Source: Candidatus Saccharibacteria bacterium CG_4_10_14_0_2_um_filter_52_9 (GTDB taxonomy: Bacteria; Actinomycetota; Acidimicrobiia; Acidimicrobiales; RAAP-2). Taken from it: 44,790 nucleotides of DNA. The position numbers were made by a program, and so were the translations under genes. Below, one piece after another: positions 1-44,790 of the stretch (its first letter is position 1; every line of letters starts with the position of its first letter). The notes below the pieces were generated by a model. The model was not told where the DNA came from. It did not search any database and worked only from the letters and a program-made list of their open reading frames with translations. The DNA lies in NCBI GenBank assembly GCA_903970515.1, contig CAJCJA010000038.1:1-44790 (forward strand), read 5' to 3'.

Positions 1-130
1 CGACCTTCTTCGCAGGAGCCTTCTTCTTCGCTGGGGCCTTCTTCTTCGCGACCTTCTTGGCTGGCGCCTTCTTCTTCGCGACCTTCTTTGCTGGGGCCTT
101 CTTCTTCGCGACCTTCTTTGCTGGGGCCAT
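1..130 (-). CDS. Lys/Ala/Pro-repeat protein, N-terminal fragment (leaves the window)
   Basis: On the minus strand an ATG at 130 opens a frame that runs off the window after 43 codons. It reads MAPAKKVAKK and then near-perfect copies of the decapeptide KAPAKKVAKK, followed by shorter KAPAKK units; the DNA repeats with a 30-base period. The start is supported by GAGAGGA about seven bases upstream. Such highly basic tails are known from histone H1-like and HU-like nucleoid proteins, from N-termini of some actinobacterial sigma factors, and from TraR/DksA-type proteins. Here the basic repeat is N-terminal and the folded part lies outside the window, so the family cannot be named. Nucleic-acid contact is the likely role of the tail (inference). 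Confidence 0.75.
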   Translation of the reverse strand, partial: MAPAKKVAKKKAPAKKVAKKKAPAKKVAKKKAPAKKKAPAKKV

Positions 131-143
131 TGTTAATCCTCTC

Positions 144-157
144 TGAACTTCGGTTCA
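144..157 (-). promoter_or_regulatory. Small hairpin just upstream of the Shine-Dalgarno of the Lys-rich gene
   Basis: TGAAC-TTCG-GTTCA is a perfect 5-bp stem with a four-base loop. It sits directly upstream of the GAGAGGA ribosome site of the minus-strand gene starting at 130. It could influence translation of the basic protein, but a 5-bp stem can occur by chance. A TAAATT at 170-175 (minus strand) would be a possible -10 placing this hairpin in the 5' leader; no convincing -35 was seen. Confidence 0.25.
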
Positions 158-583
158 AGACACTTTCACAATTTAACCAGACTTCAAATCCAAAAAGCGG
201 CATTCGAGTGCATGCGAAATTCACCCGCTTCGTGACGTCGACAATCAAGAAATTGCAAACTGAACGACCATCTGACAAAAGTCATTGTGCGAGATTCATG
301 CCCACTGCGTCGCGTAATCCATCCGAAATCTCAAACTTCGGGCGGCCACCCCCGCGTTCAACGTCATCGACGCCGGCGATCATGTGCCTCTCGAGCGAAC
401 GTGATATCGAGTGCTAACCCGGAAGCCACGAGGAGAGGCGATAGACGATGATGTCGAATCGACTCATTATTGCGAATGCAATGCGAATCCAGTCAGGACT
501 CGGAACGTCGGGCATGTCGGCTACTTTGTCGTCAAGGCAATAGTGAATTCCCGACACGGTTTACCCTTTTAGTTGCTTTGACT
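158..583. other. Intergenic region without a recognised gene
   Basis: About 425 bases lie between the leader of the Lys-rich gene and the end of the SDR gene. Open frames here have no recognisable protein character and no ribosome site. I see no convincing intrinsic terminator (no GC-rich stem followed by a T-run) and no tRNA. It probably holds the promoter region of the Lys-rich gene. Confidence 0.4.
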
Positions 584-1351
584 TCAGATGACGGGCGAGA
601 GTCCACCATCGAGCGCGATACCGACACCCGTGACGTAGCTCGCTCGAGGCGACAGAAGAAAAGCAGCGAGATCCGCAAATTCTTGCGCACGACCCACGCG
701 GCCCAACGGAATATTCGAACCCTTCGCCATCGACGAATAGAGTTCCTCAAGATTCATGTGCGCGTCGAGCGCTCGTCGTCGCCACTGACCGGACTCAACG
801 AGGCCAATCAATATCGCATTCACGCGAACGCCTTGAGGACCCGCTTCATTCGCCATGGCCTTCGTAAGTGCGAGCCCGGCCGCGCGAGAGGCCGTAGTGG
901 GTGTCGAGTTTGCCTGTGGCGTCCTTGCCATGATGGCAAGGACATTGAGGATTGCGCCCTTGGATTGTTCCAACGACGGCAGCACTCGACGTGCGACGTG
1001 CAGTGCCGCTATCACCTTTAATTCGAAGTCGTCACGCCATTGCTCCGATGTGGAATCGCGCACCGCCGAACCCGATGAACGTCCCGCGTTATTCACCGCA
1101 CCGTCAAGGCGACCGAACGTCGCAAGTGCTGTGTCGATGAAATTGTCAAGCTGCGTTTCGTTCGTCACGTCAGCTTGAACGCACAGGGCATTCGCACCCA
1201 GGTCCGTACGTGCACTCGCAATTCGCTCACCATCACGACCACAGATCGCGACGCGAGCCCCTTCGTCGATGAGTGTCTTGGCGAGTGCGAGCCCAAGACC
1301 GTCGGTGCCGCCCGTGATTAGAAATGTCTTGTCGCGAAGTTCAAGTTCCAT
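584..1351 (-). CDS. SDR-fold protein with all three catalytic residues replaced
   Basis: The 255-residue product has the length and layout of a classical short-chain dehydrogenase/reductase. The nucleotide-binding TGGTDGLG is at residues 13-20, the NNAG motif at 87-90, and the C-terminal part ends GVGIALDGGLSPVI as in classical SDRs. The active site is gone: where the family has Ser139, Tyr152 and Lys156 (S-x12-Y-x3-K), this protein has Ala139, Thr152 and Arg156, read from LNVLAIMA and PTTASRAAG. The cofactor site therefore looks intact while hydride-transfer chemistry should be lost or altered. It may be a nucleotide-binding regulatory protein or have unusual chemistry (inference). It is a single gene on the minus strand. 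There is no Shine-Dalgarno; TAGTAT lies six bases before the ATG, suggesting a leaderless message. Confidence 0.85.
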   Translation of the reverse strand: MELELRDKTFLITGGTDGLGLALAKTLIDEGARVAICGRDGERIASARTDLGANALCVQADVTNETQLDNFIDTALATFGRLDGAVNNAGRSSGSAVRDSTSEQWRDDFELKVIAALHVARRVLPSLEQSKGAILNVLAIMARTPQANSTPTTASRAAGLALTKAMANEAGPQGVRVNAILIGLVESGQWRRRALDAHMNLEELYSSMAKGSNIPLGRVGRAQEFADLAAFLLSPRASYVTGVGIALDGGLSPVI

Positions 1352-1357
1352 GACTGG

Positions 1358-1363
1358 ATACTA
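1358..1363 (-). promoter_or_regulatory. -10 element for the SDR-like gene, leaderless arrangement
   Basis: TAGTAT on the minus strand is followed by six bases (CCAGTC) and the ATG at 1351. This matches the actinobacterial TANNNT -10 with transcription starting at the start codon. No clear -35 was seen. Confidence 0.5.
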
Positions 1364-1395
1364 CGTAGCGAAGGACAATAGACACCGCTTGCTCG

Positions 1396-1941
1396 TCACC
1401 AAAAGATCGCACTCCGTCGTCGCAGGGATCCGTTGACGAAGAGCCAGACGCCCACGATCACCATCAGCGTGCAAATGACCAGTGGCGTTAGCACGGGTCC
1501 AATCCAGGTTACGGGGATGAGAAAGTAGACGTCACGAGTAAACAGACTGCGAGGCCACTGGTCGAGAATCCGCAGCCACCCGTAGTAGGAGATGTCCCAA
1601 CAAGCAAAACTCGTGAGGAACGCTCCTAGACGCTGCGGGGTGTTTTTCCCGACCAGGTAGGCGAGAACCACGAGCATCACGATCGTCGCCGATTCACGCG
1701 CCACTTCGATGTCCGCAATGCGATGGTTCAGCAGTAATGCGTGTGCCGGCTTGACGAACTCGATGAAACCGAGGTTCAGATACACGTGGAACCTCGAAAG
1801 GGCGTAATTCTGACGAAACTTGATGAGTGTCCGCAGGTACACGACGACCGCCGCCTCTACGTAGCCAAACGCGACGCCGAAGATCACCAGGAAACAGGCG
1901 TCCGTGACGGTTTTTCGATCGACCCGGCGCGACGAAAGCAT
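1396..1941 (-). CDS. Conserved-looking multi-spanning membrane protein of unknown function
   Basis: The 181-residue product has about five hydrophobic segments: near residues 15-35 (FGVAFGYVEAAVVVYL), 85-100 (TIVMLVVLAYLVG), 105-125, 135-155 and 155-175. A basic N-terminus and a basic C-terminus (SLRRRSAIFW) flank them. The segment GYVEAAVVVYLR and an aromatic WDISYYGWLR loop stand out. I recall similar uncharacterised membrane proteins in other phyla but cannot assign a function. It is transcribed away from the ABC exporter genes. No Shine-Dalgarno is evident; TAAAAC six bases before the ATG is a weak leaderless-type -10. Confidence 0.7.
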   Translation of the reverse strand: MLSSRRVDRKTVTDACFLVIFGVAFGYVEAAVVVYLRTLIKFRQNYALSRFHVYLNLGFIEFVKPAHALLLNHRIADIEVARESATIVMLVVLAYLVGKNTPQRLGAFLTSFACWDISYYGWLRILDQWPRSLFTRDVYFLIPVTWIGPVLTPLVICTLMVIVGVWLFVNGSLRRRSAIFW

Positions 1942-2038
1942 GGTGCTGTTTTATCACTGTCGTTGCGAGCCCAAAATCTCAGGCTGTCGTCGCCAACGCC
2001 ACGTCGTTGCATTCACCCGTCGCGTTTGACCAATTCAT

Positions 2039-2044
2039 TAGTGT
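2039..2044 (+). promoter_or_regulatory. -10 element for the ABC exporter operon, leaderless arrangement
   Basis: TAGTGT is followed by seven bases (GAGAACG) and the ATG at 2052, which would put the transcription start at the start codon. The 110 bases between the divergent genes hold this element and the opposing start region of the membrane protein. Confidence 0.45.
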
Positions 2045-2051
2045 GAGAACG

Positions 2052-2894
2052 ATGAGCGCAATCGAGGTGCGAGGACTTAGTCGAAGCTACGGCGATTTCG
2101 TTGCGGTTTCGGATTTGGACCTCAGCATCGAGACGGGTGAATGTCTCTCAATCCTTGGTCCCAACGGCGCTGGTAAGACGACCGTCGTCGAAATCCTCGA
2201 GGGCTACCGACATCGAGACGCCGGAGAGATTCGCGTCCTCGACGTCGATCCGGCGCATCCAACGCGTTCATGGCGTCAAAGGATCGGCATCGTGCTACAA
2301 AGTGCGAGTGACCTGGGCGAACTGACCGTACGTGAAGCAACGCAACATTTCGCTCGTTTCTACTCGAACCCGCGCACCGTCGATGAAGCGATCGATCTGG
2401 TGGGTCTGAGCGAGAAGTCTGAGTCACGCGTCTCAAGACTCTCAGGAGGACAACGTCGACGACTCGACGTGGCGCTCGGCGTCATCGGCCGACCGGAACT
2501 CCTGTTCCTGGACGAACCTACGACGGGCTTTGACCCCGAAGCTCGGCGAGTCTTTTGGGACTTGATACGTCGGCTCAAGGACGAAGGGGTCACAATTTTG
2601 CTGACCACGCACTACCTCGACGAAGCGGACGCCCTCGCCGATCGAGTCATCGTTGTCACGCGAGGAAAGAAGGTTGCCGATACGACGCCCGCGGGTCTGG
2701 GCAGCCGCTCCGAACACGTCGTTCGAGTCCGCTGGAAGGAGAATGACGTTGTCCAGGAACGCCAGACGACGGAACCAACTCAGGTAGTCCAAGAACTAGC
2801 GACAAGATTCGCTGGCGAAATACCAGGACTCGAGGTCGTGCGAACGACACTCGAACAGGCGTATTTGGAACTCGTTGAATCGGATCAGGCATGA
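2052..2894 (+). CDS. ABC transporter ATP-binding protein (ABC-2 / drug-export type)
   Basis: This is a 280-residue cytoplasmic ATPase subunit. Visible motifs in order are Walker A GPNGAGKTT at residues 36-44, the Q-loop in GIVLQSAS, the ABC signature LSGGQRRRLDVALG, Walker B LLFLDEPTTGFD with its catalytic Glu, and the H-loop His in ILLTTHYLDEADALADR. The last motif is typical of the CcmA/DrrA-type exporter ATPases. The frame is open upstream to 2007, but the protein family begins near the ATG at 2052. The stop overlaps the start of the permease by four bases (ATGA), so the two are one transcription unit and probably translationally coupled. The substrate cannot be told; lipids, drugs or antibiotics are usual for the type. 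Confidence 0.93.
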   Translation: MSAIEVRGLSRSYGDFVAVSDLDLSIETGECLSILGPNGAGKTTVVEILEGYRHRDAGEIRVLDVDPAHPTRSWRQRIGIVLQSASDLGELTVREATQHFARFYSNPRTVDEAIDLVGLSEKSESRVSRLSGGQRRRLDVALGVIGRPELLFLDEPTTGFDPEARRVFWDLIRRLKDEGVTILLTTHYLDEADALADRVIVVTRGKKVADTTPAGLGSRSEHVVRVRWKENDVVQERQTTEPTQVVQELATRFAGEIPGLEVVRTTLEQAYLELVESDQA

Positions 2895-3691
2895 CCAATC
2901 TTTTCGCGCTCTACTACCACCGAGCCCGTCTGGAGATCCGCCTTCTACTCCGTGATAGAAACGCCGTTGTCTTTTCGATGCTGTTGCCCGTGTTCTTGCT
3001 CGTCATCTTCGGCTCGGTGTTCAACTCGACGAAACTCGGCAACACCAATGTCACCTTCGCCCAGTACTTCGTCGCCGGCCTCTTGGCTTCGGGTTTGCTC
3101 TATAGCTCGTTCCAACAACTCGCGATCGCCATTCCAGAGGAGCGCACCAACGGCACCCTCAAGCGCCTCGTGGGCTCACCGATGCCACCGAGCGTGTATT
3201 TCGTTGGCAAACTCGCCGCGTCCACATTCATCTACGTCTTCCAAGCGATCGCGCTTCTCGCAATCGGTCATTACAGCTATCACATCCAGCTTCCCTCCAC
3301 GGCCACCTTGTGGCTCGATTTTCTCTGGATCAGCGCACTGGGACTCGTCGCGAGCGCGTTGCTCGGCATCACCTTCTCGAACTTCGCGAAGAACGCCAAG
3401 TCCGCGTCGGCGCTCGCGACACCCATTGTGCTGTTTTTTCAATTCACGTCGGGCGTGTTCTTCGTCTACGCCAATCTGCCAACGTGGATGCAGGATATCT
3501 CTGCGGTCTTTCCACTCAAATGGATGGCCCAAGCGATGCGAGGAGTATTCCTACCAAAGAGCTTCGCGTATCAAGAAGTCGCACACAGTTTTGAGTTTCC
3601 CAAGGCGGCGGTCATTCTCGGGGCGTGGTCAATTGGCGCAGCAATCCTCTGCCGGTTCACGTTTCACTGGTTGCCAAAAAACGAAAGTTAG
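2891..3691 (+). CDS. ABC-2 type transporter permease
   Basis: The 266-residue membrane protein has six predicted spans. A short basic amphipathic N-terminus (YYHRARLEIRLLLRDRNAVV) is followed by the first span at about residues 28-46. A large loop carries PEERTNGTLKRLVGSPM, the typical ABC-2 segment before span three, and the last span precedes HWLPKNES. It partners the ATPase encoded immediately upstream, with ATGA overlap. Together they would form a half-transporter pair that dimerises into an exporter. It ends 19 bases before the convergent gene at 3711, leaving little room for a terminator. Confidence 0.92.
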   Translation: MTNLFALYYHRARLEIRLLLRDRNAVVFSMLLPVFLLVIFGSVFNSTKLGNTNVTFAQYFVAGLLASGLLYSSFQQLAIAIPEERTNGTLKRLVGSPMPPSVYFVGKLAASTFIYVFQAIALLAIGHYSYHIQLPSTATLWLDFLWISALGLVASALLGITFSNFAKNAKSASALATPIVLFFQFTSGVFFVYANLPTWMQDISAVFPLKWMAQAMRGVFLPKSFAYQEVAHSFEFPKAAVILGAWSIGAAILCRFTFHWLPKNES

Positions 3692-3710
3692 ATCGGCGCA
3701 CCACGACGCT

Positions 3711-4565
3711 TTAGAGTCCCGCGGTGAGCGACGACAGCGACGTCACTTCGTTCGCCGGAGGAACCGTCACGGTGACCGGCGCCCCGAAATTGGAGAACGT
3801 CACGGTGCTGGTGAACTGCGTCGGCGTCGAATCGACGCTAACTGAACCGCTAGCGTCCAATTCCGCAATCTGATTATTCGAGTTGATGTACACGTCAGCC
3901 TGATAGCCGTTGACTGATGGAGTCGACGACGCGAGTTGCTTTTGAATCCACGTCGGGAGCTCCTTATAGAGAGAGTTCACCTGACTCTGAATTTGTGAAG
4001 AACTCGCGGTGACGGTGTACTCGTGAAGAGACTCTCCGTCCTTCGTGACGATGCCATCGTCGCTCACGGTGAGGCCGTTTCTTGCCAATTGCGCGAGACC
4101 CGATAGCGGTGTTCCACCGCTTAGCGGGCTCGACGTACTCGACAGATTTAACGGCACCGATATCCACGTCGTGGGCAACGTCACGAGTGAATTGGTGAGG
4201 TCAATGTAGACAGTGCCGTCCTCGATCTCTTCACTCGCGGTGCCGAGTTTGCTTAACGAGCCGCCGAAGCTCTCGTTGAGGTTGCAAGCGACCGAGGAGA
4301 AAGAACACGCCCCCGTCACATTTATGGTGAACGAGGTCAGACCAGTGACGTTCTCGTTCAAGTTGAAATCGACAGATGTGCTCTGCACGGTGCTCAGCAG
4401 AGCGTTGCGAACGACCGCGGCGCCGTCGGAGGGAGAACTCGACGTGAGGACCGCCACAAGAATGGACGCGACGAGCAGCACCCCCACGAGCATGAAGGGG
4501 ACAAGGTTTCTCTTCTTATCGGGGCGCGAAGTGACGCCTTCGTCGACCCGCGCTGCATCGTCCAT
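3711..4565 (-). CDS. Membrane-anchored extracytoplasmic protein, LppX/LprG-like by overall look
   Basis: The 284-residue product has a 20-residue charged cytoplasmic start, one hydrophobic span at about residues 22-42 (LVPFMLVGVLLVASILVAVL), then an extracytoplasmic domain rich in Ser, Thr, Val and Asn. There is no lipobox Cys, so it is an anchored rather than a lipidated protein. The domain has alternating polar/hydrophobic beta-strand patterns and phrases such as DGTVYIDLTNS, WISVPL and NGYQADVYINSNNQIAELDASG. These resemble the lipid-carrying LppX/LprAFG or LolA-like fold, but only loosely. The start is supported by GGAAGAG seven bases before the ATG. Two Cys (CSFSSVAC) could form a disulphide. 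Function unknown. Confidence 0.7.
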   Translation of the reverse strand: MDDAARVDEGVTSRPDKKRNLVPFMLVGVLLVASILVAVLTSSSPSDGAAVVRNALLSTVQSTSVDFNLNENVTGLTSFTINVTGACSFSSVACNLNESFGGSLSKLGTASEEIEDGTVYIDLTNSLVTLPTTWISVPLNLSSTSSPLSGGTPLSGLAQLARNGLTVSDDGIVTKDGESLHEYTVTASSSQIQSQVNSLYKELPTWIQKQLASSTPSVNGYQADVYINSNNQIAELDASGSVSVDSTPTQFTSTVTFSNFGAPVTVTVPPANEVTSLSSLTAGL

Positions 4566-4700
4566 GCTCGTACTCTTCCAATCCGAATAACGGGAACCCG
4601 CACAAATCTAGTGGTTGTGACATGAACGTCCACATCCAAGCCGGCGATTCGCCCGTAACTCATGATGGTCGCCTGACTGCTTCGTGGAATGAGGTCGAGG

Positions 4701-6149
4701 CTACAGATTCTGTTCGAACTCAATCAAGACTGCGACGCGGTCTTCCTTCGAGGGCATGTCAAAGTAAGGATTTCCCTTGCTCCAGTAGTACGCCATTGGT
4801 ATGAGTCCAAGCGCCATCGCTCCCAAACCCACCCACAAGGTAGTGCCGTTGAGGTTCGGGATGGATTTGATGAACATCACCACCATGAACACCGCGCCGA
4901 TCATTGGCCACAACCCCATGAAGACGAAGTTCGTCACTGATAGAAACAGTTGCCTTCGATACAAGACGACGACAGCCAGACCAGCGAGGCTGTAGTAAAT
5001 GCAGATCTGCAGTCCGATTGCATTGATACCGTCAGAGAGAATCGAGTCGATCGATCCCACGAACTGCGAACCAACGAAGAGCGCAAGAGAAAATACCGTT
5101 ACGCAAGCCGTGGCGACAATCGGCGTCTTGTACTTCTGATGAATGCGACCGAGTGCCTTGGGCAGTGTATTGTCGCGGCCCATCGCAAACATGGTCCGGG
5201 TGACTTGGATAAGCGTGGTTTCCAACGTCGCAATCGTGGACAGGACCACCGCGACGACAATGAGTTTGCCGCCGGTACCGTGCCAAACTGCCTGACCCAA
5301 GACGCTCAACACGTCAGCGTCGTTCTTCTCGATTTGGTGGCCGCTCAAGACGAGATTGGTCGCAACGGTGAAGACTTCAAAGAGCACGAAGACAAAGATC
5401 ATGCCGATGATCCCGCCAAGACCCGGTGTCCTGGTTGCCCCCTTGGTCTCTTCGTTCAGATTTGCCGTCACGTCCCAGCCCCAGTAATAGAAGGCGGCGA
5501 CGAGTGCCCCGGCGAAGAACCCGGTCGATCCGTGAAAAATTCCCGGTGAGAACCAGTGCCAAGAAAACGAATGCACATGTTGACCGTGCGCGATCGCCAG
5601 GATCGCAAAGAGCGTGAGGAGCACGATTTCAATCGACGACATGACAATTTGCACGGTTACCGTAACCGTCACGCCTACCGCCACCGCGGCGACCATCATC
5701 AGAAAAAAGACGGCGCCGACGATCGTGACGGCTCCTTTGCTATTCGCGGCCGAATTTGAAAACAGGCCAAGAAGATTGGCTCCGACGGGCAATGTCGCGG
5801 CGACCATGAAAATCAGCGCCGAGACGATCAATGCCCAACCGGACATGTAGCCGAAGAAGGGATGGAGTGCTCGACGCACCCACGAGTAGCTCGCACCCGC
5901 CTTGGGCTCGACTCGACCGAGATAGCTGAAGGCGAACACGATGCCGAACATCGCTACGCCGCAATAGAGCAGCGCCGCCGCTCCGCCGAGCGCAACCGCT
6001 CCAAATAACACCGCGGTCGACGCCGCGATGGAGTAACCGGGCGCTACGCCGGCAATACCCATTACGACTGAATCAAACAGTCCGAGTGAACCTGAACGCA
6101 GCGAATTCTGATCTTGGTCAACCGCGGGCACATCCAGGGTGTCAGCCAC
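4701..6149 (-). CDS. APC-superfamily amino acid permease
   Basis: This 482-residue protein has about 12 membrane spans and the APC hallmark near the N-terminus: SLGLFDSVVMGIAGVAPGYS (residues about 21-40), the first discontinuous helix, followed by PKAGASYSWVRRALHPFFGY. It would move an amino acid or polyamine across the cytoplasmic membrane by proton symport or exchange (family knowledge); the substrate is not predictable. The start is a GTG at 6149 with a good AAAGAGG ribosome site, unlike the leaderless neighbours. An ATG-rich intergenic stretch of 135 bases separates it from the downstream secreted protein. It is not an obvious member of a pathway here. Confidence 0.92.
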   Translation of the reverse strand: MADTLDVPAVDQDQNSLRSGSLGLFDSVVMGIAGVAPGYSIAASTAVLFGAVALGGAAALLYCGVAMFGIVFAFSYLGRVEPKAGASYSWVRRALHPFFGYMSGWALIVSALIFMVAATLPVGANLLGLFSNSAANSKGAVTIVGAVFFLMMVAAVAVGVTVTVTVQIVMSSIEIVLLTLFAILAIAHGQHVHSFSWHWFSPGIFHGSTGFFAGALVAAFYYWGWDVTANLNEETKGATRTPGLGGIIGMIFVFVLFEVFTVATNLVLSGHQIEKNDADVLSVLGQAVWHGTGGKLIVVAVVLSTIATLETTLIQVTRTMFAMGRDNTLPKALGRIHQKYKTPIVATACVTVFSLALFVGSQFVGSIDSILSDGINAIGLQICIYYSLAGLAVVVLYRRQLFLSVTNFVFMGLWPMIGAVFMVVMFIKSIPNLNGTTLWVGLGAMALGLIPMAYYWSKGNPYFDMPSKEDRVAVLIEFEQNL

Positions 6150-6275
6150 GACTACCTCTTTCTTGTCGGTGTCACTTTCAATACCAATTGTTAAGTACCG
6201 AAATGTAACATGACGACCGCAAGACGGACGGCGTTCTTGACGCTCGTTGTTAACGCTGCGTGAATAGTGGCCGCC

Positions 6276-7250
6276 CTACGGGGCGATGCCGGTCGTACCG
6301 GGAACGATGCCAGAGATATTCGTACTCGCGAGCTTGGTGCATGTGGTGCTCGCCAGTGGTACCCACCAGTTCCCCGAACCGAGGAAACCCACCGACAGAC
6401 TTTCGAAATTGGCCGCAACGCATTGCGACGGCGTAAAGTTTCCCGTCTCAACAACACCGAACGCGGCACTCGACGTTGCCCCTGGGGCCAGTCGGATAGA
6501 TTCCCCGTATCCTTGCGAACCAGTGTCGCGCTGCGTGGCTTGAGGTCCCACCAAAATGTGGGCGACGTTCGCCAATGAACCTGTGACTGGTTGCACATCG
6601 GGTGTACCCGATACCGAACATGCGCTCGTGCCATCGTTCGTAAAGATCAACGGGTAGAAGATTGTCCCAGCCGTCCCATCGCTTTGTCCGACAGTCAATT
6701 TGAGAGACGTTGTGGTGCACGCGCTCGGCTTGGGGAACGACAACGACGAGAGCGAAGTCCACTTCGTGGGCCCGTTCACGCACACGCTGAGCGACTTCGA
6801 CAATTTCACCAGATGAGGAGCGCTACCCGGACTCGTCACGGCTACTGCCGCAGCTTGTCGCTGCGTACAAAGCACCCCCTCCTCGGTCTGAATGTTTTGG
6901 ACGACCTGGTACGTGTCGTTCACGTCCCACGGCTGCGCCGGGACTGCGAGGCCCTTCGTCGTGGCGAGCGAGACCTTCGAGCCAAACGCCACACCCGATG
7001 ACGCCACGAATTGATACGTGGTCGCGCCCGACCAGTTACACGTAGGAAAATACGTACTGGTAAAGATCAGACGCACGTCTGCTCCCCCGGGTCGAGTCGT
7101 CACGCTCGAATTCGCATCGAAGTGCAAGGCATTGCATCGTGGCGGCGTCACTGCCGTAGCTGCGCCGACAGAACTGACGTTGCCCACAAGGAGCAGCGAT
7201 CCAACCAACGTAGCCACGGCAACTATTCGACCGCCGAAAGAAAAGTTCAT
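6276..7250 (-). CDS. Secreted DUF4232-like protein
   Basis: The 324-residue product has a signal peptide (basic start, hydrophobic core at about residues 8-28, cleavage near SSVGAATA). The C-terminal ~150 residues resemble the actinobacterial DUF4232 domain: a leading Cys (SACTTTSLKLTVGQSDGTAG), IFYPLIFTNDGTSACSVSGTP, a later RLAPGATSSAAFGV and a conserved final Cys pair. The N-terminal half (CNWSGATTYQF, VQNIQTEEGVLC) looks like a second, related beta-sandwich, so the protein may be a tandem. DUF4232 proteins are exported, often lipoproteins, with no established function. AACTAT lies six bases before the ATG, a weak leaderless-type -10. Confidence 0.75.
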   Translation of the reverse strand: MNFSFGGRIVAVATLVGSLLLVGNVSSVGAATAVTPPRCNALHFDANSSVTTRPGGADVRLIFTSTYFPTCNWSGATTYQFVASSGVAFGSKVSLATTKGLAVPAQPWDVNDTYQVVQNIQTEEGVLCTQRQAAAVAVTSPGSAPHLVKLSKSLSVCVNGPTKWTSLSSLSFPKPSACTTTSLKLTVGQSDGTAGTIFYPLIFTNDGTSACSVSGTPDVQPVTGSLANVAHILVGPQATQRDTGSQGYGESIRLAPGATSSAAFGVVETGNFTPSQCVAANFESLSVGFLGSGNWWVPLASTTCTKLASTNISGIVPGTTGIAP

Positions 7251-7447
7251 TACTTCATAGTTACACTTGAATTCGCGAAATCAATCGGCCTGAGCCAAAC
7301 GTCACCGGATTGTCAAACTAGTCAGAGGATCCGTCACTGCTATCAATGCATCTACCTTCTCACCCGTGATTCTCCTGAGGTTGAAGCTCACATCGAAGGA
7401 CTGCGAAAGCCTCAACTACATTTGTCAGAGCGTGCGCCCACGAAATT

Positions 7448-9175
7448 TTGAGCCCATGTCAACGAAAGATAGACAACGTGAATGGAATTAAGCGCTTTGA
7501 CTCCACCGATGACAAGGTGCTGTCCGACCGAGACATAAAGCGACGTTGGTCACAATTTCACGGAAGTATCCGATTGGTACAAGGAAATCTCTTCCAGCGA
7601 GTCGTCGGGAGGATGCTGGGTGAAGACACCATCAGGTATCGAGTCGCCCGCCTCGTTGGCCGACCCCTCCTTCAATTGATCCGTCGCCTACGACGAAAGC
7701 CCCTCGTCGAATCGACGCAACGTCCAACGATGAAGCCCGCGTATTTCCCTCACAACTACCGTCCCCCGACTCCCGCGACCGAACCGCCCGCACTCAACTC
7801 AGATCTTCACGACGTCGACATCGTCCTGCTCGATGAACAGACACAGACTGCATCATCAGCACTCAAGGCACTCAATCGCGTCGTGAATGAATCTGTCGCT
7901 CAGTGGCTTTTCATAAGTGATACGTCCATCCCGGAATTCGATCGGATCGCGGCAATTAACGCACTCATGAGTCTTGCGTCGCCGAGTGATGACGTACTCT
8001 TCGCCGACGAGTTGGGTCCCGATCCCCTCGCGCCTATCCTGAAGGCGCCGGCCGTTGGGAGACACACGCTGTTGAGCTTCAACTGCGTTGGTCGTCCAGC
8101 CCTCATTCGAATCTCGACGCTACGAAAGATTGGCGGATTCGAGGCGAAGTCCGGTTGGGCGTTTGAACACGACGCGTATCTGCGCTTGCTCGAACACGGG
8201 GCACAATTTCATCACGTCACGGGTGTGTTCAGAGCGGGCAGAACGCCACTCGCCTTCGAGGAGTCGCACATTGGTGTCGACACCGTGAACATCGTCCGGA
8301 CAGCTCTGAAGCGTCGGGGACTCAAAGGAAGCGTTTCCCAAGGACCGTTCGGTTCATCGGTGCGCTGGCGAATCGATACCCCACGACCTCATCCGAGCGT
8401 CGACATCATCATCCCCACTCGTGATCGCATCGACCTGGTGAAGCAATGCATCGCCGCCATTGAAGAACTGACCACTTACGAAAACTTCGACATCATCATC
8501 CTGGATAACGATTCCAAAGAAGCCGACACGCTTGAGTACTTTTCGACGACCAAGTATCGGGTCGTGCCTTGCCCGGGTCCATTCAATTACGCACTGATCG
8601 TCAACCGCGGCGTGCATCACTCCAGCGCTGACTTCGTGGTGACACTAAACAACGACACCATTCTCGTCACGCGAGATTGGCTCGAGCAAATGCTGGGCCT
8701 CGCCTCGCTGTCCGACGTAAGCATCGTGGGTGCGAGTCTTCTCGACCAGCATGGTCATCACGAGCACGACAGCATTGTGGTCGCACCCTATCCCCAGCAC
8801 TTGCGTACGGATTCCAATTACCCCCGAATCGACCAGTTCACCGCCGCCGTGCGCGATGTCGCCGCCGTCACCGGTGCGGTGCAGATGGTCCGCCGCGAGT
8901 TATGGGAATCACTAGGAGGAATGGACGAAATGTTGAAAGTCACGATGAATGACGTCGACATTTGTTTTCGCAGCCAGGCGGACGGTCGAAACGTCGTCTA
9001 CACCCCCGACGTGCAACTCATCCATCACGTCAGTTCCTCACGCGGCACGCTTGATCCACTCGAGGATCGCAATCGCTTCATCCGCCGATGGGACATCTTC
9101 GGGTCGTTTCGCGATCCCTACTTTCCTGAGTCTCTTCTTCTGCTGGGAGAGACGATGTACTATCGACACCGCTAG
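7448..9175 (+). CDS. Glycosyltransferase family 2, tandem-domain type
   Basis: The product is up to 575 residues. The C-terminal half carries a complete GT-A/GT2 domain: VDIIIPTRDRIDLVKQCI (first strand), ILDNDSKEADT, the metal-binding region VTLNNDTILVTRDWLEQ, and GGMDEMLKVTMNDVDICFR with the catalytic Asp. The N-terminal ~250 residues look like a second, degenerate GT2 domain (DVDIVLLDEQTQTASSALKA, LFADELGPDPL, IGGFEAKSGWAFEHDAYLRL) lacking a clear DXD. Such tandem GT2s act in O-antigen or rhamnan assembly (family knowledge). The start is uncertain: TTG at 7448 or GTG at 7478, neither with a strong ribosome site; the GTG is preferred. The YfhO-like membrane protein follows 43 bases downstream. 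Confidence 0.88.
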   Translation: MSPCQRKIDNVNGIKRFDSTDDKVLSDRDIKRRWSQFHGSIRLVQGNLFQRVVGRMLGEDTIRYRVARLVGRPLLQLIRRLRRKPLVESTQRPTMKPAYFPHNYRPPTPATEPPALNSDLHDVDIVLLDEQTQTASSALKALNRVVNESVAQWLFISDTSIPEFDRIAAINALMSLASPSDDVLFADELGPDPLAPILKAPAVGRHTLLSFNCVGRPALIRISTLRKIGGFEAKSGWAFEHDAYLRLLEHGAQFHHVTGVFRAGRTPLAFEESHIGVDTVNIVRTALKRRGLKGSVSQGPFGSSVRWRIDTPRPHPSVDIIIPTRDRIDLVKQCIAAIEELTTYENFDIIILDNDSKEADTLEYFSTTKYRVVPCPGPFNYALIVNRGVHHSSADFVVTLNNDTILVTRDWLEQMLGLASLSDVSIVGASLLDQHGHHEHDSIVVAPYPQHLRTDSNYPRIDQFTAAVRDVAAVTGAVQMVRRELWESLGGMDEMLKVTMNDVDICFRSQADGRNVVYTPDVQLIHHVSSSRGTLDPLEDRNRFIRRWDIFGSFRDPYFPESLLLLGETMYYRHR

Positions 9176-9209
9176 CGCCACGTGACCCAGTGCGATCGTG
9201 GCGCTCTTG

Positions 9210-9215
9210 TAGCCT
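9210..9215 (+). promoter_or_regulatory. Possible -10 element for the YfhO-like gene, leaderless arrangement
   Basis: TAGCCT is followed by six bases and the second in-frame ATG at 9222 (three bases before the first ATG at 9219). This matches the spacing seen at other operon-first genes here and would favour 9222 as the start. Confidence 0.35.
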
Positions 9216-9218
9216 GAA

Positions 9219-11498
9219 ATGATGCGCGACGCTTGGGGGAAGATAGTCGATACCTACCGGCGACTTCCCGGTGCCACGGGTCCCTTGGTCATCATCTTCT
9301 TGGGCGTGTGCGTCGGTAACGCGCTCTATCTCACGGGGTTCTCGTTAATCAATCCAATTTCGTGGACCGCAGGTGTCTCACAGATCTTGTGCCACGTCTC
9401 GTGCGGACGATCGATGATCGATCCGAACGTCGGCTACATCAGCCAACCACTCGGACACCTCGCCGCCGAAGATCTCCTGCACGGACATTTACCGTTTTGG
9501 AACTACTTCGAAGGGCTCGGCCAACCCCTCGCTGGCGAGATGCAGTCGGCCGCCCTCTTTCCGCTCACCATATTGTTCGCACTGCCGAGTGGACTCCTGT
9601 GGTTCCACATGTCCCTCGAGTTCATCGCGGGCGTCTCGACGTATTTCTTGGCGCGCCGTCTCTCCCTGCCCGTCTTCATCGCGACGGCCGCGGGTTTGCT
9701 CTTCGCCCTCAACGGCACTTTTGCCTGGCTCGGCAACGCCGTACTCAATCCCGTCGCGTTCCTGCCCATGCTGTTGCTGGGCATCGAGATGATTTACTCG
9801 GCGGCATCGAAATCGAGCGCTCGACGCGGATGGTACGTCGCGGCCTTCGCGATTGCATTTTCGCTCTACGCTGGATTCCCTGAAGTCGCCTACATGGACG
9901 GGCTGTTTTGCCTGGGTTGGGCCATCGTTCGACTCTTCTCCCTCGAAAAGACCATCCGATGGGTGGCCGTGCGAAGGGTCGCGCTCGCAGGTGTCGTGGG
10001 CGCGTTCCTGGCGCTACCAATCCTTGTCCCCTTCGACGACTTCCTGAAGGTCGCCTACGTGGGTCCCCACACCAATGGGGGCGAAAGCCTCATCCACCTG
10101 CCCATCCACGCAATGTCGATGTTCATCGACCCCTATATATATGGCGGCATTTTCTCCAACGCCACTACCTACAACTTCTGGGGGGGCATAGGCGGCTACT
10201 TCGCGGCGAGCGTGCTGGCGCTCGCTCTGTTGGGCTTATGGGGAAGGAACCAGAGATCCTTGCGGATCTTTCTCGGGTGTTGGGCGTTCCTTGGCACGCT
10301 CGCCATCTTCAATCTGCTGTACGTTCACCAAGTCTTGAACGTGATCCCCGAAGTGAAAAACCTGGCGCTCTCGCGATACTTGATGCCGAGTTGCGAGCTA
10401 GCGGTGATCGCCCTCGCCGCCTTTGGCATTTGGGACTTCGCGACGAGCAAACGCGCGAAGCGCCTCATCAACGTCACCAACGTAGTCACGTCGCTGTTCT
10501 TGCTCGTCGCCGCATTGACGGCGAGTTCGCTGAATCGAGGCGTCGTCAATGGACACAAGGCGCGAATTCTCATCATGGTCTTGCACGCGGCGCCATTCGT
10601 GGCGTTGGCGCTACTTATCATCGTGGGCGTCCTCGCTAACAAGAGATTGAGCGCATTACTTATCGCGCTCGTGGTGGTGGGCGAGTCACTATTTCTCTTC
10701 GTCGTTCCCAGCGCAGAAGCTGCCAAGAGCATCGACCTGGACACCGGGGTCATTTCCTATCTGCAGCAGCATCAGGGTGAGGATCGAGTCCTGGACTTTG
10801 GCGTGCTGAATGCCAACTGGGCGTCCCAGTATGACATCAACTCGCTCAGTGCCATCGACTTGCCGTTCCCCCGCTCCTACTCGAACTTCATACAGCGACA
10901 ACTCTTCCCGGGACTGACGCCGGCCAACCAATTCGTCATTCACGGGGGCATCACCGGTATCACCGAGCAAGAGACCGAGCTGGCGCAACATTTCCGAGCC
11001 TACGAAGACGCGTCGGTGAAATATCTCTTGATCAACGACAAGGTCCCGTTGCTTGCTTCGCTCGTGAAATTGGGCGTGCGTCCGGTCTACGAAGACACCC
11101 TCGGCATCGCGACGGTCTATGAACTCCCGCACCCTCGGGCGTTCTTCTCTACGCCGTCGGCATCTTGCACGTTCGTGAGCACTACGGACAACGCCGTCGA
11201 CGTCACGTGTCCCTCGTCAGCGACACTCGTGCGAACCGAATTGTCGATGAAGGGATGGCGCGCCTACGTCAACGGGACCGAAGTCACTATCCACACTCGC
11301 GACGGCGTCTACCAAGAAATCAGCGTGCCCGCGGGTACCTCGCAGGTCACCTTCGCGTTCACGCCGCCGCACGAAAAATACGCAATACTCCTCGCCTTGC
11401 TCGCCGCGCTGTTCCTCATTGGCGACTGGGTCTATGGGCGTCGACCCCGACACACGCCTCGTCATAAGCGCCAAAAGACGGTCCCGAACACGGAGTGA
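9219..11498 (+). CDS. YfhO-family multi-spanning membrane protein (GT-C-like)
   Basis: This 759-residue protein has many membrane spans between residues about 20 and 500. A soluble C-terminal part follows, then a final span (YAILLALLAALFLIGDWVYG). The first extracytoplasmic loop holds the Asp/Glu-containing YISQPLGHLAAEDLLHGHLPFWN and YFEGLGQPL, as in YfhO and other GT-C-like proteins that use lipid-linked sugars. The soluble part ends in a beta-sandwich with MKGWRAYVNGTEVTIH, typical of YfhO. YfhO is implicated in glycosylating teichoic or surface polymers from lipid carriers in Firmicutes; here it follows a GT2, which fits a surface-glycan role (inference). The start could be the ATG at 9219 or 9222. 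Confidence 0.82.
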   Translation: MMRDAWGKIVDTYRRLPGATGPLVIIFLGVCVGNALYLTGFSLINPISWTAGVSQILCHVSCGRSMIDPNVGYISQPLGHLAAEDLLHGHLPFWNYFEGLGQPLAGEMQSAALFPLTILFALPSGLLWFHMSLEFIAGVSTYFLARRLSLPVFIATAAGLLFALNGTFAWLGNAVLNPVAFLPMLLLGIEMIYSAASKSSARRGWYVAAFAIAFSLYAGFPEVAYMDGLFCLGWAIVRLFSLEKTIRWVAVRRVALAGVVGAFLALPILVPFDDFLKVAYVGPHTNGGESLIHLPIHAMSMFIDPYIYGGIFSNATTYNFWGGIGGYFAASVLALALLGLWGRNQRSLRIFLGCWAFLGTLAIFNLLYVHQVLNVIPEVKNLALSRYLMPSCELAVIALAAFGIWDFATSKRAKRLINVTNVVTSLFLLVAALTASSLNRGVVNGHKARILIMVLHAAPFVALALLIIVGVLANKRLSALLIALVVVGESLFLFVVPSAEAAKSIDLDTGVISYLQQHQGEDRVLDFGVLNANWASQYDINSLSAIDLPFPRSYSNFIQRQLFPGLTPANQFVIHGGITGITEQETELAQHFRAYEDASVKYLLINDKVPLLASLVKLGVRPVYEDTLGIATVYELPHPRAFFSTPSASCTFVSTTDNAVDVTCPSSATLVRTELSMKGWRAYVNGTEVTIHTRDGVYQEISVPAGTSQVTFAFTPPHEKYAILLALLAALFLIGDWVYGRRPRHTPRHKRQKTVPNTE

Positions 11499-11504
11499 AC
11501 CGCG

Positions 11505-11531
11505 TTGACGCGACGAAGCGTGCGATACGGT
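11505..11531 (+). promoter_or_regulatory. Promoter of the PPK2 gene (TTGACG, TACGGT), leaderless arrangement
   Basis: TTGACG at 11505-11510 and TACGGT at 11526-11531 form a -35/-10 pair with a short 15-base spacer. Seven bases separate the -10 from the GTG at 11539, so transcription would start at the start codon. Confidence 0.45.
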
Positions 11532-11538
11532 GACATTC

Positions 11539-12321
11539 GTGACCCATCGACTCGAAAGTCTCGACTTGTCCGCGATCCTCAGTCACGATGAATCTGAAGA
11601 ACGAGTGCGAAAGGCGCAGCGACGGCTCACGCAATTGCGCCTATTCACCGCGGGGTTGTTGAACGCGACGGCGAAGGGGCCCGGACTCCTCATTCTCTTC
11701 GAAGGTTTTGACGCCGCCGGAAAGGGTGGGGCCATACGCCGCCTCACCGCGGCACTCGATCCGCGCCACGTGCGCGTGATACCCATCGGCCCACCAACCG
11801 AGGAGGAGCGCAACCACCATTTCTTGTGGCGCTTCCAGCACTCGCTTCCGGGCAAGGGTGAGATGACCGTCTATGACCGTTCGTGGTACGGACGTCTGCT
11901 GGTCGAGCGCGTCGAAGGATACATCGACAAAGACACCGCGCGACGCTCCGCCGACGAGATCGTCGAATTCGAGGACATGCTCGTCAACGACGACGTCACC
12001 CTCATCAAATGCTGGTTGCAGATATCGGACGCGGAGCAGTTGAAACGTTTCGACGACCGCGCTGCCGACCCCCTCAAGCAGTGGAAACTGACCGAGGACG
12101 ACTGGCGCAATCGAGAGAAGCGCCCGGCGTACCTCTCGGCGATCGCCGACATGCTCGAATGGACCGATCACGCGCACGCCCACTGGGATCTCATCGCCGC
12201 AGAAGACAAGCACTTCGCCAGGGCGACCGTGCTCGAGAAGATCGTGGATCGTTGGGTGCACGACCTCGATCGTCGCGGATTGAAGGTACCCGAACCCCGC
12301 GACGGCGATTACCTGCACTAG
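11539..12321 (+). CDS. Polyphosphate kinase 2 family protein
   Basis: The 260-residue product is a single-domain PPK2, a P-loop kinase that transfers phosphate between polyphosphate and nucleotides. Walker A reads GFDAAGKGG (residues 56-64), and the second catalytic motif YDRSWYGR begins at residue 112. The following VERVEGY and the lid segment (KQWKLTEDDWRNREKRPAY) also match the family. Whether it prefers AMP, ADP or GDP cannot be read from the sequence. In-frame GTGs exist at 11530 and 11539; 11539 is chosen because TACGGT lies exactly seven bases before it and no ribosome site is present. An exopolyphosphatase gene lies elsewhere in the window (39392-40309). Confidence 0.92.
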   Translation: MTHRLESLDLSAILSHDESEERVRKAQRRLTQLRLFTAGLLNATAKGPGLLILFEGFDAAGKGGAIRRLTAALDPRHVRVIPIGPPTEEERNHHFLWRFQHSLPGKGEMTVYDRSWYGRLLVERVEGYIDKDTARRSADEIVEFEDMLVNDDVTLIKCWLQISDAEQLKRFDDRAADPLKQWKLTEDDWRNREKRPAYLSAIADMLEWTDHAHAHWDLIAAEDKHFARATVLEKIVDRWVHDLDRRGLKVPEPRDGDYLH

Positions 12322-12355
12322 TGCGCGAGTCCCCGCCATCTGAAACACTGAGAGC

Positions 12356-13309
12356 ATGACATCTCGATACGGCATCACGATCCCCTTTGAAGGCGTCAGC
12401 CTTCTAGAGCACAAGGAGTGGTACCACCGTCTCGCCGACCTGGGCTACAGCGACGTGTGGTCCGCCGAAGTCGACGGCGCGGACGGCTTCACCCCGCTCA
12501 CCCTGGCGGCGGCGTGGGAGTCGCGCCTCAACGTGGGCGTCGCCGTCACGCCGGCGTTCACGAGGGGCCCGGGGCTCATGGCGATGAGCATCGCCGCGCT
12601 CGCCGAGGTGGCGGGCGGGCGCTTCACGATGGGACTCGGTTCCTCGAGCTTGCCGGTCGTCCAACAGTGGAACGGCATTGCCTTCGAGCGCCCCTACCAG
12701 AAGACCCGCGACGTGCTGCGATTCGTGAAGAGGGCACTCGAGGGCGAGAAGATTGATGAGGTCTTTGACACCTTCGAGGTCCACGGTTTCAAGTTGTCGC
12801 GTCCAGTGCTCGAACGTCCGACGATTTTGCTCGGAGCGCTGCGCCCGGGCATGCTGCGCCTCGCGGGTCAAGAAGCCGACGGCGCCATCCTCAACTGGCT
12901 CGCCGCGACTGACGTGACCCAATGCATCAAGGAGGTGGGGCCGGACAAGACGATCGCTGCTCGCCTGTTCGTGATACCCACCGACGACGCCGACACGGCG
13001 CGATTCATCGCGCGACGAATGATCTCTTCGTATCTGACCGTCGCGACCTACGCCGAATTCCATCGCTGGCTAGGGCGCGGCGAGGTCCTCCAGCCAATGT
13101 GGGACGCGTGGGCGTCGGGCGATCGCAAGCGGGCGAACGAGGTCATCCCCGATTCACTCGTCGACGAACTCATCATCCACGGCTCCTACGACGCGTGTCG
13201 CGAACACGTCGCGCGATACGTCGAAGCCGGCGTGCAGGTACCCACGCTCGCGATCGTGCCCTTCGGCGTCGACCCCAAGGACGCGGTCGAGGGACTCGCC
13301 CCTCGCTAG
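12356..13309 (+). CDS. LLM-class (luciferase-like) oxidoreductase, probably F420-dependent
   Basis: The 317-residue product is a luciferase-like TIM-barrel protein. Typical segments are YHRLADLGYSDVWSAEVDG, LTLAAAWESRLNVGVAVTP, the conserved barrel strand GGRFTMGLGSSS, and PTILLGALRPGMLRLAGQEA. Actinobacterial members of this family mostly use coenzyme F420 rather than FMN, and cofD-cofE in the same window support that (inference). The substrate is unknown. The ATG at 12356 has GAGAG too close to act as a normal ribosome site; AACACT six bases upstream is a weak leaderless-type -10. Its stop codon overlaps that of the convergent acyl-CoA dehydrogenase in the palindrome CTAG. Confidence 0.9.
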   Translation: MTSRYGITIPFEGVSLLEHKEWYHRLADLGYSDVWSAEVDGADGFTPLTLAAAWESRLNVGVAVTPAFTRGPGLMAMSIAALAEVAGGRFTMGLGSSSLPVVQQWNGIAFERPYQKTRDVLRFVKRALEGEKIDEVFDTFEVHGFKLSRPVLERPTILLGALRPGMLRLAGQEADGAILNWLAATDVTQCIKEVGPDKTIAARLFVIPTDDADTARFIARRMISSYLTVATYAEFHRWLGRGEVLQPMWDAWASGDRKRANEVIPDSLVDELIIHGSYDACREHVARYVEAGVQVPTLAIVPFGVDPKDAVEGLAPR

Positions 13310-14610
13310 ACCTTTTCTGTTTCAAGAAACTCGAGCATGCCCGCGAATTTCTCGCGAGCTGCCGCCGCACGGGTGGGGATGTGGTCGCTCGGAATCTCAC
13401 TCGGGTTATAGCGCTTGAGCGCGTGACGCGCGACCGTCTGACGGTGCACCTCGTCGGGTCCGTCGTAGATGCGCGCCGCGCGCGCCGCGCGGTACATCCC
13501 TTCGAGTGGCATGTCCGCCGAGTAGCCCAACGAACCGTAGGTCTGCAAGGCGCGATCGACCACGTTGTGCAGCACCGACGCGCCGTAGTACTTGATCATC
13601 GCAATCTCGTCGCGTGAGGCGGACGCGCCGACCTTGTCCATCTTCCACGCCGCGTGCAGCGTCATGAGTCGAGCAGCCTGCATCTCGGCAGCCGAATCGG
13701 CGATCCAGTTCTGCACCGTCTGTTTCTCCGCGAGCAAGGAGCCGTGCGTGAAGCGGCTGAGGGCTCGCTCGCACATCATGTCAAACGCACGTTGGGACTG
13801 ACCCAGCCAGCGCATGCAGTGATGAATCCTCCCGGGTCCGAGTCGGGTCTGGGCGAGCAAAAAACCCGATCCCTCGGGTCCAATCAAATGGTCGGCGGGA
13901 ATGCGCACGTCCTGGTAAAGGATCTCGGCGTGATTTCCGAAGCGACCGTACTCCACGTCTGGATGGTCCATCGCGCCCACGTCGCGAAGGATCGTGACAC
14001 CCACGGTATTGACGGGCACCACGAACATTGACGAGCCCTGGTAGGGATGCACGTCAGGATTCGTCACCGCCATCACGATAAGGATGTCCGCCACCGAACC
14101 ATTGGTGGTGTACCACTTTCGTCCGTTGATGACCCACTCATCGCCATCGCGCACCGCACTGGTCTTCAAGAGACGAGGATCGCTGCCCGCGGTGTTGGGC
14201 TCGGTCATCGAGAACCCCGAACGCATCGCGCCATCGAGCAGCGGTTGGAGCCAACGCTCGCGAATGTCCTCGCGTCCCGTCATCTCCATCCCCGCCGCCA
14301 ACAGCTCGGCGTTCCCGCTGTCGGGTGCGTTGTTACCGAAGACCACGGGACCATAGGGGGTCTGTCCCAAGATCTCGTGCATCAGTCCGAGTTTCACTTG
14401 CCCGAAGCCCATGCCCCCGAGTTCGGGAGGGAGATGCGCCGCCCAAAGTCCTCGCGACTTCACCTCATCCTGCAAGGGTCGGATGAAAGCGACCACCTGG
14501 TCGTAACTCAACTTCAACGTCTCAATCGGAAAGATCTCCTCCTTCACGAACGATCGCATCCATGTCAACTTCTCTTCAAATTCCGGCTCGGTCTCAAAGT
14601 CCCACGCCAT
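13306..14610 (-). CDS. Acyl-CoA dehydrogenase, ACAD10/11-like
   Basis: This 434-residue FAD-dependent flavoprotein would oxidise acyl-CoA thioesters at the alpha-beta bond. Seen in order: the helical N-terminal domain with HLPPELGGMGFGQVKLGLMH, the FAD/substrate strand SGFSMTEPNTAGSDPRLLKT, WVINGRKWYTTNGSVADI, and the C-terminal helical domain with the signature ARIYDGPDEVHRQTVARHAL. That signature points to the ACAD10/11 branch rather than the short/medium-chain enzymes with Y-E-G. The start has a good AGAAGG ribosome site and a TAGAGT-like -10 further upstream. It is divergent from the riboflavin synthase gene and convergent with the LLM oxidoreductase. A role in fatty or branched acid catabolism is likely. 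Confidence 0.93.
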   Translation of the reverse strand: MAWDFETEPEFEEKLTWMRSFVKEEIFPIETLKLSYDQVVAFIRPLQDEVKSRGLWAAHLPPELGGMGFGQVKLGLMHEILGQTPYGPVVFGNNAPDSGNAELLAAGMEMTGREDIRERWLQPLLDGAMRSGFSMTEPNTAGSDPRLLKTSAVRDGDEWVINGRKWYTTNGSVADILIVMAVTNPDVHPYQGSSMFVVPVNTVGVTILRDVGAMDHPDVEYGRFGNHAEILYQDVRIPADHLIGPEGSGFLLAQTRLGPGRIHHCMRWLGQSQRAFDMMCERALSRFTHGSLLAEKQTVQNWIADSAAEMQAARLMTLHAAWKMDKVGASASRDEIAMIKYYGASVLHNVVDRALQTYGSLGYSADMPLEGMYRAARAARIYDGPDEVHRQTVARHALKRYNPSEIPSDHIPTRAAAAREKFAGMLEFLETEKV

Positions 14611-14684
14611 GGTTCACCTTCTCTCTTCGCCTCACTCTATTCCTCTCGAAAAGCGCTCTCGGAACGTCACCAGCACCAATTCCC

Positions 14685-14690
14685 TACACT
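14685..14690 (+). promoter_or_regulatory. Possible -10 element of the riboflavin synthase gene
   Basis: TACACT lies 24 bases before the ATG at 14715. A start of transcription near 14697 would give a leader of about 18 bases containing a G-rich stretch (TGGGG) that may serve as a weak ribosome site. The divergent acyl-CoA dehydrogenase starts only about 75 bases away. Confidence 0.35.
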
Positions 14691-14714
14691 GTGTTGAGCG
14701 CGAAATGGGGTGCG

Positions 14715-15224
14715 ATGGCCAAGAAAACGAAGTCTCATAAGAAAGTAAAGAAGATCGGCGTCGTCGACACCATGTTCGCTCGCTACAACATGGGAGCAGA
14801 GGCGCGCGCCGAACTGAGCGAGTGCCCCGGATACGGCGAGACTTTCAAGGTGGTCTCGCAAACGGTGCCTGGCTTCAAGGACCTCGCCGTCGCCGCGAAG
14901 AACCTCATCGAACAAGAGGGCTGCTCGATTGTGGTCGCCCTCGGTATGCCCGGCTCCGCACCGATTGATAAGCAATGCGCCCACGAAGCGTCCATGGGCA
15001 TCATGCAGGCCCAATTACTCACCTCCACGCCGATTCTCGAAGTCTTCGTCCACGAAGACGAAGCCGACGAGCCCGTCGTGTTGCGCCGCCTCTTCGAGAA
15101 CCGCTCGCGCGAACACGCTCGCAACGCCTACTGGATGCTCTTCGAGCCCGAACAATTAAGGGAACGAGCCGGTATGGGCATCCGCCAGGGATTCGCGGAC
15201 GCGGGACCGCTGCCCGCGCAGTAG
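14715..15224 (+). CDS. ribC: Riboflavin synthase, archaeal type (RibC of methanogens)
   Basis: The 169-residue product matches the archaeal riboflavin synthase family, not the bacterial RibE with its duplicated lumazine-binding barrels. It converts two 6,7-dimethyl-8-ribityllumazine to riboflavin plus the diaminouracil precursor. The family blocks run almost without gaps: KIGVVDTMFARYNMG, QTVPGFKDLAVAAKNLIEQE, GCSIVVALGMPG, CAHEASMGIMQAQLL, ILEVFVHEDEADE and MGIRQGFADAGP at the end. I compared these with my memory of the Methanocaldococcus jannaschii protein (about 155 residues). A Lys-rich extension of about 12 residues (MAKKTKSHKKVK) precedes the family start. Archaeal members are structurally related to lumazine synthase (family knowledge). 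Finding this form in an actinobacterium is unusual and suggests ancient transfer (inference). Confidence 0.9.
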   Translation: MAKKTKSHKKVKKIGVVDTMFARYNMGAEARAELSECPGYGETFKVVSQTVPGFKDLAVAAKNLIEQEGCSIVVALGMPGSAPIDKQCAHEASMGIMQAQLLTSTPILEVFVHEDEADEPVVLRRLFENRSREHARNAYWMLFEPEQLRERAGMGIRQGFADAGPLPAQ

Positions 15225-15250
15225 CACCGGAGCGACCGGCGGGATTTCAC

Positions 15251-15256
15251 TATGCT
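15251..15256 (+). promoter_or_regulatory. Possible -10 element of the thiolase gene
   Basis: TATGCT lies 38 bases before the ATG of the thiolase and could start a leadered transcript that includes the AGGAGGA ribosome site at 15284-15290. No clear -35 was found. Confidence 0.35.
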
Positions 15257-15294
15257 CCTCAGAGTTACCTTGCAGTAATCCTTAGGAGGACTCC

Positions 15295-16503
15295 ATGCCC
15301 GAAGCCGTCATCGTCGCCACCGGACGCACGCCCATTGGCCGAGCCTTCAAGGGTTCGCTCGTGGACATGCGCCCCGATGACCTCACCGCACTCGTCGTGC
15401 GTCACGTCCTCGCCTCAATCCCCGAACTCGATCCCCAGACGGTCGAGGACCTCATCGTGGGCTGCGGCCAGCCCGCCGGCGAGTCGGGCTTCAACGTCGC
15501 GCGCGTCGCGGCGATCCTCGCGGGACTCGACAACGTCCCCGGCGTCACGGTGAACCGTTACTGCTCGTCGTCGCTGCAGACCATTCGAATGGCGGCGCAC
15601 GCGATTCGTGCGGGGGAAGGCGACGTGTTCATCGCGGCGGGAGTGGAAACCGTGTCACGATTTGGCGCGGGCGCCTCGGACAGCGGCAAGGCCATGAACC
15701 CTCTCTTCAACGACGCACTCGCGCGCACCGCGGGCCGCTCGGAGAAGGTCACCGAACCGTGGACGGCGCAGCCGGGATTACCCGACATCTACATCGCGAT
15801 GGGACAGACGGCGGAGAACGTGGCCGAATACGAGAAAGTCTCTCGCCTCGAGATGGACGAATTCGCCGTACGCAGCCAAGAGCTCGCCGTTGAACACCAG
15901 GCCAACGGGTTCTTCGAACGCGAGATCATTCCCGTCACGCTGCCCGACGGAACGGTCGTGAGCAAAGATGACGGACCGCGCGCCGGCACGACCCTCGAGA
16001 AACTCTCCGCCCTTCAGCCGGTCTTTCGCGAGGGTGGCACGGTGACGGCGGGAAACGCCTGTCCGCTCAATGACGGCGCCGCCGCGGTCGTCGTCATGAG
16101 CGACACTCGCGCGAAGCAGCTCGGCCTCAAGCCCCTCGCGCGAATTGTCGCGAGTGGCGTCAGTGGCCTTAACCCCGAGATCATGGGTCTCGGTCCCATC
16201 GAAGCGTGTCGCCAAGCTCTCAGCCGCGCCAACATGTCGATCAAGGACATCGACCTCGTCGAGATCAACGAAGCCTTCGCCGCTCAGGTCATCCCCAGCG
16301 CGAAGCACCTCGAGATTCCATTGGAGAAACTCAACATTCGAGGTGGCGGCATTGCCCTCGGCCACCCGTTTGGCATGACCGGTGCACGCATCATGACGAC
16401 GTTGCTCAACTCCCTCGAGGATTCTGGAAAGAAGTTCGGTTTGGAATCGATGTGCGTCGGCGGGGGCCAGGGTATGGCCATAATCGTCGAGCGTCTCGAC
16501 TAG
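15295..16503 (+). CDS. Acetyl-CoA acetyltransferase (thiolase)
   Basis: The 402-residue thiolase has all catalytic residues: the nucleophile Cys90 in VNRYCSSSLQ, the NEAFAAQ motif, His357 in ALGHPFGMTGAR and the acid/base Cys387 in SMCVGGGQGM. It condenses or cleaves acyl-CoA units, as the last step of beta-oxidation or in acetoacetyl-CoA formation. The nearby acyl-CoA dehydrogenase fits either. The start is clear: AGGAGGA at 15284-15290, four bases before the ATG, the strongest ribosome site in the window. Its stop codon overlaps that of the convergent Trm112-like gene within CTAG. Confidence 0.95.
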   Translation: MPEAVIVATGRTPIGRAFKGSLVDMRPDDLTALVVRHVLASIPELDPQTVEDLIVGCGQPAGESGFNVARVAAILAGLDNVPGVTVNRYCSSSLQTIRMAAHAIRAGEGDVFIAAGVETVSRFGAGASDSGKAMNPLFNDALARTAGRSEKVTEPWTAQPGLPDIYIAMGQTAENVAEYEKVSRLEMDEFAVRSQELAVEHQANGFFEREIIPVTLPDGTVVSKDDGPRAGTTLEKLSALQPVFREGGTVTAGNACPLNDGAAAVVVMSDTRAKQLGLKPLARIVASGVSGLNPEIMGLGPIEACRQALSRANMSIKDIDLVEINEAFAAQVIPSAKHLEIPLEKLNIRGGGIALGHPFGMTGARIMTTLLNSLEDSGKKFGLESMCVGGGQGMAIIVERLD

Positions 16504-16736
16504 TTCTGAGGCGTCACACCAGTCGTTCGAGCCGTGGGATTCTTCCGAAACGAAGCGTCCTCTTCGTCACTCGCCGGTCGCGACTCGTCGGGTAACAAGA
16601 CGGGTATCGAGTCGCGCACCTCGTAGATGACCTTCAGTCGAGGGTTGTAGAGCACGTTCTCGTCGGCGACGTACAGCAACCTGCCGTGATCGACCGGGTC
16701 TTGGAGAAGATCCAATAAGAAACCGTCCAGGGCCAT
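16500..16736 (-). CDS. Trm112-like small protein without zinc-binding cysteines
   Basis: The 78-residue product follows the Trm112/UPF0434 pattern: LLDLLQDPVDHGRLLYV, then VLYNPRLKVIYEVRDSIPVLLPDESR. In zinc-binding members the first block reads C-P-x-C and a second Cys pair lies between the blocks. Here there is no Cys at all (Q-D-P-V-D), so it is a zinc-free version. Actinobacterial Trm112-like proteins next to phosphomannomutase genes are common (recollection). It begins one base after the phosphomannomutase stop, so it belongs to that operon. The C-terminal ~25 residues are polar and probably disordered. In eukaryotes Trm112 activates methyltransferases; no such role is shown for this form. 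Confidence 0.8.
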   Translation of the reverse strand: MALDGFLLDLLQDPVDHGRLLYVADENVLYNPRLKVIYEVRDSIPVLLPDESRPASDEEDASFRKNPTARTTGVTPQN

Positions 16737-16737
16737 T

Positions 16738-18084
16738 TCACATTCCTTTGATCATTGCGACGACCTCGTCGACTCGTTGTGTGCATTCTTCGTCATTGGG
16801 CGCTTCAACGTTGAGCCGCAGCAGCGGTTCGGTGTTCGAAGGGCGTAGATTGAACCACCACGTGCCGTAGTCGGCACTCAGTCCGTCGAGCTCGTCGACG
16901 TCGACGCCCCGGGCTCGCAGCGTCGCGCTAAGTCGCTCGACGGTGTCCTTCGGGTTTTCGACGGTCGTGTTGATCTCCCCCGAGGCGGCGAAACGTTGAA
17001 ACGGTGCGGCAATCGCGGACAAGGTCTCGTGCGAGGTGCTCATCATCTCGAGGACGATGAGTGCGGTGATGATCCCGGAATCCGCGCGATAGTTGTCACG
17101 GTAGTAGTAGTGCCCGGAGTGTTCGCCGGCGAACACCGCGTTGGTCTCCGCCATGTCACGCTTGATAAAGCTGTGTCCCACGCGAGTTCGTACGCCTACG
17201 CCGCCGTTCTCCTCGATCACGGCGGGCACCGACTTGGAGCAGATCAGATTGTAGAGAATCGTCGCCCCGGGGTGGCGCTGGAGCATCACCTTTGCCACCA
17301 TGGCGGTCGTGGTGGATCCGCTGATGGACTGACCTCGTTCGTCGATGAGAAAGACGCGATCGGCGTCACCATCGAAGGCGAGTCCGACGTCCGCCCCGAC
17401 GTCGAGGATCCTTCGTTGGAGATCGACGAGATTGGCCGGATTGAGTGGGTCGGCGGGATGATTCGGAAACGTGCCGTCGAGCTCTTCGTACATGATCTCT
17501 ACCTCAAAGGGCAGACCAGCGAACACCTTGGGTACCACGAACCCACCCATGCCGTTCGCCGTGTCCGCGAGCACTTTCAAGGGTCGAAGCGCGCCGACGT
17601 CGACGAAAGAATGCACGTGACGCACCCACTCGTCCATGACGTCGCGGTGCGAGAGTTCGCCCGTTGACCCGCCCGCCGGCGTCTCGAGGAATTTTGACGT
17701 CATCGCTTCGATCTCGAGCAGACCCGATTCGGCACCCACGGGCTTCGCGCCGGCGAGGCATAGTTTGATGCCGTTGTAGCCAGCCGGATTGTGCGACGCG
17801 GTGAACATCGCCGCGGGCGAGTCCAAGTAGCCCGCGGCGAAGTAGATGAAGTCCGTCGACGCCAATCCCAAGTCGATCACGTTGACGCCCACCGCACGCG
17901 CGCCCTCGGCGAAGGCAGCACAGAGTGATTCGCCCGAGGGTCGCATGTCACGCGCCATTACGATGCCCGGCACCGCAACGAAGGTGGCGAATGCGGAACC
18001 GACGGCCCGGGCCATCTTCTCGTTCAGTTGATCTGGGTACGTCCCGCGAATGTCGTAGGCCTTAAAGATCGCAGTCGTATCCAC
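16738..18084 (-). CDS. manB: Phosphomannomutase / phosphoglucomutase
   Basis: The 448-residue product is an alpha-D-phosphohexomutase that would interconvert mannose-6-phosphate and mannose-1-phosphate, feeding GDP-mannose. Motifs in order are AYDIRGTYPDQLN near the N-terminus, the phosphoserine loop TASHNPAGYNGIKLC, the metal loop FDGDADRVFLID, the sugar-binding GEHSGHYYYRD and the phosphate-binding RPSNTEPLLRLNVEA. Substrate specificity between mannose and glucose cannot be settled by eye. The start is a GTG at 18084, 11 bases after the stop of the membrane-protein gene. TAGAGT eight bases upstream and GAGAAG within the gap could act as internal promoter or ribosome site. The ManC-type partner is encoded at 34568-35593. 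Confidence 0.93.
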   Translation of the reverse strand: MDTTAIFKAYDIRGTYPDQLNEKMARAVGSAFATFVAVPGIVMARDMRPSGESLCAAFAEGARAVGVNVIDLGLASTDFIYFAAGYLDSPAAMFTASHNPAGYNGIKLCLAGAKPVGAESGLLEIEAMTSKFLETPAGGSTGELSHRDVMDEWVRHVHSFVDVGALRPLKVLADTANGMGGFVVPKVFAGLPFEVEIMYEELDGTFPNHPADPLNPANLVDLQRRILDVGADVGLAFDGDADRVFLIDERGQSISGSTTTAMVAKVMLQRHPGATILYNLICSKSVPAVIEENGGVGVRTRVGHSFIKRDMAETNAVFAGEHSGHYYYRDNYRADSGIITALIVLEMMSTSHETLSAIAAPFQRFAASGEINTTVENPKDTVERLSATLRARGVDVDELDGLSADYGTWWFNLRPSNTEPLLRLNVEAPNDEECTQRVDEVVAMIKGM

Positions 18085-18095
18085 GACTTCTCACT

Positions 18096-20480
18096 CTACT
18101 GGCGCGACCTTCGACGCCTCTTGAGAGCGAACCAGAGTGTCACGAAACCGGCGGCCACGGCGACATCACTCACCACATTGCCGAATTCGAGTGCCGGTGT
18201 CGAACCGTACGTCAAGGTGACATTCTTGGACGTGGGTATGACCACCATCAGGTTAGGACTCACTCGGTACGGACCCGTTGCCCCTTGCACGTGCCATCGG
18301 GGGAAGTACGAGATCTTCACCTGCATCGGCACGCCCACTCGACTGACGTGAAACGAGAGTGACTGAGTTCCGACCACCAGCGAACTGACGGTGACGGGTG
18401 CCACACGAGGCGACGTCTTGAGCGCGTTCACATTGCTCGCGCGCGGCCACGAGGCGGGCCCGCTGCTCGCGACGAGCACGTTCCAATCCTGGGGATGGAG
18501 CCACCACGCGGTGTTCGCGTTCATCCACACCACGCGGCTTTGCACGTTGGCGACGACGTTGGGCAAATGCGTGACCGCCGTCACTTCGGCACTGTTCTTG
18601 ATTAGGTAGATGCGCCACCTCACACCGGGCGAAGGCCACGCTTTCGTCGTCGCGACGAGATGCAATTGAGGATCAGTCGACGCCTCCGACACCGCGCTCG
18701 CGGAGAAGGCGATGTAGTACTTCACGCCCAACATCTGCAGATGCCGGACCCCCTCGAAGACGTTGAGTGGTCCATAGTCGAGCCCCGCTTGGGCGTCACT
18801 GGGCGCCGCACTCAGTTCGGACTGGTCCAAGAAGTGATAGGGCGTCGTCGCGGAGGACTCGAACAGAAGACCTTCCATCGAGTCGACGCAATTGTCCGTC
18901 CAGTAGGGCAAGAGCATCAAAGCCTCGGGCGTGCCGAAACGATTCTCGCTCGCGCTGTATTCCCACATCGCGCGGCCGCAACCGTAGCGCTTGGCGACAC
19001 GTCCCATTGTCTCCATGAGGTCGTGATACTCGGGCCAGGCGGGCTTCGCCTGATAGCCCGAATAGTTCCACTCCGCCCAATTGGTCACTTCGTTGCCCGA
19101 CGTGTTGAGGTGCAAGTGCGACGCCGCCCATGGGATCAGTCCCGGCACCACGGACGCGAAACCGAGTATCGCCACCATCAAGGTTGCATTGACAATTCGT
19201 ACCGCTCGTCGTTCGTTGATCTCCTCTTGCGAGCCGAATCGTTCGACGGCGAAGGACTTAAGGGTCGCCTCCTCGTCGAGGTCACTCGCATCGTCGGGCG
19301 AAACGAGACGGGCGACGAACTCGTAAGAGTCGACCTTTCGTCGACGCGCCCAGCGCGCGAGAAAGTACCCGAAGAGCCAACCCGCGAGCAGGTGGATCGT
19401 GATGAACCAGAACGGCACGAGGCGCTCGTTCCAGATGACGCTCTGAGGTTCGTAGACGTAACCCAGCAGTGACAACACGCCGAGCGTGGCGAGCACCATG
19501 CCCAAACGATCGCGGACGATGAAGGCGGCGATGGCGGCGATGGCGGCGAGCACGATGACCCATCGGTCACCCGCCGCGCCGCCGCCGCTCGTAAACCATC
19601 CGAGCTGCGTGAAGATGGCGTGCACGTTCGAGACGTTGTCATTGACGTAGCCCAACGAGTCGGTGTAGCGCTGCGACGTGAGAAATGGCACGAGCCACCA
19701 CGCCGACAGCGCGACGGAGAGTAAACCGGCGCCGGCGGCGAAGCGAAGGGGTCGCGCGTAGTCGCCTCGCACGTCGATGCGATCATGAGGATCGCCGATG
19801 CCCCGTCGCGCTAAGAGCTCGAAGAACACCATGACGACGACCGCGACGATGGCGAAGAACCAGGGCAAGATGTGCGACGCCAGCGTCAGGCTCAGCGCGA
19901 TCGCGGCGAACCAATAGCCCTTGCCGGTGCGCACGCCGCGGGCAAAAAGTCCAATCGTGAGCAGACTCAACGCGAGCGAAAGCGAGAACGCGTACTCCCC
20001 CGCCATGGAGGAGAAGAGGTTCCCCCCGTCGATAGTGAACGAGGCGTCAAATAAGAACGGCAAGGTGGCGAGTGCCAACGCGATCGGCACCGGTCGGGGC
20101 GCTCGAAAGAGGCGCCCCATGAGATAGGCGCTCACGGGCATGAGTACCGAGCCGAGGATCGTCGCCAGCTTGAAGGCAATCGCGAAATTGATGACGTAAC
20201 TCGCCCACGTCGCTAACACGTCGGGAAGCACGAAGTAATACGTGTAGGCGGGCATACCCGCGAACCACCCCGGATACCACGGCGTGAGATTAAAGAGACT
20301 TCCTTGACTCTTCATGTACGCGGGCAGGGCAAGGTGCGATCCAGTATCACCGCCGGTGATGAGCGTCGACGAGAAGATCAGATTTGGGTGCAGCGACCAC
20401 ACCACGACAAAGATGATGCCGAGCAGAATCAAGCCGTCCATCACCCGAGGTGGCGTCCAGTATCGCCAGAAGCGCTTCAT
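18096..20480 (-). CDS. PTPS-related large membrane protein (GT-C-like)
   Basis: The 794-residue protein has a cytoplasmic start MKRFWRYWTPP, about 12 spans in the first ~500 residues and a soluble C-terminal part, closing with a span near residues 765-785. The first outer loop reads ITGGDTGSHLALPAYMKSQG and PWYPGWFAGMPAYTYYFVLP. These carry the Asp and His of the '6-pyruvoyl-tetrahydropterin synthase-related' membrane family, which are GT-C-like glycosyltransferase candidates despite the name. An open frame continues upstream to 21167, but that part is the shadow of the CPBP gene. The ATG at 20480 overlaps the CPBP stop by one base (TAATG), indicating coupling. A role in transferring lipid-linked sugars to the outside is inferred. 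Confidence 0.85.
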   Translation of the reverse strand: MKRFWRYWTPPRVMDGLILLGIIFVVVWSLHPNLIFSSTLITGGDTGSHLALPAYMKSQGSLFNLTPWYPGWFAGMPAYTYYFVLPDVLATWASYVINFAIAFKLATILGSVLMPVSAYLMGRLFRAPRPVPIALALATLPFLFDASFTIDGGNLFSSMAGEYAFSLSLALSLLTIGLFARGVRTGKGYWFAAIALSLTLASHILPWFFAIVAVVVMVFFELLARRGIGDPHDRIDVRGDYARPLRFAAGAGLLSVALSAWWLVPFLTSQRYTDSLGYVNDNVSNVHAIFTQLGWFTSGGGAAGDRWVIVLAAIAAIAAFIVRDRLGMVLATLGVLSLLGYVYEPQSVIWNERLVPFWFITIHLLAGWLFGYFLARWARRRKVDSYEFVARLVSPDDASDLDEEATLKSFAVERFGSQEEINERRAVRIVNATLMVAILGFASVVPGLIPWAASHLHLNTSGNEVTNWAEWNYSGYQAKPAWPEYHDLMETMGRVAKRYGCGRAMWEYSASENRFGTPEALMLLPYWTDNCVDSMEGLLFESSATTPYHFLDQSELSAAPSDAQAGLDYGPLNVFEGVRHLQMLGVKYYIAFSASAVSEASTDPQLHLVATTKAWPSPGVRWRIYLIKNSAEVTAVTHLPNVVANVQSRVVWMNANTAWWLHPQDWNVLVASSGPASWPRASNVNALKTSPRVAPVTVSSLVVGTQSLSFHVSRVGVPMQVKISYFPRWHVQGATGPYRVSPNLMVVIPTSKNVTLTYGSTPALEFGNVVSDVAVAAGFVTLWFALKRRRRSRQ

Positions 20481-21235
20481 TAATGGCCCGCGCGCTGGGC
20501 GATGACGGACACGAGGGCGACGGCGTTGAACGAAGCGTGCGTGAGGATGCACGGCACGAGTCGCTGCGTGCGTTTGACAACAATGGCGAGCACCACACCC
20601 AGCAGGGCCAAGCCAGCGAATTGGACCGGCTCGCCGTGCGCGAGAGCGAAGAGACACGCGCTCAGCACGGCCGCGACGGCGGTGCCCGCTCTCTTCATGC
20701 GTTGAGAGATTCCTGCGTCGAGCGCGCGAAAGAGCACACCTCGAAAGAAGATCTCCTCCACGATGGGCGCACCTACGGTCGTCATGAGCGCCAGGAGCAC
20801 GAACGCGGCACCCGTGGCGCCGCCGAAGAGGTGGTGGACGGGTTTGTTGAGGTGCTTTAAGTGAAAGGGAATATAGAGAACATCGACAAGCAGTTGGCAG
20901 CCAACACCGAGGGCAATGAAACCAACGTCGCTCGTGTGCCACGACCATTGGCGAGGCATGTCGGGCTGGTCCCCGGACGAGCGCGCGAGAAAATAGGTGC
21001 CGAGCAATCCACACCACAGACCCACCAACCCGAGCGCCACTGACCACCACGGCGGCGCACTCAACTTGGACAACGCACTCAAACCGCCGTGAAAATGCGC
21101 CAACTGCACGCCGAGCTCTTCGAGTATCGACGCCAAAATCTCGCCGACGAGGAAGCCCACGAAGCATCCGAGCACGATCGCGCCGACGCGCGGGCGATTC
21201 TTAGGATTCGCCTCGAATGTAGAACTCACAAGCAT
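20480..21235 (-). CDS. CPBP-family intramembrane metalloprotease (CAAX protease-like)
   Basis: The 251-residue multi-spanning protein has the three family motifs. EExxxR lies in GAPIVEEIFFRGVLFRAL, a His follows after the next span in CLFALAHGEPVQ, and HxxxN is in ILTHASFNAVALV. These intramembrane Glu, His and Asn residues form the metalloprotease site in CAAX/Abi proteins. Bacterial members act in bacteriocin immunity, signal processing or unknown tasks. It heads the operon CPBP -> PTPS-related -> phosphomannomutase -> Trm112-like. The ATG at 21235 and a GTG at 21229 are both possible; TAGCGT sits eight bases before the GTG, which may be a leaderless start. It is divergent from ftsH. Confidence 0.87.
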   Translation of the reverse strand: MLVSSTFEANPKNRPRVGAIVLGCFVGFLVGEILASILEELGVQLAHFHGGLSALSKLSAPPWWSVALGLVGLWCGLLGTYFLARSSGDQPDMPRQWSWHTSDVGFIALGVGCQLLVDVLYIPFHLKHLNKPVHHLFGGATGAAFVLLALMTTVGAPIVEEIFFRGVLFRALDAGISQRMKRAGTAVAAVLSACLFALAHGEPVQFAGLALLGVVLAIVVKRTQRLVPCILTHASFNAVALVSVIAQRAGH

Positions 21236-21237
21236 TT

Positions 21238-21243
21238 ACGCTA
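21238..21243 (-). promoter_or_regulatory. -10 element of the CPBP-phosphomannomutase operon
   Basis: TAGCGT on the minus strand is followed by eight bases and an in-frame GTG at 21229, consistent with a leaderless message. The ATG at 21235 would then lie on or upstream of the transcription start. Confidence 0.35.
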
Positions 21244-21295
21244 ACGCTTCGCACGTTATGCACAGGCTCGAAGTCTGCCCGTCGCACGAGACCCC

Positions 21296-21301
21296 TAGAT
21301 T
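21296..21301 (+). promoter_or_regulatory. -10 element of ftsH, leaderless arrangement
   Basis: TAGATT is followed by seven bases (AGAGAGC) and the GTG at 21309, placing transcription at the start codon. It shares a 73-base intergenic region with the divergent CPBP operon. Confidence 0.5.
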
Positions 21302-21308
21302 AGAGAGC

Positions 21309-23318
21309 GTGAGTACAGCCCCCGACGAGAAACCCAGCTACAAGAAGTACGTGCCAGGTGGCGACACGCCCATGCCTCCCGAAGCTCGGCGCCGTATCTT
21401 AATCATCGCTGTAGTCGCGTTCCTCATCGGAATACTCGTCATCCCGTCGCTGTTCTCTACCAAGTCGGTCAAGACCATCTCGTATTCGACGTTGATCCAT
21501 GACGCTCGCCACGGCGACGTCATCTCGGCGTCAATCAACAACAACAACGGGGTGATTTCTGGACAATTGACCAACGGCACGAATTACTCGTCCAATGGGC
21601 CAATCCCCGCAATCGCCGACGAAGTCAACACGTTGCGAACGAACAACGTCAACGTCACCTTCGCCAATTCGTCAAGTTTCTTGTCGGAATTCCTTCCCTA
21701 CATAATTTGGATACTTATCTTCGTCGGGTTCTTCGTGTTCGCGAGCCGTCAAGCTCGCGGTCAGATGAACGGGATGATGTCAGTGGGACGCTCCAAGGCG
21801 AAGCAGTTCAATCAGGACCGACCGACCACGACGTTTAGCGACGTGGCGGGATACTTCGGCGTAAAGCAAGAGATCAGCGAGGTCGTCGAATTTTTGAAGA
21901 CACCGGGTCGCTACAAAGAGATCGGTGCGATGATTCCTAAGGGGATCCTCCTCGTCGGCCCCCCCGGGACGGGTAAAACAATGCTCGCCCGCGCCGTCGC
22001 GGGCGAAGCTGGCGTGCCCTTCTTCTCGGTCTCGGGTTCTGACTTCATGGAGATGTTCGTTGGGGTCGGCGCGAGCCGAGTCCGCGACCTCTTTGCGACC
22101 GCGCGCAAGCAGTCGCCCGCCATCGTATTTATCGACGAAATCGACTCAATCGGTCGAAAGCGTGGCGCCGGCGTAGGCGGTGGTCACGACGAGCGTGAAC
22201 AGACGTTGAATCAAATGCTGAGCGAGATGGACGGATTCGACTCCGCTGAGGGAGTGGTCGTCATCGCCGCCACAAACCGACCTGACGTGCTCGACCCCGC
22301 GCTGCTTCGACCCGGTCGTTTCGACCGACAAATCGTGGTCCCGCTGCCGGACCTCGACGAGCGCCTCCCGATTCTTCAAGTGCACTCAAAGGATAAACCC
22401 CTCGATCCCACCGTGAGTCTTGAGATGGTTGCCCGCGGTACACCGGGCATGAGTGGAGCAGATCTCGCGAACCTCGTCAATGAGTCAGCGCTGCATGCCG
22501 TGCGTCGACACTCCTCAACCATTGGCATGGAGGACTTTGAGTCCGCCCGTGATCGAGTCATGATGGGACAAGAGCGCGACACGATGGTCTTGATGGATGA
22601 CGAACGCGAGCGCATTGCCTTTCACGAAAGTGGCCACGCGCTGCTCGCCTACGTGCTCGACAAGACCGATCCACTACACAAACTCACCATCATCCCTCGA
22701 GGAATGGCCCTTGGCGTGACGATGACCCTCCCCGAAGAGGATCGCCACATCATGTCGCGTCAGCACCTAGAGGACTCGCTGTGCATGCGGATGGGTGGAC
22801 GCGTCGCTGAGCTCTTGGTCTACGGGGACTTGTCGACCGGCGCCGCTGACGACCTGCAACGAAACACCGAATTGGCGCGACGGATGGTTCGTGAATGGGG
22901 CATGTCGAAAGAAATTGGGCCAATGGCCTGGGGATCGAATAATCAAGTGTTCCTTGGTGAAGATCTCATGCACACCCGTGACTACTCGGATCACACCTCA
23001 CAGATCATCGACGACGAGGTTGAGCGAATCCTGCGCGAACAAGAGGCGCGGGCGATTGAAGTGCTCACTCTGCATCGTCGCGGTCTCGAATCATTGACCA
23101 GGGCTCTGCTTGAGAGCGAGACCATCGATGGTGAGACGGCAGCCCAGTTGATTGATGAAGCGCACGGCGAACCAGTCCACGCACAAGGAACCAAGACCGT
23201 GAGTGCACTGAGCGGAGTTGGTAAATCGACACCAGCGCCAAGCGACGCAACGCCGCCCACGCCCTCACCGGTTCCGGCAGCGACCGCGTGGCAGCCGCCG
23301 ACCCTACCTGCCGTCTAA
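21309..23318 (+). CDS. ftsH: ATP-dependent zinc metalloprotease FtsH
   Basis: The 669-residue membrane AAA+ protease degrades damaged membrane and regulatory proteins as a hexamer. Two spans (near residues 29-50 and 132-152) flank a small outer domain. Walker A GPPGTGKT is at 217-224, Walker B with D276-E277 follows, then the second region of homology [19 protein letters not shown]. The zinc site HESGH is at 439-443 with a later Asp in [12 protein letters not shown]. The C-terminal ~35 residues are a Pro/Ala/Thr tail. The frame is open to an ATG at 21258, but the GTG at 21309 is preferred because of the TAGATT element seven bases before it. Its last 15 bases overlap the convergent DUF5719 gene. 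Confidence 0.96.
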
Positions 23319-24659
23319 GGGCGACACCACGACCGTCCCGCTCGGCGTCGTTGGAAGGGTTAGATTGACCAAGAGGTCGGGATGATTACTGGTCACGAGC
23401 ACCGTGTGCGCCTTAAGCGTGCTGATCCCACTGAAGATGCTCAGGATGCTCTGCGTCGAACCCGCGTCAAGACTCACGCTGGATGACTCCTTCGACTGCC
23501 CAGGTCCCGGGATTGAGGTAAACGTGACCTTCAATTTTTTTCCTGACGTATTGGTGACGGTGGCGGCGTCGAAACCCTTGCCGGAGAAGTCCGCGACGAT
23601 GAACTCCTCGTCGGGCTCCGAAGGCGCCCAGAGCGACGTGCCAGTACTGGAGCCCGTGAGTAGTGACGTCGCGACTGGTGCGCTCGCTTTGATGACGACA
23701 TTGGCGTAGCCCGACGGAGGGATTGCCGAGTTAGGGGTGATCACGATGTCGCCGCTTGCGTAAGCAGGCAGCGTCAACATTTGAGGAGCCACATCGAGGT
23801 TGGGGATCGTGACCGTGGCGACCACCGACACCGGGAGTGCGGACGGGTTAAAGCAGCGGATCTGAGCGACGGCGGTATTGACCGTGGTCACTTCGGGGAA
23901 CCATGCCGTCGTGACGAGGCTGTTCTGACCCGAGTTGAACGACACGGCGGATCCGGAGCGTTGGACGCCCTCGATGACGATCGAACCTCGCAATACGTGC
24001 ACGTGCACACCAACGTTGCTGGTGTTGACAATCTGCGCACCCAGGTTGATCTCCATCTGTTCATGGGCGCCCACCGACATCCCCTGGAACGGCGCGGGAG
24101 CGGAGAAGCCACTGGGCGAATATGTCGAGACATTGAAGACCGCCGGTGTCGCGGTCGGGTTGTAGATGCTCAAGTTCGCCGTCGAGCCAACGGTGGTATC
24201 GAACCCACTCGCGTACCACTGCGTGACACCCGCGCTGATGCACGGCGCTTCGGCACTCGAGTTTGCGGCGACTTCTTCCCCGATCACCCCGCTGCCATTT
24301 ACTTGCACGGCAGCAGCGAAGTCGTTGCCCTTGACCAGATTCTCGGGAAACATCGCCGTCGAGTGGTGGGGTCTAAGGGTGAAGGAGCTCAGCGATGTGA
24401 GTCCCTTATCGGAAACGACGTCCACGTTCAACGAACGCGAGAACGCGGTCGTGTTAAAGAACGTCAGGTGGCCAACTTCGTTGCCGGTGGTACCCGACAG
24501 ACCCGTGCAATACAACGCCGTCGAGTTGGCGTTCTGCGCACTCGCGATCGAGGACGACTTCGGAGCGACGTTCGACGAATGGGCCAACGTCGTCACGCCG
24601 GCCAGTACCAATAACGCGAGCAGCACGACGAGGATCGGGGCGCGACGAAACCTATCCAC
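23304..24659 (-). CDS. DUF5719-like membrane-anchored secreted protein
   Basis: The 451-residue product starts VDRFRRAPILVVLLALLVLA (signal anchor or signal peptide), followed by a long extracytoplasmic region of repeated Ig-like beta-sandwich stretches. It is rich in Ser, Thr, Val and Asn (e.g. LSIYNPTATPAVFNVSTYSP, VSSLTFFN-like strands). This matches DUF5719 proteins, which in actinobacteria are encoded right after a giant GT2 with membrane spans. The GTG start lies inside the GT2 stop (GTGGATAG, eight-base overlap), so expression is coupled. A farther start at 24725 would overlap the GT2 by 74 bases and is less likely. Function unknown; association with cell-surface glycan assembly is inferred from the pairing. 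Confidence 0.82.
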   Translation of the reverse strand: MDRFRRAPILVVLLALLVLAGVTTLAHSSNVAPKSSSIASAQNANSTALYCTGLSGTTGNEVGHLTFFNTTAFSRSLNVDVVSDKGLTSLSSFTLRPHHSTAMFPENLVKGNDFAAAVQVNGSGVIGEEVAANSSAEAPCISAGVTQWYASGFDTTVGSTANLSIYNPTATPAVFNVSTYSPSGFSAPAPFQGMSVGAHEQMEINLGAQIVNTSNVGVHVHVLRGSIVIEGVQRSGSAVSFNSGQNSLVTTAWFPEVTTVNTAVAQIRCFNPSALPVSVVATVTIPNLDVAPQMLTLPAYASGDIVITPNSAIPPSGYANVVIKASAPVATSLLTGSSTGTSLWAPSEPDEEFIVADFSGKGFDAATVTNTSGKKLKVTFTSIPGPGQSKESSSVSLDAGSTQSILSIFSGISTLKAHTVLVTSNHPDLLVNLTLPTTPSGTVVVSPLDGR

Positions 24660-27600
24660 GTTTGTCTCGCTTCGCGTGTCGCGCCACGACGCCCGTGCGG
24701 TGCCGACCGGTGAACAGCCATTCAAGACGTTGAATAAGCCCGAATCCCAACCACACGAGTATCCAGAGGCTAAGGGTGAAACCGGCGAGAATGCCGTTCA
24801 ATGGGAATTGGCGCAGCACGAGTTCACCGGTTGGGTTCGTCGCCGCCGCATTGACTTTGTACGTCGGGACCCAACCATCGCTCGTGGTACGAGAACTGGC
24901 GAGACCGTTGACGTCGAGGGCGAAGGCACTCGCGGGCGCCAGGCCCGCTCGCACGACGGAACCCGCGGCGACAGGACCCGAAGTCGACGTGCTCGCGAAG
25001 AGTGCCTTTGGCTCTTTCGATCCCGCCAGCGTTTGCGTGACGAGGCCGCGAAACATGGAGTTTGAGTACACCTCGACCGCACTCGTTTGCAACTCGAGCG
25101 ACAAGTCGGTTTGAAGTCCCAGTGCGGTCTTGATACCAACGGGTACCGCGTGCAGGGGCACGGTTTGAACCCCGGCGAGCTCGGGCGCCGAAGCATTCAT
25201 GACGACGATCGTTGAGATGCCGGCCGAGGCGAGCAGCGAACCCAGGCGCACCGTTCCTCCGTTGAGTGCGAGTTGCAGCGGATTGAGCACTTCATCAGTC
25301 GTCCCCGAGTCAGGGGGCGCGAAGAGCGTGTTCCCTCCTGGTAGTCCGTTCGTCGACGTCGCCGCCTCGAGCCCGGGCGCCACGGTCCATCCCTGTACGG
25401 GTAACACCGAAGGATCGCCAAGCCAGAGCACGCGGTACCCTCCCGCGTTCGAAGGCGCGAGGGCGCTCAGCGATTCGGCGACACTCGTGGTCGGGAGATT
25501 GAAACGACCACTCGCGAAGCTTACGAGGAATGGCGCCATCGCGACCACGATTACTGCGACGCTCAAGGTCGCGAGCACTTGGCGCCATCCGAATCCCGAT
25601 TGGCGCAAGTCCAATTCCATCGCGCTAATGCCAAGTCCAATGAGGAGCGCAATCATCACTGCGTAGAGCGACATCAATACGTTGAGATCCGGTGAGAACG
25701 AACCGAGCCAATGGTGCGCGACGAGTGTCGCGAGCACCAAGGTCAACGTCGCGATGCTCGCCGCCTTGGTGGCAATTGATCGGCGCTGATCGCGGCACAA
25801 CAGCAACGAGAATAACGCCGCCGCGGGCAAGAGCCAACCCGACCAGTTCGCGCCGAAGGTCCCGTCGACACCGCGAAGCAGGTCGACGAAGCTCGGTGCC
25901 GACCATGGGCCCCGCGGCAGACCAAAGACCTCCAACGCTCGGCGGCCCGCCAGCAAGAAGTCCACCGTCATTGGTAAGAGAAAGATGGCAACGTTCAAGG
26001 CGAGCGAACCGAGCAAGTGCCAAGGCGCCACGCGATCTTGGTCACCATCTGGTTCAAAGAAACGGGCCATCGTGACCCCCGCTACGACCAAGGCGACGAC
26101 AATCAACGTTGCCGGAGCCACCGCACTCAGCAGTGCGATGAGCATGATGACGACCATTCGTTGACCAGCCTCGGTCGAACGCCATCCACGATGTCCGAAC
26201 GGCACTGGTTCGGGGTAGGGCCCGCTACGAAACCCTGGCACCGCGAGGAGCTCAAGCAATCGACGCACGATGAGGGGCAGACCGGCCAGCACAAAGAGGA
26301 TATCGACGCGACCTTGACCAATCATGTTGAGACCGAGGGGAAAGGCCATGTAGGACACCGACGCCACCACGCGGGCCCGATTCGACACCCGACCCTTCAA
26401 CAGCCGTGCCACGCCCACTGCGCCAACGGGAATCGAACCGATGAGCGCGAGCCGTGGCAACACGCCCATGCGACCGAAGACGAACGTACCGGCGAAACCG
26501 AGCACACCGTACCCGGGCATACCGGGTGTACCCGTCCCGACGCCGTTGGCCGACCACGACGCAAAGAATTGGCGCCACGTCGACCACCACGAGTCCAGCG
26601 GCGCCAGACGGCCAATGAGTGGAAGGTGCATCGCGACCAGGTTTCGTGAACCAATCAACCACAAGATGACGACCGCGACGACGACCGTCGCTTGGGTTCG
26701 AAACGACGTCAATATTCGCGATGGTCGACTTCGTTGTTCGAGGAGACCGCTTTCAGGTATCTCGTCGAACTCCTCCTCTTCGGAGAACACGGCACCGAAA
26801 CCAACGCTCCCTAAATCGTCAATCTCCTCATCGTCCTCACCGTCAGCGAGAGGAAGCACGCCCCTCGCCCGGTCCAAGCCGTCGCGCACGAGAGTGAGGA
26901 AGAACTTCTTGAGTCGCGATGCGCCACCAACTTGCAGTCGACGCAGCTCCGCATCGGAGAGCACGCGTGTCGCACTTCGTTGGCGGCGACGTTCACGAAT
27001 CCTCTTTCGATTCTTGAAGATCCAACGCCACGATCCGACGATGGCCCCGGCTCGATCGCTGTCTCTGCCAACGAGTGAAAGCGAGAGTTCCATGAAGTCC
27101 AGCGCGAAGAGGATCGAGAGAGTGCTGAATGTGGCTCGCCGACTCCATCCGGTGGCGACCACCAGCAGTTGGTGTCGTCGCTGGAGGTCCTGGCGGCTGG
27201 CGCGCCTCGCGCCCACCGCGGTCACTGCACGTTCGCCCGTCGCGATGGTTTCTCGGTGCGCAACCTTCGCGTGTGGCGCAACGACGATGCGCGCGCCCGC
27301 GATCTGAGCTCGCCAACAAAAGTCCAAGTCCTCGCCCAACGCCGTGATCAAAGGGTCAAAGCCGCGCAGCGTCGCGAACAAGTCGGAACGCACCAGTGTC
27401 ACGCCGCCGGGAGCGACGAAGACGTCGCGCTCGAGGTCTTGTTGACCGTGGTCGATCTCACCTAATTCGACGCGTTCTTGCACGACACCAAAACGATCGC
27501 AGGTTTGTCCGACGTGAAGCAGCACCAGCGGATCCTCGTACGCAACGACCTTGGGCGAGACGACGCCCGCGTTCGTGCGAAATGCCGCCTCGACCATATA

Positions 27601-27909
27601 TTGCAGCGCCGCTGGTTCGAGGCGGACGTCGTCATGGCAGAAGAGGAAGAAGGCGGATCCTTCAACCATCAGCGACGCCTCATTGCACGCGGCGGCGAAG
27701 CCTCGATTCTCCTCGAGAATCTTGACGAAAGCGTCGGGAGCAACCGCGGCCACGCGCTCGGGGACGTGCTCGGACTCCCCGTTCGCAACAACGAGCAGGC
27801 TTAATTCCCCGTAGTCCTGCGCCACGAGCGAAGCCAACGTGGCTTCGAGACCTGGGCCCGGACCGGTGGTAACGACGACGGCAACGACGGCCGGAGCACG
27901 AGATTCCAT
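24652..27909 (-). CDS. GT2 fused to a large multi-spanning membrane region
   Basis: The 1085-residue protein has two parts. Residues ~1-240 are a GT2 domain: AVVVTTGPGPGLEATLASLV, FFLFCHDDVRLEPAALQYM (metal-binding Asp pair), and ALGEDLDFCWRAQIAGARIV with the catalytic acidic pair. A basic linker then an acidic stretch (EEEEFDEIPE) lead to about 12 spans from residue ~400 to ~800, an outer soluble domain, and a final span before RHRTGVVARHAKRDKRG. The membrane part resembles GT-C enzymes in layout, so the protein could elongate a glycan on both sides of the membrane or move it (inference). It is probably expressed with the GT4/epimerase genes 80 bases upstream, or from TAGCCT at 27920-27925. 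DUF5719 is coupled downstream. Confidence 0.88.
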   Translation of the reverse strand: MESRAPAVVAVVVTTGPGPGLEATLASLVAQDYGELSLLVVANGESEHVPERVAAVAPDAFVKILEENRGFAAACNEASLMVEGSAFFLFCHDDVRLEPAALQYMVEAAFRTNAGVVSPKVVAYEDPLVLLHVGQTCDRFGVVQERVELGEIDHGQQDLERDVFVAPGGVTLVRSDLFATLRGFDPLITALGEDLDFCWRAQIAGARIVVAPHAKVAHRETIATGERAVTAVGARRASRQDLQRRHQLLVVATGWSRRATFSTLSILFALDFMELSLSLVGRDSDRAGAIVGSWRWIFKNRKRIRERRRQRSATRVLSDAELRRLQVGGASRLKKFFLTLVRDGLDRARGVLPLADGEDDEEIDDLGSVGFGAVFSEEEEFDEIPESGLLEQRSRPSRILTSFRTQATVVVAVVILWLIGSRNLVAMHLPLIGRLAPLDSWWSTWRQFFASWSANGVGTGTPGMPGYGVLGFAGTFVFGRMGVLPRLALIGSIPVGAVGVARLLKGRVSNRARVVASVSYMAFPLGLNMIGQGRVDILFVLAGLPLIVRRLLELLAVPGFRSGPYPEPVPFGHRGWRSTEAGQRMVVIMLIALLSAVAPATLIVVALVVAGVTMARFFEPDGDQDRVAPWHLLGSLALNVAIFLLPMTVDFLLAGRRALEVFGLPRGPWSAPSFVDLLRGVDGTFGANWSGWLLPAAALFSLLLCRDQRRSIATKAASIATLTLVLATLVAHHWLGSFSPDLNVLMSLYAVMIALLIGLGISAMELDLRQSGFGWRQVLATLSVAVIVVAMAPFLVSFASGRFNLPTTSVAESLSALAPSNAGGYRVLWLGDPSVLPVQGWTVAPGLEAATSTNGLPGGNTLFAPPDSGTTDEVLNPLQLALNGGTVRLGSLLASAGISTIVVMNASAPELAGVQTVPLHAVPVGIKTALGLQTDLSLELQTSAVEVYSNSMFRGLVTQTLAGSKEPKALFASTSTSGPVAAGSVVRAGLAPASAFALDVNGLASSRTTSDGWVPTYKVNAAATNPTGELVLRQFPLNGILAGFTLSLWILVWLGFGLIQRLEWLFTGRHRTGVVARHAKRDKRG

Positions 27910-27919
27910 CAGTACATCA

Positions 27920-27925
27920 AGGCTA
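27920..27925 (-). promoter_or_regulatory. Possible -10 element in front of the giant GT2 gene
   Basis: TAGCCT on the minus strand lies ten bases before the ATG at 27909, which would leave a leader of only a few bases. It could provide separate expression of the GT2-DUF5719 pair. Confidence 0.3.
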
Positions 27926-27988
27926 GTTGGCTCCGAGCGTCGTTTCGCACCGTCTCATACCTGCAAATCCAGTCCCCGGTCAAAAGAA

Positions 27989-28891
27989 TTACGCGGTGCG
28001 TTCCTCGAGACGTATTTCTTCAACGACGTCGTGTAGCGACGTCTCCAGTGCTATTTCCGGCTCCCATCCAGTGGCGTCGTGAATCTTCGCAAAACTTCCG
28101 CGCATCACCGGCACCTCACTTGGTCGAAGGAGCGACGAGTCCGTGACCAATGATATTGACGGTGCAATGGCATTGCGCAGCCAGTCGACCACGTCACTGA
28201 GTGCCGTGTCGTGACCAGAGGCGACGTTGTACACTTCACCACTGCTCGCGTATGTCGCGAGCAATCGATAGGCGCGAACGACGTCTCGCACGTCGGTGAT
28301 ATCACGTCGGGTGCTGAGGTCACCAACAGCGATCTCGTCACGACCGGCGTCGCGCGCTTCGAAAAGTCGCCGCGCAATCGCGGGCACGACGAATTGAGGT
28401 GATTGTCCCGGTCCCACGTGGTTGAAGGGCCTCGCGATGACCGTGTGCTGCTCAAAGTTCCGATGCGCCTCCATGACAAAATGCTCGGCCTCGAGTTTGC
28501 TCGACGAGTAAGGATTCGCCGGAGCCGTGCGATAAGTCTCCTGCACGGGGAGATCGGCTTCTGGCACAACGCCGTAGACCTCCGAGGAACTGATGAAGAT
28601 GACGATTGCCTGAGGCGCAGCAGTCCGAGCTGCGTCAAGGACGTTTTTCGTACCCAGAACGTTCACTCGCGTGAACTCCACTGGATTTGTCCACGAATCG
28701 CCCACATGCGTGAGAGCCGCGAGGTGGTAGATCACTTCGGGATGCGTCGATTCGAACAGCGCTACGACACTCGCGAGGTCGGTCACGTCGTGCTCGCGAT
28801 CTACAGACGTAACGCTGTCGCCACATCGAACGAGATGCGCTTCGAGATGTCTGCCGACGAAACCTCCGGCACCGGTGATGAGAGCACGCAC
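27989..28891 (-). CDS. NAD-dependent epimerase/reductase, GDP-4-keto-6-deoxymannose reductase-like
   Basis: The 300-residue extended SDR has LITGAGGFVGRHLEAHL at the N-terminus (Rossmann fold), the catalytic SSSEVYG and YSSSKLEAEHF (Tyr and Lys present), and RPFNHVGPGQSPQFVVPAIA. The last block is the signature I associate with RMD enzymes that reduce GDP-4-keto-6-deoxy-mannose to GDP-D-rhamnose. The required 4,6-dehydratase is not in the window; phosphomannomutase and the ManC-type enzyme are. The start is a GTG at 28891 with AAAGG eight bases upstream; a GTG at 28900, inside the preceding stop codon (GTGCTTGA), is the alternative. It ends the tightly coupled part of the operon. Confidence 0.85.
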   Translation of the reverse strand: MRALITGAGGFVGRHLEAHLVRCGDSVTSVDREHDVTDLASVVALFESTHPEVIYHLAALTHVGDSWTNPVEFTRVNVLGTKNVLDAARTAAPQAIVIFISSSEVYGVVPEADLPVQETYRTAPANPYSSSKLEAEHFVMEAHRNFEQHTVIARPFNHVGPGQSPQFVVPAIARRLFEARDAGRDEIAVGDLSTRRDITDVRDVVRAYRLLATYASSGEVYNVASGHDTALSDVVDWLRNAIAPSISLVTDSSLLRPSEVPVMRGSFAKIHDATGWEPEIALETSLHDVVEEIRLEERTA

Positions 28892-28892
28892 C

Positions 28893-30011
28893 TCAAGCAC
28901 CTTTGGCGAGTTCGTAAGCCACGAGATGCTGCTCGAGCGTCCGAGTCCAAGCGTAGGAGTCCGCCCTAGCCCGAGCCAACCTCGAGCGTTCGAGTCGTTG
29001 GACGTCACTTACGTCAAGTCCCACCACGATCGCATGCGCGAGCGCCACCGGGTCGCCCGCTCTTACCAATTGCGCGGCGTCACCCGCGACCTCTGCCATC
29101 ACGGTGTCCGATGACGTCACCACCATCGCACCGCACGCAAGTGCTTCGAGCACCGGTAGCCCGAAACCTTCGCCGCGAGAAGGGTACGCGACGACACGAG
29201 CTCTTCGCATGAGAACCGGCAACAAACGATCGTCCACGAAACCAAGACGACGAATACGTGCAGCCGCCGGGTGACGGCGAAGATCGTCGCTGAATCCCCG
29301 CATGGACCAGCCATCTTGTCCGGCAATCCAGAGTTCAATGTCGGAGTTCGCGTCCGCCACCTCGACAAAGGCTTCGAGCAGCACGTCGAGCCCTTTTCGT
29401 GGCTCAACGGTCCCCACGAAAAGCACGAATGGCGCGTGGGACGGCAACGAGTAGTGCGCCATCGCGGCGGTGTCGTCCGTGCCGTCGACGCTAAATCGCG
29501 TGAGATCCACACCCAGCGGCGCCACAATCACCGGCACATGATGCGGAACGAACTCGTCCAATTGGCGCGCCGTGAATTCGCTCACGCACACCAAGACCTT
29601 CGCGTGCGTCGAGGAGTACTCGATTGCTCGTCGAAAAAATACGACCTTGGACTTCTCGTGCCATTCGGGATTCGTGAAAAACGTGAGGTCATGGATGGTA
29701 ACGACCGTGGGCGTCGATCCACGATGGGCCATGGAGTAGTGAGGTGAATGCCATACGTCAACGTCCTGCGCGGTGCTCGACGTACCGAGGCGCCACGCCT
29801 CATGGAAGAGCCGAGCCGGTCGATTCTTTGGCACCAGGGACACGACATGAGCGTGCGGCGCGACATCAAGCCAACGCGCGGAGTCATCGACTCGCGTCAC
29901 GAGCGTCGTGTCGAGCCCCGTCTCCGGTAATCGACGCGCCAATTCGACGATGTAACGACCCGCGCCCGCGACTCGCTCGGGCACTGATGAGACGTCGAGC
30001 GCGAGCTTCAC
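28893..30011 (-). CDS. Glycosyltransferase family 4 (third in the operon)
   Basis: The 372-residue GT-B enzyme has the glycine-rich N-terminal loop RVAGAGRYIVELARRL, the C-terminal domain start LFVGTVEPRKGLDVLLEAF with the Arg-Lys pair, and the nucleotide-binding E-x7-E motif in GEGFGLPVLEALACG. It would transfer a sugar from a nucleotide sugar, perhaps GDP-mannose or a derivative, to a growing glycan (inference). The GTG start overlaps the preceding GT stop by four bases (GTGA), with GGAGG just upstream, so it is coupled. The longer frame from 30050 is not needed. Confidence 0.92.
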   Translation of the reverse strand: MKLALDVSSVPERVAGAGRYIVELARRLPETGLDTTLVTRVDDSARWLDVAPHAHVVSLVPKNRPARLFHEAWRLGTSSTAQDVDVWHSPHYSMAHRGSTPTVVTIHDLTFFTNPEWHEKSKVVFFRRAIEYSSTHAKVLVCVSEFTARQLDEFVPHHVPVIVAPLGVDLTRFSVDGTDDTAAMAHYSLPSHAPFVLFVGTVEPRKGLDVLLEAFVEVADANSDIELWIAGQDGWSMRGFSDDLRRHPAAARIRRLGFVDDRLLPVLMRRARVVAYPSRGEGFGLPVLEALACGAMVVTSSDTVMAEVAGDAAQLVRAGDPVALAHAIVVGLDVSDVQRLERSRLARARADSYAWTRTLEQHLVAYELAKGA

Positions 30012-31087
30012 TTCCAACCCTCCACGTGATCGAGCGCAGCGTTTCGCCACGTGAGATCAGCGACCGACGTCGCACGCGCGCTCTTCGCCGAGGTCCCGTC
30101 GTCTTGCTCCATCGCCTCGAGAAGACCCGCCGCAATGGCGTCGACGTCCATTGGATCGACTCGAATGACTTCGCTGTTCATTGCGACGCTCGGCGTCGTT
30201 GCACTCACGACGACACGAGTTCCCGCGTGCAATGCTTCTACCGGCGGGAGGCCCCATCCCTCCGCGAGTGCGACGTACGCGAACACCGTCGCCTCACGGT
30301 AAAGCCCCAACAGCAACGACCGTTCGACCGTCCCGAGCACGACGGCATCGCTTGTCGCGACACCACCCCAGCCCTCTGGACCGACGAACACCAATGGGCC
30401 GACTCCAAAGTTGCGCCGGAGCGCACGGCGGTGCGCCTCAATGAGCCGAGTCAAGTTCTTTCGCGGCTCGCGGGTACCCGCGTACAGCGTGAACGGACCG
30501 TGGACACCGTGCGCGGCAAGAAACTCGCGGACGTGCGCTTCGTCGGTCGGGCTTTCGTCGCGCCCGTCGACGCCGAGTCGAACAAAATGGATTCGCCCCT
30601 CACCAATGCCGAGTCCCGACAGTCGTTCGGCGAGCGACGGCGACGTCGTGAAGATTCGCAAGTCCTCGCGGCGACGAATTAGCTCCAAACGCTTGTTGTG
30701 GAAGGCTATGCCACGCCGAGTCGCCGTCGCTGGCTCGTCGCGCCACAGGAGATCGTGCATCGCGACAGAATGCACCGCTCCCTCGACGCCCCCCGCGAAC
30801 GGTCCCGACATTGATGTGGCGTGGACAATTGTGGCGTCGCGTGGCACTCCCAGTGGAATAAATGGCCACAATCTCGTCTCGACGCCGATGGGAAGGGGCA
30901 GTGAGTTAACGCGCATCGGCAAACGCCCGACGTCGATTGACGCTTCGCCGCGAGGACCAATGCCCACCACGTCAAACTGAGAATCCAGTTCCGCCAAGCC
31001 ATCGATGAGACCTCGTACGTACGTAGCGATGCCGCCGGGCTGAGGGCGGTACAACTGATCGATGCTGAGCGTGAGGATGCGCTTCAC
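30008..31087 (-). CDS. Glycosyltransferase family 4 (second in the operon)
   Basis: The 359-residue GT-B enzyme has an N-terminal acceptor domain with PQPGGIATYVRGLIDGLAEL. The donor domain contains LYAGTREPRKNLTRLIEAH (Arg-Lys) and the E-x7-E motif AEGWGLPPVEALHAGT. Both are complete, so it should be active. The sugar and acceptor are unknown. The start is GTG at 31087 in a GTGA overlap with the preceding gene; its own stop overlaps the next gene the same way. It sits between a degenerate GT4-like gene and an active GT4. Confidence 0.92.
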   Translation of the reverse strand: MKRILTLSIDQLYRPQPGGIATYVRGLIDGLAELDSQFDVVGIGPRGEASIDVGRLPMRVNSLPLPIGVETRLWPFIPLGVPRDATIVHATSMSGPFAGGVEGAVHSVAMHDLLWRDEPATATRRGIAFHNKRLELIRRREDLRIFTTSPSLAERLSGLGIGEGRIHFVRLGVDGRDESPTDEAHVREFLAAHGVHGPFTLYAGTREPRKNLTRLIEAHRRALRRNFGVGPLVFVGPEGWGGVATSDAVVLGTVERSLLLGLYREATVFAYVALAEGWGLPPVEALHAGTRVVVSATTPSVAMNSEVIRVDPMDVDAIAAGLLEAMEQDDGTSAKSARATSVADLTWRNAALDHVEGWK

Positions 31088-32097
31088 GATTTCCAGCCTC
31101 GCACGACGTTTCGGTACAGGTGTGCGTACGCCGTCGCCGCGGTGCTCGGGGAGAAGTCCGTTGCCCTCGCATGACCGGCGGCGATCATAATTGCGCGTCG
31201 GGCCTCATTGGACCACACGTCGCGAAGCTCTTCGAGAACCTCGTCATCATTCGCGACGAGCGCGGCGGCGCCCGAGAGCAGTTCTCGATTAATCGACGTC
31301 GAGCGAGCCAGCGTCGGCACGCCCGCCGACAATGAGGCAATCGCAAACGACGGGAAGCGGGCGCCATCGGACATGTGGAGCACAACGCGCGCGGCGCCAA
31401 TGGCGACGCGAGCGTCACGACGCGACAACCCACTGATTGCAAGTCCACTCGATCGAATCCGCTGCCCAACGGAGGAGCTCGTGACCGCGACGAGGCGCGC
31501 TCCTACGCTCTCGGTAAATCTCAAGAGAGCGGGCGCCAACTCGAGGAACGGCTTCCTCACTCCGGTGACGTTCACGACGAGGTCGTGACCGTGCTCGCTG
31601 GGGGTAAGCAACGGCACCGCGGGTGGCACGACGACGATCTCACTTCGACGAAGATCAAGTACTTCTTGTACTTCGTGGCTCGCCGAGCGACTCGACGCCA
31701 CGAGCACCGCGCCGTGTTCGACGGCACGTCGCAGTTGCCGTATCCGCTGATGCGCTCGCGACTCACCCCTCAAAGGTCGAAGGTCGTCAACTGAAATGAT
31801 CAGCGGAATGGATTTCGTCGGCGGTGTGAGAATTCCCGCCACGTGCACCACGTCGACCTGGGGTAGTCGACCGTCGAGAGAGGGTCCAAGGCTACGGCGC
31901 CACAGTGGCGACCAGAGTCGGCGAAAATGGAAGCTCACCTCACTCTTCGACGTTGACGACGTAAGACTCCGGAATCGAAACAGGTCAATACCATCGAGTC
32001 GTGCGAGTGCATCAGCCAAATCGTCCATGGTGTTGTCGAGTGACTCCAAGGAGCCATCGAGGTCTAATCCAACTCGCAACTCCGAGACATCGCTCAC
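31084..32097 (-). CDS. Degenerate GT4-like protein (first in the operon)
   Basis: The 337-residue product has GT-B-like organisation: VDVVHVAGILTPPTKSIPL, LVASSRSASHEVQEVL, and a donor-type half with VNVTGVRKPFLELAPAL and SDGARFPSFAIASLSAGVP. In active GT4 enzymes the last block carries two Glu seven residues apart and the previous one a clear R-K-N/G. Here both Glu are missing (Asp and Ala instead), and the Arg-Lys context is altered. It may be an inactive partner or a divergent enzyme. The start is GTG at 32097, overlapping the serine hydrolase stop by four bases (GTGA). Confidence 0.75.
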   Translation of the reverse strand: MSDVSELRVGLDLDGSLESLDNTMDDLADALARLDGIDLFRFRSLTSSTSKSEVSFHFRRLWSPLWRRSLGPSLDGRLPQVDVVHVAGILTPPTKSIPLIISVDDLRPLRGESRAHQRIRQLRRAVEHGAVLVASSRSASHEVQEVLDLRRSEIVVVPPAVPLLTPSEHGHDLVVNVTGVRKPFLELAPALLRFTESVGARLVAVTSSSVGQRIRSSGLAISGLSRRDARVAIGAARVVLHMSDGARFPSFAIASLSAGVPTLARSTSINRELLSGAAALVANDDEVLEELRDVWSNEARRAIMIAAGHARATDFSPSTAATAYAHLYRNVVRGWKS

Positions 32098-32906
32098 GAA
32101 GCGAGGGCCAACGTTCGAGCGGCGCTCGTCCACTCGGGCCACATCGCCACCGCCCACGCACCGAAATCTTCGGAACTCGTCGCGACCACGCCGATTTTCT
32201 CCTCCAGATTCACCAGCAGCATCGCGCCACTCTGTCCAAAGTGCCCGAAACTTGACGGAAGCCAGTCGCCCATCCAGTGGTGCTTCTCACCGCGTATCTC
32301 GGGACCAAGTCCCCACGGACACGGGGAGAATTTTCCAAAGCCCGGCACGATACCGTCAAGGTCAGGAAGAAACGGCTTGACGAATCGATTACGGGTCTCG
32401 ATTCCAATCCCGTCTGGTCGCAACCACGCGACGCCCATTCGCATGAGATCTTCAGTCGAACCAACGACGCCCGACGAAGCTCTGCCTTCGAGTCGAGTGT
32501 TCGACATGCCCAGTCCTCGAAACACCCGGTCGTTCAACCACTCACCAGGTTCGTTTCCCTTTGTGACGACGTCCACCGCGTGGTCGATACCTACGTTCGA
32601 ATACACCCTCTTCGTCCCGATCGGCACCATCGGATCGCCTTCTTCGAGTCCCAATCCGCTCGAGTGACTCAATAGATTCGACAGTGTGGCGCCGCGCGGT
32701 CCGAAATTGTCCGTGATCTTGTGCATGCCCCAATCGATCTCGACGGCGAAGGCCATCGCGACCGCCATCTTGGATACCGATGCCCAGGGCCGCACAGCAC
32801 GTTGATCGCCGCCCTGATTGACAATCTCGAGGGAGCCGTTGCGTAAACGAAAGATCGCGTACGAAGATTCACCCGGCCATCCGGTGGGTAGCGGTGTCGT
32901 GCTCAC
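32094..32906 (-). CDS. Serine hydrolase, class C beta-lactamase fold, without signal peptide
   Basis: The 270-residue product has the beta-lactamase/DD-peptidase residues: S43-V-S-K46 (SxxK nucleophile and base) in PWASVSKMAVAM, LLSHSSGL, the Tyr motif YSN at 102-104, and HFGQSGA as the third motif. It is short for the family and has no signal peptide or span at its N-terminus (MSTTPLPTGWPGESSYAIF), so it is probably cytoplasmic. An ester-hydrolase or transacylase role is more likely than antibiotic resistance. The frame is open upstream to 33446 only because it shadows cofD. It is the first gene of the glycan operon; TATCAT lies eight bases before the GTG. Confidence 0.87.
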   Translation of the reverse strand: MSTTPLPTGWPGESSYAIFRLRNGSLEIVNQGGDQRAVRPWASVSKMAVAMAFAVEIDWGMHKITDNFGPRGATLSNLLSHSSGLGLEEGDPMVPIGTKRVYSNVGIDHAVDVVTKGNEPGEWLNDRVFRGLGMSNTRLEGRASSGVVGSTEDLMRMGVAWLRPDGIGIETRNRFVKPFLPDLDGIVPGFGKFSPCPWGLGPEIRGEKHHWMGDWLPSSFGHFGQSGAMLLVNLEEKIGVVATSSEDFGAWAVAMWPEWTSAARTLALAS

Positions 32907-32914
32907 AACACTCG

Positions 32915-32920
32915 ATGATA
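32915..32920 (-). promoter_or_regulatory. -10 element of the serine hydrolase/glycosyltransferase operon
   Basis: TATCAT on the minus strand lies eight bases before the GTG at 32906, so the message would be leaderless. It shares 39 bases of intergenic DNA with the cofD promoter. Confidence 0.45.
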
Positions 32921-32932
32921 CCCAAGCGCCTC

Positions 32933-32938
32933 TAAGGT
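32933..32938 (+). promoter_or_regulatory. -10 element of cofD-cofE, leaderless arrangement
   Basis: TAAGGT is followed by seven bases (TCTTGAA) and the GTG at 32946. With the opposing TATCAT only 12 bases away, the two promoters must overlap. Confidence 0.45.
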
Positions 32939-32945
32939 TCTTGAA

Positions 32946-33860
32946 GTGATATCCGTTCTCAGTGGTGGCGTTGGCGCGGCACGACTCTTGCGTGCACTCA
33001 GTGGTGAGATTGCGCCGGGTGAGATCAACGCCATCGTCAATGTTGGCGACGATCTCGTTCTGCACGGACTGACCATTTGCCCCGATCTCGACACCATCAC
33101 CTACACCCTCGCCGGACTCAACAACGAAGTACTCGGGTGGGGCCTCAATGGCGAATCGTGGCGCGTCATGGAGGAACTTGAGGCACTCGGTGGCGCCTCC
33201 TGGTTCCGACTCGGAGATCGAGACCTGGCCACCCACCTTTATCGAAGCCAGCGAATAATTGAAGGCGCGACCAAGACCGACGTCACCCGTGAACTCTGCG
33301 AGCGCCACGGCGTGGGGGTCCGCGTGTTGCCGGCGACGAATGATGAGATTGCCACCGTTTTTAAAACCGAGGTGGGTCGACTCAGTTTCCAGGACTACTT
33401 CGTGCGCCATCACTACGACGTGAAGGTCGAAAGCATCACCATTCAAGGTGCCGCGACGGCAAGCGTCACCAAGGAAACTCTCGACGCATTGCGCAACAGC
33501 GCCCGCATCGTCATCGCGCCATCGAATCCGCTGATCTCAATCGACCCCATACTCCAGCTCGGAGAAATTAAGGACATTCTGATGGAGCGACGAGAGGACG
33601 TCATCGCTGTCTCACCCATCATCAACGGCGCCGCGCTCAAGGGACCCGCCGACCGCTTGATGCGTGACCTCGGTTACGACGCGACGTGCGTTGGCGTCGC
33701 CGACTTCTACGAAGGGCTCATTGGTTCCTTCGTCATTGACGAGCGCGATGCGTCGTCGGCGTCAGCAATCTCATCGCGTGGCATCGACGTGCACGTCACC
33801 ACCACGATCATGCAAGATCCGCTCGACGCAAAACGACTCGCTCAGGCGGTGCTCACTTGA
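32946..33860 (+). CDS. cofD: 2-phospho-L-lactate transferase / F420 precursor transferase
   Basis: The 304-residue product is CofD/FbiA, which transfers the phospholactate (or phosphoenolpyruvate-derived) group to the deazaflavin Fo in coenzyme F420 synthesis. The N-terminal loop SVLSGGVGAARLLRALSG and the block NVGDDLVLHGLTICPDLDT are characteristic, as are GLNNEVLGWGLNGESW and WFRLGDRDLATHLYRSQ. The GTG start follows TAAGGT-N7. The stop overlaps the TTG start of cofE (TTGA). Gene order cofD-cofE-(manC) agrees with fbiA-fbiB and the nearby manC of mycobacteria. Confidence 0.95.
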   Translation: MISVLSGGVGAARLLRALSGEIAPGEINAIVNVGDDLVLHGLTICPDLDTITYTLAGLNNEVLGWGLNGESWRVMEELEALGGASWFRLGDRDLATHLYRSQRIIEGATKTDVTRELCERHGVGVRVLPATNDEIATVFKTEVGRLSFQDYFVRHHYDVKVESITIQGAATASVTKETLDALRNSARIVIAPSNPLISIDPILQLGEIKDILMERREDVIAVSPIINGAALKGPADRLMRDLGYDATCVGVADFYEGLIGSFVIDERDASSASAISSRGIDVHVTTTIMQDPLDAKRLAQAVLT

Positions 33861-34567
33861 ACGAACTACGTATTATCCCGGTACCGGGAGTCGGCAAGAT
33901 CGTTAATGGTGACGACCTTATGTCGTTGTTAGTGACAGCGCTCGATGCCGCATCACTCTCGCTACTCGACGGCGATCTCATCATTGTCACGAGCAAGGTG
34001 GTCTCCAAGGCCGAAGGTCAGGTCGTGGCGTTCGATGGAAGCGAAGAGCACAAGGTGCGACTCGTCGAGCAAGAATCCAAGCGAGTCTTGCGGCGTCGAG
34101 GACCGCTTCGCATCACCGAATCACGACACGGCTTCGTAAGTGCGAACGCCGGCATCGATCTGTCCAACGCCGACGAAGGTACCGCGGTGCTCCTACCCAA
34201 GGATCCCGATCGCTCGGCCCGTCGCTTTCGCGCTGAGATCCGCCAGCGCCGGGACGTCGACGTGGCCGTCATCATTACCGACACCTTCGGGCGCGTATGG
34301 AGAAACGGCGTCACCGACGTCGCCCTCGGCAGCGCCGGTATCGTGCCTATCCTCGACCTGCGCGGCACGACCGACGCGAACGGTCGTCAATTGGAAGCGA
34401 CCGAAATTGCGATCGCCGACGAGATAGCGGGCGCCGCCAATCTTGTTCTCGGCAAAGCCGAGGGGACTCCCTTCGCCATTGTGCGGGGACTCGACCCGTT
34501 ATATTTTGGCGACGGTTCCATCAGCGGCGACATCATTCGATCGCCCTTCGACGATCTCTTTCGTTGA
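33857..34567 (+). CDS. cofE: Coenzyme F420-0:L-glutamate ligase, stand-alone
   Basis: The 236-residue product adds glutamate to F420-0. Motifs are IPVPGVGKIVNGDDL near the start, GDLIIVTSKVVSKAEGQVV, RESRHGFV-like ITESRHGFVSANAGID and IITDTFGRVWRNGVTDVALG. It lacks the C-terminal FMN-binding nitroreductase-like domain that mycobacterial FbiB (about 450 residues) carries, so it resembles the archaeal CofE in architecture. The TTG start overlaps the cofD stop (TTGA), so the two are coupled. Its stop directly abuts the stop of the convergent ManC-type gene (TGATCA). Confidence 0.95.
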   Translation: MNELRIIPVPGVGKIVNGDDLMSLLVTALDAASLSLLDGDLIIVTSKVVSKAEGQVVAFDGSEEHKVRLVEQESKRVLRRRGPLRITESRHGFVSANAGIDLSNADEGTAVLLPKDPDRSARRFRAEIRQRRDVDVAVIITDTFGRVWRNGVTDVALGSAGIVPILDLRGTTDANGRQLEATEIAIADEIAGAANLVLGKAEGTPFAIVRGLDPLYFGDGSISGDIIRSPFDDLFR

Positions 34568-35593
34568 TCAGTCGCGTTCGAGTCGTACGTCGCCCGACAA
34601 CAGCGAGTGCGGGGCCACCTGCACGCCGCCACCGACCACGCACGTGGCATCAAGGCTCGCCCCACGTCCGATAGTCGCCGCCGGTCCAATGATCGAGGAG
34701 CGAACACTCGCACCATCTTCGATCACCGCCCCCGGCAGCAACACGACTCGTTCGAGGACAACGTCCTGACCCACCACACAGTTTCGATCGACGACGGCGT
34801 TGCGCAAGACCGCGCTTCGATGGATGCTGGCGCTGGGTTCGGTCCACGAGCCGTCCACGACGCCTTCGGCGCCGTGCCCTCCGACCTTGCCCGACATGAG
34901 ATCGATGTTGGCTTGGAGGAATGCCTGAGGAGTACCTGTGTCGAGCCAGTACGCGTCATCGGACATTGCGAAAAGAGAACCGTTCTTGGCCAGCGAGGGA
35001 AAGGTCTCGCGCTCGACACTCACGCGTCCTTGGGCGTTGATTCGACCAAGGACACTCGGCTCAAAGATGTAGGTGCCAGCGTTAATCAAATTGGTGGGAG
35101 CCTCATCACGAGGTGGTTTCTCGACGAAGGCGATGACGCGACCCTCGGGCGTCGTAGGAACCACACCAAAGCGACTGGGGTCATCGACTGGATGCAGGGC
35201 AATCGTCGCTTCGGCGGAATGATCGTGATGAAACTCAATGAGTTTCGTGATGTCGAGATCGGTCAATACGTCACCATTCACCACGAGAAATGTCTCATTC
35301 ATGCCAGCAAATTCTGCAGCGAAACGGATGGCTCCGGCGGTATCTAACGGCTCGGGTTCGACGGCATAACTTACGTTCACCCCCGCCACGACGCCGGTCG
35401 GATACGCCTCGATGAACCGATCAGGCAAATAGCCCAGTGACAACACCGCGTCGCTAATGCCGTGTTCCGCAAGCGTACGAAAGACGCACTCAATCATCGG
35501 CACCCCGACAAGGGGAAGCATCTGCTTGGGCGTTTCGTACGTCAAGGGACGAAGTCGCGTCCCCACACCGCCGACCAAAATGATCGACTTCAA
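34568..35593 (-). CDS. Mannose-1-phosphate guanylyltransferase-type nucleotidyltransferase
   Basis: The 341-residue product has an N-terminal nucleotidyltransferase domain: ILVGGVGTRLRPLT at residues 5-18, PKQMLPLVGVP, GDVLTD with the metal Asp, FVEKP and NAGTYIFEP. A left-handed beta-helix C-terminus (residues ~250-335) has hexapeptide repeats such as AVLRNAVVDRNCVVG and VRSSIIGPAATIGRGA. The layout fits the actinobacterial ManC/GDP-mannose pyrophosphorylase beside cofDE; a glucose-1-phosphate thymidylyltransferase role cannot be excluded. The TTG start at 35593 lies two bases after the upstream stop, with AAGGG seven bases before. It forms an operon with the Thr-tailed protein. Confidence 0.9.
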   Translation of the reverse strand: MKSIILVGGVGTRLRPLTYETPKQMLPLVGVPMIECVFRTLAEHGISDAVLSLGYLPDRFIEAYPTGVVAGVNVSYAVEPEPLDTAGAIRFAAEFAGMNETFLVVNGDVLTDLDITKLIEFHHDHSAEATIALHPVDDPSRFGVVPTTPEGRVIAFVEKPPRDEAPTNLINAGTYIFEPSVLGRINAQGRVSVERETFPSLAKNGSLFAMSDDAYWLDTGTPQAFLQANIDLMSGKVGGHGAEGVVDGSWTEPSASIHRSAVLRNAVVDRNCVVGQDVVLERVVLLPGAVIEDGASVRSSIIGPAATIGRGASLDATCVVGGGVQVAPHSLLSGDVRLERD

Positions 35594-35595
35594 GT

Positions 35596-35745
35596 TCAGC
35601 CCTTCGCGGTGGTGGTGGTCGTGTTCGTCGTTGTGGTCGTCGTTGGCGCGACAGTGGTGGTAGTCGCCGGGCCGATCGTTGTCGTCGTGGTCGCCGTTGA
35701 CGCGGCAGTTGTGGTCGTCGTATTGGCGCTCGCGATGATCGCAGC
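35596..35745 (-). repeat. Low-complexity Thr-codon repeat
   Basis: This coding stretch for the Thr-rich tail is built of near-repeats of ACC/ACG/ACA codons, seen on the plus strand as gtggtggtcgtcgtt-like runs. It is prone to slippage, so length variation between relatives is expected. Confidence 0.6.
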
Positions 35746-36417
35746 GGACATCTCATCGACGGTTTCCTGGTTCGGAGGCGCCGGCGTCACACCCTTGGGG
35801 TCAAAGGCCATGGTTACGCGCAGATACTGAGCGAACTTGATGTTGTCCGGATTCGTCGTGATCGTCGGCGTCGTCTGAGAGAGTGTGCTCCAGTACGCGT
35901 ATTCGACCTGACCAGACTGTCCCGCGTACTTCGATCCCGTCGGACAGCTCTGTCCATTTCGGTACGTCGTCGAAGAAACCGCCGCTCCCTTGGCGTTGGG
36001 AATGGCCAGTTCGTTCGAGCTCGCAATAAGTCCTGGGAACTCGTCGGCGAACTGTCCGATCGTCGCGTTCTTGCCGGCGTCAGCGGCTGACGTTGGATCG
36101 AGCTTGATGAGGTCGTCGGATTCAAGTTTGAATCCACCGGTCGCCGTGGAGTCGGCGGTGAGATACGGCAGCGTCTTGCCACATGACTGGATGGCGAGAG
36201 CACCGTACCACGTCGTACCAATCGCGGGTGGCGTACCCTTCGCGCCCTTCGACGGGTGTTGATAGTCGTAGCGAGCCAACGCCGTCGCGACGAGACCGAG
36301 CACCACAATGACGAGCAAGATGCCGTAGTAGTTGCTCGGACGCGTCCTTTTGTACGCCTTGCCGCCGCCGGCGGAGCCGACCCTACTTACCCATTTACCC
36401 GTTGCGCTTTTAGCCAC
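35596..36417 (-). CDS. Single-span membrane protein with a Thr-rich tail
   Basis: The 273-residue product has a basic cytoplasmic start (GKWVSRVGSAGGGKAYKRTR), a span near residues 30-48 (YYGILLVIVVLGLVATALA), and an outer domain with CGKTLPYL and CPTGSKY (two Cys, perhaps a disulphide). A ~40-residue C-terminal tail is mostly Thr with Ala, Ser and Pro. Such tails are typical extracytoplasmic spacers and O-mannosylation targets in actinobacteria (family knowledge). It is co-transcribed with the GDP-mannose-forming enzyme just downstream, which makes glycosylation attractive but unproven. The GTG start follows TAGCGT-N7. No domain recognised. Confidence 0.75.
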   Translation of the reverse strand: MAKSATGKWVSRVGSAGGGKAYKRTRPSNYYGILLVIVVLGLVATALARYDYQHPSKGAKGTPPAIGTTWYGALAIQSCGKTLPYLTADSTATGGFKLESDDLIKLDPTSAADAGKNATIGQFADEFPGLIASSNELAIPNAKGAAVSSTTYRNGQSCPTGSKYAGQSGQVEYAYWSTLSQTTPTITTNPDNIKFAQYLRVTMAFDPKGVTPAPPNQETVDEMSAAIIASANTTTTTAASTATTTTTIGPATTTTVAPTTTTTTNTTTTTAKG

Positions 36418-36424
36418 GGGGGCA

Positions 36425-36430
36425 ACGCTA
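36425..36430 (-). promoter_or_regulatory. -10 element of the Thr-tailed protein/ManC operon, leaderless arrangement
   Basis: TAGCGT on the minus strand is followed by seven bases (TGCCCCC) and the GTG at 36417. The tRNA gene lies 31 bases upstream on the same strand and may also read through into the operon. Confidence 0.45.
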
Positions 36431-36460
36431 CTAAAGAATCAGATGGCGCCGACATCGGCG

Positions 36461-36534
36461 TAGGGGCGAAGGGACTCGAACCCTCACTGGAGGCGGTTTA
36501 AGCGCCCTGCCTCTGCCAATTGGGCTACGCCCCC
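36461..36534 (-). tRNA. tRNA-Leu(UAA), short variable loop
   Basis: The 74-base minus-strand gene folds into a full cloverleaf: acceptor GGGGGCG/CGCCCCT (first pair G-U), a three-pair D-stem GCC/GGC with loop CAATTGGCAGA, anticodon stem GGGCG/CGCCT with loop CTTAAAC, T-stem GAGGG/CCCTT with loop TTCGAGT, discriminator A. The anticodon TAA reads the Leu codon UUA. The D-loop is the type found in leucine tRNAs, but the variable region is only CCAGT (five bases), not the long arm of bacterial tRNA-Leu. The 3' CCA is not encoded (next bases CGC). UUA codons occur in neighbouring genes such as cofE. Confidence 0.88.
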
Positions 36535-36608
36535 ACGCGTAAATGTCGCCATGTAAACGTAACGCATACGCAAAGCCTTCAAACTCAAGAATTCTTAAGA
36601 TCACTAAC

Positions 36609-36614
36609 TAGGCT
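36609..36614 (+). promoter_or_regulatory. -10 element of the NlpC/P60 gene, leaderless arrangement
   Basis: TAGGCT is followed by six bases (CTTTTT) and the ATG at 36621. There is no Shine-Dalgarno sequence in between. Confidence 0.5.
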
Positions 36615-36620
36615 CTTTTT

Positions 36621-37790
36621 ATGATTCGCGTGCGTCGACGGGGCACGGCTCGATCAACTCCCCCCTTGTTGCTGGCGGCGCTCGTCGTCAGCTCGCTGCT
36701 AATGCCGAGCGTCGCCCACGCTCAGACGATCGCTCAAACGCAAGCCGAGATAGCGCAATTATCGGCCGAACTCTCCCAGCAGGAGAAGACCAGCGAAATC
36801 ACCGCCAATGAGTACGACGCCGACAAAACCAACCTCGCGACGCTTGACGCGAATATCGTCAGCCTGCAGGCGAAGGAAAAGACGAAACGGGCAGCGATTA
36901 CGACAACGTCGGCAAAACTAGTGACGGCGATCGTGCGTGCGTACGTGTACGGAGCGGCCGACGCACAAATCATTGCCCTGTTCAATCAAGACGTGACGAG
37001 GAGCGATTCGCGAAGCGTCTATGAGGACCAGGTCATTGGCAACCTCGCCCAATTGAAGAACACGTACGTCGCGGAAAAACATTCACTCGATAAGACGATC
37101 AGTGAAGTCGCCGCACAACGCGCCAAAGCCCAGCAACAGACGACCGCCATCGAGGCCCTCCTCGCGCAGAACGTGAGAAACGAGAAGGAGACCCAAACGA
37201 CGTTGGCCGTCGTCACCGCAAAATTGAAGACCGAGATCATCGCCTACGAGATCAAAGTAGGCGTCGCGGCCGCGAGAGCGAAGAACACCGCGGGCGAGGA
37301 GGAGGCCGTCGCGGCGGCGTCCGCGGTGGGTGGTCAGAACGCCGCAAACGAAGTGATCGACGCCATCCAAGCGGCATTACCTGTCGTGACCTACGGAACG
37401 CCCGCCGGGTCCGCTCAGGGTGAAGCGGCGTTGGCCGCCGCGAAGACTCAAGTTGGTGTGCCCTACGTGTGGGGAGGTGAGACACCTGGTGAGGGCTTTG
37501 ACTGTTCGGGTCTGGTCCAGTGGGCGTGGGCCAAGGCGGGTTTCGTCATCCCGCGCACGACCGAATCACAGTGGGCCAATCTTCGCCACATTCCTCTTAC
37601 GTCACTGCAGCCCGGCGATTTGTTGTTCTACTACAACCTCGACGGTGACCACGAGGTCGATCACGTCGTGATGTACGCCGGCAGCGGCCCGTGGGGTACG
37701 AGCACGATCATCGCCGCCGCACACACCGGCACCAACGTGAGCTTGGCCCCCATCTTCACGTTCGGTCTGATCGGCGCGGCTCGCCCATAA
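36621..37790 (+). CDS. Secreted NlpC/P60 peptidoglycan hydrolase with coiled coil
   Basis: The 389-residue product has a signal peptide (MIRVRRRG, hydrophobic core, cleavage near SVAHAQ) and a long coiled coil at residues ~36-225. The catalytic NlpC/P60 domain at ~268-389 carries Cys295 in GEGFDCSGLVQWAWAKAG, His348 in HEVDHVVMYAG and His368 in AAHTGTNVS as the polar third residue. This is the architecture of RipA- and PcsB-type enzymes that cut stem peptides during cell separation, with the coiled coil holding them inactive or docking on FtsX (family knowledge). TAGGCT-N6 precedes the ATG. A GT2 starts 11 bases downstream, probably the same transcript. Confidence 0.93.
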   Translation: MIRVRRRGTARSTPPLLLAALVVSSLLMPSVAHAQTIAQTQAEIAQLSAELSQQEKTSEITANEYDADKTNLATLDANIVSLQAKEKTKRAAITTTSAKLVTAIVRAYVYGAADAQIIALFNQDVTRSDSRSVYEDQVIGNLAQLKNTYVAEKHSLDKTISEVAAQRAKAQQQTTAIEALLAQNVRNEKETQTTLAVVTAKLKTEIIAYEIKVGVAAARAKNTAGEEEAVAAASAVGGQNAANEVIDAIQAALPVVTYGTPAGSAQGEAALAAAKTQVGVPYVWGGETPGEGFDCSGLVQWAWAKAGFVIPRTTESQWANLRHIPLTSLQPGDLLFYYNLDGDHEVDHVVMYAGSGPWGTSTIIAAAHTGTNVSLAPIFTFGLIGAARP

Positions 37791-37800
37791 TGGTCGTCTC

Positions 37801-38733
37801 GTGAGCATCTCGACTTCCATCGTCATACCTGCGTACAACGAAGCGTCGCGCCTCCACCGCGGCTTCGAACGACTGGAACCCGTGCTGGAACTGCTGGGCG
37901 TCGACGTTACCGAGGTCATCATCATCGACGACGGATCGACGGACGACACGTTGCACGTCGCCAACGACGTCTACGGACACCTACCCCACCGGCTCTTCGT
38001 GCAGCAGCCTCGCAACTTCGGCAAAGGGGCCGCCGTGCGTCTGGGTATCTCCGTCGCGCGCGGTGACAACGTGATCGTCGCTGACGCGGACATGGCGATC
38101 AAGCCAATGCACTTCCCCGAGATCATCGACGGGCTGCGAAGCGCCCAACTCGCGCCGGGCTCGCGCTCGGGCGCTGGGCGAATCCGCTACGATTCCGTGT
38201 TTCGAACGCTCGCGGGTGACGTATTCAGTTCCTTGGTACACCACTACGCACGCACGACAATTCGCGACACACAGTGCGGATGCAAGGGGTTTCAGCTGGG
38301 CGCGGCCCGATTGCTCGCGCTGTTCGGGATGATCGATGGTTTTGCGTACGACGCCGAACTGTTCTATCTGTCAGACCAGTTGCATCTTTCGATAGAACCC
38401 GTGCACGTCGAGTGGGATGACGTACCTGGTTCGTCGGTCAAAATCGGTCGTGTAGTCCTCGGCGTCATTCGTGACCTTCGACACTTGCGCACAACTCGCT
38501 ACGAAAATCCCGTCGTCGTACTACCCGTCGACGCGTCCGTGGACGAGATTCGAAGGGCGTCACGCGACGTGCGCGTGCAAGGTCTGGTACTCGCACGAGG
38601 GAATGACGACTCGCTTTTGGTGTTGCCGCGTGACGCCGCATTAGGTGGCGTCAGCATCGCACAGGAACTCAACGGCGCGCTACGCACCACGGACCTTGAT
38701 TCGTTGCGCGCGAGGTCGCTCGAAGCGATCTAA
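37801..38733 (+). CDS. Glycosyltransferase family 2, DPM1/ALG5-like
   Basis: The 310-residue product has the polyprenyl-phosphate sugar synthase type of GT2: SIVIPAYNEASRLHRGFERL, IIDDGSTDDT, NFGKGAAVRLGI, the metal motif VADADMAIKP, and the later DTQCGCKGFQLGAARLL with VEWDDVPGSSV. It would charge a lipid phosphate carrier with mannose or glucose for use by GT-C enzymes, several of which are encoded nearby. There is no C-terminal membrane region; instead an extra ~70 residues (VQGLVLARGNDDSLLVLPR) form a small domain I cannot name. GTG start, 11 bases after the NlpC gene. Its stop overlaps that of the convergent acetyltransferase (CTAA). Confidence 0.9.
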   Translation: MSISTSIVIPAYNEASRLHRGFERLEPVLELLGVDVTEVIIIDDGSTDDTLHVANDVYGHLPHRLFVQQPRNFGKGAAVRLGISVARGDNVIVADADMAIKPMHFPEIIDGLRSAQLAPGSRSGAGRIRYDSVFRTLAGDVFSSLVHHYARTTIRDTQCGCKGFQLGAARLLALFGMIDGFAYDAELFYLSDQLHLSIEPVHVEWDDVPGSSVKIGRVVLGVIRDLRHLRTTRYENPVVVLPVDASVDEIRRASRDVRVQGLVLARGNDDSLLVLPRDAALGGVSIAQELNGALRTTDLDSLRARSLEAI

Positions 38734-39392
38734 GCGCTTGGCAGGAGCCAGCGCGACACCAGTTCGGGCGCACGGTCTCGCCACTCTTCAGCGGTGAGCG
38801 CGTAGCGAGCGTGATCCTCCCAGGCGCCGTCGATCTCCAAATATCGCTCGGCGATACCCTCGAAGCGCAAGGCGAGCTTCTCCACGACGCGACGCGACGG
38901 CGCGTTTCGAGGGATGATGTTGATCTCGATGCGATGAAGTCGAAGTGAATCGAACGCGTATTGCATCATGACGACGACCGCCTCGGGCATAAGCCCCTGG
39001 CCCGCCACGGCTTGATCAATCCAATAGCCGATATACGCGGATTGCAGCGGGCCCCGCTGGATCGACGACAGCGTGATTTCCCCTACGAAGCGACCGGCCA
39101 CGAAGATTCCGAAGCCAAATCCAGTTCCCATCTGGCGCTCACGCTCTCGAATCGCGCAACGACTGACAAAACTCCGCTGGTCCTCGGCGAGATGCGACGA
39201 ATGCGCCGAGCGAGGCTCCCACTTGAGGAGCCAATCGTGACATCGCTCGCGCACCTCGAGCCAACTTTCATAATCATTGTCATTCAAGGTGCGCAGCACC
39301 ACGCGTCGTCCGTGCAGCGAAATCGGCGAGTAGATGTTGCTTCGCGTCGTTACCATGAGTTGACTCTCATCCTCCCATCGTGGCACGCGCAC
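38730..39392 (-). CDS. rimJ: GNAT acetyltransferase, RimJ-like
   Basis: The 220-residue (or 208-residue) product is a GCN5-related N-acetyltransferase of the RimJ/RimL branch, which acetylates protein N-termini or small amines with acetyl-CoA. Seen: HGRRVVLRTLNDNDYESW at the domain start, YIGYWIDQAVAGQGLMPEAV (acetyl-CoA loop), LHRIEINIIPRNAPSRRVVE, and GAWEDHARYALTAEEW near the end. The GTG at 39392 overlaps the Ppx stop by one base (TAGTG); the ATG at 39356 with GAGAG before it is the alternative. Similar rimJ genes sit in many actinobacterial genomes; the link to the ppx operon may be only positional. Confidence 0.88.
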   Translation of the reverse strand: MRVPRWEDESQLMVTTRSNIYSPISLHGRRVVLRTLNDNDYESWLEVRERCHDWLLKWEPRSAHSSHLAEDQRSFVSRCAIRERERQMGTGFGFGIFVAGRFVGEITLSSIQRGPLQSAYIGYWIDQAVAGQGLMPEAVVVMMQYAFDSLRLHRIEINIIPRNAPSRRVVEKLALRFEGIAERYLEIDGAWEDHARYALTAEEWRDRAPELVSRWLLPSA

Positions 39393-40309
39393 TAGGCCAG
39401 GAGCGAATAGGTGATGCCGTCGAGGATGTCGTTCTCTGAACTCAGCAGTTCCATGGTTTCGAAGCGATCCATCACCGCGGCGAGCACGTACAGCCCGGAC
39501 GTCAGCACGTCTTCTCGCCCCGAAACCATGCCCTTCTCGCGCAGACGATCCTCAGGCGATTCACCGGCGAGCCTTCGTCGCCACGCTTCGACGACGTCTC
39601 GACTCATCACGTGATGATGGACTTTCGAGCGGTCATAGGTCTCGAGACCAATGTCCAATTGCGCCAACGTCGCGACGCTCCCCGCGAGCCCGACCAAGAG
39701 AACGTCGCCCACAACTTCTTGAAATGCCGGCACCGCGGCAAATGCTCGATCTATTTCGTATGAAATCATTTGGCGCGCCGCGAGGTCGCGATCCGGCGTG
39801 ACGACACCGGTGCCGAGGGCGCGCTCTGTGACTCGTACGCAGCCCAGTTGCATCGAGAAACTGAGGAGCGCCCCTTCGAACCGCACCGCCATCTCGGTCG
39901 AACCGCCACCAATGTCGAGGATCATGGTGGGTCGATCATCGGGGTCAAGGTCGAGCGTCGCTCCCAGGTACGACAACCTCGCCTCCTCGTCGCCCTCCAG
40001 GATGGACGCTTCAACGCCGACGATGTTCGTCGCCCCTTCGAGAAACTCCTCGCCGTTTCTCGCGTCTCGCACCGCCGACGTCGCGACGAGTAGACCGCGC
40101 TGCACCGAGGCGGCATCCATGAAACTACGGAACTCGCGCAGCACCTGAAACGTTCGCTCCATCGCTCTCGGTAAGAGCGAGGACGACGCGTCAACTCCCT
40201 CACTCAGTCGAGTAATGCGCATGTCACGCTGGAGCGCACGATCGTGATTCGCAATAAGAAGCCTCGTCGAATTGCTTCCGCAATCGAGAGCCGCGACAAC
40301 TTCAGTCAC
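39392..40309 (-). CDS. ppx: Ppx/GppA family exopolyphosphatase
   Basis: The 305-residue product has the ASKHA phosphatase fold: VAALDCGSNSTRLLIA (phosphate 1 loop), ATSAVRDARNGEEF, the catalytic Glu in LEGDEEARLSYLGA, ILDIGGGSTEMAV (phosphate 2 loop) and GLAGSVATLAQL. It removes terminal phosphates from polyphosphate or converts pppGpp to ppGpp; it is of the short, two-domain type. The GTG start lies in an eight-base overlap with the DUF501 stop (GTGACTGA), with GAGGA six bases upstream. The order DUF501-ppx matches mycobacteria. Confidence 0.94.
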   Translation of the reverse strand: MTEVVAALDCGSNSTRLLIANHDRALQRDMRITRLSEGVDASSSLLPRAMERTFQVLREFRSFMDAASVQRGLLVATSAVRDARNGEEFLEGATNIVGVEASILEGDEEARLSYLGATLDLDPDDRPTMILDIGGGSTEMAVRFEGALLSFSMQLGCVRVTERALGTGVVTPDRDLAARQMISYEIDRAFAAVPAFQEVVGDVLLVGLAGSVATLAQLDIGLETYDRSKVHHHVMSRDVVEAWRRRLAGESPEDRLREKGMVSGREDVLTSGLYVLAAVMDRFETMELLSSENDILDGITYSLLA

Positions 40310-40780
40310 GCACATCCTCAACGCTGAAGTCAGGAAGTTCGACTTCCTTCGCCACGAGCGCGCCAACTGGATCGTGCGCGCCCACGAGGTAGTTGGCGAG
40401 ATGCGCGTGGAGGCACTTCACCCCTCGCCGGGTCCCGCCGACGCCACCGTTCGATTGGACCAGGTCGACGCGTACCGTCGCGTGACGTCGGCGCTGTTCG
40501 TACTCAGTGTGCGTGCGTCGAAGCTCCTCTTCGTCCACCAACTCCTCAAAACGATGAACGCCACCGTTGCCTTCCAGGCGACTCACGGCGTCGTGCAGCT
40601 CGCTATCGACGAGCCAGAACAATGTCGGCATCGGCGTGCCGTCGCGCAAGTGAGGTTCGTTCTCAATGACCATCGGACGTCCGTCGAGGCGACGGACGAC
40701 GACAGCGCAGCGACCGGCGAGCGGCCTCCCAAGAAGACCTTCAATCAAGGCCCGATCTTCTGGTGACGCATCGCGAAAGG

Positions 40781-40784
<4 letters not shown>
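40302..40784 (-). CDS. DUF501 family protein
   Basis: The 160-residue product matches DUF501, a conserved actinobacterial family of unknown function found between the DivIC-like gene and ppx. Conserved pieces are LLGRPLAGRCAVVVRR, PMPTLFWLVDSEL, SRLEGNGGV, and the Cys/His patch GVKCLHAHLANYLVGAHDPVG, which could bind a metal. The TTG start overlaps the FtsB/DivIC stop (TTGA), so it is coupled. No membrane segments. Confidence 0.9.
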
Positions 40785-42572
<1,788 letters not shown>

Positions 42573-43964
42573 TTACTCCTTGGTAGTACTCTCGCTGCGG
42601 CGAATGTCGTCGCGCATCTTGAGCGCACTCTCGCGAAGCACGCCTTCGAGATCGACGCCAGCCCAGTGCGCCGCACGAAGTATCGACGTCAACGCCTTCT
42701 CCCACGCCGGTTGCACGTCGGAGGGGGTTTGCGTCTCGTTGGCACTTCGTTCATCGAAATGAAGTTCCTCGAGTGCCGCAACGGCGTCATCACGCGCGTG
42801 GTCACCGCGTTGCTCGTTGTTCGTGACGAGTGTCGACTTCGCCAACAATTTGTTATAGAGCGTAAGGGCGGGTAACTGCATCGCAATACCGTCGGTGACG
42901 CTGTCACGACCTTTCTCGCTCTTCTTGAGTACCTCCCAACGCGACGCCACGTCGCCCGCGTCGCTCACTTGAACGTCACCGAAGACGTGAGGATGGCGAA
43001 ACGTCAATTTGTCGCGCAGGTTGTCGGCGATGCTCGCCAGAGTGAACAACTCCTCTTCACTCGCCAATTCCGCGTGAAACACGATTTGGAACAAGAGGTC
43101 CCCCAGCTCTTCTTCCACGTGGGACACGACGTCGTCGTCGAGTTCGCCACGCTTTTGGGCCTGCGCGAAGTGCTCGAGCGCGTCGAGGGCTTCGTAGGAC
43201 TCTTCGAGGAGATGCCGGGTCAACGACGAGTGGGTTTGCTCCTGGTCCCAAGGACACTCCGCGCGTAAACGTCTCGTGAAGCTGACCAGATCGTCCATTG
43301 CTTCGCCGGCACTTCGAAGATCATCGATCCAAATCGACGTCAAGTGGTCAGCGTGCGTGAAGCGCGGCAGCTCTTGGGCCGAGGTTGCCACGATCAATTG
43401 GTCCGCAAGACCGAGATGGTGCAGAATCGTCACTTTCGTCCCGGGTTCGAGCCGGGCGCTGACGACGCTAAGCACTTCGGGTGAATACGTCTGCAACACG
43501 AGCAGTGGGGCCGGGCTCCGAAATGGTTCGATAGATTCGAGCGCGTCGACGATTCGAAGATTGGACGCCATTGGATCGCGGCGTAGAACGGCGCAGGCGA
43601 GGTCGATGATCGAGACCGCCGGTTCCAATATGACCTGCACGTCCTCGCGAGTGAGCAACAACTCAACGGTGCGCTCCGCGACGATGGGCGATCCCGGCAC
43701 CACGTAGAGAACTTCGTGAGAGTCGCTCGTCAGCGCCAGATGAACTAGGTCATCGACAATCGCGCTGTAGAGCTCTTCGAAGGACGACGCGTCCTCGTAC
43801 CACTGGTCATAACTGATGACGTCGATCAGCCCGCCGGCGGCAGGATGCACTCGCGTGCGCAACCGTACGACCGGCGCATCGGTGATCAATCGCAGCGTAC
43901 GTTGGGTGAGGAGATCCGCGTCACCCGGCCCTAGACCGACGACTCGGATACTGGGGAGGCTCAC
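42573..43964 (-). CDS. mazG: MazG nucleotide pyrophosphohydrolase fused to a tetrapyrrole-methylase domain
   Basis: The 463-residue product has an N-terminal tetrapyrrole (SAM-dependent) methylase-like domain of about 205 residues (VVGLGPGDADLLTQRTLRL at 8-26, VLYVVPGSPIVAERTVELL). A MazG domain follows with RLRAECPWDQEQTHSSL, the metal motif EESYE in RHLLEESYEALDALE and VEEELGDLLFQIVFHAE. MazG hydrolyses NTPs to NMP and pyrophosphate and cleans nucleotide pools. The fusion matches Bacillus YabN in layout. The GTG start overlaps the upstream PPIase stop by four bases (GTGA). Confidence 0.93.
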   Translation of the reverse strand: MSLPSIRVVGLGPGDADLLTQRTLRLITDAPVVRLRTRVHPAAGGLIDVISYDQWYEDASSFEELYSAIVDDLVHLALTSDSHEVLYVVPGSPIVAERTVELLLTREDVQVILEPAVSIIDLACAVLRRDPMASNLRIVDALESIEPFRSPAPLLVLQTYSPEVLSVVSARLEPGTKVTILHHLGLADQLIVATSAQELPRFTHADHLTSIWIDDLRSAGEAMDDLVSFTRRLRAECPWDQEQTHSSLTRHLLEESYEALDALEHFAQAQKRGELDDDVVSHVEEELGDLLFQIVFHAELASEEELFTLASIADNLRDKLTFRHPHVFGDVQVSDAGDVASRWEVLKKSEKGRDSVTDGIAMQLPALTLYNKLLAKSTLVTNNEQRGDHARDDAVAALEELHFDERSANETQTPSDVQPAWEKALTSILRAAHWAGVDLEGVLRESALKMRDDIRRSESTTKE

Positions 43965-44790
43965 TTATAGGGAGTCGTCGACGCCGTCGTGAGGTTCTTC
44001 GACGAGTCGAGCGCGTCACTCGAGGACGGCAGGGCCGGCGCGAACACCGACGGCCCCGAGCTCGCAGAGGACACGCCCCATCGACCGAACGCCGGGTTCA
44101 ACGTGACCGCCGCTGCGTACAAGATGTGCTCCTCTTCGGCGTTCGCTTCAGCCGCGTTGTAGGAACGCATGTCGTTGAGGACCGCCGCCTCGGCGCTCGT
44201 GAAGGGTGTCACCGTTCGCTTCGTCGGCGCCACGAACAAGGCGTACTCCGAGCCTTCGTACGTGATGAACTGAGGTTCCTTAGGAAACGAATTGAGCGCG
44301 GTCGTCCCAATGTCGCTACGGATGCTGTCGTAGTACGTGCTCGACGGCGCGAAGCAGCCATCGGCTCCTCCGCTCTTGGCGTTGGATTCCAAGGAGAACT
44401 TGGCGGCCAGCGTGGCAACGGAATCGCCCGTCGCTTCGGCCGCGTCAAAGGCCCCGATGTTCGCGGGCGACAGCAGGGCAATGCTCACGCACAGCGTGTC
44501 GTAGTTGGCGACGTGGGACTGGTAATAGGTATTCGCCGAGGCGAGGGTGAGCGGAATGGTCGTGTCGAGTCGCGAGAGAAAGTACGTCGACATCGCCTGG
44601 TCGAACACCTCGGCGTTGCGCATCTCGGCGGGCATCTCACGGAGTGCCTCGACCGACGTACCCGGACAGCTGTACTGCGCGCTCGACGCGGCCTGGGTCA
44701 ATTCGCCTTCGAGTGAGGACGTTGCGGTCGCGAGGGCCTTGGCGTCGGGGCGGTAGTGGAAGGTCTGGGTGACGTACTTCGCCACGGCGA
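43961..44790 (-). CDS. Parvulin-type peptidyl-prolyl isomerase / SurA-like foldase, C-terminal part
   Basis: About 276 residues are visible; the N-terminus lies beyond the window edge (the GTG at 44785 is probably internal). The middle part has the rotamase pattern: YYQSHVANYDTLCVSIALLS, SVATLAAKFSLESNAKSGGA with GGxxGCF, and FITYEGSEYALFVAPTKR. The end ALNPAFGRWG-type block (TLNPAFGRWGVS) is what exported actinobacterial foldases carry near their C-terminus. It would assist folding of secreted proteins outside the membrane. A Ser/Ala-rich tail closes the protein. It heads or precedes the mazG-eno-divIC-DUF501-ppx run with a GTGA overlap. Confidence 0.75.
   Translation of the reverse strand, partial: AVAKYVTQTFHYRPDAKALATATSSLEGELTQAASSAQYSCPGTSVEALREMPAEMRNAEVFDQAMSTYFLSRLDTTIPLTLASANTYYQSHVANYDTLCVSIALLSPANIGAFDAAEATGDSVATLAAKFSLESNAKSGGADGCFAPSSTYYDSIRSDIGTTALNSFPKEPQFITYEGSEYALFVAPTKRTVTPFTSAEAAVLNDMRSYNAAEANAEEEHILYAAAVTLNPAFGRWGVSSASSGPSVFAPALPSSSDALDSSKNLTTASTTPYK

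Follow-up and report, generated by a model that had tools for sequence, protein, structure and literature searches.

We propose that a gene from the Acidimicrobiales, ribC, encodes a pentameric riboflavin synthase of the archaeal type, that it is the only riboflavin synthase of its host, and that it was acquired away from the riboflavin operon, with the bacterial gene for this step (ribE) being lost later. We consider this account very probable. Two unrelated riboflavin synthases are generally distinguished, one from bacteria and one from archaea. Organisms that make their own riboflavin cannot do without this enzyme.

The window (the whole stretch of DNA that was analysed, 44,790 nucleotides) contains these features:

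12356..13309, + strand: LLM-class F420-dependent oxidoreductase, near ribC (TIGR03841, 281.3 bits; cut-off 213.65)
13306..14610, - strand: acyl-CoA dehydrogenase family protein, the divergent neighbour of ribC (NCBIfam models, all below their cut-offs)
14715..15224, + strand: ribC, archaeal-type riboflavin synthase, 169 amino acids (TIGR01506, 179.9 bits; PDB 2b98; fold match 2b99_A)
14715..14750, + strand: Lys-rich N-terminal extension of RibC, residues 1-12 (partly predicted to be disordered; low-complexity)
15295..16503, + strand: acetyl-CoA C-acetyltransferase (thiolase), the downstream neighbour of ribC (NF005890, 688 bits; cut-off 580)
36461-36534, - strand: tRNA gene (Rfam, 52.6 bits)

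The protein is a member of the archaeal riboflavin synthase family

The frame at 14715-15224 is open, and the motifs that were quoted when the gene was first picked out are present in its translation. The ATG at 14715 is the in-frame start nearest to the domain; starts that would give a longer protein are available upstream, from 14562. Against the NCBIfam equivalog model TIGR01506 (ribC_arch), the protein scores 179.9 bits (cut-off 100.55), with residues 13-166 aligned to positions 1-151 of the 151 in the profile. For comparison, RibC from M. jannaschii scores 231.8 bits and a Streptomyces protein scores 163.2 bits. The nearest entries in a sequence search of the PDB were the riboflavin synthase of M. 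jannaschii (2b98/2b99; 1.3e-50) and constructs that contain this enzyme, and a BLASTP comparison to the M. jannaschii enzyme gave 86/155 identical residues (55%). Chance does not account for a match of this strength.

The key motifs are conserved as well. TVPG-KDL, MPG, CAHEA, EVFVHE, and RQG are invariant in nine sequences that include M. jannaschii, and the mean column identity was 80% in an alignment of 30 sequences that includes the window protein (and leaves out L012, which is a copy of the window). A Pfam scan of the window protein found PF00885 only (the DMRL_synthase superfamily; 55.5 bits), and the Lum_binding domain of bacterial RibE (PF00677) was absent. The original prediction was that this is an archaeal-type RibC, to be checked against the archaeal riboflavin synthase profile. 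The protein passes that profile over its whole length, and the assignment is borne out by the score, by the identity to the M. jannaschii enzyme, and by the best fold match (2b99; see below).

The rest of the pathway is bacterial

The genome assembly (96.46% complete) consists of 56 contigs with a total length of 1.97 Mb, and we found one copy of RibC in it. RibD, RibBA, and RibH are each above their NCBIfam cut-offs. Their genes are in an operon with the order rpe-ribD-ribBA-ribH, in which the matches for ribD and ribBA are two bases apart. It had been suggested that bacterial-type ribE and ribH be sought elsewhere in the genome. A separate lumazine synthase (RibH) is on contig C51, and a profile search of the contigs of this 96.46% complete genome did not find the bacterial RibE domain (PF00677). 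As a control, we ran the PF00677 search on 14 genomes, 11 of which gave a match; the three without a match include M. jannaschii. RibC is thus the apparent sole riboflavin synthase, in that it is the only one found in this genome; strictly, a ribE could lie in the missing part. An alternative route to riboflavin had also been suggested, and this we do not see: with RibD, RibBA, and RibH all present, it is the last enzyme that is swapped in an otherwise bacterial pathway.

In the archaeal family, riboflavin synthase acts as a homopentamer and uses 6,7-dimethyl-8-ribityllumazine, two molecules at a time, to form riboflavin and 5-amino-6-ribitylaminouracil. We propose that in this cell the substrate would come from its own RibD, RibBA, and RibH of the bacterial type; that RibC, as a putative pentamer, would dismutate two molecules of it to form riboflavin and 5-amino-6-ribitylaminouracil; and that the latter by-product would go back to RibH. 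As for how this hybrid pathway arose, an ancestor in the order would have gained ribC at a site that was unlinked to the riboflavin operon, and ribE would then have been lost from between ribD and ribBA. Our data directly support the family membership, the predicted fold, the failure to find RibE, the presence of the other pathway genes, the difference in the operon, and the distribution; that RibC is active, that it forms a pentamer, that its by-product is recycled, that the events took place in this order, and that the source was archaeal are inferences.

Distribution of RibC and RibE

Our sample of the order comprised 61 genomes, with 37 from the same genus and 24 from other families. RibC was above the cut-off in 31 of the 61 (30/37 from the genus and 1/24 from elsewhere) and RibE was above the cut-off in 19, with no overlap between the two sets. 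RibE was not found in any of the 37 genomes of the genus.

In a sample of the class, RibC was above the cut-off in 28 of 296 genomes, which belong to seven families: 22 of the 25 genomes in its own family (f1) and one genome each in f28, f31, f37, f38, f39, and f40. RibE was above the cut-off in 213 of the 296. One of the RibC genomes (G152) has a weak match to PF00677 (E = 1.8e-4), which is the weakest among the matches listed, and the other 27 have no RibE match among the matches listed. If the single RibE match below the cut-off is the one from G152, then there is no overlap between RibC and RibE across the 296 genomes. Zero overlap would arise by chance with a probability of 7e-18 under independent labels, but the kinship of the genomes makes this figure far too strong. 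This mutual exclusion would give indirect support to a riboflavin synthase activity for RibC.

In a sample of the phylum, RibC was above the cut-off in 13 of 396 genomes, and all 13 are within one order, so RibC is not a general actinobacterial gene. This argues against the outcome that had been named as fatal to the idea, which was a protein that is standard across the Actinobacteria beside a working RibE.

Together, the samples of the order and the class contain 58 distinct genomes with RibC above the cut-off. We checked for RibH in 21 of them (the genome discussed above and 20 others), and a separate lumazine synthase was present in all 20 of the others.

A scan of genome contigs found at least 562 relatives, and the best 80 of these are all titled as MAGs. 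All but four of the 80 have titles with Acidimicrobiaceae, Acidimicrobiales, Actinomycetes, Actinobacteria, Actinomycetota, or actinobacterium, and bog, palsa, and fen occur among the isolate names. We also note that ribC is in four records that are titled Acidobacteria or Acidobacteriota (L065, L079, L081, and L128); the titles of L065 and L079 look wrong. The RibC proteins of G335 (from f1) and G246 (from f37), at loci L134/L135, score 201-205 bits against the archaeal profile, which is higher than the rest of the order (about 165-187 bits).

Another idea that we rejected is that ribC is carried by mobile or viral elements: phage records contained no relative and no relative was confirmed in viral contigs. 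There is one on a Streptomyces plasmid, which is discussed below.

The riboflavin operon with and without ribE

Relatives with RibE have the operon ribD-ribE-ribBA-ribH, while in carriers of RibC, ribD adjoins ribBA. More precisely, ribE lies between ribD and ribBA in all 14 of the RibE genomes with a ribD match in view, and ribE is followed by ribBA in 18/18 RibE genomes, with gaps between matches of up to about 400 bases. In all 19 RibC genomes with ribD in view, ribBA comes directly after ribD, and the gap between the two matches is 2 to 247 bases. As ribE is about 580 bases, there is no ribE in this place. The comparison covers 20 of the 58 distinct RibC genomes. It leaves out G037, whose RibE is at the edge of a contig; L045 and L053, which are second loci from G047 and G038; and G284, whose contig begins at ribH.

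We also considered a regulatory link via a riboswitch. An Rfam scan at gathering thresholds covered the window and five other stretches (L210, L211, L212, L214, and L215). It gave no FMN riboswitch, only a tRNA, and we rejected this link. We also set aside the idea that losing RibE would alter the cage formed by RibH, after consulting PMC13376624.

Origin of the gene

The original prediction spoke of an ancient transfer. The simplest reading of our results is indeed an old acquisition of ribC within the order, and what we see looks as if an essential enzyme had long ago been replaced in a single order. The other half of that claim, an archaeal donor, is likely, but it is not established by our tree, which had one archaeal sequence.

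A single acquisition is possible. It is somewhat unlikely, in our view, that there were instead several separate acquisitions of ribC in the order. A tree of RibD and RibBA from 38 genomes requires three changes of state between RibC and RibE, as do the bootstrap trees, and it places two families with RibE (f21 and f22) among the families with RibC. However, the branches concerned are weak, and the strongly supported branches in this tree force one change only. Also, a tree of RibC itself groups the proteins from f37 with some of those from f1, on a weakly supported branch. The resolution of that tree is low, with 5 strong branches among its 20 inner ones.

A bolder version of the single event, which we offer tentatively and think rather doubtful, is that one replacement took place in the ancestor of up to eight families, and that this stock, rather than archaea directly, later gave rise to the ribE2 in the roseoflavin clusters of Streptomyces. 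The order's RibC proteins may bear on the origin of the extra copy in Streptomyces.

The reverse direction seems to us unlikely: ribC would have reached the order via other bacteria, such as actinobacteria with the stock of the Streptomyces RibE2, and not from archaea. The protein from S. camelliae is 58-67% identical to 21 proteins from the order and is 50% identical to the M. jannaschii enzyme, while the 21 proteins are 52-60% identical to M. jannaschii; 20 of them are 64-86% identical to the remaining one, the window protein. But this comparison involves a single sequence from archaea and a single one from Streptomyces, and each sits on a long branch in the RibC tree.

Relationship to lumazine synthase

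A single-chain AlphaFold2 model of the window protein, built with 30 related sequences, has a pLDDT of 84.3. The best match to this model in the PDB is 2b99_A (E = 2.5e-18; TM = 0.91 by target length). After the archaeal enzyme, the next natural fold matches are lumazine synthases from Brucella and Mesorhizobium, and the first match to a lumazine synthase has E = 4.1e-8 and TM = 0.70.

These matches, the Pfam label of DMRL_synthase, and the shared superfamily of RibC and lumazine synthase raise the question of whether we are looking at a divergent lumazine synthase, or at a RibH2-like paralogue with some other role, with riboflavin being made by another protein. We consider this very unlikely and dropped it on the profile scores: the protein scores 180 bits against the equivalog for RibC, as compared to 27.2 bits against the equivalog for lumazine synthase (TIGR00114), which is below the cut-off of 84.6, so it is not placed in RibH. 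Furthermore, the genome also has a proper RibH, and ribC is found in genomes without RibE.

Genes near ribC

In 40 of 80 named loci, ribC adjoins a gene for thiolase, the LLM-class oxidoreductase, acyl-CoA dehydrogenase, or PPK2. The thiolase is downstream of ribC in 33 of the 80, as it is in the window; the acyl-CoA dehydrogenase gene adjoins ribC in 21; and the LLM gene is directly before ribC in 14. The other 40 loci have none of the window's neighbours beside ribC, and four of these loci end near ribC on one side. Searches of the 80 loci, with flanks of up to 8 kb, did not find ribD, ribE, ribBA, or ribH beside ribC (tblastn, E of 1e-20 and identity above 40%).

Contamination, with archaeal DNA having been binned with a bacterium, might be suggested by the fragmented assembly (56 contigs) and by the MAG titles of all 80 named relatives, but we reject it as exceedingly improbable, as ribC is internal to a 44.8-kb contig, its neighbours in the window recur in half of the named loci (40/80), proteins from the order are 64-90% identical to the window protein and 52-60% identical to the archaeal protein, and the absence of RibE correlates with it, in that the same genomes are without RibE.

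Genomes that do not fit

Seven of the 37 genomes from the genus do not have RibC above the cut-off, and in six of these, our searches found neither enzyme. The seventh is G029, in which ribC is broken: it is split over two reading frames (L244:8476-8980), due to either a mutation or a sequencing error.

In G001 and G008, the thiolase that is often downstream of ribC stops at the end of a contig, so ribC may be in the gap. In G013 (L255 and L238), another gene is upstream of the thiolase, in the place where ribC would be expected. By eye, we take this gene to be acyl-CoA-ligase-like. Profile searches did not find RibC in the genome of G013, and ribD, ribBA, and ribH are present. G014 (L240) and G016 (L239) keep the operon of ribD-ribBA-ribH (with split frames in G014); neither RibC nor RibE was found, and a close match to the thiolase is absent as well. 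Finally, the matches to RibH and to DHBP synthase are both absent from G019, which may be a riboflavin auxotroph.

G040, from elsewhere in the order, has RibH together with a ribBA fragment at the end of a contig, and this may be why its ribE is missing.

More broadly, about 55 of the 296 genomes from the class have neither RibE nor RibC above the cut-off, including the single-contig genomes G042 and G187. Across the samples of the class and the order, there are 56 genomes with neither enzyme. Of these, 45 are without the DHBP-synthase domain of RibBA and 52 are without RibH, which suggests that whole lineages are unable to make riboflavin.

The N-terminal tail and cofactor F420

The Lys-rich N-terminal extension that was part of the original prediction is present, and it appears at the level of the genus. 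At least four of the 12 residues before the domain are lysine or arginine in 38 of 43 rows from the genus (g1), as compared to 0 of 14 rows from other genera or families; in all 14 of the latter, the nearest in-frame start is three codons before the domain. The tail looks like a late addition within the genus. In the predicted structure, residues 1-8 have pLDDT under 50. For 19 of the 43 rows from the genus, a start codon lies seven codons or fewer from the domain, and some of these proteins may therefore be made without the tail; the window's row has no such start.

The prediction also linked the archaeal enzyme to a genome that makes cofactor F420. The genes for F420 are there: cofD and cofE are side by side at 32946-34567 in the window (+ strand), and contig C55 has a frame with CofH above the cut-off, which is preceded by a second, weaker match. 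FO and riboflavin have a precursor in common. Nevertheless, we found no support for a tie between F420 and the swap of enzymes.

Comparison to known systems

The closest precedent is from Streptomyces. A plasmid of S. camelliae (NZ_CP115301.1) encodes a RibC that is 62.6% identical to the window protein. Its gene is flanked by ribX and a gene for gamma-glutamyltransferase, and rosB is nearby; the region at L179:12315-18487 contains ribA, the archaeal-type ribC, ribX, and rosB of a roseoflavin-type cluster. In PMC11039241, the S. camelliae homologue (WP_270086807.1) is entered under RibE2. According to the same paper, RibE2 is a riboflavin synthase that raises riboflavin levels (citing Kissling 2020), and in roseoflavin-producing Streptomyces, the archaeal-like RibE2 is an additional copy, with a ribE1 operon elsewhere. 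Among the papers listed by our searches of the open-licence literature, we did not find any on an archaeal-type enzyme in the Acidimicrobiales or as the sole riboflavin synthase of a bacterium, and the available portions of PMC3239331 and PMC6709556 contain nothing on the archaeal-type enzyme.

What is new, then, is an archaeal-type enzyme as the apparent sole riboflavin synthase; this is a known family in a new role, at a modest distance from what was described before. The window protein has in common with the RibC of M. jannaschii (2b98/2b99) its full-length match to the profile, 55% identity, and the predicted fold, but it sits in a bacterium with bacterial RibD, RibBA, and RibH, and it has a Lys-rich tail. 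Bacterial RibE (PF00677, TIGR00187) is expected to catalyze the same reaction but belongs to a different family. With RibH (PF00885), the protein shares its superfamily and fold, but it falls below the equivalog cut-off, and a separate RibH is encoded in the genome. Like RibE2 of the rosB cluster, it is an archaeal-like riboflavin synthase in an actinobacterium; RibE2, however, is a supplementary copy within an antibiotic cluster, while the window protein is the only copy found and has no rib gene beside it. There are many genomes in which the acquisition of ribC, the loss of ribE from the operon, and their later fate can be compared to the families of the order that kept ribE. That a bacterial lineage apparently completes its riboflavin pathway with the archaeal enzyme alone suggests that the bacterial and archaeal riboflavin synthases are interchangeable in nature.
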